From assembly GCF_002259605.1 (NCBI RefSeq), contig NZ_MWWR01000003.1, positions 124,001 to 188,000 of the forward strand: a stretch of 64,000 nucleotides of DNA, written 5' to 3'. This document shows, piece after piece, positions 1 through 64,000 of this stretch; within the stretch, counting starts at the first letter, position 1; each line of letters opens with the position of its first letter. The stretch comes from Pseudoscardovia radai. GTDB lineage: Bacteria; Actinomycetota; Actinomycetes; Actinomycetales; Bifidobacteriaceae. Under the pieces are notes generated by a model, which was given only the letters and a program-made list of their open reading frames with translations, was not told the DNA's origin and made no database searches. The position numbers were made by a program, and so were the translations under genes.

Positions 1-3000
1 TCGACAAGGTGTATGCGCTGTCCTGCTCCATCGCGTCGTCCATGATCGATCGGGAATGCCTGTCCTGCGAGGAAGCAGTGAAGAAAATCCGCGACTGGGA
101 CAAGCGCTTCAGGGCGAAGCTGGAGGAGTTGCGAGACTCCATTCCCAACGCCGATTCCGTGAAGGTCACCGACAAAGTTCCCACCAAGCCGAAAAAGTCG
201 AATGCCGACAAGGCCATGACCGTCGAGGAGTGGATTGGCAAGGGCGCGAACGACCCCAGGCTCGACGGATATTATCTCGGCGTCGTCACCAGGCTTGGGA
301 AGACGGTTGAACAGCGCGATCTCCTTCTCGATTTCGTCGAGGAATTCATCCGTGCCAAGCGTGAGCGCGGCATGGCGGAATTCAGCGACTTCACCATCGC
401 CGCCTATCGCCTTGTGGTCGAGCACCCGTCCATCGCCGCCGAATACCGCAAGCGGTACACCCATGTGTTCCTCGACGAATACCAGGACACCTCCACCACC
501 CAGGCGTTGCTGCTGGCCGAGCTGTTCCACCATGACGCCAGACATCGCTCCGCGGTCACCGCCGTGGGCGATCCCTACCAGTCCATCTACTCGTGGCGTG
601 GGGCGAGCCCGGGCGCCTTCCGTTTCTTCAAGGAGACGTTCGGCATTACGCGCGATCCGTATGAGCTGACCGTGTCGCAGAGGAATCCGCGTGTGATTCT
701 GGAGGCGGCGAATCATCTGACGGATGCCTTCCACCACGCGTACGCCGTGCCGTCCAGCCTGTCGGAGAGCCAGCGGGAAATCCCCGTGTCGCCTCTGACA
801 CCCAAGGAGGGCGCCGTCGCAGATGCGGCGACGAATTCGTCCTACATCGCCACGATGTGCTACCAGTACGAGTCGGAGTCCATTGCAGCGGTCGTCGCCT
901 TCGCCCACTCCGCCGTCGCCAAATACGGCACGGATGGCAGGAACGTGCCCGTTGCCGTGCTGTTCCGATCGAAGGGCACGATGAACGGCTACAGGGAGGC
1001 ATTGGAGAAATCGGGCCTGACATGCCGTGTCGTCGGACTCGGCGCGCTGCTCGACCGTCCCGATGTCAGCGATATCATGGCGCTTCTGTCGGCCATTTCC
1101 GACCATGGGGATTACGCATCGGTCCAGCGCCTTGCCATGACCCCGCGCATCGGCATGGGCGCGGACGACGCGCGCAAGCTCGCCAAGCTCGCGGATGCCG
1201 AAAACTCCCGCTACCAGTACCGCGCCTTGCGCGAGGCCGGTCTTGTGGAACCCGGAGAGTCGGAAGAGCCGTCGGGCAGCCAGATCGAGGCCATCGTCGC
1301 CGAGAAGCGACAGGAATACCAGCTGCCGACAGGCGTGACGCTGGTGGATGCGCTGATGTCGCCGAATGTGTGCGAGCTCATTTCCGAATCTGACCTGAGT
1401 GCGCGTGGCAAGGAGCAGGCTATGCGCGTGGCGGATATGCTCCACCGTGCGGAGAGCATCGCGCGGGAGAACGTTCCTGCCTCGATTCGTGCGGCGGGTG
1501 CTGTGCTTGCCCTCGATGTCGATTCCTCCGTGTCGGCCGTCATTCGCGGAACGCAGTCCGACTACACGCAGGCCGTCGGCCTTCTCGTCCAGCAGGCGCA
1601 GAGCTACGAGCAGGAGCTGCCCGATGGCTTCCACGCCACCATTCCCGGCTTCCTTTCGTGGCTGAACAGCGCGTCGACCGATGTGGAGGGGCCTGACTCC
1701 ACGGTCGGTGCCGCGGTGGATGTGGAGCTCATGACCGTGCATCAGTCCAAGGGCCTGGAGTGGCCTGCCGTCGCCATCGTCAATATGACCGAGGGCAGGT
1801 TCCCGACGAAGCAAGGGGATTATCTGTCGATTGCGGCCACTGGTGGTGCACCGAACGAGCATCCGGACTATGCCGGTTCCGAAGGCGTCGAATACATCTC
1901 CCTGTGCAAGTCCTGGCTCGACATGCCCGAGGAGGTTCCGGCCGAAGTGCGGGCGGACAGCGCCATTCTGCCCCCGTTCCCGCACGCCGGGACGCTTGAG
2001 GACATCTCGACCGTCCAGCAGCTCGAACACGAGTACAGCGACGATCTGTACCGCGTGAACGAGACGGAGCACAGGCCTGGCGACGCCTACCTGAGCCAGA
2101 AGGAAGAGTATGGGCGCAGGCGCCATGACGACGAACGTCGTCTGGGTTATGTGGCGCTGACCAGGACCCGCGGTGATGCCCTGGTGGTCGCCACCAAGAG
2201 CACAAAGAGGTATCTCGACCGTCTGACGGATGACGACGTCGCGTCGCTGTCTTACGAGTGGGATGCCGCTGCGCAAGCCGCCGCATCCATGCCCATGCCG
2301 GATGGCTTCAGGGCATCCACCGATTCCGAAACCGATCCGAGCGATGTGGTGGGCCAGTCTTTCCGCGACCGGTCGACAACTCGCGCCGCATGCATGGTGT
2401 GGGGCGACCAAGGCAAGCCCGTGGATGGATCCGAGGATTCGCTTGCTGATGTCGAGGAGTGGAAGCAGGGGGTCGGTGAAGGACTCGACTCATACTATTC
2501 CAGGAAACACGAAGCGGAGGAGGACAGCGAATTTCCCATTGAACTTGTCGAGGTGAATCCGTATCGGAAGCCCGATAAGAACGATAAAGACGAGGGAATT
2601 GAGAACACGGTGCCGTCCAACCTGTGGATGGAGCTGTACGGATACATCGCCCGGTCGGATGCAGACTCGCAGGATGCGGCGTCCGATGCCGAAGACATAG
2701 CCGGAAACACCGCGGATGCCACCGATCCTTCCGATTTTTTCACAGTCTCTTCCCGCTCGACGGTGGAGAAGCGCTTCCGGAATGCGGTGGCTATTCTCGC
2801 GAACCAGAACGCTCTTCTGGCTCCCGCGGGCTATGTGTCCGGAACCGACGAGCACGAATGCGCCGACGTGTGCCGCACGCTCACGGAATGGGGCTGGTGG
2901 TCCGGTATTGACGATTTCTGCAGTGTGCTCGACGGCACAGCTTTCGGCGATACGTCGGCCTGCTGGCCGCAGAAGCTCAATGCCACGGCCCGTATGCTGA

Positions 3001-3935
3001 TCGGCATGAGCTCCGAGGCTGTTCGTAGCATCCTGCCGTCAGACGGCACTGAATCCGAGGCCGTTGTGCAGGCGCAGGAGCTGGCGGCCGACGAACGCCG
3101 TGCAACGTGGCCGCTGCTGTCGAGGGCCATGCGCGTTCTCGACGTGGAGCGCCGCGATGCGGCGATGTCGCGCGATCTCATCGCCCGTGCGAACGCCGTG
3201 CGCGCCACGCAACCGGCATCGGTGACCGGCATCGAACGCACCCTGGGCATTCGTTCGGGGAAGGGCGCCGCGGTGGGAACGGCCGAGGACGAGGCCCGTG
3301 CCATCCTGCGCCCCGTCCCCCAGGAGCCTTTCGCGGGTGCCTCGAAGGGAACCGTGTTTCACGCCTGGGCCGAGCAGCTCTTCAACACGGAACCGGATCA
3401 GCGCTGGCAGCTCGTCGAAGGCATCGACTCGGACCCGGATCTCACCGGCGACGAGAAGCAGTGGCGGCATCGTCTGGCTGAATCGAATTGGATGCAGCGC
3501 GTCTGCGCCGCCACGGAGAAGAAGATCACGACGGTTGTGGCGGGCCGCGCCATCATCGGCACCATCGACGCGGTGTTCGAGGGCGGTCTCGATTCGCGCA
3601 ATCCGATGGGCGGTCCCACCGCCTCGGAAGACGGCGAACGCCTCGTGACCATAGTCGATTGGAAAACGGGCCGCAGGCCGAACGCCGATGAGGAGGAGAA
3701 CCGCCTCATCCAGCTCGATGCCTATCGCCTGATGCTCAGCAGGTTCTGGCAGATCCCCCTCGACCACATCGACGCCACGTTGTATTACGTGGGCGTCGGG
3801 GACGAGGCCGGGCGATTCGTCGTCGCGCGGCGGAAAACCGAGGAGGAGATCGTCGGCGAGATCGAGAAGGGCCTGTACCTTTCGAAGGACACCGATTCGA
3901 AGGACGCTGACATGAAGGAGGCCGATTCCCAATAG
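1..3935 (+). CDS. AdnB-like UvrD/Rep helicase-nuclease, 5' end outside window
   Basis: This is the 3' part of a superfamily 1 DNA helicase fused to a RecB-type nuclease. The frame is already open at base 3, so the start and Walker A lie upstream. Visible motifs are II (FLDEYQDTSTTQ, near residue 155 of the visible part), III (AVGDPYQSIYSWRGA), V (LMTVHQSKGLEW) and VI (GYVALTRTRGDALVV). A C-terminal PD-(D/E)XK nuclease follows (GTIDAVFEG, then IVDWKTGRRP and QLDAYRLML). In actinobacteria this architecture belongs to AdnA and AdnB, whose dimer resects double-strand breaks in place of RecBCD. adnB is normally the downstream gene of the pair, and nothing related follows here, so AdnB is the better fit (inference). 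About 300 acidic, poorly conserved residues separate motif VI from the nuclease. The helicase-nuclease call is firm; the AdnB assignment is moderate. Confidence 0.85.
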   Translation, partial: DKVYALSCSIASSMIDRECLSCEEAVKKIRDWDKRFRAKLEELRDSIPNADSVKVTDKVPTKPKKSNADKAMTVEEWIGKGANDPRLDGYYLGVVTRLGKTVEQRDLLLDFVEEFIRAKRERGMAEFSDFTIAAYRLVVEHPSIAAEYRKRYTHVFLDEYQDTSTTQALLLAELFHHDARHRSAVTAVGDPYQSIYSWRGASPGAFRFFKETFGITRDPYELTVSQRNPRVILEAANHLTDAFHHAYAVPSSLSESQREIPVSPLTPKEGAVADAATNSSYIATMCYQYESESIAAVVAFAHSAVAKYGTDGRNVPVAVLFRSKGTMNGYREALEKSGLTCRVVGLGALLDRPDVSDIMALLSAISDHGDYASVQRLAMTPRIGMGADDARKLAKLADAENSRYQYRALREAGLVEPGESEEPSGSQIEAIVAEKRQEYQLPTGVTLVDALMSPNVCELISESDLSARGKEQAMRVADMLHRAESIARENVPASIRAAGAVLALDVDSSVSAVIRGTQSDYTQAVGLLVQQAQSYEQELPDGFHATIPGFLSWLNSASTDVEGPDSTVGAAVDVELMTVHQSKGLEWPAVAIVNMTEGRFPTKQGDYLSIAATGGAPNEHPDYAGSEGVEYISLCKSWLDMPEEVPAEVRADSAILPPFPHAGTLEDISTVQQLEHEYSDDLYRVNETEHRPGDAYLSQKEEYGRRRHDDERRLGYVALTRTRGDALVVATKSTKRYLDRLTDDDVASLSYEWDAAAQAAASMPMPDGFRASTDSETDPSDVVGQSFRDRSTTRAACMVWGDQGKPVDGSEDSLADVEEWKQGVGEGLDSYYSRKHEAEEDSEFPIELVEVNPYRKPDKNDKDEGIENTVPSNLWMELYGYIARSDADSQDAASDAEDIAGNTADATDPSDFFTVSSRSTVEKRFRNAVAILANQNALLAPAGYVSGTDEHECADVCRTLTEWGWWSGIDDFCSVLDGTAFGDTSACWPQKLNATARMLIGMSSEAVRSILPSDGTESEAVVQAQELAADERRATWPLLSRAMRVLDVERRDAAMSRDLIARANAVRATQPASVTGIERTLGIRSGKGAAVGTAEDEARAILRPVPQEPFAGASKGTVFHAWAEQLFNTEPDQRWQLVEGIDSDPDLTGDEKQWRHRLAESNWMQRVCAATEKKITTVVAGRAIIGTIDAVFEGGLDSRNPMGGPTASEDGERLVTIVDWKTGRRPNADEEENRLIQLDAYRLMLSRFWQIPLDHIDATLYYVGVGDEAGRFVVARRKTEEEIVGEIEKGLYLSKDTDSKDADMKEADSQ

Positions 3936-4611
3936 CGCCGCGCTTGGGGCGCCCACCCCGGTTGCGCCGCCCATGCGTTCACCCGGCAGCGTCCGTTCAT
4001 TTCGCTCACCGCCATATTCGTTCAGCAGCGGGACGATTGGGGGCCGTATACTGGACGCGTATGCGTCACTGATTCTCGTATCCGCCGGCCGGATCCGGCG
4101 TCGCCCATGCGGCGCCCGATCCGGCCGGGCGGGAATCGTGGAGGAGCTCGCCGCGCCTGCATGTCGCCCGACCTGCTGCGGGGCGAAGATGAACCTCCCA
4201 CTGGCAAATCCCCATGGCGCCGTGCGCCGGGGTGCAGTCGGCGAAGTCACACGAGACGGAAGAGGCGACGCGGACAAGGCGGCCGTCGTGCGCCGCGCCG
4301 ATCGCCCGGGCTGAGGTTCATCGCCCGGGTCGTGCGGGCGCGCGACAGCCGCCGGATGGGAACCGTATCGAACGTTTCCGGAATCCGCGTTGCGCACCGT
4401 GCTCGTACGCCGCGTCACGCCGCCCCCGCAAGCGGCGCGCCCGCGTCGTTGAGAAACCCGCGTCGTTGGGAAACCCGCGTTCGATACCGAAACCCCGATA
4501 CCCAGGCCATGGCCGGCATAAGCCACTAATCGGCAGAAGCCGCCCATCGGTCACAGAAGCAAAGCCCGACACGGCCGCCCGCCGTCGCGGGAATCACAAG
4601 GAGAGTGTGAC
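3936..4611. other. 676-bp intergenic stretch, no convincing gene
   Basis: Open frames here have no ribosome site and no recognisable domain. The one local structure is a run of three near-identical 17-bp units (CCCGCGTCGTTGRGAAA, third copy diverged) at about 4440-4490. No clear terminator with a T-run follows the helicase gene. The promoter for the acetyltransferase presumably lies in the last 150 bases, but I could not pick it with confidence. Confidence 0.5.
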
Positions 4612-5439
4612 ATGGTGTCGTCGGAAAGCCAGATGACGACTGGCGTCTCAACGGCAGAACAGGCAGAAACAACCATTCCGACGATGACGGCGCCGGCGCA
4701 GACCGCCCCGTCATCGCCCGCAGACCGGATCGCGCAGACCGCGCACGCCGCGCGAATCGTGGCGCCGTCCGGTGTGCACGCCGCGCACGTCGCTGCGTCC
4801 GCGTCCGCGCCGCATTTCCGCGCCATCCGCGAGGACGATATCCCCGCGGTCGCGCGCCTCGACCGCGAGACCTGGTTCGACCGCGCGTATTACCCGACCG
4901 ACGAATCGTTCGCCTATGCCTCGCATGTCGACGTACTGCGCTACCTTCCCCACACCACCTACGGCCGCGTCGCCCTTGACGCCGACGGAAGCCTGCTCGG
5001 CCTCGCGCTCGGCACCGTGCGCGGCGACGCCCCCGCCCTGCCCGGCGCCGCCCGCCTCCGTAGCGATCGCCGCGCCCAGGCCGGGAACGTCACCGGCGGC
5101 GAACGCATCGTGCATGACATCGACGCCGACATCGACGTGAACCACATGCTTCTCGAATCCGCATGCCGCCGCGTGCACGGCGCCTTCGACGCGGAGCTCC
5201 AGTTGTTCATCGTGTCGCCGCGCGCCCGTGGCCGGGGCATCGGAGGCCGCCTGTTCTCCGGCTTTCTCGACCACCTGCGCTCCCGCGGCGTTTCGCGCTA
5301 CTTCCTGTTCACCGACAGCGGCTGCAGTTACGGCTTCTACGATGCCCACGGCCTCGAACGCGTGGCCGAGACGCCGCGCATCCCGTCGTTCTGCTCCGAC
5401 GAGCTCCTCGACAAGTACGTGTACGCGGGTCGCGCGTGA
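4612..5439 (+). CDS. GNAT-family N-acetyltransferase
   Basis: This is a predicted acetyl-CoA-dependent N-acyltransferase of 275 residues. The first ~60 residues are Thr/Ala/Pro-rich and probably disordered. The fold starts at HFRAIREDDIPAVARLD (near residue 63). The acetyl-CoA pyrophosphate loop is RARGRGIGGRLF, and the C-terminal strand region YGFYDAHGLERVAE is typical of GNATs. The ATG is preceded by AAGGAG about 8 bases upstream. The stop lies 7 bases before the next start, so it is likely co-transcribed with the MFS transporter. A polar small-molecule substrate or drug is plausible from that pairing, but nothing in the sequence fixes the acceptor. Confidence 0.85.
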   Translation: MVSSESQMTTGVSTAEQAETTIPTMTAPAQTAPSSPADRIAQTAHAARIVAPSGVHAAHVAASASAPHFRAIREDDIPAVARLDRETWFDRAYYPTDESFAYASHVDVLRYLPHTTYGRVALDADGSLLGLALGTVRGDAPALPGAARLRSDRRAQAGNVTGGERIVHDIDADIDVNHMLLESACRRVHGAFDAELQLFIVSPRARGRGIGGRLFSGFLDHLRSRGVSRYFLFTDSGCSYGFYDAHGLERVAETPRIPSFCSDELLDKYVYAGRA

Positions 5440-5446
5440 GGTTGCG

Positions 5447-6844
5447 ATGGCACGCAGGAACACGATAGCCCCCTCGCCGTCGCGCACGCCGGAGCCGTCC
5501 CCGCGCGGTCACCGCTCGCCGTACGCCCGTGTCTTCTCCATCCCCGGCACCAAGGCCTTCTCCGCCGCCGGCGCCCTCGCACGCCTGCCGATGTCGATGA
5601 CCAGCCTCGGCATCGTGCTTGCGCTCAACAACCTGTACGACAACTGGACCGTCGCCGGCACCATGAGCGCGGTCTGCGTGCTCGCCATGGCCATCGCCAC
5701 CCCGGTGTACGCGCGCCTTTTCGACCGATACGGCCAGAGCCGCGTCGGCTGGATCGCGCTCGGCGCCGAGGTGGCCGTGCTCGTGGCCTTCGCACTTGCG
5801 GCCATGATGCGCGTACCGCTGACGGTTCTGTTCGTGCTCGCGGCCGGCATCGGCGCCACGCAGTTCGCGTTCGGTGCGCTGGTGCGCACCCGCTGGTCGT
5901 GGGCCCTGCGCGACCAAGGCGACCCGAACCTGCTCAACACCGCGTATGCCTTCGAATCCGCGGTGGATGAGGTGGTGTTCATCCTCGGGCCGATTCTCAC
6001 GGCCGGGCTCGCCACCTCGATTCACCCGGTCGCGCCGTTCTTCGTGGCGGCGGCCGCGGCGGGCATCGGCGGCGCCGTGTATTTCCTGCAGAAACGCACC
6101 GAGCCGCCCGTCGCCGTCCTCACGCCCGTTGATACGACGGCGCGCGGGGATGCGGCGCGTGAGGATGCGGCGCGCGGAACGGCGGAAGAATCGTCTGCCT
6201 CCGACGCCTTTGCTTCCGCCTCCGCCTTCGATACGACGGAGCCCCTGCGTGCCAAGGCGGACCCGTCGAAGCACAGCGCCCTGCAGTTCCCGGGCATGCT
6301 CATGCTCATGATCATGTGGGTCGTGTTCAACATGTGCTTCTCGATGTTCGACGTCTCCATGACCAGCCTCACCAAGGCGCTCGGGCGCGCGAACATCGTC
6401 GGCGTGCAGCTGGCCATGTTCGCCGTCGGCTCGTGCATCGGCGCGCTGGTGTTCGGCAGCGTGCGGCTGCGCGGCTCGCATTGGAAGCACATGCTCGTGT
6501 TCATGGCGTACCTCACGCTCGGATTCGTCGGCATCCATCTGGCGGGGGAGAACCTCGTGCTCATCGGCGCGATCGAGCTCGTCGCCGGCCTGGGCGTGGC
6601 GCCGATCTACGCCACCGGCAACCTCATCGTCAAGCAGACCGTGTCGCCGAACTTCCTGACTGAGGGACTCTCGTGGCTGAGCACATCCGTGAACATCGGC
6701 CAGTCGATTGGCTCCACGATTGTGGGCGTAGTGCTCGACCACGCCGGTCCGAACGCCGGCCTCGCCCTGCCGATGGCCGCGTGCGCCGTGTCGATTCCGC
6801 TCATCGCGCTCGCCGCGCTGTCCGCCCGCCGCGGTCAGTGGTGA
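5447..6844 (+). CDS. MFS transporter (12-TM efflux-type permease)
   Basis: A major facilitator of 465 residues with two sets of six hydrophobic segments. A motif-A-like loop (ARLFDRYGQSRVGW) lies after the second helix. The central cytoplasmic loop is a long Ala/Asp/Glu/Ser-rich stretch (about 6120-6275), longer than usual for the family. The frame is open further upstream, but the first good start is the ATG at 5447, with GAGG 5-8 bases before it and overlapping the end of the acetyltransferase gene. Arabinose-efflux or drug-efflux permeases are the closest general class; the substrate is unknown. Pairing with a GNAT enzyme suggests modification plus export (inference). A strong hairpin 15 bases past the stop probably ends transcription. 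Confidence 0.85.
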   Translation: MARRNTIAPSPSRTPEPSPRGHRSPYARVFSIPGTKAFSAAGALARLPMSMTSLGIVLALNNLYDNWTVAGTMSAVCVLAMAIATPVYARLFDRYGQSRVGWIALGAEVAVLVAFALAAMMRVPLTVLFVLAAGIGATQFAFGALVRTRWSWALRDQGDPNLLNTAYAFESAVDEVVFILGPILTAGLATSIHPVAPFFVAAAAAGIGGAVYFLQKRTEPPVAVLTPVDTTARGDAAREDAARGTAEESSASDAFASASAFDTTEPLRAKADPSKHSALQFPGMLMLMIMWVVFNMCFSMFDVSMTSLTKALGRANIVGVQLAMFAVGSCIGALVFGSVRLRGSHWKHMLVFMAYLTLGFVGIHLAGENLVLIGAIELVAGLGVAPIYATGNLIVKQTVSPNFLTEGLSWLSTSVNIGQSIGSTIVGVVLDHAGPNAGLALPMAACAVSIPLIALAALSARRGQW

Positions 6845-6858
6845 GATGAGGGGATGCG

Positions 6859-7070
6859 TCTTAGGCGGGTGTTGTGGCACCCGCTTAAGACGATTTTGGA
6901 GTGTTTTGCTTCGGTTGGGTGGCCAGAATGGCGTTAGGCGGGTGTGGTGGCACCCGCCGAAGGCGATTTGGGGTTGGTTTTTGACGATTTCTCCGGTGAG
7001 ATGGCGTTGGGCGGGTGTGGTGGCACCCGTTGTAGACGATTTCGGGGTGGTGTCGACGATTCCTGTATCT
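6859..7070. repeat. 73-bp hairpin repeat, array 1 (three units)
   Basis: Three units with a 73-base period, each centred on GCGGGTG-N6-CACCCG; cores at 6865-6884, 6937-6958 and 7011-7029. The first is extended to a 13-bp stem (6859-6871 with 6878-6890, one mismatch) followed by CGATTTT, so it may serve as the terminator of the MFS gene. The second has a perfect 8-bp stem. Between cores the units share GGCGATTTGGGGTTGG and GACGATTTCTCCGG-type segments. The same unit recurs at 43828-43965 and 45790-45975. Apart from this array, 6845-7193 holds nothing recognisable. Confidence 0.85.
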
Positions 7071-7193
7071 GTAGCGGGCGTCGAGTAGAACTGTGGATGG
7101 ATGCGGTCTCGTGGCAGTGGCCCGGCCGGCCCCAACCCCGGCGGGACCGCAAGAGATCGGAATACGAACGATTAACGATTGGATGGAGGAATC

Positions 7194-7937
7194 ATGATTC
7201 GAGTCTCAGTGGTGGGCGCCAAGGGGCGCATGGGCGCGACGGTCGTCGACGCCGTTAAGAACGCCCCCGACACCGAGCTGGCCAAGGCCCTCGACGCCGG
7301 CGACGACCTGACGCAGATCACCCCGGAGAACACCGACGTGGTGGTGGAGTTTACGGTCCCGGCCGCCTCGCTTGACAACGTGCTCGCCCTCGTGAACCAG
7401 GGCGTGAACGTTGTGGTCGGCACCACCGGCTGGACCGACGAGAAGCTCGCCCGCGTTAAGGAGGCGCTGGCCTCCCATCCGGACGTCAGCGTGTTCATCG
7501 CCCCGAATTTCGCCATCTCCACGGTCCTGGCCGAGAACTTCGCCGCCCAGGCCGCCAAGTACTTCGAGTCCGTGGAAATCGTGGAAATGCACCACCCGAA
7601 CAAGGTGGACGCCCCGTCCGGCACCGCCATCCACACGGCGCACGCCATCGCCGCCGCCCGCAAGGACGCCGGCATGGGCCCGATTCCCGATAACACGCAG
7701 ACCGACGGCGGCTCCCGCGGCCAGGTGGTGGACGGCATTCATGTGCACGCCGTGCGCCTGCGCGGCCTCAACGCGCACGAGGAGGTGCTGTTCGGCAATC
7801 CGGGCGAGCAGCTCGTCCTGCGCGCCGACAGCTTCGACCGCAGCTCCTTCATGCCGGGCGTCCTGCTGGCCGTGCGCCACGCGGGGGAGAACCCGGGCAC
7901 GGTCACCGTGGGTCTCGACAACTACCTCGATCTGTAA
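7194..7937 (+). CDS. dapB: 4-hydroxy-tetrahydrodipicolinate reductase
   Basis: DapB reduces hydroxytetrahydrodipicolinate with NAD(P)H in the diaminopimelate/lysine pathway, feeding peptidoglycan and lysine. The 247-residue product has the Rossmann loop VVGAKGRMGATV, the VVGTTGWTDE and APNFAISTVL segments, and the family signature EMHHPNKVDAPSGTA with the catalytic His pair and Lys. Length is normal. ATG 7194 has GGAGGA immediately upstream; a TTG 15 bases earlier is in frame but overlaps the ribosome site. dapA follows after 287 bases with its own promoter and an intervening terminator, so the two genes are adjacent but probably separate transcripts. Confidence 0.97.
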   Translation: MIRVSVVGAKGRMGATVVDAVKNAPDTELAKALDAGDDLTQITPENTDVVVEFTVPAASLDNVLALVNQGVNVVVGTTGWTDEKLARVKEALASHPDVSVFIAPNFAISTVLAENFAAQAAKYFESVEIVEMHHPNKVDAPSGTAIHTAHAIAAARKDAGMGPIPDNTQTDGGSRGQVVDGIHVHAVRLRGLNAHEEVLFGNPGEQLVLRADSFDRSSFMPGVLLAVRHAGENPGTVTVGLDNYLDL

Positions 7938-8057
7938 AGGGCCGCGAGAATCCACGATTTCGTAAGTCCGACACCGTTTCGTAATCTTCACCGATGCCGG
8001 GCTTCCGCATCGGATCGCCGATTCCTAGGAGAATCCGGAATCGTGTGAGGATCGGGC

Positions 8058-8079
8058 GAATCGTGGACCGCGACGATTC
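8058..8079. other. GAATCGT-N8-ACGATTC inverted repeat
   Basis: Perfect 7-bp arms around 8 bases, between dapB and its terminator. The heptamer GAATCGT is conspicuously frequent throughout the window, and GGGCGAATCGTGGA recurs exactly at 15861-15874. It may be an operator for dapB/dapA or part of a dispersed motif; no function can be assigned. Confidence 0.4.
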
Positions 8080-8086
8080 ACAACAC

Positions 8087-8120
8087 GCCCCGCACCGCCA
8101 TGCCGCGGCGCGGGGCTTTT
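8087..8120 (+). terminator. Rho-independent terminator of dapB
   Basis: GCCCCGC (8087-8093) pairs with GCGGGGC (8110-8116) around a GC-rich loop, followed directly by TTTT. Confidence 0.7.
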
Positions 8121-8187
8121 CGCGCCGCCGCACTCGCCCGCCCCGCCGCCCCGCCCGTCCGCGCAACACAACGGTAACCTAACCCCC

Positions 8188-8217
8188 TTGTGGAGAGTCG
8201 CGCCCACGGTCTACCGT
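8188..8217 (+). promoter_or_regulatory. Predicted dapA promoter, probably leaderless
   Basis: TTGTGG (8188-8193), an 18-base spacer, and TACCGT (8212-8217) place transcription start at or just before the dapA ATG at 8225. There is no Shine-Dalgarno sequence in front of that ATG, which fits a leaderless mRNA, a common arrangement in actinobacteria. Confidence 0.45.
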
Positions 8218-8224
8218 TAGAGAC

Positions 8225-9130
8225 ATGACTGAAGCTACTTCTCATCTGCTTGATCCCGCGCCGTTCGGGCGTATCATCCCGGCTATGGTCACCCCTATGA
8301 AGGATGACGGCAGCATCGATTACGACGCCGCCCAGAAGCTGGCGCAGCAGCTCGTGAAGGACGGCGCCGACGGACTGCTTGTCAATGGCACGACCGGTGA
8401 GTCGCCCTGCACGCATATGGATGAGAAGATCGACCTTGTTCGCGCCGTCAAGGAAGCCGTGAACGTGCCGGTCATCTCCGGTGCGGGCTCCAACGACACC
8501 GCCCACACCGTGCGCATGGCGGAGAACATCCAGGAGGCCGGCGCCGACGCTCTGCTGATCGTCGCGCCGTACTACTCCCGTCCTTCCCAGGCCGGCATCA
8601 TCGAGCACTACCGTGCCGTCGATGCCGTGTCCGACAAGCCGATCATCGTGTACGACGTTCCGGGTCGCACCGGCGTGAAGATCGCCACCGAGACGTACGA
8701 CGAGCTCGCCAAGCTCGAGCACGTCGCGGCCGTCAAGGACGCCACCGGTAACCTCGCCAACGCCCTGGAGCGTCACAACCGCACCGGACTGACGTGGTAT
8801 TCCGGCGACGACGGCATCTTCCTGCCGTTCCTCTCCGTGGGCGCCGTCGGCGTCATCTCCGTCATCGCCCACGTGGCAAGCACGCCGATGCGCGAGCTCG
8901 TCGAGGCCTTCGACCGCGGCGATATCCGCGAGGCGGAGAGCATCGCCGCGCGCCTCGTGCCCGTCGTGCATGCGCTTAACGGCGACGGCTTCCAGGCCGT
9001 CATGGCGAAGGCCGCCCTCAAGGTGAAGGGCTATATCCCCAGCGCCGCGATGCGTCTGCCGAACGTCGAGGCGAATGACGAACAGTACAAGAAGGTCGAA
9101 GACGGCATGCGTGCCGCCGGTCTGATCTGA
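8225..9130 (+). CDS. dapA: 4-hydroxy-tetrahydrodipicolinate synthase
   Basis: DapA condenses pyruvate with aspartate semialdehyde, the committed step of the diaminopimelate/lysine branch. The 301-residue TIM-barrel protein shows VNGTTGESPCTH (substrate-loop Thr-Thr), YYSRPSQAGIIEHY, the Tyr segment YDVPGRTG and the Schiff-base lysine in AAVKDATGN (Lys171). Length matches the family. The ATG lacks a ribosome site and sits about 8 bases after a predicted -10, implying a leaderless start. A tetraloop hairpin follows the stop, and RNase J comes 233 bases later, an order common in actinobacteria. Confidence 0.97.
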   Translation: MTEATSHLLDPAPFGRIIPAMVTPMKDDGSIDYDAAQKLAQQLVKDGADGLLVNGTTGESPCTHMDEKIDLVRAVKEAVNVPVISGAGSNDTAHTVRMAENIQEAGADALLIVAPYYSRPSQAGIIEHYRAVDAVSDKPIIVYDVPGRTGVKIATETYDELAKLEHVAAVKDATGNLANALERHNRTGLTWYSGDDGIFLPFLSVGAVGVISVIAHVASTPMRELVEAFDRGDIREAESIAARLVPVVHALNGDGFQAVMAKAALKVKGYIPSAAMRLPNVEANDEQYKKVEDGMRAAGLI

Positions 9131-9142
9131 GATTCCCCAGCA

Positions 9143-9162
9143 CCGGGCCCCGAAGGGCCCGG
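9143..9162 (+). terminator. Hairpin after dapA
   Basis: CCGGGCCC and GGGCCCGG form a perfect 8-bp stem closed by CGAA. There is no T-run, so it may be a weak terminator or a 3'-end stabiliser. Confidence 0.45.
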
Positions 9163-9363
9163 ACATCCGGATCCGCGACCGCCCCGCCCGGGCGGCCGCG
9201 ACGACCACAACGCACACCTGTCGCATAGCTCAAGATGTGAGGTTCGCGCATAGGGCGCGGACACAGGAAGCACCGCGCGGGGAGGCGGCCGGAACCGGAC
9301 GGGCCCGAGGGTCCGCCGCTCCGGCGTCCCGCCGCGCGGCGCGCGTAAGGATAGAAAGCAGCT

Positions 9364-11217
9364 ATGGCAGATACCACAACAGAAAAGCGAAATACGGGCA
9401 AGCCCCGGCGCTCCTCCGGCTCCGCCTCCCGCCGTGGACGCGGCCGCCGTTCTTCGGCGCCGCGCAGCCATGAGGTCGGCGGAAACCAGACGCCGGAACT
9501 CGGTCTCGTCGCCCCGCCGAAGTACCGCAAGGGCTCGATGCGCATCGTGCCGCTCGGCGGACTCGGCGAAATCGGCCGCAACATGAACGTGGTCGAGTAC
9601 AACGGCCACATCCTCATCATCGACTGCGGCGTGCTCTTCCCCGAGGAGGAGCAGCCAGGCGTCGATCTCATCCTGCCCGATTTCTCCTATATCAAGGACC
9701 GTCTCGACAAGGTCGAGGGCATGGTCCTCACGCATGGCCACGAGGACCATATCGGCGGCGTGCCGTACCTCCTGCGCCTGCGTCCGGACATCCCGCTGTA
9801 CGGTTCCGAGCTGACGCTCGCCTTCGTCAAGGCCAAGTGCGACGAGCATAAGATCAACCCGGTCATGCACGTCGTCCAGGGCCGTGACAAGGCCAAGGTG
9901 GGCCCGTTCAACCTCGAGTTCATCACCGTCACGCACTCCATCCCGGACGCGCTCGCCGTGTTCGTGCGCACGCCCGCCGGCAGCCTCATCGACACCGGCG
10001 ACATCAAGCTCGACCAGCTGCCGCTCGACCACAAGATCACCGACCTCGTGGAATTCGGCCGCCTCGGCGAGAACCCGGGCGTCGACCTGTTCATGTGCGA
10101 TTCCACGAACGCCGAGGTCCCCGGCTTCGTCAAGCCCGAGACGTCCATCGCCCCGGCGCTCGACAAGGCCTTCGCCGAGGCCACGCGCAAGATCATCGTG
10201 GCATCGTTCTCCAGCCACGTGCACCGCGTGCAGCAGGTCGTCGACGCCGCCCACAAGTACGGCCGCAAGGTGGTGTTCGTCGGCCGCTCCATGGTGCGCA
10301 ACATGGCCATCGCCGCCGACAAGGGCTACCTGCACATCCCCGAGGGCACCGTCGTGGACCTCAAGAAGTCCGCGGACATCCAGGACGACAAGATCGTGTA
10401 CATGTGCACGGGTTCGCAGGGCGAGCCGCTCGCCGCGCTCGGCCGCATCGCCGACGGCAACCACCCGGACATCCACATCGAGGAGTTCGACACGGTGATC
10501 CTCGCCAGCTCGCTTATCCCGGGCAACGAGAACAGCGTGTACGGCGTCATCAACAAGCTCACGCGCCTCGGCGCGAAGGTTGTCAACCGCGACAACGCGG
10601 CGATCCATGTCTCCGGCCATGCGAACCAGGGCGAGCTGCTGTACCTGTACAACATCATCAAGCCCAAGTGCGCCATGCCGATCCACGGCGAGAACCGCCA
10701 CCTCGTGGCGAATGGCCTCGTTGCGGTCAAGACCGGCGTTCCGCCGCAGAACGTGGTGCTCGCCGAGGACGGCGACGTGGTGGACCTCTACCACGGCCAA
10801 GCCGCGGTCGTCGGCTCCGTGCCGTGCGGTTACGTGTACGTCGACGGCGATTCCGTGGGCGAACTGACCGACGATGACCTCGAGAAGCGCCGCATCCTCT
10901 CCGAGGAGGGCTTCGTGAGTGCTTTCGTGGTGGTGGACTCCGAGAACAAGGAGGTCGTCACCGACCCGAAGATCTTCCTCAACGCCGTGGCGGAGGACGA
11001 GAGCAGCATCGAGTCCGTCAAGGATCAGATCGTGCGCAACCTCGAGGACGCGTTGCTGTCGGGCACGACGAATACGCAGAAGCTGCAGCAGGTCATGCGC
11101 CGCACGCTCGGCGGCTGGATCTCGCGCAAGTGGCATCGCCGTCCGATGATTGTGCCGGTCGTGGCCGACATCGCCGACGAGGACGAGGCCGCGCAGCTGC
11201 CCGCCGGCACCAAGTGA
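9364..11217 (+). CDS. rnj: Ribonuclease J
   Basis: A metallo-beta-lactamase/beta-CASP ribonuclease with 5'-3' exonuclease and endonuclease activity in mRNA decay and rRNA maturation. Of 617 residues, the first ~50 are Arg/Ser/Lys-rich and disordered, as in actinobacterial homologues, and may bind RNA. The zinc motif is THGHEDHIGG (residues ~123-132), followed by VTHSIPDALAV, SLIDTGDIKLD, the beta-CASP stretch DSTNAEVPG, TGSQGEP and VSGHANQGEL. The last ~100 residues are the C-terminal RNase J domain. The ATG follows AAGGATAGAAAGCAGCT. The gene ends at a convincing terminator facing the convergent symporter. Confidence 0.95.
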   Translation: MADTTTEKRNTGKPRRSSGSASRRGRGRRSSAPRSHEVGGNQTPELGLVAPPKYRKGSMRIVPLGGLGEIGRNMNVVEYNGHILIIDCGVLFPEEEQPGVDLILPDFSYIKDRLDKVEGMVLTHGHEDHIGGVPYLLRLRPDIPLYGSELTLAFVKAKCDEHKINPVMHVVQGRDKAKVGPFNLEFITVTHSIPDALAVFVRTPAGSLIDTGDIKLDQLPLDHKITDLVEFGRLGENPGVDLFMCDSTNAEVPGFVKPETSIAPALDKAFAEATRKIIVASFSSHVHRVQQVVDAAHKYGRKVVFVGRSMVRNMAIAADKGYLHIPEGTVVDLKKSADIQDDKIVYMCTGSQGEPLAALGRIADGNHPDIHIEEFDTVILASSLIPGNENSVYGVINKLTRLGAKVVNRDNAAIHVSGHANQGELLYLYNIIKPKCAMPIHGENRHLVANGLVAVKTGVPPQNVVLAEDGDVVDLYHGQAAVVGSVPCGYVYVDGDSVGELTDDDLEKRRILSEEGFVSAFVVVDSENKEVVTDPKIFLNAVAEDESSIESVKDQIVRNLEDALLSGTTNTQKLQQVMRRTLGGWISRKWHRRPMIVPVVADIADEDEAAQLPAGTK

Positions 11218-11265
11218 TGCACTGATAACTGGTATGGATCTGCAATAGATCTTCACGATTCACGG

Positions 11266-11297
11266 AACCGCCTTTCGCTTTGCGAGGGGCGGTTTTG
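11266..11297 (+). terminator. Terminator of RNase J gene
   Basis: AACCGCC (11266-11272) and GGCGGTT (11288-11294) pair and run into TTTT. Confidence 0.7.
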
Positions 11298-11353
11298 CGT
11301 TGTAGGCGGATGAGGCGGGGAGCGTTGCGCTCCGGCGCCGCTCCCTCTTATGC

Positions 11354-11384
11354 AAGGTGGCGGACCGCGTAGGCCCGCCACCTT
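11354..11384 (-). terminator. Hairpin downstream of the symporter
   Basis: Perfect 10-bp stem AAGGTGGCGG / CCGCCACCTT with an 11-base loop, lying between convergent genes. It has no T-run on the minus strand; it is probably the transcript end of the symporter gene. Confidence 0.5.
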
Positions 11385-11456
11385 CAATCACCCGCCTTCA
11401 AATCGTGCATCAAGGCAATCGTGTGCCCAGGCGGTTATGCAGCGCCATCGTCTGTT

Positions 11457-13088
11457 TTACAGCTCCTCGCGGCGCTCCTCCTCGACCTCCATATTCGAGG
11501 CGAGCGTGGAGTCGATCATATCGTCGCCCTTCGGATCGTCGAGGTAATGGTCGAACTCATGCAGCACCTCGGCCTCCGGGGCGGGCGTCAGCAGCGAGAC
11601 CACCACGATGAACAGCAGCGAGACGATGAACGCCGGCAGCAGCTCGTAGATGCCCCACACGCCACCCAGCGGCTTGACGAGGTTATGCCAGATAAGCACC
11701 ATCGCGGTGCCCGAGAGCATGCCCGCGATCGCGCCGTACTTGTTCGTGCGGCGCCAGTACAGCGACGTCAGCATCAGCGGGCCGAACGACGCGCCGAGAC
11801 CGGCCCACGCGTAGGAGACCACCTGGAAGATCGAGGAATTCTGGTCGAAGGCCACGAAGATGCCGAACAGGAACATGACGAGCAGCGTGCCGCGCGCCAC
11901 GCGCATGACCTGGCGGTCGCTGGCCTTGCGGTTGATGACGCCGCGGTAGATGTTCTCGCCCACGGCGCTCGCGCCGATGATGAGGTAGGACGACGACGAG
12001 CTCATGGAGGCGGCGAAGATGCCCGACACCACGATGCCGCACAGGAAGCTGGGCAGCAGCGCCTGCGCAATGACGATGAACACGTTCTCGGCGGTGGCCT
12101 GCGTGGCGAACTGCGTCGGCATCATGGCGCGGCCGGCCAGGCCGATGCACACGCCGCATGTCAGCGAGATAACGCACCACGTGGTGGCGATGATACGGGA
12201 CTTGCGGATCTCCTCGGAGCTGCGGATCGACAGGAATCGCACAAGCACCTGCGGCATGCCGAAGTAGCCCAGGCCCCAGGCGAGCATGGAGACGATGGAG
12301 ATGATGCCGTAGTCCGTGGGGGAGCCGAACACGGCCTGGCCGTCGCGCACGATCTGCTGGCCCATGGCGTCGAGCACCGGGGTGGCCGTATGCGTGCCGT
12401 CGAGGAAGCCTGGGATGCCGCGCAGGAACGCCACCGTGTTGTCGACGCCGCCGACGGAGGCCACGGAGCCGATGAACACCACGGCGAGGGCGAAGAACAT
12501 GAGCATGCCCTGGATGAAGTCGGTCACGACCACGGACAGGTAGCCGCCGATCAGCGTGTACGCGAACACCACGGCCGCGCCGATGACCATCGTCAGGTGG
12601 TAGTCCCAGCCGAACAGCGTGGAGAAGAGCTTGCCGACCGTCACGAAGCAGCTGCCCACGTAGACGCAGAAGAACACGAGGATGATCAGCGCCGCGATGG
12701 TGGAGATGACGTTCTTGCGGTCATGGAAGCGCTTGGAGAAGAAGTCCGGCACCGTGATGGCGTCGCCGGCCACCACGGAGTAGCGGCGCAGGCGGCGTGC
12801 GACGAGCTTCCAGTTGAGATATGTTCCGATCGCCAGGCCGATGGCCGTCCACATGGCGTCGGCCGCGCCGGTGAAATACGCCAGGCCAGGCAGGCCCATG
12901 AGCAGCCAGCCGCTCATATCCGACGCCTCGGCGCTCAGGGCCGTCAGCCACGGACCGACGCCGCGGCCTCCCGCGAAGTACTGCTTTGCTGACGAGTTGG
13001 ACCGCTTGGAGTAGGCGAATCCGATGGACAGCATGGTCACAAAATACAGGACCATGGCCAGCAGCACCCAGAAATCCTTGGTGACCAC
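11457..13088 (-). CDS. putP: Sodium:solute symporter, PutP (proline) type
   Basis: A sodium-coupled importer of the SSF family (543 residues, about 13 hydrophobic segments); L-proline is the likely substrate. Hallmarks are KQYFAGGRGVGPWLTALS (helix 2, sodium site), SAEASDMSGWLLMGLPGLAY, YTLIGGYLSVVVTDFIQG (the SSF signature) and SGIFAASMSSSSSYLI. The acidic C-terminus (EFDHYLDDPKGDDMID and onward) is unremarkable. The GTG at 13088 is preceded by AAGGAAGG at good spacing, and no better start lies nearby. The gene is monocistronic and convergent with RNase J. Confidence 0.88.
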   Translation of the reverse strand: MVTKDFWVLLAMVLYFVTMLSIGFAYSKRSNSSAKQYFAGGRGVGPWLTALSAEASDMSGWLLMGLPGLAYFTGAADAMWTAIGLAIGTYLNWKLVARRLRRYSVVAGDAITVPDFFSKRFHDRKNVISTIAALIILVFFCVYVGSCFVTVGKLFSTLFGWDYHLTMVIGAAVVFAYTLIGGYLSVVVTDFIQGMLMFFALAVVFIGSVASVGGVDNTVAFLRGIPGFLDGTHTATPVLDAMGQQIVRDGQAVFGSPTDYGIISIVSMLAWGLGYFGMPQVLVRFLSIRSSEEIRKSRIIATTWCVISLTCGVCIGLAGRAMMPTQFATQATAENVFIVIAQALLPSFLCGIVVSGIFAASMSSSSSYLIIGASAVGENIYRGVINRKASDRQVMRVARGTLLVMFLFGIFVAFDQNSSIFQVVSYAWAGLGASFGPLMLTSLYWRRTNKYGAIAGMLSGTAMVLIWHNLVKPLGGVWGIYELLPAFIVSLLFIVVVSLLTPAPEAEVLHEFDHYLDDPKGDDMIDSTLASNMEVEEERREEL

Positions 13089-13308
13089 GTGTACCTTCCT
13101 TTTCTTCTTGTGTTTTCCGTTGCGATTGCCGGCCCGACGGGTTTCGTGCAGACGGTGCGTGCGCGCTGCGTGCAGCCGGCGCCAAGTCCAACTTACTCAC
13201 GGGTTGCTACGGGGACTATTCGGGCGTCCGTATGTAATCCATCACCATCGGTCGACCGGGGCTGAAAACATGGACCGTTCCGGATGGCTGACCGACATAC
13301 GGGGCACC

Positions 13309-13500
13309 ATGACTTGCAACAAACCGAAGGCCGGCACCAATCCCGAAGGCGCCGCCAAGCCGAAGACCGGCGGCAAACCGGTCCGCGTCATCGCGGCCCT
13401 GGTCGTTATGGCGCTGGGTGCATGCTGTCTGGCGTATCCCATCGCGGCGCAGGAATCGTGGACTCATAGCCGCATTCCGGGGTGTTCGATACGGCTCCGG
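13309..13500 (+). pseudogene. Possible truncated start of a membrane-anchored (sortase-like?) protein
   Basis: From ATG 13309 the frame reads a Lys/Pro/Gly-rich leader, a basic patch (GGKPVRVIAA) and a good membrane helix (AALVVMALGACCLAYPIAAQ), the usual beginning of a sortase or similar anchored protein. After about residue 55 (13470 on) the sequence turns Arg-rich and random-looking while the frame stays open by base composition alone. There is no strong ribosome site. I read it as a remnant cut off near 13470 by the repeat-bearing sequence that follows. Family assignment is a guess. Confidence 0.3.
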
Positions 13501-13513
13501 GGGTGTATTTCGC

Positions 13514-13609
13514 GGTTTGTGAGGTCCTTTTTCGGGGGTGGGGCGAGTATACGGGGCTCGAAAACGTTGAAATTGCGTCGGCGTCTCGCGCCGCGGGACC
13601 CCACAAACC
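13514..13609. repeat. Inverted repeat, 14-bp arms
   Basis: GGTTTGTGAGGTCC (13514-13527) faces GGACCCCACAAACC (13596-13609), 13 of 14 matching, 68 bases apart. It lies in the 834-bp gap between the symporter and the metal ATPase. It may be the edge of a lost mobile element or a cruciform; the rest of the gap up to 13830 holds nothing else I can support. Confidence 0.45.
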
Positions 13610-13831
13610 GGCAGATAGGTTTTCGCACGTGTATCGAACACATGGCGGATGCCGGAAAACCGCGGAATCATGCGGCTTTGCCCATTCGCCGACGCAATCG
13701 CGCGGGTGTCCGTATAGACGGATGGGAGAGACTTCCGGTGCACAGGGGCGCCGGATGCTTCGAACCTGCACGGCAGCGTCCCACCAGCCTCGCTCGGCTC
13801 CTCTCAATAATCCCAAAGGAATTCCCCGAAC

Positions 13832-13873
13832 TTGACGGCGGTCAATGTTTTCCCGGTGCGGCGCCCGTATCTT
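13832..13873 (+). promoter_or_regulatory. Fnr/Crp-type box and -10 of the metal ATPase operon
   Basis: TTGACGGCGGTCAA (13832-13845) matches the Fnr consensus TTGA-N6-TCAA and has perfect TTGAC/GTCAA half-sites. A -10-like TATCTT lies at 13868-13873. With a start near 13880 the box is centred at -41.5, the class II activator position. The Crp/Fnr gene at the end of this operon (16624-17322) is the obvious candidate to bind it. Confidence 0.6.
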
Positions 13874-13922
13874 GGGCACCATCAAGACATCGTGACAGAC
13901 ATCACGAAAGGAGGCCCCGCCC

Positions 13923-15815
13923 ATGCAGAGCTTCATCCTGCGTCACAAGCCGCAGCTCACCATCATCGGCGGCGCGCTTATCGCCGCCGGCCTGGTCGCG
14001 CGCTTCGCCCTGCACTCGCAGCCGGCCTACGCCGCGGCGTCTATCGCCGCCTCGGTCATCGGCGTGCTGCCGATCCTCATCCAGGCGGTGCAGGCACTGC
14101 GCGTCCGGGTCATATCCATCGACGTGCTCGTGAGCATCGCCGTGTTCGGCGCATTCCTTATCGGCAGCTGGGACGAATCCGCCATCGTCACGTTCCTCTT
14201 CCTCGTCGGCGGCCAGATCGAGCGCTATACGCTCAACCAGACGCGCTCGGCCATCGGCGCCCTCGCCGACATGGCGCCGCAATCCGCCGCGGTCCGCCGC
14301 ACCGACGGTACTTTCGAAACCGTTCCGGTCGACGATGTGCGCGTCGGCGACATCGTCAAGGTCGTCACCGGCGACCGCATCCCCGTCGATGGCGTGGTGA
14401 CATCGGGCGCCGGCCTCGTCAACGAATCCGCCATCACCGGCGAGCCCATCCCCGTTGACAAAGCCGAGGGCTCGAGCGCCTCCGCCGGCACCCTGCTCGA
14501 CGACGGCATGCTGACCATCCGCGCCGACACGGTGGGGGAGGACACCACCTTCGGCAAGATCATCGAGCTCGTCGAAAACGCGCAGGACTCCAAATCCAAA
14601 GAGGAACGCTTCATCGACCGCTTCGCCACGTACTACACGCCGGCGGTGCTCGTCATCGCCGTCATCGTGGGTCTGGTGACGCGCCGCGTCGACCTCGCCA
14701 TCACCATGCTCGTGCTCGGCTGCCCCGGCGCGCTCGTCATCGGCGTGCCCGTGTCGAATATGGCCGGCATCGGCAACGGCGCGCGCCACGGCGTGCTCAT
14801 CAAAGGCAGCGAGGTGACGCACCGCCTGAGCTCCGTCGGCACCTTCGTGTTTGACAAAACCGGCACGATCACGGTCGGCATGCCGCAGGTGACGGACGTG
14901 AGGCGCTACGACGATTCCATCGCCCTCGCCCCTGACGACGCTGCCGGGACATCCTCCGCCCCCGATGACGCCACGCGCTACCTCGTCGGCGTGGAGGCGC
15001 AGTCGCAGCACCCGCTGGCGAAGGCCATCGTGCGGCATTTCGACGATGTCCCCGCCCCACAGGTGGACGAGGTGTCGGTGGTGACGGGCGGCGGAATCCG
15101 CGCCGTGCACGACGGCCACCGGATCCTCGTCGGCAGCCCACGCTTCCTCGAAACGGAAGGCGTGGAGCTCGGCCCCACGGCCCACGCGGACGCGGCCGAG
15201 CTCGAATCGCACGGCGATTCGCTCGTGGCCGTGGCCCTCGACGGACGCATCCGCCTCATGCTCGGCGTGCGCGACCGCCTGCGCCCCGGCATCGCCGACG
15301 GCATCGGGAACCTGCGCCGCCTGGGCGCCAGGAACATCGTGGTGCTCTCGGGCGACAACCAGCGCGCCGTCGACCTCATGACGGCCGGCCTTGGCCTCGA
15401 CCGCGCGGTTGGCGGCATGCTGCCCGACCAGAAGGCCGCGTACATCTCGCGCCTGCGCGACGAAGGCCACCGCGTGGTGTTCGTCGGCGACGGCATCAAC
15501 GACAGCCCGTCCCTCGCGCTCGCGGACGTGGGCATCGCGATGGGCAACGGCACCGACGTGGCCATCGACACCTCCGACGTGGTGCTCGCGGACTCCGACT
15601 TCTCGCGTCTGCCGCACGCGTACGGCCTGGCGAAGCGTACGGTGCGCAACATGCGCGAGAACATCGCGATCGCGGTGGGAGCGGTGGCGCTGCTGCTCTC
15701 GGGCCTCGTGCTCACATCGTGGCTCACCATGGCCGTGGGCATGTTCGTCCACGAGGCGAGCGTGCTGGCGGTGATTCTCAACGGCATGCGCCTGCTGCGG
15801 TACCGCGTGAAATAA
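13923..15815 (+). CDS. P1B-type heavy-metal ATPase with CPG motif
   Basis: A membrane pump of 630 residues that would use ATP to export a transition metal. It has the actuator TGE loop (SAITGEP), the phosphorylated Asp in FDKTGTITVG (Asp311), the HP motif (SQHPLAKAIV) and the hinge GDGINDSPSLALADVGIAMG. The membrane metal motif is GCPGALVIGVP (Cys267): CPG instead of the CPC, CPH or SPC used to predict specificity. There is no N-terminal metal-binding domain; a stand-alone HMA protein is encoded 117 bases downstream. AAGGAGG precedes the ATG. It is the first gene of a four-gene group ending in a Crp/Fnr regulator. The transported ion is not predictable from sequence; copper, zinc, iron or manganese are all possible. 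Confidence 0.9.
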   Translation: MQSFILRHKPQLTIIGGALIAAGLVARFALHSQPAYAAASIAASVIGVLPILIQAVQALRVRVISIDVLVSIAVFGAFLIGSWDESAIVTFLFLVGGQIERYTLNQTRSAIGALADMAPQSAAVRRTDGTFETVPVDDVRVGDIVKVVTGDRIPVDGVVTSGAGLVNESAITGEPIPVDKAEGSSASAGTLLDDGMLTIRADTVGEDTTFGKIIELVENAQDSKSKEERFIDRFATYYTPAVLVIAVIVGLVTRRVDLAITMLVLGCPGALVIGVPVSNMAGIGNGARHGVLIKGSEVTHRLSSVGTFVFDKTGTITVGMPQVTDVRRYDDSIALAPDDAAGTSSAPDDATRYLVGVEAQSQHPLAKAIVRHFDDVPAPQVDEVSVVTGGGIRAVHDGHRILVGSPRFLETEGVELGPTAHADAAELESHGDSLVAVALDGRIRLMLGVRDRLRPGIADGIGNLRRLGARNIVVLSGDNQRAVDLMTAGLGLDRAVGGMLPDQKAAYISRLRDEGHRVVFVGDGINDSPSLALADVGIAMGNGTDVAIDTSDVVLADSDFSRLPHAYGLAKRTVRNMRENIAIAVGAVALLLSGLVLTSWLTMAVGMFVHEASVLAVILNGMRLLRYRVK

Positions 15816-15932
15816 GCGGCGTGTGGCGAAACTACACGATTGCCCCGCCGTTACAGACCGGGCGAATCGTGGAGCATTCCGCAACCGACCGACACCAGAT
15901 CTCGAAAAACACAACAAAGACAAGGAGAACCC

Positions 15933-16160
15933 ATGAAAACCGCAACCCTGAAACTCGACACCCTCACCTGCCCGTCCTGCATGCTCAAGATCGAGGCCGC
16001 CGCGCGCTCGGTGCCGGGCGTGGACAGCGACACGGTGCACGTCTCGTTCGCCAACAGCAAGGTGAAGTTCCGCTTCGACGACGCCCGCACCGATGCGCAG
16101 ACCGTGGCGAAGGCCATCGAAACCGTCGGATACCCGGTGCTCGGCACGAGCGTCGCGTGA
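15933..16160 (+). CDS. HMA-domain metallochaperone (CopZ-like)
   Basis: A 75-residue heavy-metal-associated domain, the ferredoxin-like fold of CopZ/Atx1. The metal-binding pair is Cys13 and Cys16 in LTCPSCMLKIE; the usual MxCxxC methionine is replaced by LTCPSC. The closing segment is AKAIETVGYPV. It probably delivers metal to, or gates, the upstream ATPase, which lacks its own HMA head. The ATG at 15933 has AAGGAG 7 bases upstream; the frame is open earlier but without a ribosome site. The upstream spacer contains one copy of the GGGCGAATCGTGGA motif. Confidence 0.88.
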   Translation: MKTATLKLDTLTCPSCMLKIEAAARSVPGVDSDTVHVSFANSKVKFRFDDARTDAQTVAKAIETVGYPVLGTSVA

Positions 16161-16243
16161 GGTGTGGAGCCTCGCTCCACGCAGCGAACCTGTAGTGCAA
16201 GCCACGCAACCCGCATAACCTACATATCCCGAAAGGACAGACC

Positions 16244-16588
16244 ATGACCGCATTCACCGACTACATCACTGCCAACCTCGACCGCCTCGACCTGGGCACC
16301 CTCGCCATCACGCGCGCGCACGCGGCGCATCACCCCGAGGTGTTCGAGGTGCGCAGGAACTATGAGACGATTCGCGACCGCGTGGCGGCGTCGCATGGGG
16401 CGCAGCCGCAGGTCGGCGAGGAGCTCGCGCAGATCAGCCGCCTGACCGGCGGGTACGCGATTCCGGACGACGCCTGCATGACGCTCGAAGGGACGTATCG
16501 CATGCTTCAGGAGGCGCATCGCCTGTATGAGGCGGAGGGAGGCACGGGCGCTGCGGGTACGAACGCCGACGCCGCTCGTGTACAGTAG
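16244..16588 (+). CDS. Conserved-looking small protein of unknown function in metal operon
   Basis: A 114-residue soluble, helical protein that I do not recognise. A His cluster near residues 25-31 (RAHAAHHPEVFEVRR) could bind metal or a di-iron centre, and a Gly/Ala-rich tail follows residue ~100. The ribosome site (GAAAGGACAG) and position between the chaperone and regulator genes make it a real gene. The 83-bp spacer before it holds a small hairpin (GTGGAGC-CTC-GCTCCAC, 16164-16180). Context suggests a role in metal or redox handling (inference only). Confidence 0.7.
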   Translation: MTAFTDYITANLDRLDLGTLAITRAHAAHHPEVFEVRRNYETIRDRVAASHGAQPQVGEELAQISRLTGGYAIPDDACMTLEGTYRMLQEAHRLYEAEGGTGAAGTNADAARVQ

Positions 16589-16623
16589 GGAATCCCGCGC
16601 ATCGGACCGGGGAAGGAGACGAT

Positions 16624-17322
16624 ATGCCGCATGACCTGTGCGTGCAGCTGGTGCCGTTGTTCGACGGCCTGGTCCTCGACGACCAGATGGAGATCCAGCG
16701 CAAGACGCGTTTCCGCATGTTCGGCAAAGGCGACATCGTCTTCTCCCCGGCGTCCGAACCGCAGCTGACCATCGTGGCGCGCGGCAGCATGAAGGTGTAC
16801 CGCATCTCGCCCAACGGGCGCGAGCAGCTGCTGCGTGTGGTCGAGCCCGGCGGGTATGAGGGCGAGGCGCGGCTTTTTGACAACGATGGCGCCGCGGCTG
16901 CAGACACGGCCGCGAACGCCGCGCCGGCGCATAATCTCTACGGCGAGGCGCTGGGCGACACCAAGGTGTGCATCCTGCGGCGCAGCGACTTCATGGAGCT
17001 GCTCGGCACGCATCCGCAGCTGAGCCTGCGCCTGCTGTCGGCGGTCGCCGGCAAGATGGCGCGCGCCGAGGAGCAGGCGCAGTTCCTCACGATGGGCCGC
17101 GTGGAGGAGCGCCTCGCGATGTATCTGCTCGACCTGTCGAAAGGCGCGGGCGGGTCGCCGCGCATCCGCATTCCGATGACCATGCGCGAGCTGGCATCGT
17201 ATCTGGGCACCACGCCCGAAACCCTCTCGCGCAAGCTTCGCTTCCTGGAGGAGGAAGGCTACATCGCCCGTCGCCGCCGCGACATCCTCATCCGCGACCC
17301 CGACCGCCTGGAAGACATCTGA
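16624..17322 (+). CDS. Crp/Fnr-family transcriptional regulator
   Basis: A 232-residue regulator with an N-terminal cyclic-nucleotide-binding-type beta-barrel (residues ~30-135, FGKGDIVFSPAS and MKVYRISPNGREQLLRVV), a dimer helix and a C-terminal winged helix (MTMRELASYLGTTPETLSRK, the recognition helix). The start CVQLVPLF resembles Fnr-like proteins, but only two or three cysteines are present and the four-Cys Fnr cluster pattern is missing, so an O2-sensing [4Fe-4S] cluster is unlikely. A glycine/alanine-rich insertion interrupts the barrel near 16890-16930. AAGGAG precedes the ATG, 35 bases after the previous stop. Probable autoregulator of this operon through the box at 13832. Confidence 0.9.
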   Translation: MPHDLCVQLVPLFDGLVLDDQMEIQRKTRFRMFGKGDIVFSPASEPQLTIVARGSMKVYRISPNGREQLLRVVEPGGYEGEARLFDNDGAAAADTAANAAPAHNLYGEALGDTKVCILRRSDFMELLGTHPQLSLRLLSAVAGKMARAEEQAQFLTMGRVEERLAMYLLDLSKGAGGSPRIRIPMTMRELASYLGTTPETLSRKLRFLEEEGYIARRRRDILIRDPDRLEDI

Positions 17323-17333
17323 TTCCCTCCGGG

Positions 17334-17416
17334 AACAATGTGATGGCTTGCGGACAAATTCCGTCTGTTTTTTACGGAAAATGCACGACTTATGTCCGCA
17401 AACCGTACCATCGTTT
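17334..17416. repeat. ~80-bp palindromic repeat, copy A
   Basis: The left arm (17334-17356, containing TGTGATGGCTTGCGGACA) is largely complementary to the right arm (from 17393, TGTCCGCAAACC). An inner hairpin TTCCGT/ACGGAA spans a T-run and may terminate the metal operon, whose last stop is 12 bases upstream. A second complete copy lies at 30557-30638, and half copies at 49755-49778 and 59941-59960. Confidence 0.8.
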
Positions 17417-17490
17417 CGGGAAAGGGCATGGGGTCTGCACTTCGGGCAATGTGTTGCCGCCGTCGACGGATGTTTTTCGACTTACTTGTT

Positions 17491-17544
17491 ACTTGCCACT
17501 TACTTGCCACCTGCTGGTAAGTACGTGGCAAGTACGCGGCAAGT
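17491..17544. repeat. 20-bp inverted repeat
   Basis: 17491-17510 is complementary to 17525-17544 at 18 of 20 positions, with a 14-base loop. The arms are built from ACTTGCCAC repeats. It lies between the metal operon and the VOC remnant; it could be an operator or a junction scar. Confidence 0.5.
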
Positions 17545-17574
17545 TCAACCCGAATCCTGCACACGTGGCATATC

Positions 17575-17775
17575 TTCGTGGCATAGTCCCATCATGTGCG
17601 GCTCCATCGTGCGTACCCTCGCCGAAGCTGAGGAAATACGAGCGGAAGTCGGTGGTCGGATTATGGTACTCGTCATTCGCCGTGGGCCCAGATAGGTGAC
17701 GAAGGAATCCTTCGCCGCCTCGAGGTCGTTCACATACGGCGCCACGTGGTTGATGTTTGCGATGCCGGCGTGCAT
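17575..17775 (-). pseudogene. Broken VOC/glyoxalase-family gene
   Basis: From ATG 17775 the minus strand encodes IANINHVAPYVNDLEAAKD then SFVTYLGP, the typical opening of a vicinal-oxygen-chelate protein with its first metal His. The expected continuation (ANDEYHNPTTDFRSYFLSF then GEG) appears only in another frame, from about 17685 down to 17615. The frame then shifts again and similarity stops. Two frameshifts and loss of the second half make this a decayed gene of a metal-dependent isomerase/dioxygenase-type protein. Confidence 0.7.
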
Positions 17776-17828
17776 GGGGCTTCTTTGCTGGTCTGGGGCG
17801 TCGGTTTCCGGCGCGGTGCACTTGGTTT

Positions 17829-18308
17829 CTACTTATGGTACGGCTCGTGCGCATTGATCTTGAACGCGCGGTAGACCTGCTCGAGCAGGATCACGCGCAT
17901 GAGCTGGTGCGGGAAGGTCATGGGGGAGAAGCTCAGCTTCCAGTCGGCGCGCGCCAGGATCTCGGGCGCCAGCCCGAGCGAGCCGCCGATGATGAACTGG
18001 ATGTGGCTGGCGCCGTGCAGTGCGAGGTCGTCGAGCTTCGCCGCGAACCGCTCCGAGGCGAGCATCTGCCCGTCGATGGCGAGCGCAATCACATACGCGC
18101 CGTCCTTGATATGCTTCGCGATGCGCTCGCCTTCCTTGCGTTTGATGAGCTCGTCGGTGCCGGGCGTCGCGTGCTCGGGCGTTTTCTCGTCGGCCACCTC
18201 GTAGATGCTCAGCTTGCAAAAACGCTGCAGCCGCTTCGAATACTCGTCGATCGCGTCGCGCAGGTAGCGCTCCTTGATGCGCCCGGGGGCGATGATGTCG
18301 ATGTTCAT
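17829..18308 (-). CDS. rlmH: 23S rRNA pseudouridine-1915 N3-methyltransferase
   Basis: A SPOUT methyltransferase of 159 residues, the exact family length, that methylates pseudouridine 1915 of 23S rRNA on the assembled 70S ribosome. It has the SAM-knot segment [14 protein letters not shown] and the conserved tail [20 protein letters not shown] followed by [15 protein letters not shown]. The start ATG at 18308 ([15 protein letters not shown]) is preceded by GGAAGGAGC; the frame extends upstream without homology. Confidence 0.96.
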
Positions 18309-18560
18309 GCTCCGCGCTCCTTCCGTCACTGCCATGGTACCGGCGGGCGGCGGGAGGAAGGTACACGATGGCGCCGCTGTGGTGTTGTGCCGTTGCGCTG
18401 CGGGGATGGTGCGCGATGAAAAGTGAAGTTCTTCAGTACGGCGTGTCGCGGGTTTAGCATTTTTATATGGAGTTCGTGACATCGCCGAAGACGGTGGTGC
18501 AGGGCTTCATGAAGGGTTCCAATCTGCATCCGCACACAGTTACACGAAGGGGAAAAGACT

Positions 18561-18824
18561 ATGGAAGAGAAAAATGACCAGACCGACCAGGCCGAGCTGA
18601 TTGAGAAGACCGAGCAGACCGAGCAGACTGCGCCGACCGAGAAGCGCGAGAAACTCAGCCTGTATGACAGGATCAAGTGCAACATGGGGCTGGTTGACAA
18701 TTTCATCAATTGCATGAACGGCTTTGGCAGCGCCGCGCGCATGACCGAGCAGGAGAAGCGCGATTTCGTCAATCGGTACTCCATCGAGGACATCGAGATC
18801 CTCTATATGTACGATTTCATCTGA
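18561..18824 (+). CDS. Small acidic protein of unknown function
   Basis: An 87-residue protein that I do not recognise. Its first third is a Glu/Gln/Thr/Asp-rich, lysine-punctuated stretch built on EQT/EKT repeats. The rest is a compact, probably helical segment (KLSLYDRIKCNMGLVDNFIN, then MTEQEKRDFVNRYSIEDIEI). The ribosome site is GAAGGGGAAA. Codon usage is poorer in G/C than the neighbours, suggesting recent acquisition or weak expression. It is not in an obvious operon: rlmH is divergent and pepN lies 186 bases on. Confidence 0.6.
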   Translation: MEEKNDQTDQAELIEKTEQTEQTAPTEKREKLSLYDRIKCNMGLVDNFINCMNGFGSAARMTEQEKRDFVNRYSIEDIEILYMYDFI

Positions 18825-19010
18825 GTCTCCATAGGCATCAGGTGCCGCGGCGGTGGCTGCCGCATGGGCGAGAGTCGGGTATGGTTGCATGTGAATAACC
18901 GGCCGCGCACCCGCAGGGGCGGGAAGACCGCGGTGCGAACCGGCACGGCACCGGGCGCCGTGCGGTCGAGACGCGACCACAACACGAAGAAGCACCGAGC
19001 AAGGAGCAGT

Positions 19011-21668
19011 ATGCCAGGAGCGAATCTCACCCAGCAGGAAGCCATCGAACGCCGCGGAGTCGTCCGCGGCGTCCCCCAGTACGCCGTCGCGCTCGACCTG
19101 ACGGGCGGCGACAAATCCGACGGATCGGAACGCACCGAGAACTTCGGTTCCGTCACCACCGTCACCTTCGACGCCAAGCCGGGCGCCTCTACCTTCCTCG
19201 ACCTCATCGTCGACTCCACCGACCGCGTGGAATCCGTGGAGCTCAACGGCCGCGCCCTTGACCCGGCCGCCGTCTACAAGGACTCGCGCATCGAGCTCGA
19301 GGGCCTGGCCGAGCACAACACCGTCACCGTGGCGGCCACCTGCCAGTACTCGCATACCGGCGAGGGCCTGCACCGCAGCGTCGACCCCTCTGACGGCAAC
19401 GTGTACCTCTACTCCCAGTTCGAGGTGCCGGACGCCCGCCGCGTCTACGCCGTGTTCGACCAGCCCGATATCAAGGCCGTGTTCACGTTCACGGTCACGG
19501 CCCCCGAATCGTGGACCGTCGTGACGAACATGCCCGCCGCCGACGTCACCGCCGCCGAGCCCGCCACCGCCGGCGACCAGGCCGCCGAAGCCACCAAGAC
19601 CTGGCGCTTCGAGCCGACCCCCGCCATGAGCAGCTACCTCACGGCCTTCTGCGCCGGCCCTTACGCCAGCTGGCACACCGAATACGCCAACGAGGACGGC
19701 CGCACCGTGCCCATGGGCATCTACTGCCGCCAGGCCCTCAAGGACGCCATGGCCAAGGACGTCGACTACCTCTTCGACATCACGAAGAAGGGCTTCGCCT
19801 TCTACAACGAGCAGTGGGGCGTGCCGTACCCCTACGCCAAGTACGACCAGCTCTTCGTACCCGAATACAACGCGGGCGCCATGGAGAACATCGGCACCGT
19901 CACCATCCGCGACTCCTACGTATTCGAGTCGAAGGTCACCGACGCGCTCGCGGAGCGCCGCGTGGTCACCGTGCTGCACGAGCTCGCCCACATGTGGTTC
20001 GGCGACCTCGTCACCATGAAGTGGTGGAACGACCTGTGGCTCAACGAATCCTTCGCCGAATTCATGTCGACGCTGTGCACGGCCGAGGCCACCGATTGGA
20101 AGGACGCATGGGCCACGTTCAGCTCCGGCGAGAAGAGCTGGGGCGAGGCGCAGGACCAGCGCCCGACCACGCACCCGATCGTCGCGCCGATCCATGACCT
20201 CAACGACACCTACGTCAACTTCGACGGCATCACCTACGCCAAGGGCGCCTCGGTGCTGCGCCAGCTCGTGGCCTACGTGGGCCGCAAGCCGTTCTTTGCC
20301 GGCATCCACAGCTACCTGACCAAGCACGCCTACGGCAACGCCACGCTCGCCGACCTGCTCGCCGAGCTCGAGAAGGCCAGCGGCCGCGACCTCAAGGCCT
20401 GGAGCGCCACGTGGCTCGAGCAGTCCGGCATCACTACGCTGGGCGCGAAGGTCGACACCGCCGCCGACGGCACCATCACCGGGTTCACCATCGAGCAGAC
20501 CGCGCCGGCCGAGCATCCGGTGCTGCGTCCGCACCGCCTGGCCGTGGGCTTCTACGATGTGGCCGACGGCGAGGATGCGGCGACCGGCCGCATCGTGCGC
20601 ACCGCCCGCTTCGAACTCGACGTCGACGGCGCCGCCACGCAGGTCACCGAGGCCATCGGCCGCAAGCGTCCGGCGTTCATCCTCATCAACGACGACGACC
20701 TGACCTACGCGAAGCTGCGCTTCGACCCCGCCTCGCTCGACTTCGCCCTCAAGAACCTGTACCGCTTCGACGACGCGCTGGCCCGCTCCATCGTGTGGCT
20801 CGCGCTGTGGGATATGACGCGCGACGCCGAGCTGCCGGCGGAAAGCTTCATCGAAACGTCGCTCGCGGCGCTCGCCACCGAACGCGAGTCGACCACCTTC
20901 CGCTACGCCCTCGGGCAGGTGTCCACGGCGGCGTTCCACTATACGGCCGCCTCGCGCCGCAAGGAGATGGTCTCGCACGTCGCCACGCGCCTGTGGCAGC
21001 TCGCGAACGAGGCCGCACCGGGCTCCGACGAGCAGTTCCAGCTGGTCAACTCGTGGCTGGGCTACGGCCAGGGAGACGATTTCGAAGCCGACGCGCGCGG
21101 CCTGCTCGACGGCACCGTGACGCTCGATGGCCTCGAGATCGACAACAACATGCGCTGGGGCATCATCGTGGCGCTCGCATCCGCCGGCTTCGAGACCGCG
21201 GAGCAGATCGACGCCGAGCTCGCCAAGAACGAGACCACCGAGAACCGCCAGTTCGCCTACATGGCCAAGGGCGCCATCCCGACGCCCGAGGCCAAGGCGT
21301 GGGCGTGGGACACCGCGCTGCATGACGACACGCTGACGAACTCGCAGATCGAGGACCTTGCCGGCGGCTTCTCGCTCACCCCGAGCCCCGAGCTGCAGGA
21401 GCCGTACGTCGCCAAGTACTTCGAGGCCGTGGACTGGGTGTGGAAGAACCGCACCTTCCACATGTCCGAGGCGCTGCTTCAGGGCACCTCGCGCGGCTCC
21501 GGCCTGTACCCGAGCTACGCGGACCCGGCCGCGCTCGTCCAGGCCGGCGACGCCTGGCTCGCCTCGCACGAGGACGCCGACCGCGCGCTGCGCCGCATGG
21601 TGGTGGAGAACGTCGACGGCTCCCGCCGCACGCTGCGCGTGAGGACGTACAACGATTCCCTCGCGTGA
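19011..21668 (+). CDS. pepN: Aminopeptidase N (M1 family)
   Basis: A cytoplasmic zinc aminopeptidase of 885 residues that releases N-terminal residues from peptides. It has the substrate-binding GAMENIGT motif and the zinc site HELAHMWFGDLVT (His323, Glu324, His327) with the third ligand Glu in NDLWLNESFAEF. The actinobacterial/eukaryote-like C-terminal ERAP1-type domain fills the second half. AAGGAG sits 4 bases upstream of ATG 19011; the frame is open for 49 codons more but with Arg-rich, non-homologous sequence. It is monocistronic. Confidence 0.96.
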   Translation: MPGANLTQQEAIERRGVVRGVPQYAVALDLTGGDKSDGSERTENFGSVTTVTFDAKPGASTFLDLIVDSTDRVESVELNGRALDPAAVYKDSRIELEGLAEHNTVTVAATCQYSHTGEGLHRSVDPSDGNVYLYSQFEVPDARRVYAVFDQPDIKAVFTFTVTAPESWTVVTNMPAADVTAAEPATAGDQAAEATKTWRFEPTPAMSSYLTAFCAGPYASWHTEYANEDGRTVPMGIYCRQALKDAMAKDVDYLFDITKKGFAFYNEQWGVPYPYAKYDQLFVPEYNAGAMENIGTVTIRDSYVFESKVTDALAERRVVTVLHELAHMWFGDLVTMKWWNDLWLNESFAEFMSTLCTAEATDWKDAWATFSSGEKSWGEAQDQRPTTHPIVAPIHDLNDTYVNFDGITYAKGASVLRQLVAYVGRKPFFAGIHSYLTKHAYGNATLADLLAELEKASGRDLKAWSATWLEQSGITTLGAKVDTAADGTITGFTIEQTAPAEHPVLRPHRLAVGFYDVADGEDAATGRIVRTARFELDVDGAATQVTEAIGRKRPAFILINDDDLTYAKLRFDPASLDFALKNLYRFDDALARSIVWLALWDMTRDAELPAESFIETSLAALATERESTTFRYALGQVSTAAFHYTAASRRKEMVSHVATRLWQLANEAAPGSDEQFQLVNSWLGYGQGDDFEADARGLLDGTVTLDGLEIDNNMRWGIIVALASAGFETAEQIDAELAKNETTENRQFAYMAKGAIPTPEAKAWAWDTALHDDTLTNSQIEDLAGGFSLTPSPELQEPYVAKYFEAVDWVWKNRTFHMSEALLQGTSRGSGLYPSYADPAALVQAGDAWLASHEDADRALRRMVVENVDGSRRTLRVRTYNDSLA

Positions 21669-21818
21669 CACGTTGACATCGTGTGTCGAAATCGTGGCGG
21701 TCGTCTGCCTTCGGGCGGGCGGCCGCTATATTTGTCTGTGGGTGCGCGGAGGCCAACGGAGCCCCGCGCGAATTCGTGTGCGTCCCGCAACGCAGGGGCG
21801 CCAAGTGGAGGAGCTGCA

Positions 21819-23198
21819 ATGCCTCAGATGTTCGGCACCGATGGTGTGCGAGGACTGGCGAATCGTGATCTGGACGCCCAGCTGGCGCTGGACCTCGGCG
21901 ACGCCGCCGTGCGAGTGCTCGGCGACGAGAAGAAGACGGAGGGGCGGCATCGTGCCCTCATCGGACGCGACACGCGCGTTTCGGGCGACTTCCTCGCCGC
22001 GGCGCTCGGCGCGGGCATGGCCGCGGGCGGCTTCGACGTCATCGACGTGGGCATCATCCCCACGCCGGGCATCGCATACCTCACGTCGGTGCTCAACGTC
22101 GAGATGGGCGCCGTCATCTCCGCCTCGCACAACCCCATGCCCGACAACGGCATCAAGTTCTTCGCGCGCGGCGGCTTCAAGCTGCCCGACGCCAAGGAGG
22201 ACGAGATCGAGGCGATCCTCGGCCAGGACTGGGAGCGCCCCACCGGTGCCGGCGTCGGCCGCATCTCGCATGACACCGTGACCGCCACCAACCTGTACAT
22301 CGACCATCTGGTCTCCGCCGTGGCCCCGCAGCCGGCCGACGCCACCGAGCCCGCCCCGCAGCCACTCAAAGGCCTGCGCATCGTGGCGGACTGCGCGAAC
22401 GGCGCCACCTCCGTCGTGGCCCCCGAGGCCCTGCGCCGTGCCGGCGCGGACGTGGTGGTCATCAACGCATCCCCGGACGGCTACAACATCAACGACCACG
22501 CCGGCTCCACCCACCCCGAGCAGCTGCAGGCCATGGTCAAGGCCTCCGACGCGCAGATGGGCGTGGCCTTCGATGGCGACGCCGACCGCTGCCTCGCGGT
22601 GGACGAGGACGGCACGCTCGTCAACGGCGACCAGATCATGGGCATCCTCGCGCGCGCCTACAAGCGCGAGAACAAGCTCGCGCACAACACGCTCGTCGTG
22701 ACCGTCATGAGCAACCTCGGCCTCAAGCTCGCCCTGAAGGACATGGGCATCACAACCGTGCAGACGAACGTGGGCGACCGCTATGTGCTCGAGGAGATGC
22801 TGCGCGGCGGCTACACGCTGGGCGGCGAGCAGTCCGGCCACGTCATCAACCGCGAGTTCGCCACAACCGGCGACGGAACGCTCACCGCGCTGCGCCTGAG
22901 CTACGAGGTCATGAAGTCCGGCAAGAGCCTCAAGGAGCTCGCCGCGGACTTCCCGCAGCTGCCGCAGACGCTGATCAACGTGCCGAACGTCGACAAGAAG
23001 GCCGCCACCACCAACGCCGCCGTGCAGGCCGCCGTGGAGCGCGAGGAGAAGGTTCTCGGAGACACCGGCCGCGTGCTGCTGCGCCCCTCCGGCACCGAGC
23101 CGCTGGTGCGCGTCATGGTCGAGGCTGCCACGCAGGAGCAGGCCGACGATGTCTGCAAGCGCCTGGCGCAGGTGGTGGCCGACGAGCTCAAGATCTGA
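21819..23198 (+). CDS. glmM: Phosphoglucosamine mutase
   Basis: GlmM converts glucosamine-6-phosphate to glucosamine-1-phosphate for UDP-GlcNAc and cell-wall synthesis. The 459-residue protein starts MPQMFGTDGVRG, carries the phosphoserine loop ISASHNPMPDNGIKFF (Ser103), the metal loop FDGDADRCLAVD, the sugar-specificity loop GGEQSGHVI and the phosphate loop RPSGTEPLVRVMVE. ATG 21819 follows GGAGGAG; earlier in-frame codons have no homology. The 3' end, including the stop, is duplicated just downstream. Confidence 0.96.
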   Translation: MPQMFGTDGVRGLANRDLDAQLALDLGDAAVRVLGDEKKTEGRHRALIGRDTRVSGDFLAAALGAGMAAGGFDVIDVGIIPTPGIAYLTSVLNVEMGAVISASHNPMPDNGIKFFARGGFKLPDAKEDEIEAILGQDWERPTGAGVGRISHDTVTATNLYIDHLVSAVAPQPADATEPAPQPLKGLRIVADCANGATSVVAPEALRRAGADVVVINASPDGYNINDHAGSTHPEQLQAMVKASDAQMGVAFDGDADRCLAVDEDGTLVNGDQIMGILARAYKRENKLAHNTLVVTVMSNLGLKLALKDMGITTVQTNVGDRYVLEEMLRGGYTLGGEQSGHVINREFATTGDGTLTALRLSYEVMKSGKSLKELAADFPQLPQTLINVPNVDKKAATTNAAVQAAVEREEKVLGDTGRVLLRPSGTEPLVRVMVEAATQEQADDVCKRLAQVVADELKI

Positions 23199-23229
23199 GC
23201 GCGAGGCCCGAGCTCAAGATCTGAGCGCG
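23184..23229 (+). repeat. Tandem duplication of the glmM 3' end
   Basis: GAGCTCAAGATCTGAGCGCG occurs at 23184-23203 and again at 23210-23229, period 26. The unit covers the last four glmM codons and its TGA stop. Confidence 0.85.
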
Positions 23230-23325
23230 TCCGCCGTCATCGGCAGGCATGCGCCGGCCACATGCGCCACCCGCAGACCTGTCAACCCATCCGCAAACCC
23301 ATCCGCATAACGACGAAAGGCGATT

Positions 23326-23982
23326 ATGGCATTCGACAAGGCGAATAAGAACAAGCACCTCGACAAGGCCGTGCGCGAGATGATCTCCGAAGCCGGCAAG
23401 GACGGCGTGGCGCCCATCACGCAGATGGGCGAGCCGGTGCTGCGCCACCAGACCGAGGAGTACACGGGCCAGCTCGACGAGCGCACGCTCAAGAACCTCA
23501 TCCAGCTCATGCGCCGCACCATGCTCGCGGCGCCGGGCGTCGGCCTCGCGGGCCCGCAGATCGACCTGGGTCTCGCCCTCGCCGTGGTGGAGGACCACAA
23601 GAGCAAGGATGACGAGGGCGATCCGCGCGAGATCGACGATCTTCCGTTCCACGTCATCATCAACCCCTCCTACAAGCCCATCGGCGACGCCACCGCGAGC
23701 TTCTACGAGGGATGCCTCTCCTTCGAGGGCTACCAGGCCGTGCGCAAGCGCTGGCTCGACATCGAGGCCACGTGGCAGGACGAGCAGGCGCAGTGGCACA
23801 CCGAGCATCTCCACGGCTGGCCGGCGCGTATCTTCCAGCACGAAACCGACCACCTGAGCGGTGAGGTGTATATCGACAAGGCCGAGATCCGGTCCCTGAC
23901 CGACGAAGACAACCTCGGCTTCTACTGGTGCGACAACCCGGTGCCGACGAAGGCCGCCGAGGAGCTCGGTTTCGAGCTGTAG
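23326..23982 (+). CDS. def: Peptide deformylase
   Basis: Removes the N-formyl group from nascent proteins with a bound divalent metal. All three family motifs are present in 218 residues: GVGLAGPQ (motif 1), YEGCLSF with the metal Cys (motif 2), and QHETDHLSG with HExxH (motif 3). It is longer than E. coli Def, as is usual for actinobacteria: about 30 extra N-terminal residues and a ~40-residue tail. GAAAGGCGATT precedes the ATG. A terminator follows. Confidence 0.96.
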   Translation: MAFDKANKNKHLDKAVREMISEAGKDGVAPITQMGEPVLRHQTEEYTGQLDERTLKNLIQLMRRTMLAAPGVGLAGPQIDLGLALAVVEDHKSKDDEGDPREIDDLPFHVIINPSYKPIGDATASFYEGCLSFEGYQAVRKRWLDIEATWQDEQAQWHTEHLHGWPARIFQHETDHLSGEVYIDKAEIRSLTDEDNLGFYWCDNPVPTKAAEELGFEL

Positions 23983-24007
23983 GCGTGGTACCGCAGACCG
24001 CATGACG

Positions 24008-24040
24008 AAGGGGCGCTCCCTGATGGGGGCGTCCCTTTTG
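24008..24040 (+). terminator. Terminator of def
   Basis: AAGGGGCGCTCCC (24008-24020) pairs with GGGGGCGTCCCTT (24025-24037), allowing G-U, around TGAT and runs into TTTT. Confidence 0.7.
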
Positions 24041-24093
24041 CATTTTCGCATTGGTGGCAGGTGGTCGGTGGCGAGGCGGCGGGTTTGCGGCCG

Positions 24094-25929
24094 CTACTTC
24101 TCGGGTTCGGAGAAGGTGATGACGGAGTAGCGCTCCGCCACGATGCCCTCGTCCCAGAAATCCCCGGGGAGCCCGGCCTTGAGCAGTAGATGCGTCACGA
24201 AGTCGCGCGGGTCGCTCAGCTGCTCCCATACCTGCGGCAGATACGTGGCCAGATGCGGGCCGTAGCGCAGCACGAGGCCGTCGGAGTACGGGTGCAGGCG
24301 ATCGAGCAGGTCGCCGCGCGAATGCACGCCCTCGATGCGCTCGGGTTCGGAGAGCACCGACACCTCGATATGCAGCATCGGGTATTCCTCGTTCTGCACG
24401 GGGGCGAAACGCGGGTCGTTGAACGCGGCGTCGACGGCGTGCCGCGCCACGTCATCGCGCAACGATTCGCGGGCGTGCAGCGTGCCGATGCAGCCGCGCA
24501 GCCTCTCGTTCTCGGTGAGCGTGACGAAGGTGGCGGCCTTGCGGTCGAGCCATTTGCTCGTGGTGTTCGACGGTTCGCCGACCGGCGGGCGGTTGAGCTC
24601 GCGCGCGATGGCGTTGCGTGCCACGACGAGCAGGTCGTTGCCCGCGTCGAGCGGGATCATACCGGTGGTATTCGTGGCCGGGTCGGAGGCGTAGGTCTCC
24701 GGGTCATCCGCCAGATGGGCGTATTCCTCAGTGTGCTTGACAAGCCCCGCGAGTCCGGTGGGTCGCTGCGCGCGCTGGGCGTTCTGCCGCGCGAGCGCAT
24801 CCCTGACGGCCTGCACTGGCGTGCGGATGGCGTGCGGATGCGGCGCCGGCTGCGCGTGCGAAGCGGCGGACGATGGCGCACCGATGGCGGGCATCTCGTC
24901 GCTCGACACGGCGGGCGGATCCTTCGTGTCATTCTCGTCGTCGGAGCCGGGGGAGAAGGAGCCGGTTGCGCAGGTACGCATCGGGGCCATCGTGGCGCAA
25001 GCGCGCGCCGACGCACTTCCGGCGTTGTCTGCGCCGCCGTCATGCGGCGCCTCCCAGATGGCGAACGACGCGTAGCCGACCACGGCCTCGTTCGTGTCGG
25101 CGATGGGCACGCGCGGTTCGCCGGCCACCGACACCTCGTTGTCGTCGCCCGACGTGGCGCGTCCCAGAAGAACCGGGTGCAGGCCTTTCTCGATGCACAC
25201 GTCGAGCAGGCCGTTGACGGGGATGGCGCCGCACGCCTGGTCCGGGTTGATGGGCAGGTTGCATTCGCAGATGCGCCCGATGGTCTGGTCGTCCAGATGC
25301 CGCGCCTTCTCGTGCGGGTAGTAGTGTGACAGATCCGAGCTGATGATGATCACCGTCTCGGGCCCGCCCCACAGGGCCCGCAGCACGTCGCCCACCTCGC
25401 GCGGCGTCGCGTCGCCGGCGTTGAGCGGCACGATCTCGACGTTCCCGAGCGTCTCGCGTACGAAGGGCAGCTGCACCTCGACGGCGTGCTCCTGTCGGTG
25501 CGTGTCATCGTTGACAATCATCGCGGGGGCATGGTCGAGGGCGTATTGCTCGGCGTCGCGGTCCACCGTCATGGCGCCCAGCGGCGTGTCGAAGGCCGAT
25601 GCGTTGCAGCAGGCCACGCCGCGGACCGCCACGCGGTGCGTGGGGCCGACGATGACGGCGCGCGTCACCTCGCCGCGGCCCCGTTCGAGCAGGGCGTAGG
25701 CGAGGGCGGCCGTCGAGCCGGAGTATGTGTAGCCGGCGTGGGGCACGATGATGGCCTTGGGAATCGTGGGATGCACGATTCCTTCGGTCGCCATCGTCAC
25801 GACGGCCGTGGTGGCCGACCTGATCTCGCGCTGCACCCTTTCGCGCAGGACGAAGCGGTCGGCCGGGTAAAAGCTGCCTGCCACGGCGGCAGGTCTTATA
25901 TACGTTCTTTCTGGGGAGAGTATCGCCAT
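24094..25929 (-). CDS. Fused Memo (AmmeMemoRadiSam B) and AMMECR1 (protein A) domains
   Basis: One 611-residue protein joins two members of the AmmeMemoRadiSam system. Residues ~8-285 are the Memo domain (PAAVAGSFYPAD, VPHAGYTYSG, VGPTHRVAV, HAVEVQLPF, IISSDLSHY), a dioxygenase-like fold with a His-rich pocket. Residues ~390-611 are AMMECR1, with the signature LRGCIGTL and VSVLSEPERI. They are joined by ~100 Ala/Ser/Pro/Asp-rich residues. The biochemical role in bacteria is unsettled. The third partner, a radical-SAM protein, is not in this window. ATG 25929 has AGGTGG 6 bases upstream; a GTG nine bases earlier is less likely because it would place the ribosome site inside the gene. Confidence 0.9.
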   Translation of the reverse strand: MAILSPERTYIRPAAVAGSFYPADRFVLRERVQREIRSATTAVVTMATEGIVHPTIPKAIIVPHAGYTYSGSTAALAYALLERGRGEVTRAVIVGPTHRVAVRGVACCNASAFDTPLGAMTVDRDAEQYALDHAPAMIVNDDTHRQEHAVEVQLPFVRETLGNVEIVPLNAGDATPREVGDVLRALWGGPETVIIISSDLSHYYPHEKARHLDDQTIGRICECNLPINPDQACGAIPVNGLLDVCIEKGLHPVLLGRATSGDDNEVSVAGEPRVPIADTNEAVVGYASFAIWEAPHDGGADNAGSASARACATMAPMRTCATGSFSPGSDDENDTKDPPAVSSDEMPAIGAPSSAASHAQPAPHPHAIRTPVQAVRDALARQNAQRAQRPTGLAGLVKHTEEYAHLADDPETYASDPATNTTGMIPLDAGNDLLVVARNAIARELNRPPVGEPSNTTSKWLDRKAATFVTLTENERLRGCIGTLHARESLRDDVARHAVDAAFNDPRFAPVQNEEYPMLHIEVSVLSEPERIEGVHSRGDLLDRLHPYSDGLVLRYGPHLATYLPQVWEQLSDPRDFVTHLLLKAGLPGDFWDEGIVAERYSVITFSEPEK

Positions 25930-26041
25930 TGAAACCACCTCTATTTCCCGATTCTACTGGAAACTGGCGGCTCGAGACAGGTAACCCACCGTATTATTGG
26001 AAAACATTTTGTGAAAGCTCGAGGCGTCTTCCGGCCGTCGC

Positions 26042-26099
26042 CGTGGCGGCGTGGGGGCGTGGCGGCGTGGCGGCGTGGCGGTCGTGGCGGTGTGGAGCG
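26042..26099. repeat. G-rich GTGGCGGC microsatellite
   Basis: About 55 bases of imperfect 9-base units (GGCGGCGTG and variants) on the plus strand, in the 5' region of the Memo-AMMECR1 gene. The many G-runs could form a quadruplex or slip during replication. Confidence 0.7.
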
Positions 26100-26120
26100 G
26101 AGCATGAGGTCGCGTATATG

Positions 26121-26151
26121 GCAGGCCCTCCCCGTGAAGGGGAGGGCCTGC
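26121..26151 (-). terminator. Strong hairpin after the alkaline phosphatase gene
   Basis: Perfect 13-bp stem GCAGGCCCTCCCC / GGGGAGGGCCTGC with a 5-base loop, 115 bases past the phosphatase stop on the minus strand. No T-run. Confidence 0.6.
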
Positions 26152-26265
26152 TGTGCGGATCCGATGGCTGCGGCGAGGGGGATGGACGGCGGCTCCGCTC
26201 GGCGTGTCGTGTCACCGTGCGGGGCCGGATTTCACCGGCGGGTCATCGGCGTCCGGCGTCCGGTC

Positions 26266-28341
26266 TCACTCGCCGTCGCCGGAGGTCTCGACGCCGTTGC
26301 GCAAGCGGCGCACCGCGCACGAGGCGCCGGCGATGACGGCGGCGAGAAGGGCGAGCATGATGATGGCGATGCCTGTCTTGGCGAGGGCTTCCTTCTGTTC
26401 GGCGGCAGCGGCCTGGGCCTCGGTGACGTCCGTGGTCGGGATCTCGATCGTGCCGTCGGCGGTGGTGTCGGCGCTATTGGTGGCGCCGGCCGTGAACTCC
26501 TTGACGACCTGCTTGCCGGACTGCTTGCCCTTCACCGTGAGGCGGTAGGTGGAGCCGTCCTTGATGGTGTCGGCGGAGAAGGAGATCGGGGTGGTCTGCG
26601 TGGTGCGCACGCGGACGCCGCAGACGCCTTGGTGGCCGTTGTCCACCGTGCAGCCGTCCTGCGAGGCGACCGTCTGGCCGGTGGCGGTGTCGACGAGCGA
26701 GTAGGACACGGAGGCGTCGCCGTTGAAGGCGGTCAGGTCGGCGGTGTAGGCGCCGTCGGAGGCCTTCTCGACGCTGACGTCGGCGTTATCCGACAGGGCG
26801 TTGATCTCGCTGGTGCTCGAAGCGAGACCCAGCGTCTTGGTGATCGTGAAGAAGTTGTCGGTCTGGTCCGTCAGGCCGTCCACACGGGAGGCGCCGGGGC
26901 CGGAGGCGGCGATGCGCAGCTGGGTTCCGGTGTGGCTCATGGAGCCGCCGTTGTCCATCTGGGAGGAGGAGGTGCCGTAGAACACGTACAGGGCGGAGCC
27001 GTCCTTGGCGCGCAGCGGGGTGGTCAGGCCGTAGTAGGACGGCCAGGACACGATCTGGCTGGTGTGGGCGTGGTCAGCGGTCACGATGATGAGGGTGTCG
27101 GACAGGTCAACCTTGCTCAGGGCGGTGGCGACGGCCTTGTCGAGGTCATCGGTTTCGCCGATCTGGCCGCAGGCGTTGGCGTTGTGGTCCTGCTTGTCGA
27201 TCGAGGCGCCCTCGACCTGCAGGAAGTAGCCGTTGCTCTGGCCGTTCTGGTTGTCGGAGAGAAGGTCGATGGCCTTGGAGGTCATGTCAGCCAGGGATGC
27301 GCCCTTGTTGCCGAGCCACTCGGAGTTGGTGGTGCAGCTCACGAGGCTCTGGTTGCCGTCCTGCTGGCCGGCAAGCGCCATCTGCTCGGCCGTGTCATGG
27401 TCGAGTGCCTTCGACTCGTTGTACTGGGTCGGCATGTTGCCGGAGGAGAAGAGGCCCAGGACCGGGGAGTCCTGGTTCGCTTCGGTCAGCGAGGAGAGCT
27501 GGGCGGGATCCTCGAAGTACTGGTAGCCGCGCTCGGTGGCCTGCTCCTTGAGGGTCTTGCCGGCCCACTCGCCCGCTTGGGCGGTCTGGTTGAAGTACTT
27601 GTTGCCGCCGCCGAGCGTGATGTCGGCGCGGGTGTCGAGCAGCTGCTCGGAGATGGAGCCGATGCCGCCGTTCTGCAGCAGCTGCTCGGCGTCGCACCGG
27701 GCGGCGGAGTCATCGGAGGAGCCGTCGGTCTTGCCCTGCGGGCCGTAGCAGGAACGCTGCGTCGAGTGGGATTCCATGACGGCCGGGGTGGCGTCCTGCA
27801 CTTCGGCGGTGGTCACGTTGCCGGTGGCCTTGCCGTTGGCCTTGGCCAGCTCGAGGAGGTTCATCTGCGGGGTGAAGCTGTTGTCGACCGACACGGCGTT
27901 GTTGTAGGTCTTGGTGCCGGTGGCCCAAGCGGAGCCGGAGGCGGCGGAGTCGGTGACGGCCGTCACCTGGTTGGTGCGGCTCGATCCATCGCCGGTCGCG
28001 TAGGTGGTGTACTGGCCGACGCCGGTCTCGGTGGCGGAGGTGGCGCCCGGCTGGCCGATCTTGTCGATGCCGTTGAGCGTGCCGCCGGGGCCGTAGAGGT
28101 AATCACGGGCGACGGTGATCTCGGAATCACCCATGCCGTCGCCGATGAACAGGATGACGTTCTTGGCCTTGCCCGACGCCGGGGTGTTGGCGATGCGCTG
28201 CGCGCCGCCGTGCTGGCTGAGCGTCTGGACATCAGCGGTTTCGGTCGCGGAGGCGGCCGGGACGCTGGCGATGAGGGTGGCGCCCGCGATGAAGGCGGTC
28301 ACGCCGGCCATGACTTTGCGTCGAATGGAATTCGTGTTCAT
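26266..28341 (-). CDS. Secreted, wall-anchored alkaline phosphatase
   Basis: A PhoA-family phosphomonoesterase of 691 residues. Residues 1-~33 are a Sec signal peptide (RRKVMAGVTAFIAGATLIA, cleavage near ASA-TE). The metal loop is FIGDGMGDSE (Asp68), the catalytic serine is Ser132 in TDSAASGSAWATG, and VTADHAHTSQI holds two further metal ligands. After the enzyme domain come a ~120-residue beta-type module, an Ala/Glu-rich spacer and a cell-wall sorting signal: LAKTG (653-657), a hydrophobic helix and RRLRN. LAxTG is the motif of class E sortases, so surface display is expected. The ATG at 28341 begins the signal peptide; the open frame upstream adds no homology. It probably scavenges phosphate outside the cell. 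Confidence 0.9.
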   Translation of the reverse strand: MNTNSIRRKVMAGVTAFIAGATLIASVPAASATETADVQTLSQHGGAQRIANTPASGKAKNVILFIGDGMGDSEITVARDYLYGPGGTLNGIDKIGQPGATSATETGVGQYTTYATGDGSSRTNQVTAVTDSAASGSAWATGTKTYNNAVSVDNSFTPQMNLLELAKANGKATGNVTTAEVQDATPAVMESHSTQRSCYGPQGKTDGSSDDSAARCDAEQLLQNGGIGSISEQLLDTRADITLGGGNKYFNQTAQAGEWAGKTLKEQATERGYQYFEDPAQLSSLTEANQDSPVLGLFSSGNMPTQYNESKALDHDTAEQMALAGQQDGNQSLVSCTTNSEWLGNKGASLADMTSKAIDLLSDNQNGQSNGYFLQVEGASIDKQDHNANACGQIGETDDLDKAVATALSKVDLSDTLIIVTADHAHTSQIVSWPSYYGLTTPLRAKDGSALYVFYGTSSSQMDNGGSMSHTGTQLRIAASGPGASRVDGLTDQTDNFFTITKTLGLASSTSEINALSDNADVSVEKASDGAYTADLTAFNGDASVSYSLVDTATGQTVASQDGCTVDNGHQGVCGVRVRTTQTTPISFSADTIKDGSTYRLTVKGKQSGKQVVKEFTAGATNSADTTADGTIEIPTTDVTEAQAAAAEQKEALAKTGIAIIMLALLAAVIAGASCAVRRLRNGVETSGDGE

Positions 28342-28577
28342 GGATCTTTCTTCTCTAACCTGAGACTTCTTCTGATGGGTGGCGGATCGACGCCGTTGGG
28401 GAAGACGGAAAACATCGCCGCCTGGACAAGACGCTAGGCGGGCAAGGTGAATGTGGTCGTGATACACGGTGAACGGTTCATGTACAGATGATGAATTCGT
28501 CTTCCCGCGAACGACGGCCCATATCGGCTACGATGGGAGCACCATGACGAGTGCGGGATCGCGATGCCGCGAAACGA

Positions 28578-28642
28578 TCGCAGGAGCCGGACCGCAGGAG
28601 CCGGACCACATGAACGCGGCCACATGAACGTAACCAGACGAA
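28578..28642 (+). repeat. Three successive short tandem duplications upstream of xseA
   Basis: CGCAGGAGCCGGAC is exactly doubled (28578-28605), then CACATGAACG occurs twice (28606-28629), then GTAACCAGACGAAT/GTAACCACACGAAC is doubled. The run ends about 25 bases before the xseA start codon. Confidence 0.6.
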
Positions 28643-28669
28643 TGTAACCACACGAACAGGGGGAGGGAC

Positions 28670-30130
28670 ATGAATCTTTCCGATATCATCGCCGCCGGGG
28701 GAGCCGGCGGGGACGGCGCCGCCGGTGGCGCCACGCCGGGCGGGCGGGAGCCCGAGGCCCCGCAGCAGCGCGCCGGCATCCGCTACGATCATTGGGGCCG
28801 TCGCGAGGTCCCCATGTACGCGCACGACACCACGCGCGACGAGCCATGGCCCGTCGGCCTCGTGAGCTACAAATACGCCGTCACCGTGCAGAAATGGCCC
28901 GCGTCCTGGGTGATCGGGCAGATCGGCGAGATCTCCATGCGCCGTGCCGGCTCGGTGTACATGACGCTGCGCGACCTCGACGAGGACGTGTCGGTGAACG
29001 TCGTCGGATTCGGCGAGTTCGCCCATGCCTGCGCCGATTTGCAGCTGCGCCAGGGCGACAAAATCGTGATGTATGGAAAGCCCGACATCTGGCAGAAGGA
29101 GACGCGCCTGTCCATCAAGGGCATGGAGGTCTACCGCCTCGGCGAGGGCGACCTCGCGGCGCGCATCGAGCAGCTGCGCCGCAAGCTCAAGGGCGAAGGT
29201 CTGTTCGACGCGGAGAGCAAGGTGCCGCTGCCGGAGTTCCCGCGCTGCATCGGCCTGATCTGCGCGCCGCAGTCGCGCGCGGAAACCGACGTGGAGAAGA
29301 ACGCCCTGCTGCGCTGGCCCGTCATCCGGTTCAAGAAGCGCTACGCCAAGGTGCAGGGCCCCGAATGCCCGCAGCAGGTGACCGCCGCCATCCGCGAGCT
29401 CGATGCCGATCCGGACGTCGATGTCATCATCGTGGCGCGTGGCGGCGGCAGCTTCGAGGACCTCCTGGGCTTCTCCGACGAGGGCGTCGTGCGCGCCACC
29501 GCCGCCTGCCGCACGCCCATCGTCTCGGCCATCGGGCATGAGGACGATTGGACGCTTATCGAGCTGGCCGCCGACTACCGCGCCACCACGCCGACCGGCG
29601 CGGCCATGGCCGTGGTGCCGGACGTCAACGAGCAGTGGGATACCATCGCCGCGGCGCGCCACAGCATCGACGTGATCATGGAGCGCATCGTCAGGGTGCA
29701 GGAAACCACGCTCGACGGCTACCTGCACAACCCGCTGCTGACGAACCCCGCCACCATGCTCGACCCGATGGAGGCGCAGCTGCATATGGACCGCGAGCGG
29801 CTGGGCAACGCCATGCTCCGGCTCGTGGACTGGGGGCAGGGCGCCATCGAGCAGAACAAGGCCACGCTGAGGGCGCTGAGCCCGCAGTCCACGCTCGAAC
29901 GCGGCTATGCCATCGTGCAAAGCCACGACGGGCATGTGGTGCAAGACCCCGACGATGTGCCCGATGGCTCCGAGCTCACGCTTGTGGTCAGCCGCGGCAC
30001 CATCCGCGCCACGAAAACGGGCGGGCGGCATACGGCGCCCGCCGCGCAGGCGTCCGCGACAGGGGATCCTGCGGAGGACGGATCCGCGGGCGGCCCTACG
30101 GAGGATAGCTCTGCGGAGGACGGCGAGTAG
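28670..30130 (+). CDS. xseA: Exodeoxyribonuclease VII large subunit
   Basis: Catalytic subunit of the ATP-independent, metal-independent single-strand exonuclease. In 486 residues there is a Gly/Ala-rich leader, an OB-fold domain (residues ~60-150, WVIGQIGEISMRRAGSVYM then TLRD) and the catalytic domain with IGLICAPQSRAETDV, VDVIIVARGGGSFEDLLGFS, VSAIGHEDDWTLIELAADYR and ATTPTGAA. A coiled coil and an acidic low-complexity tail follow. GGGAGGGAC precedes ATG 28670. xseB lies 77 bases downstream, the usual pairing. Confidence 0.95.
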   Translation: MNLSDIIAAGGAGGDGAAGGATPGGREPEAPQQRAGIRYDHWGRREVPMYAHDTTRDEPWPVGLVSYKYAVTVQKWPASWVIGQIGEISMRRAGSVYMTLRDLDEDVSVNVVGFGEFAHACADLQLRQGDKIVMYGKPDIWQKETRLSIKGMEVYRLGEGDLAARIEQLRRKLKGEGLFDAESKVPLPEFPRCIGLICAPQSRAETDVEKNALLRWPVIRFKKRYAKVQGPECPQQVTAAIRELDADPDVDVIIVARGGGSFEDLLGFSDEGVVRATAACRTPIVSAIGHEDDWTLIELAADYRATTPTGAAMAVVPDVNEQWDTIAAARHSIDVIMERIVRVQETTLDGYLHNPLLTNPATMLDPMEAQLHMDRERLGNAMLRLVDWGQGAIEQNKATLRALSPQSTLERGYAIVQSHDGHVVQDPDDVPDGSELTLVVSRGTIRATKTGGRHTAPAAQASATGDPAEDGSAGGPTEDSSAEDGE

Positions 30131-30207
30131 ACACCTGCGAACCGGCCGTTCAATCGTTCGTCCATCCCATCGTCAATATCACAATCGTTAATTTCAAGGA
30201 GACAGAT

Positions 30208-30501
30208 ATGAGCACCAACACCACCGACAACGGCGAGACCGTGACCATGAAGGGTATGACCGAGGAAGACAAGGCGCGCGTTGACGCCATGAGCTACGAG
30301 GATGCGCGCGACCAGCTGGCGAAAATCGTCAAGCAGCTCGAGCACGGCGGCATGTCGCTTGAGGACTCGCTGCGCTACTGGCAGATCGGCGAGGCGCTCG
30401 CGGACCGCGCGCAGGCGCTGCTGTCCGAGGTGCGCTCGCAGCTCGATGCCGCGCGCGACAAGCAGCAGGCCGGCGCCGAACACGCCGGCACCCAGCGCTG
30501 A
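30208..30501 (+). CDS. xseB: Exodeoxyribonuclease VII small subunit
   Basis: A 97-residue helical protein that wraps the XseA coiled coil. Conserved core: MSYEDARDQLAKIVKQLEHG followed by GMSLEDSLRYWQIGEALADR. AAGGAGACAGAT precedes the ATG. The N-terminus is ~25 residues longer than the minimal family core. Co-transcription with xseA is likely. Confidence 0.95.
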   Translation: MSTNTTDNGETVTMKGMTEEDKARVDAMSYEDARDQLAKIVKQLEHGGMSLEDSLRYWQIGEALADRAQALLSEVRSQLDAARDKQQAGAEHAGTQR

Positions 30502-30556
30502 GAGGCGCTGAGATCGGGCATGCGCCCTCTCGTGCCCCTCTCACTAACAACTCACT

Positions 30557-30638
30557 AACAATGTGATGGATTCCGGACAGAATTCCCCGGTTTTGCGCCG
30601 AAAATGCTCCGATCGTGTCCGCAAGCCATCACATTGTT
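30557..30638. repeat. ~80-bp palindromic repeat, copy B
   Basis: The arms 30557-30579 and 30616-30638 are complementary at about 21 of 23 positions and share CAATGTGATGG and TGTCCGCAA with copy A at 17334. The interior keeps AATTCC, TTTT and GAAAATGC. Located between convergent xseB and the EEP gene, it may act as a two-way terminator. Confidence 0.85.
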
Positions 30639-30655
30639 ATTCATGGTGGCGCACT

Positions 30656-30691
30656 GCGCGAGTCCGTTACTTGGCGCGAGTCCGTTACTTG
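30656..30691. repeat. 18-bp tandem duplication over the EEP gene 3' end
   Basis: GCGCGAGTCCGTTACTTG is repeated exactly at 30656-30673 and 30674-30691. On the minus strand the unit contains the last codons and TAA of the EEP gene. Confidence 0.85.
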
Positions 30692-31737
30692 CTGCCGTCG
30701 ATGTCGCTCGGCTCCACCACGGCGAGCACGGCCTTGTGATCGGTGCCCTTGATTTTCACGGTGGTGGCATCGCCTACATGTACGCCGCTGTTGACGAGGA
30801 TATGGTCGATTGCGGCGAGCGAGGGCAGGGGCCCGTTGACAGGCCATGTGAACTGCATGCCGGATTTCGTGACGCGCGCCGCGTCGCGGAAGCCTGGATT
30901 GAGGATGCGCTGGGAATGCTTCTGGCTCGAGGTGGCGTTGAAATCGCCCAGCAGCACGTACGCCGTCCCGTCGGAGGCGTGCTGGGCCGACCATTCGCTG
31001 ATTTCGTCAAGCGCGCGGCCCCATTGCGAGAACGATCCGGACTTGGGCGACGTGGTGTGCACGCAGATGAAGCGGATCCTCGACGATTTTCCCGATCCGG
31101 CGAAGGTCACGGTAGCGGCGGGGAAGTCGGACGCCGACGAGTCGATCGAGGTGGGCGAGGGGTCGCCGAGCGAGGCCATCGTGTAGATGGCGTTCATCGT
31201 GCCGCTCGAGGAATCCGACTCGATGTGGTTGGGCAGGTAGCTTTCGATGCCCGCGCTTTCGAGCTCGGTGATGAAGCTCTCCGTGGTCTCCTGCAGCGCG
31301 AGCACCTCGATGCGCTTTTCCGAGACGGTCTGGACGATCTCATGCACGTCGGCGCGCCCCTGGCCCACGTTCAGCGTCATGATGCGCGCGCAGCGGTCGT
31401 TGGGGTTGGCCACCTTGTCGGTGGACATGTCGGCCATGATCTCGCGCGTGGCGGGGCTGAGCTCGGTGTCCGCGTGGCCGAAGTAGGGGAAGATGGCCAC
31501 GCCCTGCAGCACGAGGCACAGACTCATCACGATGCATGTGATGCCGCGCCGGCTGTAGGCGGCGATGGCGAAGGTGATGATGATGAGCACCAGCGTCCAC
31601 GGCGCCAGGGCGCCGATGTCTGCCATGAAGGGGACGGTCTCCCACGAGTACGGCATCCACCAGGACAGTGTGAACAGCAGGCACAGGGCGCACAGGACGC
31701 CCAGCGTGATTTTCAGACCGGTGTTTCTGGAAGCCAT
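30685..31737 (-). CDS. Membrane-anchored endonuclease/exonuclease/phosphatase (EEP) protein
   Basis: A 350-residue membrane protein with three N-terminal helices (about residues 8-28, 43-62, 67-87) and an outward-facing EEP domain. Domain motifs are RIMTLNVGQG, VLALQETTESF (catalytic Glu), VLLGDFNATS (Asp/Asn), AIDHILV and TDHKAVLAVV (catalytic Asp-His). This layout is common in actinobacteria; proposed substrates include nucleic acids and phospholipids, and none can be chosen here. The ATG at 31737 has AAGGAG 5 bases upstream. It is divergent from the binding lipoprotein and convergent with xseB. Confidence 0.9.
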   Translation of the reverse strand: MASRNTGLKITLGVLCALCLLFTLSWWMPYSWETVPFMADIGALAPWTLVLIIITFAIAAYSRRGITCIVMSLCLVLQGVAIFPYFGHADTELSPATREIMADMSTDKVANPNDRCARIMTLNVGQGRADVHEIVQTVSEKRIEVLALQETTESFITELESAGIESYLPNHIESDSSSGTMNAIYTMASLGDPSPTSIDSSASDFPAATVTFAGSGKSSRIRFICVHTTSPKSGSFSQWGRALDEISEWSAQHASDGTAYVLLGDFNATSSQKHSQRILNPGFRDAARVTKSGMQFTWPVNGPLPSLAAIDHILVNSGVHVGDATTVKIKGTDHKAVLAVVEPSDIDGSK

Positions 31738-31870
31738 CGTTCTCCTTTCGCCCGTCCTCTTCCCGCGGACAGGGCGTTCCTTGTCATGGCGCGCGATACG
31801 CCTCGGATGCGTCACGTCGGATGCGACACATCGAATACGTCGCGGCGTGTTCCTATTCCATCCATGATAT

Positions 31871-31900
31871 TTCGTTATTTCGCCCACGGCGCGATATAAC
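31871..31900 (+). promoter_or_regulatory. Possible promoter of the binding lipoprotein
   Basis: TTCGTT, an 18-base spacer and a good -10 (TATAAC, 31895-31900). It would give a leader of ~165 nt, of which 31976-32068 is C/A-rich with repeated CCCAGAACACAGA and CAGACCCCAGA words and almost no pairing potential. Confidence 0.35.
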
Positions 31901-32070
31901 GCGGGGTTTCCGCACGGCACGTTAGGATGGAGCCCGTCGCGGAACGCCGCGCCGGGCGGAAACACCGGAACACAGAACCAGAACACGGAACGCCAAGCCC
32001 GGAGTCTCGACCCCAGACCCCAGAACACAGAGCCCCAGAACACAGACCCAGACCCCAGAGAAGAGGGACC

Positions 32071-33741
32071 ATGATCCGCAGGAAAACGACACGCGCCCGC
32101 CGGCGCGTTCTCACCGTCATCGCAGCGGCGCTCGCCGCCGTTCTCGCAGTGCTGCCGCTGAGCGCCTGCGGTTCCGCCGCCGGCGGCAGTTCGTCGGAAG
32201 GCAGCGACCCCAACGCCATCATCAGCGTCAACGCCGTCGAGCCGACCGGCGAGCTCCTTCCGGGCAACGTGGCCGACACAGCCGGCTGGAAGGTCATCAC
32301 GCAGGTTTTCGACGGCCTCGTCACCTTCTCCTCCGACGGCGGCCTCGAATATGATGACGCCGAGTCCATCACTCCGAACGACGACGCCTCCGAGTACACG
32401 GTCAAGCTCAAAAGCGGCCTGACCTTCTCCAACGGCGAGGCCGTGACCGCCGAAAGCTACGCCCGCGCCTGGTCGTACGCCGCGAACGCCGCCAACGGCC
32501 AGCTCGGCGCCGCCATCTTCGCCACCATCAAGGGCTACGACGACGTGCAGGACCCGAACGGCAATCCTGACGCGCAGCTGTCGGGCCTCGAGGCAGTGGA
32601 CGACACCACGCTCAAGGTGACGCTGAACGCGCCCGACTCCTCGTTCCCGTACAAGGTGGGCGACGTGGCGTTCCTGCCGTTGCCGTCCGTCGCCTACGAC
32701 GACATGGACGCCTTCGGCAAGAAGCCGATCGGCAACGGCCCCTACACCCTTGAATCGTGGACCGTCAACGACAGCATCGAGCTGCGCCGCAGCGCCTCGT
32801 ACACCGGGCCCCGCGCCGCGCAGAACGGTGGCATCAGCTTCCGCGTCTACAGCGACCTCGACACCGCCTACGCCGACCTGCAGGCCGGCAACCTCGACAT
32901 CCTCGACCAGATTCCGTCGTCCGCGCTGCCGACGTACCAGAGCGACTCGCAGATCGAGGCGTATTCGCAGACGGGCCCGGCCTTCAAGTCCATCACGATT
33001 CCGCAGAGCCTCGAGCATTTCCAGGGCGAGGAGGGCGCGCTGCGCCGCGAGGCCATCTCCCTGGCCATCGACCGCGAGGGCATCTGCACGAAGATCCTCT
33101 CGAACGGCGCCACGCCGGCAACCGACTTCCTCGCGCCGTCCATCGCCGGCTACTCGACCGACATCGACTCCGACAAGGTGCTGAGCTACGATGCCGACCG
33201 CGCCAAGCAGCTGTGGGCGCAGGCCGACGCCATCTCGCCGTGGAGCGGCACCTTCTCCATCGCGTACAACGCCGACGGCGACAACAAGACGTGGGTGGAC
33301 GCCGTGGCGAACTCCATCTCGAATGCGCTCGGCATCGACGCGCAGGGGCTGAGCCTGCCGACGAGCAAGGAATTCAGCACCGAGGTGAACGAGCGGACCA
33401 TCGACGCGGCCTTCCGCTCCGGCATCCAGTCCGACTACCCGCATCCCGAGGGCTATCTGGCGCAGGGCTACGATTCGGCCTACGCCGACGGCAAGGGCCT
33501 GAACAACGGCGATTACAAAAGCGAGGCCTTCGACTCGTATATGGACGAGGCGGCGAAGGAAACCGACCTTGACAAGGCGGTGTCGATTTACCAGGACGCC
33601 GAGCGCCAGCTGCTCAAGGACCTGCCCGTGATCCCGCTGTGGGACATGAACGTGAACGCGGGCTCGAGCACGGCCATGCAGGACGTGGTGTTCAACTACA
33701 TGGGCCTGCCGTCGTACTACCAGCTGACGAAGCGCGGCTGA
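32071..33741 (+). CDS. Peptide/oligopeptide-type ABC transporter binding lipoprotein
   Basis: A family-5 (OppA/DppA) solute-binding protein of 556 residues. A twin-arginine-rich, hydrophobic leader ends in the lipobox LPLSAC, so it is a lipoprotein on the outer face of the membrane. Family features include VITQVFDGLVTFSSDG, YTVKLKSGLTFSNGEAVTAE, PIGNGPYTLESW and a C-terminal LPVIPLWDMN. No permease or ATPase gene is adjacent, so it must use a transporter encoded elsewhere. AAGAGGGACC precedes ATG 32071. Peptides are the likely ligand; other family-5 ligands are possible. Confidence 0.92.
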   Translation: MIRRKTTRARRRVLTVIAAALAAVLAVLPLSACGSAAGGSSSEGSDPNAIISVNAVEPTGELLPGNVADTAGWKVITQVFDGLVTFSSDGGLEYDDAESITPNDDASEYTVKLKSGLTFSNGEAVTAESYARAWSYAANAANGQLGAAIFATIKGYDDVQDPNGNPDAQLSGLEAVDDTTLKVTLNAPDSSFPYKVGDVAFLPLPSVAYDDMDAFGKKPIGNGPYTLESWTVNDSIELRRSASYTGPRAAQNGGISFRVYSDLDTAYADLQAGNLDILDQIPSSALPTYQSDSQIEAYSQTGPAFKSITIPQSLEHFQGEEGALRREAISLAIDREGICTKILSNGATPATDFLAPSIAGYSTDIDSDKVLSYDADRAKQLWAQADAISPWSGTFSIAYNADGDNKTWVDAVANSISNALGIDAQGLSLPTSKEFSTEVNERTIDAAFRSGIQSDYPHPEGYLAQGYDSAYADGKGLNNGDYKSEAFDSYMDEAAKETDLDKAVSIYQDAERQLLKDLPVIPLWDMNVNAGSSTAMQDVVFNYMGLPSYYQLTKRG

Positions 33742-34033
33742 CGCAGGCCCCGCAAAGGCTTGCGAATGACGCCGCCGGTTCCCGGTTCCGGGCCGGCGGC
33801 GTCGCCGTATTCGGCGCGGCGGTGCGGCGCATGCTGGCGCGGCGATGCGGCGAATGGTTCCGGAGATCAACGATTACGTCGTGGGGGAAACCGCCGCGAA
33901 GCGGCGCCGATGACGATATCCATCGGGCAGACCGGTGAGTAGACTCCCTACCAGAACATAGAGGGGGTGTGCCGGAACGTCGACGGGATTGCGTGTGCCC
34001 GCGTACGCTCGCGCGCCCCGCAAGGAGGATTTC

Positions 34034-37000
34034 GTGACGTCTACGCCGCATACGCCCGCCGGAGCCGCTTCGCCCCGCATCCGCATCGGTCTCGATGTGG
34101 GTTCCACCACCGTCAAGGCCGTCGTCCTCGACTCGACGGTGGAACGCCCCGCACCGCCCGCCCGTCCGCTGACCGAGGACGACGGGCGCGTTCTGTTCTC
34201 CGACTACCGCCGCCACCACGCCAATGTGCGCGCGACGGCCGCGGGCCTTCTCAAGGACATCCGCACGGCCCTCGCCAAGCTGGGCCTGGCGGACGAGCCC
34301 GTGCGCCTCGCCATCACCGGCTCGGGCGGCCTGGGCCTGGCCGACAGCCTGCGTGTGCCCTTCGTGCAGGAGGTCATCGCCGAAACCGATGCCATCGACG
34401 ACGCCTACCCCGAGGCCGACGTCATCATCGAGCTCGGCGGCGAGGACGCGAAGATCACGTATCTCAAGCCCACGCCCGAGCAGCGCATGAACGGCTCGTG
34501 CGCCGGCGGCACCGGCGCCTTCATCGACCAGATGGCCACGCTGCTGGGCACGGACGCCGAGGGTCTGAACGAGATGGCGAAAAGCCACACCACGCTGTAC
34601 CCGATCGCCTCGCGTTGCGGCGTGTTCGCCAAATCCGACCTCCAGCCGCTTATCAACGACGGCGCGGCCAAGCCCGACCTGGCCGCCTCCATCTTCCAGG
34701 CCGTCTCCACCCAGACCATCGCCGGCCTGGCCTGCGGCCGCCCCGTCAAGGGCAACGTGGTGTTCCTCGGCGGCCCGCTGTTCTTCATGTCCGAGCTGCG
34801 CGAGGCCTTCCACCGCACGCTCGAGGGCAAGGTGAGCCAGTACATCACGCCCGTCAACGCGCATCTGTACGTGGCGTACGGCGCGGCCATCGTCAGCGAC
34901 GACGAGGTGGAGCTCGACGCGCAGAACGAATCCGCGCCCAGCTCTGTCGACATGTCGGTGGAGGAGTCCGTCAGCGCCGTGCGCGGCGGCGATTCCGCCT
35001 CCGACGATTCCGCCGACGCGGACACCGCAGACACGAGCGCCGCCGGCGCGGAGACCTCCGACGATTCCGTCGCCTACGGCCGCCTCCAGCCGCGCACGAT
35101 CGACGAGCTGCTGCGCCAGCTCGATCATCTGCGCCATGTCACGGCCACGACGAAAACCATGCGCCCTCTGTTCAAGAACCAGAAGGAGCGCGACGAGTTC
35201 AACGAGCGCCACCACCGCGAGCTCATCGTCCAGCGCACGCTCGATGGCGTCACGGGGCCGCTGTTCCTCGGCATCGACGCCGGATCGACCACCATCAAGG
35301 CCACGCTTGTCAACGACGACCGCGAAATCGTCTGGTCCAGCTACGGCACGAACCAGGGAAGCCCCCTGCTCGCCGCCGCCGACATCGTGAGGAAGATCGA
35401 GGCCGAGCTGCCCGAGGGAGCCTATATCGCGCGCTCCTGCGCCACCGGCTACGGCGAGGGCCTTATCACCGCAGGCCTGCACGTCGACGAAGGCGTGGTG
35501 GAGACGATGGCGCACTACCGCGGCGCCGAGCTCATCAGCCCCGGCGTGACTTCCGTCATCGACATCGGCGGCCAGGACATGAAATACCTGGCCATCACGA
35601 ACGGCGTCATCGAATCGATCTCCGTCAACGAGGCATGCTCCTCGGGCTGCGGGTCGTTCCTCCAGACCTTCGCCACGAGCATGGGCCTGACGATCCAGGA
35701 CTTCACGAAGGCCGCGCTCAACTCCACGCGCCCCGTCGACCTGGGTTCGCGCTGCACCGTGTTCATGAACTCCTCGGTCAAGCAGGCGCAGAAGGAAGGC
35801 GCCACCATCGAGGACATCGCGGCCGGCCTGTGCTACTCCGTCGTGCGCAACGCGCTGTACAAGGTCATCAAACTGCGTGACGCCGGCGACCTGGGCGACA
35901 CCATCGTGGTGCAGGGCGGCACGTTCCTCAACGACGCCGTGCTGCGCGCCTTCGAGCTGCTGACCGACCGCAAGGTCACGCGCCCGAATATCGCGGGCCT
36001 CATGGGCGCGTACGGCGCGGCCCTCACCGCGCGCATGCACTACGAGGACGGCGAGGAAAGCACCCTCGTGCGCGGCGAGGCCCTCGACCACCTGAGCATG
36101 ACCACCTCGCGCGACCAGTGCAAGCTGTGCCAGAACCACTGCAAGCTCACCATCACCACCTTCCAGGACGGCTCGCGCTACGTGACCGGCAACCGCTGCG
36201 AGCGCGGCGGCGACCGCACCAAGAAGAAGTCGACGCTGCCGAACCTGTACGACTACAAGTACCGCCGCGCCTTCGCCTACCGCCGTCTGACCGAGAAGGC
36301 CGCCACGCGCGGCGAGATCGGCATCCCGCGCGTGCTCAACATGTACGAGAACTATCCGTTCTGGTTCACGCTGCTCACGAGCCTCGGCTTCCGCGTTGGC
36401 ATCTCCGGGCGCTCCAACCACGAGCTGTTCGAGAAAGGCATCGACTCCATCGCCTCCGAGAACATCTGCTACCCGGCCAAGCTCGCGCACGGGCATATCA
36501 AGGACCTTCTCGACAAGGGCTACAAGACCATCTTCTACCCGTGCGTCCACTTCGAGGACCTGGACGTCGAGGGCATGGACAACCGCTTCAACTGCCCCAT
36601 CGTGGCGAACTACCCGGGCGTCATCGGGGCGAACATGGCCGAGTTGCACCAGCCGGGCATCCGCTACATGCACCCGTACTTCAACCTCGCCAACCACGAG
36701 CTCATGGTCGAGCGCATCGTGGAGGAGTTCGCCTGGGCGAACGTCACCCCCGAGGAGGCCCGCAAGGCCGTGGTCGCCGCGTACGCGGAGGACAAGATCT
36801 TCAAGCACGACGTGCAGCAGGAGGGCCTGCGCGCGCTCGCGTACATGAAGGAGCACGATTGCCGCGGCATCGTGCTGGCCGGCCGACCCTACCACGTGGA
36901 CCCCGAGATCAACCACGGCATCCCCGAGGCCATCAATACGCTGGGCATGGTGGTTCTTTCGGAGGACGCGGTCTCGTGGCTCGAACCCGGCCGCAAGCTC

Positions 37001-39253
37001 AACCTCACGCCGTTCGTCGGCGCCCACGAGGTGCGCCCCGGCGCGAAGGACGCCGAGGGCTTCCGCAAGGTCGACGATGGCTTCAACCCGTATGTGACAG
37101 GTGCCATGGCGCCGGTGCGCCGCCTCGTGGACGCCACCGGGAAAAGCCACGCCTCGAGCCAGGAGGTGCTGCTCGACGGACGCGGCGAGGTGGAGGAGCC
37201 GCTGCGCGTGCGCAACCAGTGGGCGTACCATGCCCGCCTGTACGCGGCCGCGCGTTTCGTCTCCGAGTACCCGGGCCTCGAGCTCGTGCAGCTCAACTCC
37301 TTCGGATGCGGCCTCGACGCCATAACCACCGACCAGGTGCAGGAGGTGCTTGCCGAGAAGGACGACGTGTACACGGTTCTCAAGATCGACGAGGTGAGCA
37401 ACCTCGGCGCCGCGAAGATCCGCCTGCGTTCGCTCAAGGCCGCGGTGGAGGAGCGCGAGGCGGAGAGGCGCCGCGAGGCCGCGGGAGCGGCTGCGGCCGG
37501 TGCCGCTGCGGGCGCGAAGGCGCACGATGATGCCGCTGCGTCCGATGCCGCCGGTGCGTCCGATGGCACCGGTGTTTTCGCCGCCTCCCGCGAATCGTCG
37601 AAGCAGCTGCACGTCTCGCCGGCGGCCGCCGCCTCCGACGGATTCCGCAAAACCGGCACCGTGCGCCTCGGCGACGCCATCGTGACCAAGGACGAGGCGC
37701 GCCGCCGTGCCCGCCAGGCGGCCGCCGCCACCGACAGCGTCGTGGCGCGCGCAGCCATCGAGACGAACACCGCCGCCGGCACGGGCGATGCCGCCGGCGC
37801 ATCGTCCGGCGAGGAGGGCGCGCATACCAGCTCCCGCCTGTCGAAGTACGCGCACAAGCGCGTCTTCACCAAGGAGATGAAGAGGAACTACACCATCGTC
37901 GGCCCGCAGATGAGCCCGTTCCACTTCGAGCTGCTCGAATCCGTGTTCCGCTCCGGCGGGTACAAAACCGACATCCTGCGCCATGCTTCGCACGAGGACA
38001 TCGAATGCGGCCTCAAGTACGTGAACAACGACGCGTGCTACCCGTCGATCATCGTCATCGGGCAACTCGTCAACGCCATCATCCAGGGCAAGTACGACCC
38101 GGACCGCACGGCGCTCGTCATCACGCAGACCGGCGGCATGTGCCGTGCGACGAACTACTACGGCCTCATCCGCAAGGCGCTTGTGGACGCCGGCTACCCG
38201 CAGATCCCCGTCATCGCGCTGTCGACGCAGGGCATCGAGTCAAACCCCGGCTTCCAGATCACGCTGCCGCTCGTGCATCGCGCCGTCAAGGCCCTTGTGC
38301 TCGGCGACGTGCTGCTCAAATGCGTCAACCGCGTGCGTCCGTACGAGAAGACGCGCGGGGCGGCGGACGAGCTGCACCGCAAGTGGAACGTCGTGATCCG
38401 CGAAACCATCGAGAACCACGGACATACCAAGCACGGCAGGGAGTGGTTCGGCCACGGCACGTACCATTACGACCGCCTCGTGCATGACATCGTGCGCAGC
38501 TTCGACACGCTGCCGCTGCGCGACATCCCGCGCAAGCCGCGCGTGGGCGTGGTGGGCGAGATCCTCGTCAAATACCATCCGGACGCCAACAACCATGTGG
38601 TGGACGTCATCGAATCCCAGGGATGCGAGGCCGTCGTGCCCGGCATGATGGAGTTCATGACGCAGAACTTCTACACCACCGAGTGGAACAAGCGCATCCT
38701 GGGAACCGGCGGCAACCGCTTCGGCAAGGGCGTGCTGCGCTGGTGCGTGGAGAAGTACGAGAAGCCGATGAACGACGCCTTCGCCGCGTCGGAGCGCTTC
38801 GAGCCCGACCTGCCGCTGCCCGAGCTCATCCGGCGCGCGCAGCAGGTGACGTCGCTCGGCGTGCAGGCGGGCGAGGGATGGCTGCTCACCGGCGAAATCA
38901 TCGAGCTCATCGAGTCCGGCACGCCGAACGTGGTGTGCGCGCAGCCGTTCGCATGCCTGCCCAACCACGTGACGGGGCGCGGCATGTTCCATGAGATCCG
39001 CCGCCAGTATCCGAACGCGAACATTGTGTCGATCGACTACGACCCGGGTTCGTCCGAGGCCAACCAGCTCAACCGCATCAAGCTCATGATCGCCGCGGCC
39101 AAGAAGATGCACGCGGCCGATATGGACACCCCCGAGGCGGCGGCTCGCGAGCACGAGGCCGTCATGCGCGGCGACCTCGACGCCGCCGGTGCGATGGCCG
39201 ATGCGGTTGCGTCCGGTGCGGGCGTCGGCGCGGATCAGGAGAAGGCGGCGTAG
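34034..39253 (+). CDS. Giant fusion: two BcrAD/BadFG activase ATPases, DUF2229, HgdB-like domain
   Basis: A single 1739-residue protein. Residues ~16-310 are a BadF/BcrA-type ATPase (GLDVGSTTVKAVVLD, GGEDAKITYL, SCAGGTGAF). Residues ~408-690 are a second copy (GIDAGSTTIKATLV, IDIGGQDMKYLAI, EACSSGCGSFLQ). Activases of this type hold a [4Fe-4S] cluster between subunits and push electrons at very low potential using ATP. Near 696 lies a Cys motif (DQCKLCQNHC, then NRCERGG). Residues ~765-1130 are DUF2229 with further Cys (ENICYPAKLAHGH, FYPCVHFE, FNCPIVANYPG). After ~130 Ala/Asp/Glu-rich residues, ~1285-1690 resembles the HgdB/double-cubane cluster-binding fold (NNDACYPSI, GMCRATNYY, QPFACLPNHV). 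The GTG start has AAGGAGG 5 bases before it. Substrate unknown. Confidence 0.88.
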   Translation: MTSTPHTPAGAASPRIRIGLDVGSTTVKAVVLDSTVERPAPPARPLTEDDGRVLFSDYRRHHANVRATAAGLLKDIRTALAKLGLADEPVRLAITGSGGLGLADSLRVPFVQEVIAETDAIDDAYPEADVIIELGGEDAKITYLKPTPEQRMNGSCAGGTGAFIDQMATLLGTDAEGLNEMAKSHTTLYPIASRCGVFAKSDLQPLINDGAAKPDLAASIFQAVSTQTIAGLACGRPVKGNVVFLGGPLFFMSELREAFHRTLEGKVSQYITPVNAHLYVAYGAAIVSDDEVELDAQNESAPSSVDMSVEESVSAVRGGDSASDDSADADTADTSAAGAETSDDSVAYGRLQPRTIDELLRQLDHLRHVTATTKTMRPLFKNQKERDEFNERHHRELIVQRTLDGVTGPLFLGIDAGSTTIKATLVNDDREIVWSSYGTNQGSPLLAAADIVRKIEAELPEGAYIARSCATGYGEGLITAGLHVDEGVVETMAHYRGAELISPGVTSVIDIGGQDMKYLAITNGVIESISVNEACSSGCGSFLQTFATSMGLTIQDFTKAALNSTRPVDLGSRCTVFMNSSVKQAQKEGATIEDIAAGLCYSVVRNALYKVIKLRDAGDLGDTIVVQGGTFLNDAVLRAFELLTDRKVTRPNIAGLMGAYGAALTARMHYEDGEESTLVRGEALDHLSMTTSRDQCKLCQNHCKLTITTFQDGSRYVTGNRCERGGDRTKKKSTLPNLYDYKYRRAFAYRRLTEKAATRGEIGIPRVLNMYENYPFWFTLLTSLGFRVGISGRSNHELFEKGIDSIASENICYPAKLAHGHIKDLLDKGYKTIFYPCVHFEDLDVEGMDNRFNCPIVANYPGVIGANMAELHQPGIRYMHPYFNLANHELMVERIVEEFAWANVTPEEARKAVVAAYAEDKIFKHDVQQEGLRALAYMKEHDCRGIVLAGRPYHVDPEINHGIPEAINTLGMVVLSEDAVSWLEPGRKLNLTPFVGAHEVRPGAKDAEGFRKVDDGFNPYVTGAMAPVRRLVDATGKSHASSQEVLLDGRGEVEEPLRVRNQWAYHARLYAAARFVSEYPGLELVQLNSFGCGLDAITTDQVQEVLAEKDDVYTVLKIDEVSNLGAAKIRLRSLKAAVEEREAERRREAAGAAAAGAAAGAKAHDDAAASDAAGASDGTGVFAASRESSKQLHVSPAAAASDGFRKTGTVRLGDAIVTKDEARRRARQAAAATDSVVARAAIETNTAAGTGDAAGASSGEEGAHTSSRLSKYAHKRVFTKEMKRNYTIVGPQMSPFHFELLESVFRSGGYKTDILRHASHEDIECGLKYVNNDACYPSIIVIGQLVNAIIQGKYDPDRTALVITQTGGMCRATNYYGLIRKALVDAGYPQIPVIALSTQGIESNPGFQITLPLVHRAVKALVLGDVLLKCVNRVRPYEKTRGAADELHRKWNVVIRETIENHGHTKHGREWFGHGTYHYDRLVHDIVRSFDTLPLRDIPRKPRVGVVGEILVKYHPDANNHVVDVIESQGCEAVVPGMMEFMTQNFYTTEWNKRILGTGGNRFGKGVLRWCVEKYEKPMNDAFAASERFEPDLPLPELIRRAQQVTSLGVQAGEGWLLTGEIIELIESGTPNVVCAQPFACLPNHVTGRGMFHEIRRQYPNANIVSIDYDPGSSEANQLNRIKLMIAAAKKMHAADMDTPEAAAREHEAVMRGDLDAAGAMADAVASGAGVGADQEKAA

Positions 39254-39276
39254 GGCACGCTGCCTGATGAGGCCGG

Positions 39277-39314
39277 GGCCGTTCGGTGTGGGCGAATGCG
39301 TGCACCGGACGGCC
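39277..39314 (+). terminator. Hairpin after the giant activase gene
   Basis: GGCCGTTCGGTG (39277-39288) pairs with CACCGGACGGCC (39303-39314) at 11 of 12 positions; there is no T-run. Confidence 0.5.
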
Positions 39315-39340
39315 TTGGCCTTGGCCTTGGCTTTGGCTGA
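39311..39340. repeat. Hexanucleotide microsatellite (GGCCTT)n
   Basis: About five units: three exact GGCCTT, then GGCTTT and GGCTGA. It lies ~125 bases upstream of the GH3 start and overlaps the end of the preceding hairpin. Confidence 0.7.
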
Positions 39341-39462
39341 GGGTGGTTTTCAAGGGCCGGGGACGTCCGGTGCGAGCGTCTGTGCACGATGAACGGCCGG
39401 TGCATTAGGCTGGGTGTGGGCATAACCGGCGGCGAGGAAGCCGCGCAAGGGCAGGAGGAGCC

Positions 39463-42054
39463 ATGGCCATGTCAGCATCCGATTCGCACTCGTCACAGAA
39501 TCCGCAATCGTCTCGTCCTGTCGGCGCTTCCGGCGCAATGCCGTCCGCGGCACCGACCGGAGCGAGGGCATCGTATGAAAGCCTTCTTCCGCAGCTCACC
39601 GTGGATGAGGCGGCGTCGCTGACGTCGGGCGGCGACGCGTGGCATACGCAGGGCGTCGCGCGCCTCGGCATCCCCGGCATCACGATGTGCGACGGGCCGC
39701 ACGGGCTGCGCAAGGACCTCGACGGCACCGGCGCCGTCCCCGCCACCTGCTTCCCTCCGGCCGCGACGCTCGCCAGTTCGTGGGACCCGGCGCTCGCGCG
39801 CACCGTGGGCGACGCGCTGGCCGAGGAATGCCTGCAGGAGGGCGTGTCGCTCGTGCTCGGGCCCGCCATCAACATCAAGCGCAATCCGCTGGGCGGGCGT
39901 TGCTTCGAATACTGGTCGGAGGACCCGTTCCTCGCCGGGCACGAGGCGGCGGGGCTGGTGGACGGGCTCCAGACGCGCGGCGTGGGCGCCACGCTCAAGC
40001 ATTTCGCCGTCAACAGCCAGGAAACCGACCGTCTGCGCGTCGACGCGCGCCTGAGCGAGCGCGCGCTGCGCGAAATCTACCTTCCCGCCTTCGAATACGT
40101 GGTGCGCCGCTGCCATCCGTGGGCCGTCATGTGCTGCTACAACCGTGTGAACGGTGCGTTCGGCGCACAGAACAAGGCGCTGCTCACCGACATCCTGCGC
40201 GGGGAGTGGGGTTTCGAGGGGCTGGTTATGTCGGACTGGGGCGCGTGCCATGACCGCGTGGCCTCCGTCAACGCGGGACTGAACCTCGAGATGCCGCCGA
40301 GCGGAACGGATTCGCGCGTGGCCGAGGCCGCGCGAGACGGACGCGTGGCGCGCCCGCAGCTCGATGCGATGGCCGGGGGAGTGCTGCGGCTGGCTGACAA
40401 GGCGCGGCCCGCGCTGGAGTGGGCGGCGCGGGCCGGGCGCGCGGCGGCGGGGCGCGGGCAGGCTTCGCAGACGGCGGGCGGTGCCGGGTACCGATACGAT
40501 TGCGCCATCCATCACGCCATCGCGCGCCATGCCGCGGCCGAGTCGATGGTGCTGCTCAAGAACGACGACGGCCTTCTGCCGCTCGATCCGCGCACCGGTG
40601 GGCGGCGTCTGGCGGTGATCGGCGAGTTCGCGCGCTCCCCGCGGTACCAGGGCGGCGGATCGTCGCATATCAATCCCACGCGCGTCTCGAGTTTCCTCGA
40701 CGCATTGCGCGGACGTGGCATCGAGGCGGCCTTCGCACCGGGTTTCGCACTCGACGATGGCGCGAACGATGGTGCGGACGCGGACGATGGCGCGAACGAT
40801 GGTGCGAACGCGGGCGCGGACGGCGGCGTTGCGGGTGATGGCGCGGCGAACGCGGGCGCCGCAGCGCGTCTGCGCGACGAGGCGGTGGCCGCGGCACGTG
40901 GCGCCGACGTGGCGCTGCTCTTCCTCGGTCTGCCAGAATCAGCGGAATCGGAGGGATTCGACCGCACCGCCATCGACCTTCCCGCAGGCCAGATCGAGCT
41001 CCTGCACGCCGTGGCGCGGGCCAATCCCAACACCGTCGCGGTACTGGCGAACGGATCGGTTGTCTCCGTCGCGCCGTGGCGCAACGACGCCCGCGCCATT
41101 CTCGAGACATGGCTTCCCGGCCAGGCGGGCGGCGAGGCCGTCGCCGACGTGCTGTTCGGCGACGTGAACCCCTCGGGCCGCTTGGCGCAGAGCATTCCGA
41201 TGGGCATCGCCGACGACCCCACGATGATCGTCGGCGGCGGCCGCTGGACCGGCGAGGAAGGCCATGTGGACTACGGCGAAGGCGTGTTCGTGGGCTACCG
41301 GCATTACGATACGGCCGGTGTGCCCGTCGCCTACGAGTTCGGCTACGGTCTGGGCTATTCGCGGTTCGAGCTGGCGGATATCCGCGTCGAGCGCCTGGAT
41401 GGCGGCGGTGCCGGTGATGGTGAGGGCAACGGTGCCGGTGCGGGTACCGGCGCAGGTGCAGGTGCCGCGGAATCGTATGGCACCCCCATCGTGCGCGTGA
41501 GCGCCATCGTGCGCAACCTGTCCGACCGCGATGGCGCGGATGTGGTGCAGGTGTATGTGGCGCCGCCGTCCGATAGCCGCGTGGCGCGCCCCGCGCACGA
41601 GCTCAAGGGTTTCGCGAAGGTGGCCGTGCCAGCCCATGGCGCAGCGCAGGTCGTCATCGACCTTGACGCCCGCGCCTTCTCCTACTGGTCCGAGCGGTAC
41701 CACGCGTGGCACCTGGAGGCGGGGGAGTACCGCGTCCAGGTCGGCGAATCCAGCCGCCGCATCGCGGCGAGCATTCCCATGCGCCTCGACGGCGACGGGC
41801 TCGCCGCCCGGCTCGACGGGTGGAGCACCTTCGAGGAATGGAGCGACGACCCGGTGGGAGCACAGGTGGTCGCCGCGCTGCGACGCCGGTGCGAGGCCGG
41901 CGAGTTCCCGGCCCTGCCCGACGATTCGACGATGCTCCTGTTCCTGCGTGCCGCCCCCGTCAACTCGCTGACCATGATCTTCGGCGAGGACGGTTCGCGC
42001 ATGGGCGAGTGGATGCTCGCCGAGTATGCACGACTCACTCGCACGGACGCGTAA
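39463..42054 (+). CDS. Glycoside hydrolase family 3 (beta-glucosidase-like)
   Basis: A cytoplasmic (no signal peptide) GH3 enzyme of 863 residues that should remove non-reducing beta-linked sugars. The N-terminal barrel has GITMCDGPHGLR, GPAINIKRNPLGGRCFEYWS, LKHFAVNSQE and the nucleophile in LVMSDWGACHD (Asp258). The C-terminal sandwich has SMVLLKNDDGLLPL and VAYEFGYGLGYSRFEL, ending in a fibronectin-III-like domain. Two low-complexity insertions interrupt it: Asp/Gly/Ala/Asn repeats (40755-40860) and a Gly/Ala run (41400-41470). ATG 39463 follows GGAGGAG closely; ATG 39469 is equally possible on spacing. The 3' end overlaps pepC by 20 bases. Substrate linkage cannot be fixed. Confidence 0.92.
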   Translation: MAMSASDSHSSQNPQSSRPVGASGAMPSAAPTGARASYESLLPQLTVDEAASLTSGGDAWHTQGVARLGIPGITMCDGPHGLRKDLDGTGAVPATCFPPAATLASSWDPALARTVGDALAEECLQEGVSLVLGPAINIKRNPLGGRCFEYWSEDPFLAGHEAAGLVDGLQTRGVGATLKHFAVNSQETDRLRVDARLSERALREIYLPAFEYVVRRCHPWAVMCCYNRVNGAFGAQNKALLTDILRGEWGFEGLVMSDWGACHDRVASVNAGLNLEMPPSGTDSRVAEAARDGRVARPQLDAMAGGVLRLADKARPALEWAARAGRAAAGRGQASQTAGGAGYRYDCAIHHAIARHAAAESMVLLKNDDGLLPLDPRTGGRRLAVIGEFARSPRYQGGGSSHINPTRVSSFLDALRGRGIEAAFAPGFALDDGANDGADADDGANDGANAGADGGVAGDGAANAGAAARLRDEAVAAARGADVALLFLGLPESAESEGFDRTAIDLPAGQIELLHAVARANPNTVAVLANGSVVSVAPWRNDARAILETWLPGQAGGEAVADVLFGDVNPSGRLAQSIPMGIADDPTMIVGGGRWTGEEGHVDYGEGVFVGYRHYDTAGVPVAYEFGYGLGYSRFELADIRVERLDGGGAGDGEGNGAGAGTGAGAGAAESYGTPIVRVSAIVRNLSDRDGADVVQVYVAPPSDSRVARPAHELKGFAKVAVPAHGAAQVVIDLDARAFSYWSERYHAWHLEAGEYRVQVGESSRRIAASIPMRLDGDGLAARLDGWSTFEEWSDDPVGAQVVAALRRRCEAGEFPALPDDSTMLLFLRAAPVNSLTMIFGEDGSRMGEWMLAEYARLTRTDA

Positions 42055-43582
42055 GCGGCTCCCACGGCTCCACCTCGACCACCGGCGTGCCGAGGATCGC
42101 GCGCGTGGCGTCATCCAGAAGATCCGTGCGCACCACGAGCTCGGTCACGTAGCGGTCGAACCAATCGTTCGATGCCACGAAGTAGCCGTCCTCGCCGGCG
42201 GTTTTGCCCCAGCTGTTCTCGACCTTCCAACGGTTGGGGCGGCCGTCGGCATCGAGGTTCACGCCCGTGAGCGTCATGGCATGGTTCGACGGCGCGTCGC
42301 CGTATTCGATGGCCTCGCCCTTCTCATACGGCAGCTCGATGCCGAACAGCTCGTCCACGCGCACCGTGGCAGGGTCGAAGATGCCTTTGCCGCGCAACGC
42401 GAACTGCATGCAGTCGCATGCGAACCACAGCGGATGGCCCGCCTCCAGCTGGCGCACCGCAGCGTCGCGCAGCGTGTCCATCGGCACGTTGACGAAGGTC
42501 ATCTGCTCCGTGCCCGCCACGTTCGTCGACCACTTGATCGCGTAGCGCTTGCCGAAGGGCGTGCGATCCATCGGCGCGTTGCACAGCGTCACGAAATCGT
42601 CGGGGCTCACCGGCACGTACTTGTGCATGAATTCCAGCGGCGTGATGGATTCCTCGTGGATGATCCCGCTGCGGTCGGTGCCGTCGTAGTTCTCGGTGCC
42701 GTCCTTCGGGGCGGGGGCGGCGGAATCGTCGGCGCTCGCGGCGTCCGCGCCGGCGTCGGCGGAATCGTCGGCCTTCTTCTCGCCGCCGTTCTTCTCGACG
42801 TCCTCCGCCGCCTCGCCATCGTCGGCATCGCCCTTCGTGCGCGCCGTGAACTCGAAATGCGTCGGCGGCTCGCCCAGCGCGATCGCCGTCATGCGATACA
42901 CCACGGCCATGTCATCGTCCTTCATCTGGCGAAGCCGCGCCATATCCGCGCCCTGGGCGTGCGCCTCGCGCAGGCGGGCGGCGAAACCGCGCAGCACCGT
43001 GTTGAGGTACTGCACGAAGGCGTCGGAATCCATGGAATTCGCGGACTCCGGGTACGCGCTTTTCGGCACGAGGCCGTACTTGTCGGCCAGGTTCACGAAC
43101 ATCTGCCACCAGCCGCCGTCGTCCACCGGGCCCTCGTTGATTACCTCGAAGGTGCGGCTGTCGGTGGGCTCGTCGAGCGTGGCGAGCACGTTCTCGAGGT
43201 AGACGTTCGCCTTCTCGATCTTGTCCCAGAAGAACAGGTAGTTCTCGGAGAACTCGAAATCGTCGAGGTTCCAGCGATGCATCACCTCGTAGCGCAGTGT
43301 GTTGAGGGATGCGAACATCCAGCAGCGGCCGGAGCGGCGCTGGTTCGTGATCGAGCCCTGCTTGAGCTGGACGTTGAAGTCGCGCGGAAGGTCGCGCACG
43401 CCGCGATAGCTCGTCGCCGCGGCGAGCACGCCGTTGCTGACCGCGGCGTTCGCGGCGACGCGGTTGGCGCGGTCGGATTCGAAGGCGAGCGAGTAGCGCG
43501 AGATGTCGTCAGGGGTGACGGTGGTGTTGCTGGGGGCGGTGGTGGCGTTGGTGTCGGGGTTGGTGTTCGTGTCGTCTGTCAT
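42035..43582 (-). CDS. pepC: Aminopeptidase C (bleomycin-hydrolase family, C1B)
   Basis: A cytoplasmic papain-like cysteine aminopeptidase of 515 residues. Catalytic residues are Cys87 in RRSGRCWMFASLN, His in SNHAMTLTGV and Asn in WKVENSWG. The Gln of the oxyanion hole is in GSITNQRRSG. A ~55-residue Asp/Ala/Lys/Glu-rich insertion (about 42690-42840) splits the domain, not usual for the family. GAAGGAGG precedes the ATG at 43582. It is convergent with, and overlaps by 20 bases, the GH3 gene. The upstream region carries one arm of the 155-bp direct repeat. Confidence 0.95.
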   Translation of the reverse strand: MTDDTNTNPDTNATTAPSNTTVTPDDISRYSLAFESDRANRVAANAAVSNGVLAAATSYRGVRDLPRDFNVQLKQGSITNQRRSGRCWMFASLNTLRYEVMHRWNLDDFEFSENYLFFWDKIEKANVYLENVLATLDEPTDSRTFEVINEGPVDDGGWWQMFVNLADKYGLVPKSAYPESANSMDSDAFVQYLNTVLRGFAARLREAHAQGADMARLRQMKDDDMAVVYRMTAIALGEPPTHFEFTARTKGDADDGEAAEDVEKNGGEKKADDSADAGADAASADDSAAPAPKDGTENYDGTDRSGIIHEESITPLEFMHKYVPVSPDDFVTLCNAPMDRTPFGKRYAIKWSTNVAGTEQMTFVNVPMDTLRDAAVRQLEAGHPLWFACDCMQFALRGKGIFDPATVRVDELFGIELPYEKGEAIEYGDAPSNHAMTLTGVNLDADGRPNRWKVENSWGKTAGEDGYFVASNDWFDRYVTELVVRTDLLDDATRAILGTPVVEVEPWEPLTRPCE

Positions 43583-43715
43583 GTGTCCTCCTTCGATCGT
43601 GATGCCTGCGGCGATTGTGGTGCCATGATGTCGCGCTTCGCGGACATCTCGCGCATCTCGCGCCTGCGTTGACGCCTGCCGTGCGGGCCCCGCGGAACGA
43701 TGGCGAATCCCCCGG

Positions 43716-43870
43716 AACAGTGGTGCGGGTTGCGTACATAATTCGATGATGCCGGGCCTCCGAGGGCCTGTTTCCGTCCGAAAGCCGTACCGCCGTTGTT
43801 GGAGAGGGGCCGGTTTGGCGCGAAATGGCGTTGGGCGGGTGTGGTGGCACCCACTTTGGGCGGTTTCGGG
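43716..43870 (+). repeat. 155-bp direct repeat, left copy
   Basis: Matches 45678-45832 at about 149 of 155 bases with no gaps, same orientation, offset 1962 bases. It includes CCGTCCGAAAGCCGTACCGC and the first hairpin of the 73-bp repeat array. Its end nearest pepC lies ~134 bases upstream of the pepC start. Confidence 0.9.
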
Positions 43871-43965
43871 TAGGTTTTCGACGATTTTCCCGGCGGGATG
43901 GGTTTCGGCGGGTGTGGTGGCACCCACTTTGGGCGGTTTCGGGTAGGTTCTCGACAATTTCCTGC
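43828..43965. repeat. 73-bp hairpin repeat, array 2 (two units)
   Basis: Cores GCGGGTG-TGGTGG-CACCCAC at 43835-43854 and 43908-43927, each followed by TTTGGGCGGTTTCGGGTAGG and TCGACRATTT. Same family as 6859-7070 and 45790-45975. Confidence 0.9.
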
Positions 43966-44169
43966 TAGAGCGGCGTTCGGCTGCACATATGTATGTAAGT
44001 CGGGTTGGCAGGGTTCTGGATATGTGCGTTGGCACGTCTCCGATTATGAGCGATGTCGCCCGTTCCCCACTTTGTAAATATAACTAAATCGTGGTTAAGA
44101 TAATTGTGATTTACTTAGCATAACCGTCATCAAGCGCGTTCACCATCGGGGAGGAATGGGAGGTATATC

Positions 44170-45618
44170 ATGGCGCCATCGTTTGTAGGACGAGACAAGG
44201 AACTCGAAACCCTCGAAAACGCCTATGCCAAGGATGATTTCCAGATGGTCGTCATCTATGGGCGCCGTCGCGTGGGCAAAACCGCGCTGATCGATGCTTT
44301 CGTGGATGGCAAACCGACCATCTACTTCACCGCGAGCCAGCAGAACGCCGCGCTCAACCTACGCGATTTCAGCTCCTGCGTCATCTCCTTCTTCGGCCTC
44401 CCCGCATCGACGCCCGCTTTCGCCAGCTGGCGCGATGCGTTCGATTTCATCGTCGATAGGTCGCGCCAGATGCCGGGGGAACGCATCGTCGTCGTGTTCG
44501 ACGAATTCCCGTATGCCGCGGCTACGTCGCCGTCACTGCCCTCAGTGCTGCAGATCGCCATCGACCATGGGTTCTCGCGCTCGAACGTGATGATGATCCT
44601 GTGCGGAAGCAACCAAGGATTCATGGAAAGCGACGTGCTGGGAAGCAAAAGCCCGCTGTACGGGCGCCGGACCGCGCAGATGAAGCTTCGCCCCTTCGAC
44701 TATTACGATGCCGCCCGTCTCCTGCCCGCAACCGCCGGTCCGGAGGAGAAAATCAGATACTACGCCGCGTTCGGCGGAACGCCGTACTATCTCAGGCAGA
44801 TCGATCCGTCTCAGACCTTCGAACAGAACGTCATCCGGCTGTGCTTCAGCAACGCCGGCCTTCTGTACGAGGAGCCAATGATGCTCCTGCGTCAGGAGGT
44901 CCGTGACCCCGCCACGTACTACTCGCTTCTGCGGTCGATCGGGAACGGAGCCTCCACTCCCAAACAGATGGCGGAGAAGAGCGGAATCGATGCGCAGTCG
45001 GTGGGCGTCTACCTGCGCACCCTTGTCGGACTGGGCATCGTGGAACGCACCGTGCCGTTTGGGGAGAACCCGGAAAAATCCCGGCGCGGGCGGTACCGCA
45101 TCGCTGATCCGTTCTTCGCCTACTGGCACCAGTTCGTCGCGCCCTATGCGGGGCTTATCGAGACGGGCAACGGCGAGAGCGCGGCTCGGCGCGTGGCCTT
45201 CGGAGAGGTTTTCGATACCTACGTGGGCATGGAGTTCGAATCCGTCTGCATGCAGTGGGTGCTGAAGGCGAGCCGCGAAAACAAGCTTGGGATGCTCGTG
45301 TCGCGCGCCGGCAAGTGGTGGGGTTCGAATCCCGTGGCGCATGAGCAGACCGACATCGATGTGGTTGCGGCTGACGATTTCGACAAGGTGCTTCTTCTGG
45401 GCGAGTGCAAGTGGCGCAATTCGTTCAACGAAAGCTCCGCGATCGAGGCCTTGCGCGGGCGCATCGGACTGGTGGATGGTTCCTTCGGCCGTACCCGGCT
45501 TGCGGTTTTCTCAAAGAGGCGTGTGTCCACGGCGACGCGAGAGAAATACGCCGCCGACCGCGACATGATATTCCTTGATGCCGGCGATTTGTTCGACGAC
45601 GGGTATGCTGCGTCCTGA
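44170..45618 (+). CDS. AAA ATPase with DUF234 nuclease-like C-terminus
   Basis: A 482-residue protein of the archaeal-type ATPase/DUF234 family. The N-terminal P-loop domain has GRDKELETLE, Walker A (YGRRRVGKTALI), Walker B (RIVVVFDEFPYA) and a sensor-like MMILCGSNQGFM. A winged helix (SGIDAQSVGVYLRTLVGLGI) follows, then the DUF234 domain with a PD-(D/E)XK-like pattern: TDIDVVA, then LLGECKWR. Function is unknown; members are patchily distributed and suspected of acting on DNA. The upstream 80 bases (44075-44150) are strikingly A+T-rich for this genome. The gene sits alone between 155-bp direct repeats, which suggests acquisition. GGAGGAATGGGAGGTATATC provides the ribosome site. Confidence 0.88.
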   Translation: MAPSFVGRDKELETLENAYAKDDFQMVVIYGRRRVGKTALIDAFVDGKPTIYFTASQQNAALNLRDFSSCVISFFGLPASTPAFASWRDAFDFIVDRSRQMPGERIVVVFDEFPYAAATSPSLPSVLQIAIDHGFSRSNVMMILCGSNQGFMESDVLGSKSPLYGRRTAQMKLRPFDYYDAARLLPATAGPEEKIRYYAAFGGTPYYLRQIDPSQTFEQNVIRLCFSNAGLLYEEPMMLLRQEVRDPATYYSLLRSIGNGASTPKQMAEKSGIDAQSVGVYLRTLVGLGIVERTVPFGENPEKSRRGRYRIADPFFAYWHQFVAPYAGLIETGNGESAARRVAFGEVFDTYVGMEFESVCMQWVLKASRENKLGMLVSRAGKWWGSNPVAHEQTDIDVVAADDFDKVLLLGECKWRNSFNESSAIEALRGRIGLVDGSFGRTRLAVFSKRRVSTATREKYAADRDMIFLDAGDLFDDGYAAS

Positions 45619-45677
45619 TACGTACGCGATGCGGGGTGGCGGCGGGGTCTCTTCTGTGTCTCTTGTGCCTCCGTTGT

Positions 45678-45832
45678 AACAGTGGTGCGGGTTGCGTACA
45701 TTATTCGACGATGCCGGGCCTCCGGGGGTCTGTTTCCGTCCGAAAGCCGTACCGCCGTTGTTGGAGAGGGGCCGGTTTGGCGCGAAATGGCGTTGGGCGG
45801 GTGTGGCGGCACCCGCTTTGGGCGGTTTCGGT
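45678..45832 (+). repeat. 155-bp direct repeat, right copy
   Basis: Partner of 43716-43870, starting 60 bases past the ATPase stop. Differences are limited to about six substitutions. Confidence 0.9.
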
Positions 45833-45975
45833 GGGTTTGGGGTCGTCTGGGTGGCCGAAATGGCGTTCGGCGGGTGTGGTGGCACCCACTTTATGCGGTT
45901 TGGGGTTGGTTTTCGACGATTTTCCCAGCGAAATGGGCTTCGACGGGTGTGGCGGCACCCACTTTAGACGATTTC
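45790..45975. repeat. 73-bp hairpin repeat, array 3 (three units)
   Basis: Cores begin near 45797, 45870 and 45943 (73-base period): GCGGGTG-TGGCGG-CACCCGC, GCGGGTG-TGGTGG-CACCCAC and ACGGGTG-TGGCGG-CACCCAC, separated by GGTTTTCGACGATTTTCCC-type sequence. Confidence 0.9.
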
Positions 45976-45996
45976 AGGCTCCGCCGCCGCTCCACG

Positions 45997-46019
45997 CCGG
46001 CCGATTCGCAATCGGCCGG
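45997..46019. terminator. Perfect hairpin before the ileS leader
   Basis: CCGGCCGATT and AATCGGCCGG form a 10-bp stem with loop CGC. There is no T-run. It probably insulates the ileS promoter from upstream transcription. Confidence 0.5.
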
Positions 46020-46042
46020 GGGCATAGTCCCGCCGGCGGTGG

Positions 46043-46308
46043 TATCATGACGCCTGTAAAAGGCAACGATCCGTTATCAGCGGGGAGCCTTCGGAAGAAC
46101 GGAATCCGTAAATCGTTGCGGAACCCCAGTAGAACCGACGGGACCGGCCCGACACAGCCGGACGCAAGCGGTCGCGCACGCACCCGGCGGCATCGGTCGA
46201 ACCCGAGCCAGCCCGGCGGCGGCACGGCAAGCGAGGTGGTACCGCGGCGCGGGCCCAGGCCCATGTCGTCCTCGTGGCAATGTCAACCAGCCAGTCGAGG
46301 AGATTTAA
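46043..46308 (+). promoter_or_regulatory. T-box riboswitch (isoleucine, translational) and promoter of ileS
   Basis: A -10-like TATCAT (46043-46048) starts a ~255-nt leader. Stem I is GCAACGAT (46063-46070) with ATCGTTGC (46112-46119), extended by CCGTT/AACGG, leaving a 3' bulge that contains ATC (46104-46106), an isoleucine specifier. The T-box is AGGTGGTACCGCG (46234-46246); its TGGT complements the ACCA end expected of tRNA-Ile. TCCTCG (46269-46274) can pair with CGAGGA (46296-46301), which covers the ileS ribosome site. No T-run terminator is present, so control is by ribosome access, as known for actinobacterial ileS T-boxes. Uncharged tRNA should open the site. Confidence 0.88.
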
Positions 46309-49300
46309 GTGAGCGAAACCACCGATCACGTGTATCCCAAGGCATCCCTCGGGCAGGAGGGCGCCAGCGTCGCCCCGAACCCGAGCTTCCCTGACATGGA
46401 GGAGAAGGTCCTCCGGTACTGGGATGCCGACAACACGTTCAAGAAGTCCGTGGACCGCCGTGAGACCGGCGACCACTCCCAGAACGAATTCGTGTTCTTC
46501 GACGGCCCGCCGTTCGCCAACGGCCTGCCGCACTACGGCCACCTGCTGACCGGCTACGCCAAGGACGTCATCCCGCGCTACCAGACCATGAAGGGCCGCA
46601 AGGTCAACCGCGTGTTCGGCTGGGACACGCACGGCCTGCCCGCAGAGCTCGAGGCGCAGAAGGAACTCGGCATCGACTCCGTCGACGACATCAAGAAAAT
46701 GGGCATCGCGAAGTTCAACGACGCCTGCCGCGCCTCCGTGCTCAAGTACACCAACGAGTGGCGCGAGTACGTGCACCGCCAGGGCCGCTGGGTGGACTTC
46801 GACAACGGCTACAAGACTCTCAACACCACCTACATGGAATCCGTGATGTGGGCCTTCAAGCAGCTGTACGAGAAGGGCCTGGCCTACAAGGGCTACCGCG
46901 TGCTGCCGTACTGCCCGAAGGACCGCACCCCGCTGAGCAACCACGAGCTGCGTATGGACGCCGACGTGTACCAGGACCGCCAGGACACCTCCATCTCCGT
47001 GGCCGTCAAGCTGCGCGACGAGGACGCGTACATCGTGTTCTGGACCACCACGCCGTGGACCGTTCCCGGCAACCTCGCCATCGTGGTCGGCGCCGACATC
47101 GACTACGTCGAGGTCGAGCCCACCGAGGGCAAGTTCGCCGGCAAGCGCTTCTACATCGGCAAGCCGCGCCTCGAGGCCTTCTCCAAGGAACTCGGCGAGA
47201 ACTACGCCGTCGTGCGCGAACTCAAGGGCTCCGAGCTCGAGGGCCGCACGTACTGGCCGGTGTTCCCGTACTACGCCTCCGACGCGCAGCTGGCCGAGGG
47301 CGGCACGCCCGGTCCGCACGCCTTCACGATTTACACGGCCGACTACGTCGACACCGTCGAGGGCACGGGAATCGTGCATCAGGCGCCCTATGGCGAGGAC
47401 GATATGGCGACGCTCAACGCCAAGGGCATCAAGAGCGTCGACTACCTCGACGAAGGCTGCGTCTTCACCGCGGAATGCCCCGAATACGAGGGCCAGTACG
47501 TGTTCGACGCCTCCAAGTCCGTGCTGCGCGACCTTCGCAACGGCACCGGCGCGCTCGCGTCGATTCCCGAGGACCGCCGCGCCCTGCTCTTCCAGGAGAA
47601 GAGCTACGTGCACAGCTACCCGCACTGCTGGCGCTGCGGCACGCCGCTGATTTACAAGCCGGTGTCGAGCTGGTTCGTGTCGGTCACGAAGATCAAGGAC
47701 CGCCTGCTCGAGCACAACCAGGAGATCAACTGGATCCCATCCAACGTCAAGGACGGACAGTTCGGCAAGTGGCTCGAGAACGCGCGCGACTGGTCCATCA
47801 GCCGCAACCGCTTCTGGGGCAGCCCGATCCCCGTGTGGGTGAGCGACGACCCGAAGTATCCGCGCGTCGACGTGTACGGCTCGCTGGACGAGCTCAAGGC
47901 CGACTTCGGCGACTATCCGCGCGATGACAAGGGCGAGATCAACATGCACCGCCCGTACATCGACCGCCTGACGCGCCCGAACCCGGACGACCCGACCGGC
48001 AAGAGCCAGATGCACCGCATCACCGACGTCCTCGACTGCTGGTTCGAGTCCGGCTCCATGCCGTTCGCCCAGTTCCACTACCCGTTCGAGAACAAGGAGT
48101 ACTTCGAGCAGCACTTCCCGTGCGACTACGTGGTCGAGTACATCGGCCAGACGCGCGGCTGGTTCTACACCCTGCACATCATGGCCACGGCGCTGTTCGA
48201 CAAGCCCGCGTTCAAGAACGTCATCTGCCACGGCATCGTGCTGGGCTCCGACGGCCAGAAGATGAGCAAGCACCTGCGCAACTACCCGGATGTCAACGGC
48301 GTGTTCAACCAGTTCGGCTCCGACGCCATGCGCTGGTTCCTCATGAGCTCGCCGATCCTGCGCGGAGGCAACCTCATCGTGACCTCCGACGGCATCCGCG
48401 ACACTGTGCGCCAGATCATGCTGCCGCTGTGGAGCTCGTACTACTTCTTCACGCTGTATGCGAACGCCGCGAACGGCGGCAAGGGCTACGACGCGCGCCA
48501 TGTGCGCGCCGACGAGGTGGCCGGCCTGCCCGAGATGGACCGCTACCTGCTCGCGCGCCTGCGCAAGCTCGTGCTGGGTGTGGAGAAGGATCTCGACGAG
48601 TTCGACATCTCCTCGGCATGCGGCGAGGTGGGCGATTTCATCGACACCCTGACGAATTGGTACATCCGCAACGACCGCCAGCGCTTCGCCGACGGCGACA
48701 CGGACGCCCTCAACACGCTGTACACGGCGCTCGAGGTGCTCGGGCGCGTGATGGCGCCGCTCGCCCCGATGGAGACCGAGACCATGTGGCGCGGCCTGAC
48801 CGGAGGCGAGTCCGTGCATCTGGCCGACTGGCCGTTCCTCACCGAGGACGGCGCGGCCGACGCCCCCGCCACCGAGCTGGGCCAGACGCTCCAGGCCGAT
48901 GATGCGCTCGTGGACGCCATGGAGAAGGTGCGCGAGATCGTGTCCGCCACGCTCTCGCTGCGCAAGGCGGAGAAGATCCGCGTGCGCCAGCCGCTGAGCA
49001 AGCTCACCGTGGTGGTGGAGGACGTCGACGCCGTGGCTCCGTACGCCGACACGCTGCGCGGCGAGCTCAACGTCAAGGACGTGGAGTTCACGACCCTCGA
49101 GGACGCCGACGCCCATGGCCTGCGCGTCATCAACGAGCTGCGCGTCAATGCGCGCGTGGCAGGTCCGCGCCTGGGCAAGCAGGTGCAGTTCGCCATCCGC
49201 GCGTCCAAGTCCGGCGCGTGGCATGTGGCCGATGGTGTGGTGATGTGCGAGACGCCGAACGGCGACGTGGCGCTCGAAAGCGGCGAGTACGAGCTCATCA

Positions 49301-49635
49301 ACCGCGTGGAGGAGAAGAACGCGTCCGATTCCGACGACGTCGTTTCCTCGGCGCTGCCGACCGGCGGCTTCGTGCTGCTGGACAAGGCGCTTGACGACGA
49401 CCTGCTGGCCGAGGGCTATGCGCGCGACGCGATCCGCGCCACGCAGGACGCCCGTAAGTCCGCGGGCCTGCAGATCAAGGACCGCATCACGCTGACGCTC
49501 ACGGCTCCGGCCGCTGATGCCGCCAAGCTCGAGCGTTTCCGCGATCTCATCGCCTCCGAGACGCTGGCCGATGATGTCACGGTCGTGGCCGACGATTCTG
49601 CGTCCGAGCTGGGCGTCCAGGTCGCGAAGGCCTGA
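46309..49635 (+). CDS. ileS: Isoleucyl-tRNA synthetase (eukaryote-like type)
   Basis: A class I aminoacyl-tRNA synthetase of 1108 residues. The HIGH-type motif is LPHYGHLLTGYAKD, the KMSKS-type motif GQKMSKHLRN, and the editing domain (CP1) runs from about 200 to 400 with FWTTTPWTVPGNLA. It also has CWRCGTPLIYKPVSSWF and DCWFESGSMPFAQFHYPF. Length and KMSK-H place it in the larger, eukaryote-like group; bifidobacteria are known to be intrinsically mupirocin-resistant, which has been attributed to their IleS. GTG 46309 follows GAGGAG by 6 bases. Expression is controlled by the T-box upstream. Confidence 0.96.
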   Translation: MSETTDHVYPKASLGQEGASVAPNPSFPDMEEKVLRYWDADNTFKKSVDRRETGDHSQNEFVFFDGPPFANGLPHYGHLLTGYAKDVIPRYQTMKGRKVNRVFGWDTHGLPAELEAQKELGIDSVDDIKKMGIAKFNDACRASVLKYTNEWREYVHRQGRWVDFDNGYKTLNTTYMESVMWAFKQLYEKGLAYKGYRVLPYCPKDRTPLSNHELRMDADVYQDRQDTSISVAVKLRDEDAYIVFWTTTPWTVPGNLAIVVGADIDYVEVEPTEGKFAGKRFYIGKPRLEAFSKELGENYAVVRELKGSELEGRTYWPVFPYYASDAQLAEGGTPGPHAFTIYTADYVDTVEGTGIVHQAPYGEDDMATLNAKGIKSVDYLDEGCVFTAECPEYEGQYVFDASKSVLRDLRNGTGALASIPEDRRALLFQEKSYVHSYPHCWRCGTPLIYKPVSSWFVSVTKIKDRLLEHNQEINWIPSNVKDGQFGKWLENARDWSISRNRFWGSPIPVWVSDDPKYPRVDVYGSLDELKADFGDYPRDDKGEINMHRPYIDRLTRPNPDDPTGKSQMHRITDVLDCWFESGSMPFAQFHYPFENKEYFEQHFPCDYVVEYIGQTRGWFYTLHIMATALFDKPAFKNVICHGIVLGSDGQKMSKHLRNYPDVNGVFNQFGSDAMRWFLMSSPILRGGNLIVTSDGIRDTVRQIMLPLWSSYYFFTLYANAANGGKGYDARHVRADEVAGLPEMDRYLLARLRKLVLGVEKDLDEFDISSACGEVGDFIDTLTNWYIRNDRQRFADGDTDALNTLYTALEVLGRVMAPLAPMETETMWRGLTGGESVHLADWPFLTEDGAADAPATELGQTLQADDALVDAMEKVREIVSATLSLRKAEKIRVRQPLSKLTVVVEDVDAVAPYADTLRGELNVKDVEFTTLEDADAHGLRVINELRVNARVAGPRLGKQVQFAIRASKSGAWHVADGVVMCETPNGDVALESGEYELINRVEEKNASDSDDVVSSALPTGGFVLLDKALDDDLLAEGYARDAIRATQDARKSAGLQIKDRITLTLTAPAADAAKLERFRDLIASETLADDVTVVADDSASELGVQVAKA

Positions 49636-49706
49636 GGCGGCGCGTGACGCGACGATTGCGGCGGAGTGATGATTGTCGCCGTGTGTGACGCCGCGTGACG
49701 ATGAAC

Positions 49707-49746
49707 AGGGCCCCGATGCGCATCTGCGCGTCGGGGCCTTTGTGTT
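49707..49746 (+). terminator. Terminator of ileS
   Basis: GGCCCCGATGCGC pairs with GCGCGTCGGGGCC around ATCT (one mismatch or G-U) and is followed by TTTGTG then TTTTT. Confidence 0.8.
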
Positions 49747-49754
49747 TTTCCCTC

Positions 49755-49778
49755 ACAACACTGTGATGCTTTGCGGAC
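49755..49778 (+). repeat. Half copy of the ~80-bp palindromic repeat (copy C)
   Basis: CACTGTGATGCTTTGCGGAC matches the left arm of copies A and B. The right arm is missing. Confidence 0.55.
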
Positions 49779-49820
49779 CAGAGGCGTGCGATTCCCGATC
49801 CGGATTCCCCGCATGGCATC

Positions 49821-50037
49821 CAACGGTGCCTCTCGCTGGCACTGGGGTGGCCGGTGAGAGCGACTGTTGGGGGTGTCGTCGTTGGGAGTGCGTCGTTTTC
49901 CTTTCAACGGTGCCTCTCGCTGGCACTGGGGTGGCCGGTGAGAGCGACTGTTGGGGGTGTCATCGTTGGGAATGCGTCGTTTTCCGCCCAACAGTGCCTT
50001 TCACTGGCACGTGAGCGACCAGCGAGAGCCACCGTTG
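49821..50037. repeat. 49-bp palindrome array (three palindromes, two spacers)
   Basis: Three imperfect palindromes at 49821-49869, 49905-49953 and 49989-50037 start CAACGGTGCCTCTCGCTGG or a variant and end ACTGTTG/ACCGTTG. They are separated by two 35-bp spacers that are themselves ~90% alike, giving an 84-bp period. The arrangement resembles a bacterial interspersed mosaic element. Its period is a multiple of three, so a spurious repetitive reading frame runs through it. The rest of the 779-bp gap between ileS and the adhesin holds the ileS terminator and the adhesin promoter only. Confidence 0.85.
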
Positions 50038-50227
50038 AGTGAGTAAGCCCGCACCGTCGCCGCCCCATCGCCTGCCACCTCACCTGCCGTCCTCACACCC
50101 TCATCTCACCATGCGGACGCGGGAAGCGACGCCGGAGCCATCGTGGAACAAGAGCACAAAACCCCGGCGCGGTGCGCCTTCGCGCGATATTCCTCTGTGA
50201 GGAAGAACACACGGTTATGAGACGATT

Positions 50228-50255
50228 TTGAGAATACCGCGTGATACTGTATAGG
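50228..50255 (+). promoter_or_regulatory. Predicted promoter of the adhesin gene
   Basis: TTGAGA (50228-50233), 16-base spacer, TATAGG (50250-50255). Just downstream the leader has a GGCACCG-CACA-CGGTGCC hairpin. The leader would be ~150 nt. Confidence 0.4.
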
Positions 50256-50414
50256 CGCTGGGGCACCGCACACGGTGCCGCCTATCCAGCTTTGCGCTCC
50301 GTCCGCGTGCATTCCAGGCCGCGGGAGCGCCCACGGAGACCCGCCGCCCGAGGGATATGAGGGCGGCTGCAAGCTCCCATCGGAAGTATCGGTAAGAAGA
50401 CGGAAGAGTTTTTC

Positions 50415-53400
50415 GTGCACAAGTCAATGATTCGCCGCGTCCTTCTCATTGCGATCGCGGCGCTATGCGTTATGGCGACGGCCCTGTCCGGTTCCGTGAC
50501 GGGGGAGAGCACCCGTGCCACGGCCGTTCCTCCAAGTTCCACCGCTGACAGCGTCACGCGCGCGCTGACCATCCATGCATGGGGCAACGACGTGGCCGGC
50601 AACCCGCAGTACGACACATCCGTGTCCACGTCGACCGGCGAAAGCGTGCGCAAGGAGATCGCCGGCGCGCAGCTGACCCTGAGCACGGCGGACGGGTATA
50701 TCAAGAAAGACGATTCCTCCGCCGTGGACGTCACGATATCCTCCGACGGGCGCTCCGCCACGTGGACGAGCACGACCACGGCGCTGGTGCTGCAGGTGGC
50801 GGCGGGCTCCTACACGCTGCACGAAGACAAGGCATCGGACGGCTATTACTCCGCCGCCGACGTGACCTTCACCGTTCCCGAGGACACCACGACGGTAGAC
50901 ACGTCGAAGGACTGGCAGGCCATCAGCGAATTCCCCGTCAACGCCGACACCACGAACCCGTGGGAATACAAGGACGTCACGTGGACGAGCCGCCAGGCGA
51001 TCGCCACCACCGGCGACGGCAAGAGGGTCGACCCGCTTCCCTCGATTTCTGTCGCCGACGGCAGCGGAACATCGTCCGTCGTCTACTGCTACAACTATCT
51101 GAGCACGGCGCCGCGAGGCCCCCAGGCCTCCAGCGGCATGCAGTACACCCGGTACAACGAGACCGAGGGCTCCATCGCCATGCTCTGGACCAGCGCCGCG
51201 TATAGGCTCCAGTCCGATGCCTACGGCACCATCTCCGACTCCACGGAATTCGCGCGCCGCATCATGTCGGTCGCCACGCGCGGCTACCCGAACAACGCCA
51301 CCATCACGGCCAACAACCCCACCGACCTTCTGGCGGGCCTCGACGCAAACCAGCAGCGCATGGTCACCCAGCTCGCCGTGTGGCATTACACCGACGGCGG
51401 CTATGTCAACAAGTTCGCTCCAAGCTACTCCTTCGCGAACCTCGTCGACCCCACGACAGGCAACTACTACGGTTTCAACCAGGCCATGATCGACGCCTAC
51501 AAGAAGCTCATCGACCCGACCGGCTACACGCTCCAGGCCAGCGAGGCGCTCCAGTTGTACCAGCCGGGCTCCGAGGTGAAGAACTACCAGAACCTCCTGG
51601 GCACCGCCACCATCACACCGAATGCCATGGAGACGAGCATCGTCGACGATTCCATCGACTACTCCAAGAACCCCGCCACCGCCACCATCTCCGGCACGAA
51701 AACCATCAACGGCAAGACGCTGTCGCAGTACGGCACCACGGGTGATGACGCGACCGTCCGCAACCTGTTCGGCACCTTCGCCTTCCGCATCGCGTCCGAC
51801 ACGAACGCCCCGCTGCCCGACAGCGACACGGCCACGGTCGGCGCCGACGGAACGTTCACCTTCGGGCAGATTACCTATACCCAGCCGGGCACCTACGTGT
51901 ACTCGGTGGCCGAAATACCCGGAACCGACCCCGACGTCGGCTATGACAGCACGGCGCATACGGTGACCGTGCAAGTGACGAAGGGGACGGGCGCCGACGT
52001 CGGTAAACTCGTCTCCACGGTGACCTACGCCGACACCGGCGGCATCACCGTGAACAACGTGTACACCAAGGACGCCACGGCGCAGCTCGAAGTCACGAAA
52101 ACCATCGACGGCAAGACGCCCGCGCGCAATGCCTACGATTTCACCGTCACCGCGAACAACGGCGCACCCATGCCGGAGGGAACCCCCGCCGGCGGCTCGG
52201 CCGTCATCACCAACGATTCGCTGGGCAAGGCGATCCTGAGCCCCATCGTGTTCTCGAAGGCCGGCACCTACACGTATGCCATCACCGAGAACAAGCCCGC
52301 CGACGCCGACGCGGGCATCAGCTACGACACGGGCACGGTGACCGCCACCGTCACCGTGACGCGCAACGACGCCGCGAACGAGCTCGAGGCCTCCGTCTCC
52401 TACAGCAAGGACGCCGCGGACGGCACCGTCACCACGGGCCAGGGCGGCAACGCCTTCCAGAACACCACAATCGCCCCGAACCCGGTCGACGTCTCGATCG
52501 GCGCGAACAAGACGCTCGACGGCAAAACCGGCTTCGCACCCGATACCTTCTTCTTCACGCTGCAGGCCAACGCGCCCGACACGCCCATGTCGGCCGACCC
52601 GGCCGACAACGGCTCCGAACTCACCGTGTCCGCCCACAGCGACGGCACCATCCCCTTCGGCACCATCCGCTACACCGCCGAAGGCACCTACACGTACACG
52701 ATGATGGAAAGCAAGGGCGACGACGTGGGCATCGCCTACGATTCCTCCGTCGTGCTCGTGACCGTGACCGTGACACGAGACACCACCACCAACGACCTCC
52801 AGGCGAGCGTGACGTATTCGGCGAACGGATCGACGTCCTCCGACAAGCCAACGTTCAGGAATACCACGATTGCGCCGGGCGCCGTGAAGGACCACATCTA
52901 CTCCTCCAAGACGCTCGCCGGCAAGCCCGCCGCCAGCGGCCAGTTCTCCTTCCGACTCAACGCCGCCGACGGCACGCCGATGCCCGAATCGTGCACGCCG
53001 CAGACCGACCAGACCACGGGAACCATCTACTGCGACACGAACAACGGCGAGAACGGCGTCATCGACTTCGGCCCCATCGTGTATTCGGCCGAGGGAACGT
53101 ACACGTATGCGATCACCGAGAATGCGACGGGCGATCCGTCCATCGCGAAGGACACCGCGTCCCACGTCGTCACCGTCACCGTGACGCGCGACCCGGCCAC
53201 GAACACACTGAGCGACACGGTGACGTATGACGCGGGCGAGGCGCCCGCCGGCTTCTCGAACAGCTACGTCAAGGCCGTTCCCACCACGGCGCAGCTGCGT
53301 CTGACGAAGATGCTCGACGGAATCCCGGCCAACACGGCCGGCCAGTTCTCCTTCGAGCTGCACCCCGTCTCCACCGACGCCATCGACACCGAGGGCAACG

Positions 53401-55451
53401 CGGTGAGCGTGCCGATGCCTGCGGACGCCACGACCGGCTCCGACGGCACGCCGACCGCCACCACCACGAACCAGGGCGCCGGACACGCCTCCTGGGCAGA
53501 CATCACCTTCGAATACCCCGGCGTCTACACCTACGCCATCCACGAGGTGGCGGGAAGCGACGCGAATATCGTGTATGACGCGAACGTCTACACGGCGAAG
53601 GTGACGGTGACGCGCAACGACGACAACACGCTGTCCGCCTCCGTCAGCTACGCGGGAACCGACGCGCTGCTGGTGGTGCAGAACACCACGACCACCGGCT
53701 GGGTGGAGATCCGCGCCACGAAGCTGCTTGACGGCAAGCCTGCCAAGGCCGGTCAGTTCACCTTCTCCATCACGCCGTCCGGCAACGCGCCGAGGCTGCT
53801 CAACACCACCATCTCCAACGGCGACAACGGCCTCATCGACTTCACCGTGCCCATCACCCTGAAGGACCTCGGAGACGCCGATTCGGCCACCTTCACCTAC
53901 ACCTTCCGCGAGGTGCAGGGCGACGACCCGACCATCGAATACGACACGAAGGACCGCACGGCCACCGTGTACGTGAAGAAGGTGGTGAAGGACGGCGTGA
54001 CCGGCCTGCGCGCCATGGTGGTGATCGACAAGGAGCAGACCACCGCCGACGACAAGAACAAGGATTACATCGCCTACGGCTGGGATGGCGTGGCCGACGG
54101 CACGATCTACCACGCCAAGGCCGGCGCCACCATCACGGTGGATGATTTCGACGATGCTTCGGATTTCGATCTGGCCGCCACGCCCGACCAGGGTGACGCC
54201 TACATCAAGCATTACCCGAAGATCCATAACACCACGAAGCCGCTCGAGCCGGCCACGGCGGACCTTACGGCCACCAAGACGCTCGACGGCACGGCGCCGG
54301 CGGGCGGCGCGTTCACGTTCACGTTGACCGCGGCCGACGGCACGCCGATGCCCGGGGGCGCCACGCAGTCCACGGCGGCCGACGGTACGGCGCAGCTCGT
54401 CTCCACGGCGAGCAACGGGGCCGATGGCACGGTGGACTTCGGCACGATCACGTACACGGCGGAGGGCGTCTACCGGTATTCGATCGCCGAATCCGTGCCG
54501 TCGGACGCGGACGTGCAGTCCGGCACAACCGTCTACGACACCTCCACGCATGCGGTGACGGTGACGGTGGCGCGGTCCACGGCCAATCCGAACAAGCTCG
54601 TGGCGAGCATGATCTATGACACGTCCACTGCGCCGGCGTTCGCGAACACCACAGTGCCCACCACGGCGGTGCCGGTGACCAAGAGCATGACCGGCTCGTG
54701 GCCTGACGGCGCGCGGTATTCCTTCACGATGACGGCGCTGGGCTCCGACGACGGCGGGTCCGCCGACGGGGCGGGGCCGCTGCCTGCGGCGAGTGCGACG
54801 ACGGGGGATGCCGGCAACTCGGTGATGCTGACGATTGGCGCGACCGACGATGCGGCCGGCGGCAAGGACGGCGCGGTGACCGCGTCCTTCGGCCCCTTCC
54901 CGTTCACGGTGGCCGACATGGGCAAGACCTATGTGTACGAGGTGCGCGAGAACGGCGCGGACGGCCAGCCCGGAACCGGCGGCGTGGACGCGAACGCCGT
55001 CGCGTATTCGCGCGCCGTCTACCGCGTGCAGGTGACGGTGGGCGAGGGCATGGCCGACGCCACGCAGCGCCTCAACGGCAACAGGGCCGGCGTCGTCATC
55101 ACGCAGACCGTTGATGAGAACGGCCAGACGCTCGACACGCCGGTGACGGTCTACGATTCCTCGCAGACGGGCGACGGCGCGGGCGACGGCAGCGACGGCA
55201 GCGACGGCTCCGGCGGCGCGGCGTCGACGCAGACCTACGCCGTGCCGTTCACCAACACGCATCTGACGACGGTGACCCTGCCCGGCGCCGGCGGCCCCGG
55301 CATGGGCGCCTTCGTCGGCGGCTGCGTGCTGGCGGGCCTTCTGCTGCTGTTCCTCGGCGGCTTCATGGTGCGCAGGGATTCGGACGATTCCGATGACACC
55401 GCGACTGGTTCCGCGCCGCGAGGAGATGCCATACCGCGCCACGCCTCATAA
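50415..55451 (+). CDS. Thioester-domain adhesin with eight pilin-type isopeptide repeats
   Basis: A secreted surface protein of 1678 residues. After a signal peptide (RRVLLIAIAALCVMATALS) comes an SpaA-like beta domain (~40-165). A thioester domain follows: Cys225 in VYCYNY and Gln319 in TQLAVWHY, the pair that forms a reactive thioester able to bind host amines. From ~415 to ~1600 there are eight FctA/Spy0128-like repeats, each opening with a KT-DGK lysine, with AGTYTY-ITE in the middle and closing on F-NT, the Lys/Glu/Asn set for isopeptide bonds. The end is a sorting signal: LPGAG (1622-1626), hydrophobic helix, RRDSDD tail. LPGAG is not a standard LPxTG. GTG 50415 has GGAAGAG upstream; ATG 50427 is the alternative. 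No pilin sortase gene is adjacent. Confidence 0.9.
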   Translation: MHKSMIRRVLLIAIAALCVMATALSGSVTGESTRATAVPPSSTADSVTRALTIHAWGNDVAGNPQYDTSVSTSTGESVRKEIAGAQLTLSTADGYIKKDDSSAVDVTISSDGRSATWTSTTTALVLQVAAGSYTLHEDKASDGYYSAADVTFTVPEDTTTVDTSKDWQAISEFPVNADTTNPWEYKDVTWTSRQAIATTGDGKRVDPLPSISVADGSGTSSVVYCYNYLSTAPRGPQASSGMQYTRYNETEGSIAMLWTSAAYRLQSDAYGTISDSTEFARRIMSVATRGYPNNATITANNPTDLLAGLDANQQRMVTQLAVWHYTDGGYVNKFAPSYSFANLVDPTTGNYYGFNQAMIDAYKKLIDPTGYTLQASEALQLYQPGSEVKNYQNLLGTATITPNAMETSIVDDSIDYSKNPATATISGTKTINGKTLSQYGTTGDDATVRNLFGTFAFRIASDTNAPLPDSDTATVGADGTFTFGQITYTQPGTYVYSVAEIPGTDPDVGYDSTAHTVTVQVTKGTGADVGKLVSTVTYADTGGITVNNVYTKDATAQLEVTKTIDGKTPARNAYDFTVTANNGAPMPEGTPAGGSAVITNDSLGKAILSPIVFSKAGTYTYAITENKPADADAGISYDTGTVTATVTVTRNDAANELEASVSYSKDAADGTVTTGQGGNAFQNTTIAPNPVDVSIGANKTLDGKTGFAPDTFFFTLQANAPDTPMSADPADNGSELTVSAHSDGTIPFGTIRYTAEGTYTYTMMESKGDDVGIAYDSSVVLVTVTVTRDTTTNDLQASVTYSANGSTSSDKPTFRNTTIAPGAVKDHIYSSKTLAGKPAASGQFSFRLNAADGTPMPESCTPQTDQTTGTIYCDTNNGENGVIDFGPIVYSAEGTYTYAITENATGDPSIAKDTASHVVTVTVTRDPATNTLSDTVTYDAGEAPAGFSNSYVKAVPTTAQLRLTKMLDGIPANTAGQFSFELHPVSTDAIDTEGNAVSVPMPADATTGSDGTPTATTTNQGAGHASWADITFEYPGVYTYAIHEVAGSDANIVYDANVYTAKVTVTRNDDNTLSASVSYAGTDALLVVQNTTTTGWVEIRATKLLDGKPAKAGQFTFSITPSGNAPRLLNTTISNGDNGLIDFTVPITLKDLGDADSATFTYTFREVQGDDPTIEYDTKDRTATVYVKKVVKDGVTGLRAMVVIDKEQTTADDKNKDYIAYGWDGVADGTIYHAKAGATITVDDFDDASDFDLAATPDQGDAYIKHYPKIHNTTKPLEPATADLTATKTLDGTAPAGGAFTFTLTAADGTPMPGGATQSTAADGTAQLVSTASNGADGTVDFGTITYTAEGVYRYSIAESVPSDADVQSGTTVYDTSTHAVTVTVARSTANPNKLVASMIYDTSTAPAFANTTVPTTAVPVTKSMTGSWPDGARYSFTMTALGSDDGGSADGAGPLPAASATTGDAGNSVMLTIGATDDAAGGKDGAVTASFGPFPFTVADMGKTYVYEVRENGADGQPGTGGVDANAVAYSRAVYRVQVTVGEGMADATQRLNGNRAGVVITQTVDENGQTLDTPVTVYDSSQTGDGAGDGSDGSDGSGGAASTQTYAVPFTNTHLTTVTLPGAGGPGMGAFVGGCVLAGLLLLFLGGFMVRRDSDDSDDTATGSAPRGDAIPRHAS

Positions 55452-55464
55452 CCGAGGCGTGGCG
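55437..55464 (+). terminator. Hairpin overlapping the adhesin stop codon
   Basis: CGCCACGCCTC (55437-55447) and GAGGCGTGGCG (55454-55464), a perfect 11-bp stem whose loop holds the TAA stop. The same arms recur at 57919-57946, past the next gene. Confidence 0.6.
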
Positions 55465-55587
55465 TGACGGGCGCGATGCCACGTCGCTTCCAGACGGCGC
55501 GTTTTGCCTCACGGCAGGGCGCGCCGCTTTCGTTCTGCGCATGTGCATGGCATGCGGATATCCGCGGGGCGCGCCATGATGGGGCGT

Positions 55588-57876
55588 ATGACTCAGACGG
55601 GGAATGCATCGCAGGAATCGGAACCGAGGCGCGTCGTCGCAGGAATCGTGGCCCATGTGGACGCAGGCAAGACCACGCTGTCGGAGGCGCTTCTGTACAC
55701 CACCGGTGCCGTGTGCACGGCCGGGCGCGTGGATCACGGCGACGCGTTTCTCGACCCCGATCCACTCGAGAAGCGCAGTGGCATCACCATCCACGCGCAC
55801 CAGGCCTGCATCCGCACCGGAAACCTCGAGCTCACGCTGCTCGACACGCCGGGCCACGTCGATTTCGCCGCCGACACGGAGCGTGTGCTGCGCGTGCTCG
55901 ACTACGCCATCCTCGTCATCTCCGGAACCGACGGGGTGCAGGGGCATACCGAGATGCTCTGGCGCCTTCTCGAGCGCTACGACGTGCCCGTCATCGTATT
56001 CGTCAACAAGATGGATGCGCCCGGGGCCGATCGCGACGCCGTCCTGCGCCAGCTGCAGCGCAGGCTGTCGCACGGCATCGTGCCGCTTGACGGCGGGGAT
56101 GGCGCGGATGGAGCGGACGGGGCTGACGGGTCTGACGGTGCGACCGGAGCTGACGGGGCCGCTGCGGACGGGGCGACCGGCGCGTCCGACGACGATGCCA
56201 TCGATGTCGGAGACTGGGGCTGGTACGCCGAGGACGTCATCATGCAGGACGACGCGGCCACCGAGGAATACCTCGACACCGGTGCGCTGCGCCGCTCCAC
56301 CGTGCGCCGTCTCATCGCCTCGCGCATCGTGTTCCCCGTGTTCTTCGGCTCCGCGTTGCACATGTCGGGCATCCAGGAGTTCCTCGACGGCCTCGGCATG
56401 TGGATGCAGGAGACGAGGCGTCCGGCGGCGTTCGGCGCGAAGGTGTACCGCATCTCGCATGACGAGCGGCATAACAGGCTCACCTGGCTGCGTGTGACCG
56501 GCGGCGAGCTGCACGCCAAGGACGTGGTGCGCGAGATCCCCGGCGGCGGGCGCGGCCTCGGTACGTCCGACGATGGCGCCATCGTGGAGAAAATCGACCA
56601 GGTGCGCATCTACAACGGCGCCAAATACGAAGTGGTCACCGAGGTTCCGGCGGGCGGCGTCTGCGCCGTCACCGGGCTCGAGCGCACCTTCCCGGGGCAG
56701 GGCCTCGGATTCGAGCCCGACGCGGGGTCGCCCACGCTGCAGCCGGTGCTCACATACAGCGTGTGGCCGGCCAAGACGCCGGATTGGAAGCCGTCGCCCA
56801 TGGCGCCGCACCCGGTTTTCGACGACTTCACGCTGCACCGGGCCATCGCCGGGCTGCGCGAACTCGAGGACGAGGAGCCGATGCTCAACGTGGCGTGGGT
56901 GGAGCGCCTCCGGGAGCTGCAGGTGCAGGTGATGGGAGAGATGCAGCTCGAGCTGATCCACCAGGTCATGCTCGAGCGTTTCGGAATCGACGTGGGCTTC
57001 GGCAACGGCGGCATCGTGTACCGCGAGACCGTCACCGAGCCGATGGAGGGCGTGGGGCATTTCGAGCCGCTGCGCCATTACGCCGAGGCGCATATTCTCA
57101 TCGAGCCGGGGGAGCCGGGCAGCGGCGTGCGCACGGGCAGCGACGTGAGCCTCGACGTGCTCGACCGCAACTGGCAGCGGCTTATTCTCACGCATCTGGC
57201 GGAGAAGGAGCATCTGGGCGTTCTTATCGGGGCGCCGCTGACCGACGTGAAGCTTACGCTGGTGGCGGGCAAGGCCCATCTCAAGCACACGGAGGGCGGC
57301 GACTTCCGGCAGGCCACGTACCGCGCCGTGCGGCAGGGGCTGATGGAGCTCAGGGAGCGCGATGCCTGCCGCCTGCTCGAGCCGTGGTACGCGTTCCGCC
57401 TCGATGTGCCGGCCGATTGCGTGGGGCGTGCGATGTCCGACGTGCAGATGATGCGGGGCGACTGCGCCATCGATGATGATATGGAAAACACGCCGGAGGG
57501 TTCAGGCGTGTCGGGTGGCTTCGGTTCGGACGGTTTCGGGGCTGGCGGTTTCGGGGCTGGCGGTTTCGGGCCGGACGATGGTGCCGAGGGCATCGTGACC
57601 CTGACCGGACACGCCCCGGTGGCGCGCATGAGCGGATACGCCACCGACGTGAACGCCTACACGCACGGGCGCGGACACATCATCTGCACCTTCGACGGCT
57701 ACCGTCCGTGCCGCAACGAGATCGACGTGGTGCAGGAGGCGCGCTATGACCCCGTCTCCGACCTCGATAACACGCCCGACTCCGTGTTCTGCGCTCATGG
57801 CGCCGGCTATCCGGTTTCCTGGCGCGACGTGCCCTTCCACAAGCACCTCGACTGGGCCACGCAGTGGCATGTGTGA
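55588..57876 (+). CDS. TetM/TetW-like ribosomal protection GTPase
   Basis: A translation-factor GTPase related to EF-G and the tetracycline ribosomal protection proteins, 762 residues. G-domain motifs are GIVAHVDAGKTT (P-loop), RSGITIHA (switch I), DTPGHVDF and VNKMDAPG. EF-G-type domains III-V follow (MLNVAWVERLRELQVQVMGE and GFGNGGIVYRETVTEPMEG). It is longer than Tet(M/W) (~640) because of an Asp/Gly/Ala-repeat insertion (56095-56210) and Gly/Phe tandem repeats (57490-57590). Divergence and native composition suggest a resident chromosomal homologue, not an acquired tet(W); resistance is unproven. Start uncertain among ATGs at 55576, 55579 and 55588. Confidence 0.85.
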   Translation: MTQTGNASQESEPRRVVAGIVAHVDAGKTTLSEALLYTTGAVCTAGRVDHGDAFLDPDPLEKRSGITIHAHQACIRTGNLELTLLDTPGHVDFAADTERVLRVLDYAILVISGTDGVQGHTEMLWRLLERYDVPVIVFVNKMDAPGADRDAVLRQLQRRLSHGIVPLDGGDGADGADGADGSDGATGADGAAADGATGASDDDAIDVGDWGWYAEDVIMQDDAATEEYLDTGALRRSTVRRLIASRIVFPVFFGSALHMSGIQEFLDGLGMWMQETRRPAAFGAKVYRISHDERHNRLTWLRVTGGELHAKDVVREIPGGGRGLGTSDDGAIVEKIDQVRIYNGAKYEVVTEVPAGGVCAVTGLERTFPGQGLGFEPDAGSPTLQPVLTYSVWPAKTPDWKPSPMAPHPVFDDFTLHRAIAGLRELEDEEPMLNVAWVERLRELQVQVMGEMQLELIHQVMLERFGIDVGFGNGGIVYRETVTEPMEGVGHFEPLRHYAEAHILIEPGEPGSGVRTGSDVSLDVLDRNWQRLILTHLAEKEHLGVLIGAPLTDVKLTLVAGKAHLKHTEGGDFRQATYRAVRQGLMELRERDACRLLEPWYAFRLDVPADCVGRAMSDVQMMRGDCAIDDDMENTPEGSGVSGGFGSDGFGAGGFGAGGFGPDDGAEGIVTLTGHAPVARMSGYATDVNAYTHGRGHIICTFDGYRPCRNEIDVVQEARYDPVSDLDNTPDSVFCAHGAGYPVSWRDVPFHKHLDWATQWHV

Positions 57877-57916
57877 GGGCGCGCGGGTGCACGGCGGCCG
57901 ACGGGTATAGATGAAA

Positions 57917-57948
57917 GGCGCCACGCCTCGGATTCGAGGCGTGGCGCC
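57917..57948. terminator. Bidirectional terminator hairpin
   Basis: A perfect 14-bp stem (GGCGCCACGCCTCG / CGAGGCGTGGCGCC) with GATT loop between convergent genes. On the minus strand it is followed by TTTC. Confidence 0.75.
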
Positions 57949-57996
57949 GGTGAAGCGCTCGCGGACGGTGGGCGATGGACTCGCGGTGATGGCCGT

Positions 57997-59130
57997 CTAA
58001 TGGAGCTTGATGGCGGGAACGCCGGGGGAGGCCTTGTGGAACACGGTGCCCGGCGTGGTGCGCGAGGCGGCGAAGTCGATGCTGCTTGTGCTGGAGGAAT
58101 CCGTGTACTGGTCGTCATCGGCGCTCACCGTGGAGTCGCCCGGCGTATACCAGACGGTGGTGTAGGGAATAAGGGCCGCGGCGCCGGAGCCCTTCATCTG
58201 CAGGTAGGCGCGGCCGGTCTGACCGGGCTCGATGGGCGTGGTGCAGTGGGCGTCGCCCTGGCTGAGAATCGTGCTCGTGTTCGTCAGCATCGTGATGGCC
58301 ACGTCGGCGTTGAGAACCGTCTCGTCCGTGTTGTTCCGCAGCTCCACCCAGCCGTTGTAGTAGCCGTAGGCGTAGTTGTCGAGCGACACTCCCACCACCT
58401 TGAGCGCGGAGGAATCGTCGGTGTCGGTGGCCGGATTGTTGCGCGTCACCGCATCGTTGCCCACCTTCGTGCCGCTGACCGACGCCATCGGGTTCGTCTG
58501 CAGCTGCGTGTCGGATCCGGTGGCGGATGATGACGGAAGGATCGGGATGCTCGTGCCCACCGCGCCGCTGGCCGACGCCGACGGCGTCGATTCGGCGATT
58601 GCGTAGTTGGCGGGGGCGCCGTTGCGCCGCCAGCCGCCCTCGTCATCCAGTGTCCACGTCCTCATCGTGTCGAAGAAAATGCCGCTGCGGCGGAAGGAAT
58701 ACGTCACCGAGCAGGCGGACCCGACGATTGCCACCACGCAGGCGGCGGCCGCGACCGACGTCAGCATATGCGGGATGGGGCGGCGGTCATAGAACAGCGC
58801 GGCCTCCTTGGCGCCGCGCGATCGGAGCGTGGCGAGGGGCTCGGGCAGCAGGGAGCGCTGGAAGCGTGCGAGCAACACGGCGCGCATTGTGAGCAGCGCG
58901 GCCACCGCGATGCCCAGGAGCGCGATGATGCAGCCGAGGTTCTGCGGCATGAGAAGCGTGACGAAAAGCCCGGCGACGGACAGCACGATGGCCGCGGCGG
59001 CGCACGCCGCCTCGCGTTTCGCGGCCGACTCGCCTTGGTCTGCGAGGTCCGCCTCGGGGGCGCGGTGCCCCGACGCCTGCGCCGTCTTCTGCGCCGACGT
59101 CTCGGATCGCTTCTGCCTGAATCGCTTCAT
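57997..59130 (-). CDS. Membrane protein of unknown function with extracellular domain
   Basis: A 377-residue protein that I do not recognise. A charged cytoplasmic start (~45 residues) precedes two helices (about 46-62 and 67-87), a loop with RRPIPHM, and a third helix (SVAAAACVVAIVGSACSVT). A Ser/Thr/Ala-rich linker and a beta-rich domain (~245-345, VVGVSLDNYAYGYYNGWVEL, TVLNADVAITMLTNTSTILS) follow, resembling FxLYD/DUF-type cell-surface modules. The ATG at 59130 has GGGAGAAGCACC upstream. Its divergent neighbour is also a membrane protein. Confidence 0.75.
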   Translation of the reverse strand: MKRFRQKRSETSAQKTAQASGHRAPEADLADQGESAAKREAACAAAAIVLSVAGLFVTLLMPQNLGCIIALLGIAVAALLTMRAVLLARFQRSLLPEPLATLRSRGAKEAALFYDRRPIPHMLTSVAAAACVVAIVGSACSVTYSFRRSGIFFDTMRTWTLDDEGGWRRNGAPANYAIAESTPSASASGAVGTSIPILPSSSATGSDTQLQTNPMASVSGTKVGNDAVTRNNPATDTDDSSALKVVGVSLDNYAYGYYNGWVELRNNTDETVLNADVAITMLTNTSTILSQGDAHCTTPIEPGQTGRAYLQMKGSGAAALIPYTTVWYTPGDSTVSADDDQYTDSSSTSSIDFAASRTTPGTVFHKASPGVPAIKLH

Positions 59131-59235
59131 GGTGCTTCTCCCTTCGCGTCGCCCGCGGACGCGCCTGTCCGTAACTACCTAAGAGATTAGCAACGCCGCG
59201 GGGCATGCGCCACGGCCGGATGCCGCCGCGGCGGA

Positions 59236-59295
59236 CGCATACCGTATGCGGCGGGCTTGGGTTCTCAGGCGCCCGTGGTTCTCAGGCACTCGTGC
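59236..59295. promoter_or_regulatory. Operator-like palindrome and tandem repeat between divergent genes
   Basis: CGCATAC-C-GTATGCG (59236-59250) is a perfect 15-bp palindrome. It is followed by two 18-base units of GGTTCTCAGGCRCYCGTG (59260-59295). Both lie between two divergent membrane-protein genes, where a shared regulator could bind. Confidence 0.4.
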
Positions 59296-59381
59296 AAGAA
59301 TGGAGCCGGATCCGTCCGCACACCGCCTCCGGCATGCGGCATGCGCGGGCGGGCGAAGGCCGAAAGGAGCGGAACGGAGCC

Positions 59382-59948
59382 ATGAAGCTGATCACGGCAT
59401 TCGTGTTCATCGTCGGACTGATCGAACTTGCCATCGCCGTCTCGTCGTGGATCCAGATTCGGCGGGGCGCCCACGTCAACGAGCGCCCGCGCGTTCCCCT
59501 CGCCATCGCCATCTGTGCGTTCCTCGTGGCCATCGTGCCCAATATCGCCGCCTGCCGGCATGGCGAAAGCGTGGGGCACCAGGTGCTGGCCGTCGCCGTC
59601 GCCTTGGCCTTCCTTGCCTACGCCACGGTGCTCGAGGTGCGCGTGGCCAGGTGCCGCGAGCGCGTCGACGCGTGCTGCTGCGGCGTGGATGCCGGCGCCC
59701 ATGCGCCGATTATGCGCTATACCTACGATGGCATCGAGCATATGGGCGTGGCCCTGCAGGTGTTCGGCCGCGCCACGCTGCAGCGGGAATTCGCCGCGCG
59801 CAAGGGCGAGACCATGGATGTGTATGTGGACCCCGACCATCCCGAGCGATTCATGTGTTCGCGCCATCGCGGGCGCGGCCTGTGGGCGGTGCTCGTGGCC
59901 GTGTTCTTCGTGGTCATTGCGTTTTTCGTGCCCGGTTTCACTCTGTGA
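59382..59948 (+). CDS. Small membrane protein, DUF3592-like
   Basis: A 188-residue protein with helices near residues 3-22, 40-57 and 65-85 and a last one at ~165-185. The region between holds a small beta domain (PIMRYTYDGIEHMGVALQVF, then VYVDPDHPERFMC), the pattern of DUF3592-like proteins. A CRERVDACCCG cysteine cluster lies just after the third helix. AAGGAGCGGAACGGAGCC precedes ATG 59382. Probably the first of three co-directed genes. The stop codon is embedded in a partial copy of the palindromic repeat. Function unknown. Confidence 0.75.
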   Translation: MKLITAFVFIVGLIELAIAVSSWIQIRRGAHVNERPRVPLAIAICAFLVAIVPNIAACRHGESVGHQVLAVAVALAFLAYATVLEVRVARCRERVDACCCGVDAGAHAPIMRYTYDGIEHMGVALQVFGRATLQREFAARKGETMDVYVDPDHPERFMCSRHRGRGLWAVLVAVFFVVIAFFVPGFTL

Positions 59949-60016
59949 TGGTTTGCGGGCGTGACGCGGGATCGGGCCGTGACGCGGGATTGGCGACGCG
60001 GGTTTGGTGACGCGGG
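59941..60016 (+). repeat. Partial palindromic repeat (copy D) and GTGACGCGGG repeats
   Basis: TGTGATGGTTTGCGGGC (from 59944) resembles the left arm of the ~80-bp palindrome. It is followed by four GTGACGCGGG-type decamers starting near 59961, 59979, 59993 and 60007. Confidence 0.5.
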
Positions 60017-60104
60017 CGCGTGGCCGGCTTCCAATGGCGCGCCGCCCGCTGGTATAAGATAAGCCGTGTTCCGGCAGGCCACACCAGAGCGCTGTGAGGT
60101 GAAT

Positions 60105-61082
60105 ATGGATCGCAGGATTCTCTACGGCGTCGTCGCCTTCGCCGTGCTGTGCGCGATCCTTCTGTACAACGTCTACTGCACCGTTCGCAAGCGGCGGCGC
60201 CGCAAGGCCCATGACGAGGCTAGGCGCCGGTACCGTGCCGAGCATAACCTTCCCGAATCATCGCAGAAGCATGGGGCGCATGCCGCTCCGCGCGGCGGTG
60301 CCTCGCGACGCGCCTCGCGTTCGGGGCGTGTCGCGGTATCCGACGCCATCGAGACGATGTCCGCGCCATCGCGCGGAACGGGATCCCTGTTCGTGCGCAT
60401 CGTGCCGGACGATGCGGCCGGCCCCGCCATCGCCGGTTCCGCCGCCGATCTCGCCGTGTACCGGCACGGCCCCATGGCGCGCGACGCCGTGTCGATCGAG
60501 GCGCATTACCGCCTGTCCACCCTGCCGGGGGACGTGCTCGTCGTCAAGGACGCCGTCATCTCCGACACGCATGGCGAGCTGACCGTCGACCAGCTCGTCA
60601 TCTGCCCGCATGGCGTGTTCCTGTTTGAGATCTACCCGCTCGACGGCACGGTGTTCGCGCCGGACCGCCTGCCGTTCTGGTTTGTGGCTCCCACTCGGGA
60701 CATGCCCGACCCCGACGCCGTGCGCATCGTGCTCGACGCAGTGGCGACACGCGGCGTTTCCGAGGCGAGTCCCGTCGCCGTGCCCTCCGGTGCGTGGCCG
60801 GGGCTGCGCCATGGCGGCATTGTGGAGAACCCACGCGTCAACGACATGCTCCTGGCTGACGCGGCCGCCTCGTTCCTCGGCGTGTCGCCCTCCGTATGCC
60901 ATTGTGCCGTGGTGTTTCCCGCCACCGCCGCCATCCGCGCCGACTGTGACATGGATGTGCTGACTACGCGACAGATCGTGCGCTGGGTGGCCTCGCATGA
61001 CGGCGATGCGATTGCCGAAGCGGACCGAGAGCGCCTCGCGCGCATCATCGAGGAGGGGCGTAACGCGGCGCGGGCACAATAG
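60105..61082 (+). CDS. Membrane-anchored NERD-domain protein, catalytically degenerate
   Basis: A 325-residue protein with one N-terminal helix (LYGVVAFAVLCAILLYNVYC), a basic linker and a nuclease-related domain. The match is VLVVKDAVISD, then GELTVDQLVICPHGVFLFEI and DGTVFAPD, the NERD pattern of Asp-Gln, Gly-Val-Phe and Glu-x-Lys. The last motif reads EIY, so the catalytic lysine is missing and nuclease activity is doubtful. The C-terminal third (CHCAVVFPATAAIRADCD and TTRQIVRWVA) fits NERD proteins. GAGGTGAAT precedes ATG 60105. The hydrolase gene starts 30 bases after the stop; likely one operon. Confidence 0.75.
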   Translation: MDRRILYGVVAFAVLCAILLYNVYCTVRKRRRRKAHDEARRRYRAEHNLPESSQKHGAHAAPRGGASRRASRSGRVAVSDAIETMSAPSRGTGSLFVRIVPDDAAGPAIAGSAADLAVYRHGPMARDAVSIEAHYRLSTLPGDVLVVKDAVISDTHGELTVDQLVICPHGVFLFEIYPLDGTVFAPDRLPFWFVAPTRDMPDPDAVRIVLDAVATRGVSEASPVAVPSGAWPGLRHGGIVENPRVNDMLLADAAASFLGVSPSVCHCAVVFPATAAIRADCDMDVLTTRQIVRWVASHDGDAIAEADRERLARIIEEGRNAARAQ

Positions 61083-61112
61083 GGAAGAACGCAGAACGTC
61101 GAGGAGACCAAC

Positions 61113-62114
61113 ATGACGCGTGATCTTGAATCAATCGGGGCGGCGCAATCGTCGCAGGCGGCGCAAGCGGCGGAAGCGCCCGGAGCGGCTTCGCAGGAGC
61201 CGGTCTATGCGGCGCGCACGCCGCGCGGGGTCTGCACTCAGGCCGATTTCGACACGTGGGCGGTGCATGCCAAGCGCGGCATATCGTATGCCTATTTCGC
61301 CGCCGGGGAATCAAGCGGAACCGCGCCTGTGCCCGACGTGGCCGCACAGTGCGCGGCCACGGAACCCGCCGCTGGCCGCACGGGCCGCGCGAATTGCGCC
61401 GACCGTCGTATCAGCATCGTGTTCGTGCACGGCACCGGAAGCAACCGCACGCGCCTGGCACGCGTACAGCGTACCTTCGACGCCTACGACCGCTACTATC
61501 CCGACCTTCCCGGCCGCCAGGGCTCCGCGCACCGCGGCGGCGACACGGCCGAGGACTACGCCGACGCCATCTGCGATTTCATCAGCGACATCCCCGACGT
61601 GCTGCTCGTCGGCCATTCCCTCGGCGGCGCGCTCGTGGCCGGAGTGCTCGAACGGCGGCCGGCCACCGTCCGGGGCGCGGTGATTGTGGGTGGCGCGCTG
61701 GACTTCCGCCATATGCCGCCCGCCTTCATCGACGCGCTGCGCCACGACCGCCTCGACATGTCGCTCGCATACGGCACCGTGGGGCCGGAGGACGAGTACG
61801 CCTTCGCGCATGTGGGGCCCGACCCCGAGACCGAGGCGGTGCAGCTGCAGGACTGGAAGGCGGACGCGGGCCTTGACTTCGGCGGGCCCGAGGGGCTTGC
61901 GGCGCTTTCGCGGGTGACGGTGCCGGTTGCGCTCGTGTCGGGGCGTGAGGACCATATCGTGCCGTGGGAGAAGTCCGACGAGATCGCGCGGGCGATTCCC
62001 GGCGCCGAGCATGTGGTCCTCAACGGAATCGGGCATATGGTGCCGCTGATGTGGCCCGAACAGATACGGCACGTGGTGGACGGCGTGGCCGAACGCATCC
62101 GCCGCGGATGGTGA
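61113..62114 (+). CDS. Alpha/beta hydrolase
   Basis: A 333-residue alpha/beta-fold hydrolase with oxyanion region FVHGTGSNR, nucleophile elbow VGHSLGGALV, acid SGREDHIVPW and catalytic His in GIGHMVPLMW. Residues 1-35 and ~65-95 are Ala-rich and probably disordered. No signal peptide. GAGGAGACCAAC precedes the ATG. It follows the NERD gene by 30 bases. Ester, thioester or lactone substrates are all possible. Confidence 0.9.
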   Translation: MTRDLESIGAAQSSQAAQAAEAPGAASQEPVYAARTPRGVCTQADFDTWAVHAKRGISYAYFAAGESSGTAPVPDVAAQCAATEPAAGRTGRANCADRRISIVFVHGTGSNRTRLARVQRTFDAYDRYYPDLPGRQGSAHRGGDTAEDYADAICDFISDIPDVLLVGHSLGGALVAGVLERRPATVRGAVIVGGALDFRHMPPAFIDALRHDRLDMSLAYGTVGPEDEYAFAHVGPDPETEAVQLQDWKADAGLDFGGPEGLAALSRVTVPVALVSGREDHIVPWEKSDEIARAIPGAEHVVLNGIGHMVPLMWPEQIRHVVDGVAERIRRGW

Positions 62115-62142
62115 CTGAACTCCAAGCGGCGGATGCGTCGCG

Positions 62143-64000
62143 CTACTTCGTGCCGAGCACCAGCGCCTGGTACGGGGCAAGCGTGCCGTCGAACGGGCGG
62201 CCCGTGATGAGATCCGTCGTTCCCCCGAAACCCTCCAGACGGTCGGTATTCGGCGAATTATGGTACACGATGGTGATGCGCGGGCCCGCAAGCGCCGCCC
62301 TCCGGTGCTCGGCGAGGGCATCGTGGCCGGCCAGCTCGAAGGGCGGCATATGGCTCGCCTCGCTTTCGAGGAAGCGCGTGCTCTTCGCAATCGTGATGAC
62401 GCCGCGCTCGTCATCGGCGTCCATTCCCAGCACCTCGCCCTCGTACACGGCGGGAAGCGACGTGCGCAGGCGCAGCAGCGCGCGGTACCACTCGTAGGTC
62501 GGCGCATCCTGCTCGGACGGGTCCCACGGCATGCCGCGGCGGCAGTCCGGGTCGGTGCCGCCCGCCAGGCCGTACTCGTCGCCGTAGTAGATGAGCGGGG
62601 AGCCGGCCGACAGCATCTGCATGGCCATCGCCAGGCGGTGCCTGGCATCGTCGTCGCCGCATTCGTGCAGGAAGCGCTGGGTGTCATGGCTGTCGAGCAG
62701 ATTCCACATCAGCGGCCACGCCACGGGATGCAGCTTGCCGCGCATGAAGCCGATCTGCCGCACCACGTCGCTGGCGCGGAACTCGCCGTTCGCGAAGAAA
62801 CGCAGCGCCGACCAGCGGAAGTGGTAGTTCATCACCGTGTCCCATTCGTCGCCCTCGAGGAAATCGAAGGCGGGATGCCACGCCTCGCCGCCGAGGATCA
62901 CGTCCGCGTGCTTTCGGTGCACGGCCTTGCGCAGGCGCTTCCAGAAAACATGGTCGATCTCGTCGCCCACGTCCATGCGCCAGCCATCCACGTCGGCCAC
63001 GTCGATCCAATGCAGCACCACGTCGATGAAGTAATCCTGCACCTCGGGGTTCGATGTGCGCAGCTTGGGCAGGTTGCCGTAGTAGGCGAAGGTCTTGTAG
63101 TTCGGCATGCCGTGCGGGTCCAGCGGCCAGTCGTCGAGCCAGTACCAGTCCCAGTACTTCGAGTCGCGGCCGTTCTTCATTGCGTCCTGGAACGCGAAGA
63201 ACCTTTCGGAGGTGTGGTTGAACACGCCGTCGAGGATCACGCGCATGCCGCGGCGGTGCGCCTCGGCCACCAGGTCGATGAGGTCCTGGTCCGTGCCGAG
63301 CGACGGGTCGACGTGGAGGTAATCGACGGTGTCGTACTTATGCGGCGAGGGCGAGACGAAAACCGGGTTGAGGTAGATGGCGCCCGCGCCCAGCTCCTGG
63401 ATATGCGGCAGCGCCTCGATGACGCCGCGCAGCGTTCCGTGCAGGTTCGTGAAGATATTCGTGATCGGTTGGTGCCAGTCCGGTTTGTTCTTCACGTTCT
63501 CGGCCAGGCGCGCGCGGGCGGAGGCGGCTTCGGCGGCGAGGGTTTCGGGGGCGGTGGTCGCGGTCGACGTGGGAGCGGCGGTGGCGCTCGCGTCGTGCGA
63601 CGTGGCATCGTGCGTGCGACCCGCCGTTTCGTCATCGATGGCGAAGGCCGTGGGGAAGATCTGGTACACGATGGTGTTCTTCGCCCAGTCCGGCGCGTCG
63701 AACAGACTCTCCTCGCGCGATGTCTGCGGGCTGTCGAAGGCGTACAGCGGGTTCGTGGGCTCCGTGCTCGAGAACTCGTAGCCCGAGTAGTACATGGTGG
63801 AGCCGTCGCGGCCATGCAGCTCGAAGTAATACTTCGTGCACAGCGTGTTGATGTCGACCTGCGCCTCGTAGTAATCGTGCACGCCGTCGGAGGCGTAGCG
63901 GCGCATGGGGTAGGTGTAGGCGGTGCTCCAGCGGCCGTGGAACGGGGCGCCGGCTGGCGCGTCCTGGTGCGTCTTCTTCGCCTCGCCGTACAGGTCGTCG
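62143..64000 (-). CDS. GH13 alpha-glucan hydrolase (neopullulanase/cyclomaltodextrinase-like), 5' end outside window
   Basis: The frame is open to the window edge, so at least part of the N-terminus is missing. The visible 618 codons start inside a CBM34-type N-domain (GAPFHGRWSTAYTYP, YYFELHGRDGSTMYYSG), as in neopullulanases. The barrel follows: IVYQIFPTAFA, GAIYLNPVF, VILDGVFNHTSERFF, the nucleophile Asp in GWRMDVGDEIDH, the acid Glu in ILGGEAWHP and the third Asp in LLDSHDTQRF. An Ala/Thr-rich insertion sits after ETAGRTHDATS. There is no sign of secretion in the visible part. Substrates are probably short alpha-glucans, pullulan fragments or cyclodextrins. It ends 28 bases from the convergent hydrolase gene. 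Confidence 0.92.
   Translation of the reverse strand, partial: DDLYGEAKKTHQDAPAGAPFHGRWSTAYTYPMRRYASDGVHDYYEAQVDINTLCTKYYFELHGRDGSTMYYSGYEFSSTEPTNPLYAFDSPQTSREESLFDAPDWAKNTIVYQIFPTAFAIDDETAGRTHDATSHDASATAAPTSTATTAPETLAAEAASARARLAENVKNKPDWHQPITNIFTNLHGTLRGVIEALPHIQELGAGAIYLNPVFVSPSPHKYDTVDYLHVDPSLGTDQDLIDLVAEAHRRGMRVILDGVFNHTSERFFAFQDAMKNGRDSKYWDWYWLDDWPLDPHGMPNYKTFAYYGNLPKLRTSNPEVQDYFIDVVLHWIDVADVDGWRMDVGDEIDHVFWKRLRKAVHRKHADVILGGEAWHPAFDFLEGDEWDTVMNYHFRWSALRFFANGEFRASDVVRQIGFMRGKLHPVAWPLMWNLLDSHDTQRFLHECGDDDARHRLAMAMQMLSAGSPLIYYGDEYGLAGGTDPDCRRGMPWDPSEQDAPTYEWYRALLRLRTSLPAVYEGEVLGMDADDERGVITIAKSTRFLESEASHMPPFELAGHDALAEHRRAALAGPRITIVYHNSPNTDRLEGFGGTTDLITGRPFDGTLAPYQALVLGTK

Follow-up and report, generated by a model that had tools for sequence, protein, structure and literature searches.

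A metal ATPase operon of Pseudoscardovia radai with a predicted class II promoter and its own FLP-type Crp/Fnr regulator

A four-gene operon for metal handling was analysed within a stretch of 64,000 nucleotides of the Pseudoscardovia radai genome (the window), and comparison with related loci makes it very probable that the operon's own product activates it from a site centred at -41.5; this is the best-supported part of the mechanism proposed here. The operon as a whole can be read as a self-regulated metal-relief module with an FLP thiol or metal switch and with iron as the leading cargo, a composite reading to which we give an even chance. The genes encode, in order, a P1B ATPase, an HMA protein, a RIC-like protein and a Crp/Fnr regulator, and are followed by a terminator-like hairpin. 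The features are as follows.

13832..13845, + strand: FNR/FLP-type box TTGACGGCGGTCAA (TTGA-CGGCGG-TCAA, centre 13838.5), predicted class II activator site (-41.5)
13868..13873, + strand: -10 hexamer TATCTT read from the sequence, 22 nt after the box; predicted start about 13880
13923..15815, + strand: P1B-type metal ATPase, 630 aa, without N-terminal metal domain; CPG in M4 (C267-P268-G269), HEAS in M6 (H610-E611)
15933..16160, + strand: stand-alone HMA metal chaperone, 75 aa; CPSC (C13, C16)
16244..16588, + strand: small RIC/ScdA-like helical protein, 114 aa; H26, H29, H30 and C78 conserved, part of the RIC di-iron domain missing
16624..17322, + strand: Crp/Fnr regulator of FLP type, 232 aa; two Cys (C6, C116), recognition helix TTPETLSR
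17350..17374, + strand: terminator-like hairpin with a T run, after the regulator gene

The promoter in the window

A sequence-only reading of this DNA had placed a perfect TTGA-N6-TCAA site at -41.5 from the start implied by the TATCTT hexamer, and the geometry is as it described: exactly 22 nt separate the box from TATCTT. With the start, itself inferred, put 7 nt past the hexamer (13880), the box would span -48 to -35 and its centre would lie at -41.5, as expected of a class II Crp/Fnr promoter. A sigma-70 scan found no promoter at the box or at TATCTT, because a -35 hexamer is missing at normal spacing (16-18 nt); a missing -35 together with TATCTT is the appearance of an activator-dependent class II promoter.

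It should be noted that the bare number of boxes was dropped as evidence, since one perfect box occurs in the 64 kb window against 0.26 expected from shuffling, and the P. radai genome holds four against seven for a backward-pattern control. The combination of box, 22 nt and TANNNT is found once in this genome, at this promoter only, and not at all for the control pattern. A wider regulon in P. radai was considered and rejected, as the other three perfect boxes have no hexamer at 22 nt and no clear promoter place was found around them. A second, internal promoter before the HMA gene was likewise rejected: the sole site with up to two mismatches in 15701-16640 starts at 16244, within the start of gene 3, and no hexamer follows 22 nt on. 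In this the window operon is unlike most of its relatives, which carry a second box before the HMA gene.

Conservation of the operon and of the promoter spacing

Relatives of the regulator were found at E 1.8e-32 or better in 21 of 189 Bifidobacteriaceae genomes, with the operon's regulator present in two of the four genomes of its own genus, and at 1e-40 in 40 of 301 genomes of a Lactobacillaceae sample; further relatives turn up in Enterococcus and Olsenella records. Thirty of 41 Lactobacillaceae matches were taken into the analysis, one was already present as L035, and ten were left out. The resulting 62 regulator loci include distant paralogues, and near-identical operons (e.g., L043, L044, L046, L047, and L048) are each counted separately, so that the counts below come from loci of shared ancestry and are not independent events. 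The ATPase gene adjoins the regulator gene in 49 of these loci and the HMA gene in 52. In all 49 ATPase-linked loci the remaining gene is of one of two kinds, RIC-like in 17 and Dps-like in 32, and never both or neither, while its place in the gene order differs between loci; for one such Dps-like protein (G130), a PDB search gives L. lactis DpsA at 4.7e-24.

Where the ATPase start was included in the sequence, a perfect box lies up to 350 bases before the ATPase gene in 42 of 47 operons, and a TANNNT hexamer follows exactly 22 nt past the box in 40 of these 42, every other spacing from 12 to 32 being seen at most twice. The two exceptions (L108 and L109) have the box and no hexamer at 22 nt. 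Two further loci (L050 and L053) carry the variant TTGA-N6-TCAT at 22 nt, and in L032, L046, and L125, where start calls are shifted or broken, no perfect box was found up to 350 bases from the called ATPase start. The same arrangement recurs before HMA genes, with a box within 250 bases in 39 of 52 and the hexamer at 22 nt in 32 sites. Across 22 operon-bearing genomes there are 69 sites with box and hexamer at 22 nt, compared with 12 matches to the backward pattern.

Because these loci are related, a second set was assembled independently of the box by searching 105 genomes of the Enterococcus family with the gene-3 alignment. This identified 26 loci in 21 genomes, two of which (L178 and L186) repeat loci already in the set of relatives. 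A perfect box lies within 300 bases in 16 of the 26, and all 16 have the hexamer at 22 nt, whereas none of 2000 shuffles gave more than 5 of 16; the remaining ten loci sit directly behind an HMA gene. The excess of box plus spacing over chance is a comparative result, resting on the 40/42 and the 16/16. Ten of the 16 box-bearing gene-3 loci stand alone, with pump, chaperone, Dps, and regulator absent from the stretch examined, which indicates that the box defines a regulon extending beyond one gene neighborhood. All four module genes on plasmid pMP118 and on the plasmid of E. faecalis LJX 0909 (Dps, regulator, HMA, and ATPase) are individually preceded by a box at 22 nt, and this promoter also stands before an IscA/HesB-like Fe-S gene in an L. 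delbrueckii genome. The earlier proposal that the operon is run by its own regulator is strongly supported, at the level of sequence comparison, by the conserved linkage, the FNR-type helix, the conserved box with its fixed class II spacing, and the box-bearing genes elsewhere in genomes to which no regulator is adjacent.

The regulator

The last gene had also been described as encoding a Crp/Fnr protein without the four-Cys cluster, and this was borne out: Pfam gives HTH_Crp_2 (3.5e-23) and cNMP_binding (5e-12), C6 and C116 are the only cysteines, and the AlphaFold model is a Crp/Fnr fold with a mean pLDDT of 81.6. The four-Cys cluster of FNR is therefore absent from the window protein. Among the 49 ATPase-linked regulators, C6 near the N-terminus and C116 in the sensor domain are invariant, as are the recognition-helix residues E199, S202, and R203 (E-xx-SR). 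Exactly two cysteines are present in 46 of them, a histidine precedes the first cysteine by no more than four residues in 42, and several relatives have His-rich N-termini. Ten Crp paralogues used as a control have RETVNK helices and none or one Cys.

An E-xx-SR helix reads TTGA, as in FNR. With its two conserved cysteines and FNR-type helix the regulator fits the FLP/FlpA type, an assignment that goes by these features. DNA binding by L. casei FLP is reportedly governed by a reversible disulphide, and work on L. lactis FlpA/FlpB is said to have indicated zinc. FlpA is counted among the metal homeostasis regulons of Lactobacillales (PMC3616900, excerpt) and its in vitro switch has been cited (PMC3547956, excerpt). 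The excerpt of a further paper describes Gram-positive FNR-like proteins as often having two cysteines, their control by a cluster being disputed, and discusses FlpS and FlpA as oxygen-responsive (PMC5039431). The sequence-only reading had suggested that the signal could be a metal or thiol state in place of oxygen. That suggestion gains indirect support from the two invariant FLP-type cysteines, the usual nearby histidine, the lack of a four-Cys cluster and the metal-handling targets, and the discussion of FlpS and FlpA as oxygen-responsive has to be set beside it.

The pump and the RIC-like protein

The window ATPase matches TIGR01525 at 516.6 bits. Its overall similarity to ZntA (306.6 bits), CopA (304.5 bits), and sCoaT (290.5 bits) is nearly equal and favors no P1B class. 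Motif counts were made on the 45 of 49 sequences with at least 580 residues each, and every one of the 45 has CPG in M4 and H-E-x-S in M6. Upon alignment with the PIB-4 pump sCoaT, C267 takes the place of the S of SPC and G269 that of its C, and HEAS lies opposite HEGS. The M4 signature SPC of PIB-4 is replaced by CPG in all 45, and at the place of the PIB-4 M6 motif HEGxT the window protein has HE-x-S and no final T (PIB-4 motifs: PMC8880997 and PMC7012047, excerpts). The PIB-4 ATPases (sCoaT, PfeT, FrvA, and PmtA) also share with the window pump the lack of an N-terminal metal domain, and this class includes Fe(II) exporters, with a Fe(II) role given for PmtA (PMC7012047 and PMC8880997, excerpts). 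No paper naming a CPG class of P1B ATPases was found in a search that left the subscription literature on P1B classes largely uncovered, and absence from print is not claimed.

Gene 3 is best called RIC-like and shortened. Pfam gave no family for it, and although all seven aligned members match RIC models, the window protein scores 35.9 bits, far under the cut-off of 204.7, and is not a full-length RIC/ScdA match. The gene-3 profile and S. aureus ScdA align over two collinear segments (90-146 and 169-208), the stretch between which is missing, and on this alignment the protein may be without a di-iron site. Foldseek places RIC proteins at the top with a modest E of 0.036, and VIA-align gives RIC a Z of 9.8, tied with designed and other helical bundles. 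The iron-centre repair proteins RIC, ScdA, and YtfE are its best matches by sequence and, at these modest scores, by fold; the gene-3 protein is much shorter and also lacks their C-terminal end. RIC proteins mend Fe-S centres damaged by NO or oxidative stress.

Proposed mechanism and its alternatives

In the mechanism that we propose, the last gene would yield an FLP-type Crp/Fnr dimer that occupies the 13832-13845 box. Placed there at -41.5, it would act by class II activation, bringing RNA polymerase to a TATCTT promoter devoid of a -35. The dimer would turn on the genes for the ATPase, the chaperone, and the RIC-like protein together with its own gene, giving positive feedback. Its activity would most likely depend on Cys6 and Cys116, with the DNA-binding form locked by either disulphide formation or metal binding, and we consider such a thiol or metal switch at these residues more likely than not. 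The ATPase would export metal out of the cytosol, the HMA protein would shuttle it, and the RIC-like protein, replaced in most relatives by a Dps-like ferritin, would handle iron; the outcome would be less free metal, most probably Fe(II), when the cell is under oxidative or metal stress.

The identity of the metal is where the closest competitor parts from this account. It keeps the same self-activating circuit and proposes a soft metal (Zn, Cu, or Cd) as the cargo, to be bound by the two cysteines and the nearby histidine of a regulator acting as a metal sensor on a Crp/Fnr fold, with Dps or RIC answering secondary oxidative damage. The CxxC of the HMA chaperone and the CPG cysteine in M4 of the pump favor soft metals (Cu, Zn, Cd) over Fe, and the histidine before the first cysteine, the His-rich N-termini, and the place of FlpA among metal homeostasis regulators (PMC3616900, excerpt) point the same way. 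The M6 motif, however, is of the PIB-4 and not the ZntA or CopA kind, and the partner genes belong to iron-protein families; we regard this soft-metal reading as a realistic minority possibility. In favor of iron, HE-A-S in M6 aligns with HEGST of a PIB-4 pump, a class with Fe(II) exporters among its members; the missing SPC and the zinc reportedly indicated for FlpA/FlpB count against it, and the chance that iron is the cargo appears evenly balanced.

Sensing of oxygen or nitric oxide by the regulator, for instance through a labile two-Cys cluster, in an operon that responds to these and moves metal only incidentally, seems rather improbable. Such a response would suit a Crp/Fnr fold with an FNR-type helix, the repair role of RIC proteins, and the boxes that precede, in single genomes, genes for an NADH-oxidase-like and a radical-SAM activase-like protein. 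Set against this are the presence of two cysteines only, with no four-Cys motif, and a metal pump and chaperone as the constant members of the module. FlpS has nevertheless been studied as oxygen-responsive (PMC5039431, excerpt). Repression is a far weaker candidate still, and a very unlikely one: a repressor bound from -48 to -35, over the -35 region, could block polymerase, but there is no good -35 hexamer at the usual distance from TATCTT, and the 22 nt which a repressor would not need are exact in 40 of 42 and in 16 of 16 cases.

Relation to known systems

The window regulator resembles Lactobacillus casei FLP and Lactococcus lactis FlpA/FlpB in its two cysteines and its FNR-like fold and helix, and differs from them in belonging to the Bifidobacteriaceae and in having a RIC-like gene in its operon. 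Since FlpA-run metal regulons have already been described in lactic acid bacteria (PMC3616900, excerpt), the operon is best seen as a bifidobacterial variant of a known FLP-run metal module. A literature search turned up nothing on this operon in bifidobacteria; it left the subscription literature on FLP and FlpA largely uncovered, and absence from print is again not claimed. The proposed logic of iron export and sequestration under oxidative stress is similar to that of PerR-controlled Fe(II) efflux (PfeT, PmtA) with Dps/Dpr, but PerR is a Fur-family repressor whereas the controller here would be a Crp/Fnr activator. What two-Cys Crp/Fnr proteins of FLP type sense becomes directly testable with a conserved module that has a single promoter, known cysteines, and metal-handling targets. 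Three features stand out: the rigid spacing seen in several families, the exchange of RIC-like for Dps-like genes, and the CPG/HExS pump; the pump motif and the exchange hint at an iron role absent from the database names.

FLP-like regulators were detected on 452 plasmid records at 1e-20, family regulators sit on named Lactococcus plasmids, and in gut and food bacteria the module travels with plasmids of the conjugative and mobilizable kinds. A bolder reading, which we consider doubtful in its entirety, is that of a mobile self-activating iron-relief cassette in which an FLP dithiol or Cys-His metal switch would take the role of PerR for bifidobacteria and lactic acid bacteria, an undescribed CPG/HExS class of P1B pump would export Fe(II), its partner would be either a Dps ferritin or a cut-down RIC that forms a new iron-handling family, and one rigid -41.5 design would have crossed phyla intact. 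The plasmid modules of L. lactis pGdh442, L. salivarius pMP118, and E. faecalis (ATPase, HMA, Dps, and Crp/Fnr) have the box, the 22-nt spacing, and four functions in common with the window operon, with a Dps-like gene where the latter has its RIC-like gene. Two of these three plasmids have a box before every gene of the module, whereas the window operon has one before its first gene only.

Transfer and Layout of the Operon

Alignment of the operon DNA of B. pseudolongum (locus L031, 3593-6973) with that of Lactobacillus delbrueckii (locus L035, 3595-6973) showed 96.5% identity over 3382 bases, and the promoter lies inside this shared stretch. In the same DNA comparison no alignment was found for the sequence flanking the operon. 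The high identity, extending into the promoter, together with the unaligned flanks, indicates that the operon of these two species is, as judged from the sequences, the subject of a recent transfer between phyla. The operon of B. pseudolongum also has a 96% identical counterpart in L032, a record under the title Faecalicatena absiana, in which the promoter of the first gene is displaced from the ATPase; the label or the assembly of this record deserves a look.

In genome G269 (loci L164 and L095), the regulator gene is located on a separate contig from the pump-HMA-Dps operon, and both have boxes (TTGA-N6-TCAA) with a TANNNT hexamer exactly 22 nt behind. Genome G595 (L188, L199, L202, and L203) shows tandemly repeated copies of HMA and gene 3 ahead of a Dps-like gene.

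The Window Regulator

The regulator of the window contains a low-complexity Ala-rich insert (16885-16930; residues ~88-101), at which the structural model has low confidence and which was not found in six aligned relatives.

Possible Further Regulon Members

Genes considered outside the operon:
L174 1158-1559, minus strand, IscA/HesB-like Fe-S gene of L. delbrueckii genome G192; box with the 22-nt spacing upstream
L165 1373-1948, minus strand, gene for a protein without any Pfam family, genome G269; box at 22 nt
L035 3053-3613, gene similar to that of L165, directly before the L. delbrueckii operon

The IscA/HesB-like gene is, from its upstream sequence, a possible regulon member. At loci L173 and L176, boxes each seen in a single genome lie upstream of an NADH-oxidase-like and a radical-SAM activase-like gene; these boxes, that of the NADH-oxidase-like gene being ~160 bases upstream, may be due to chance.
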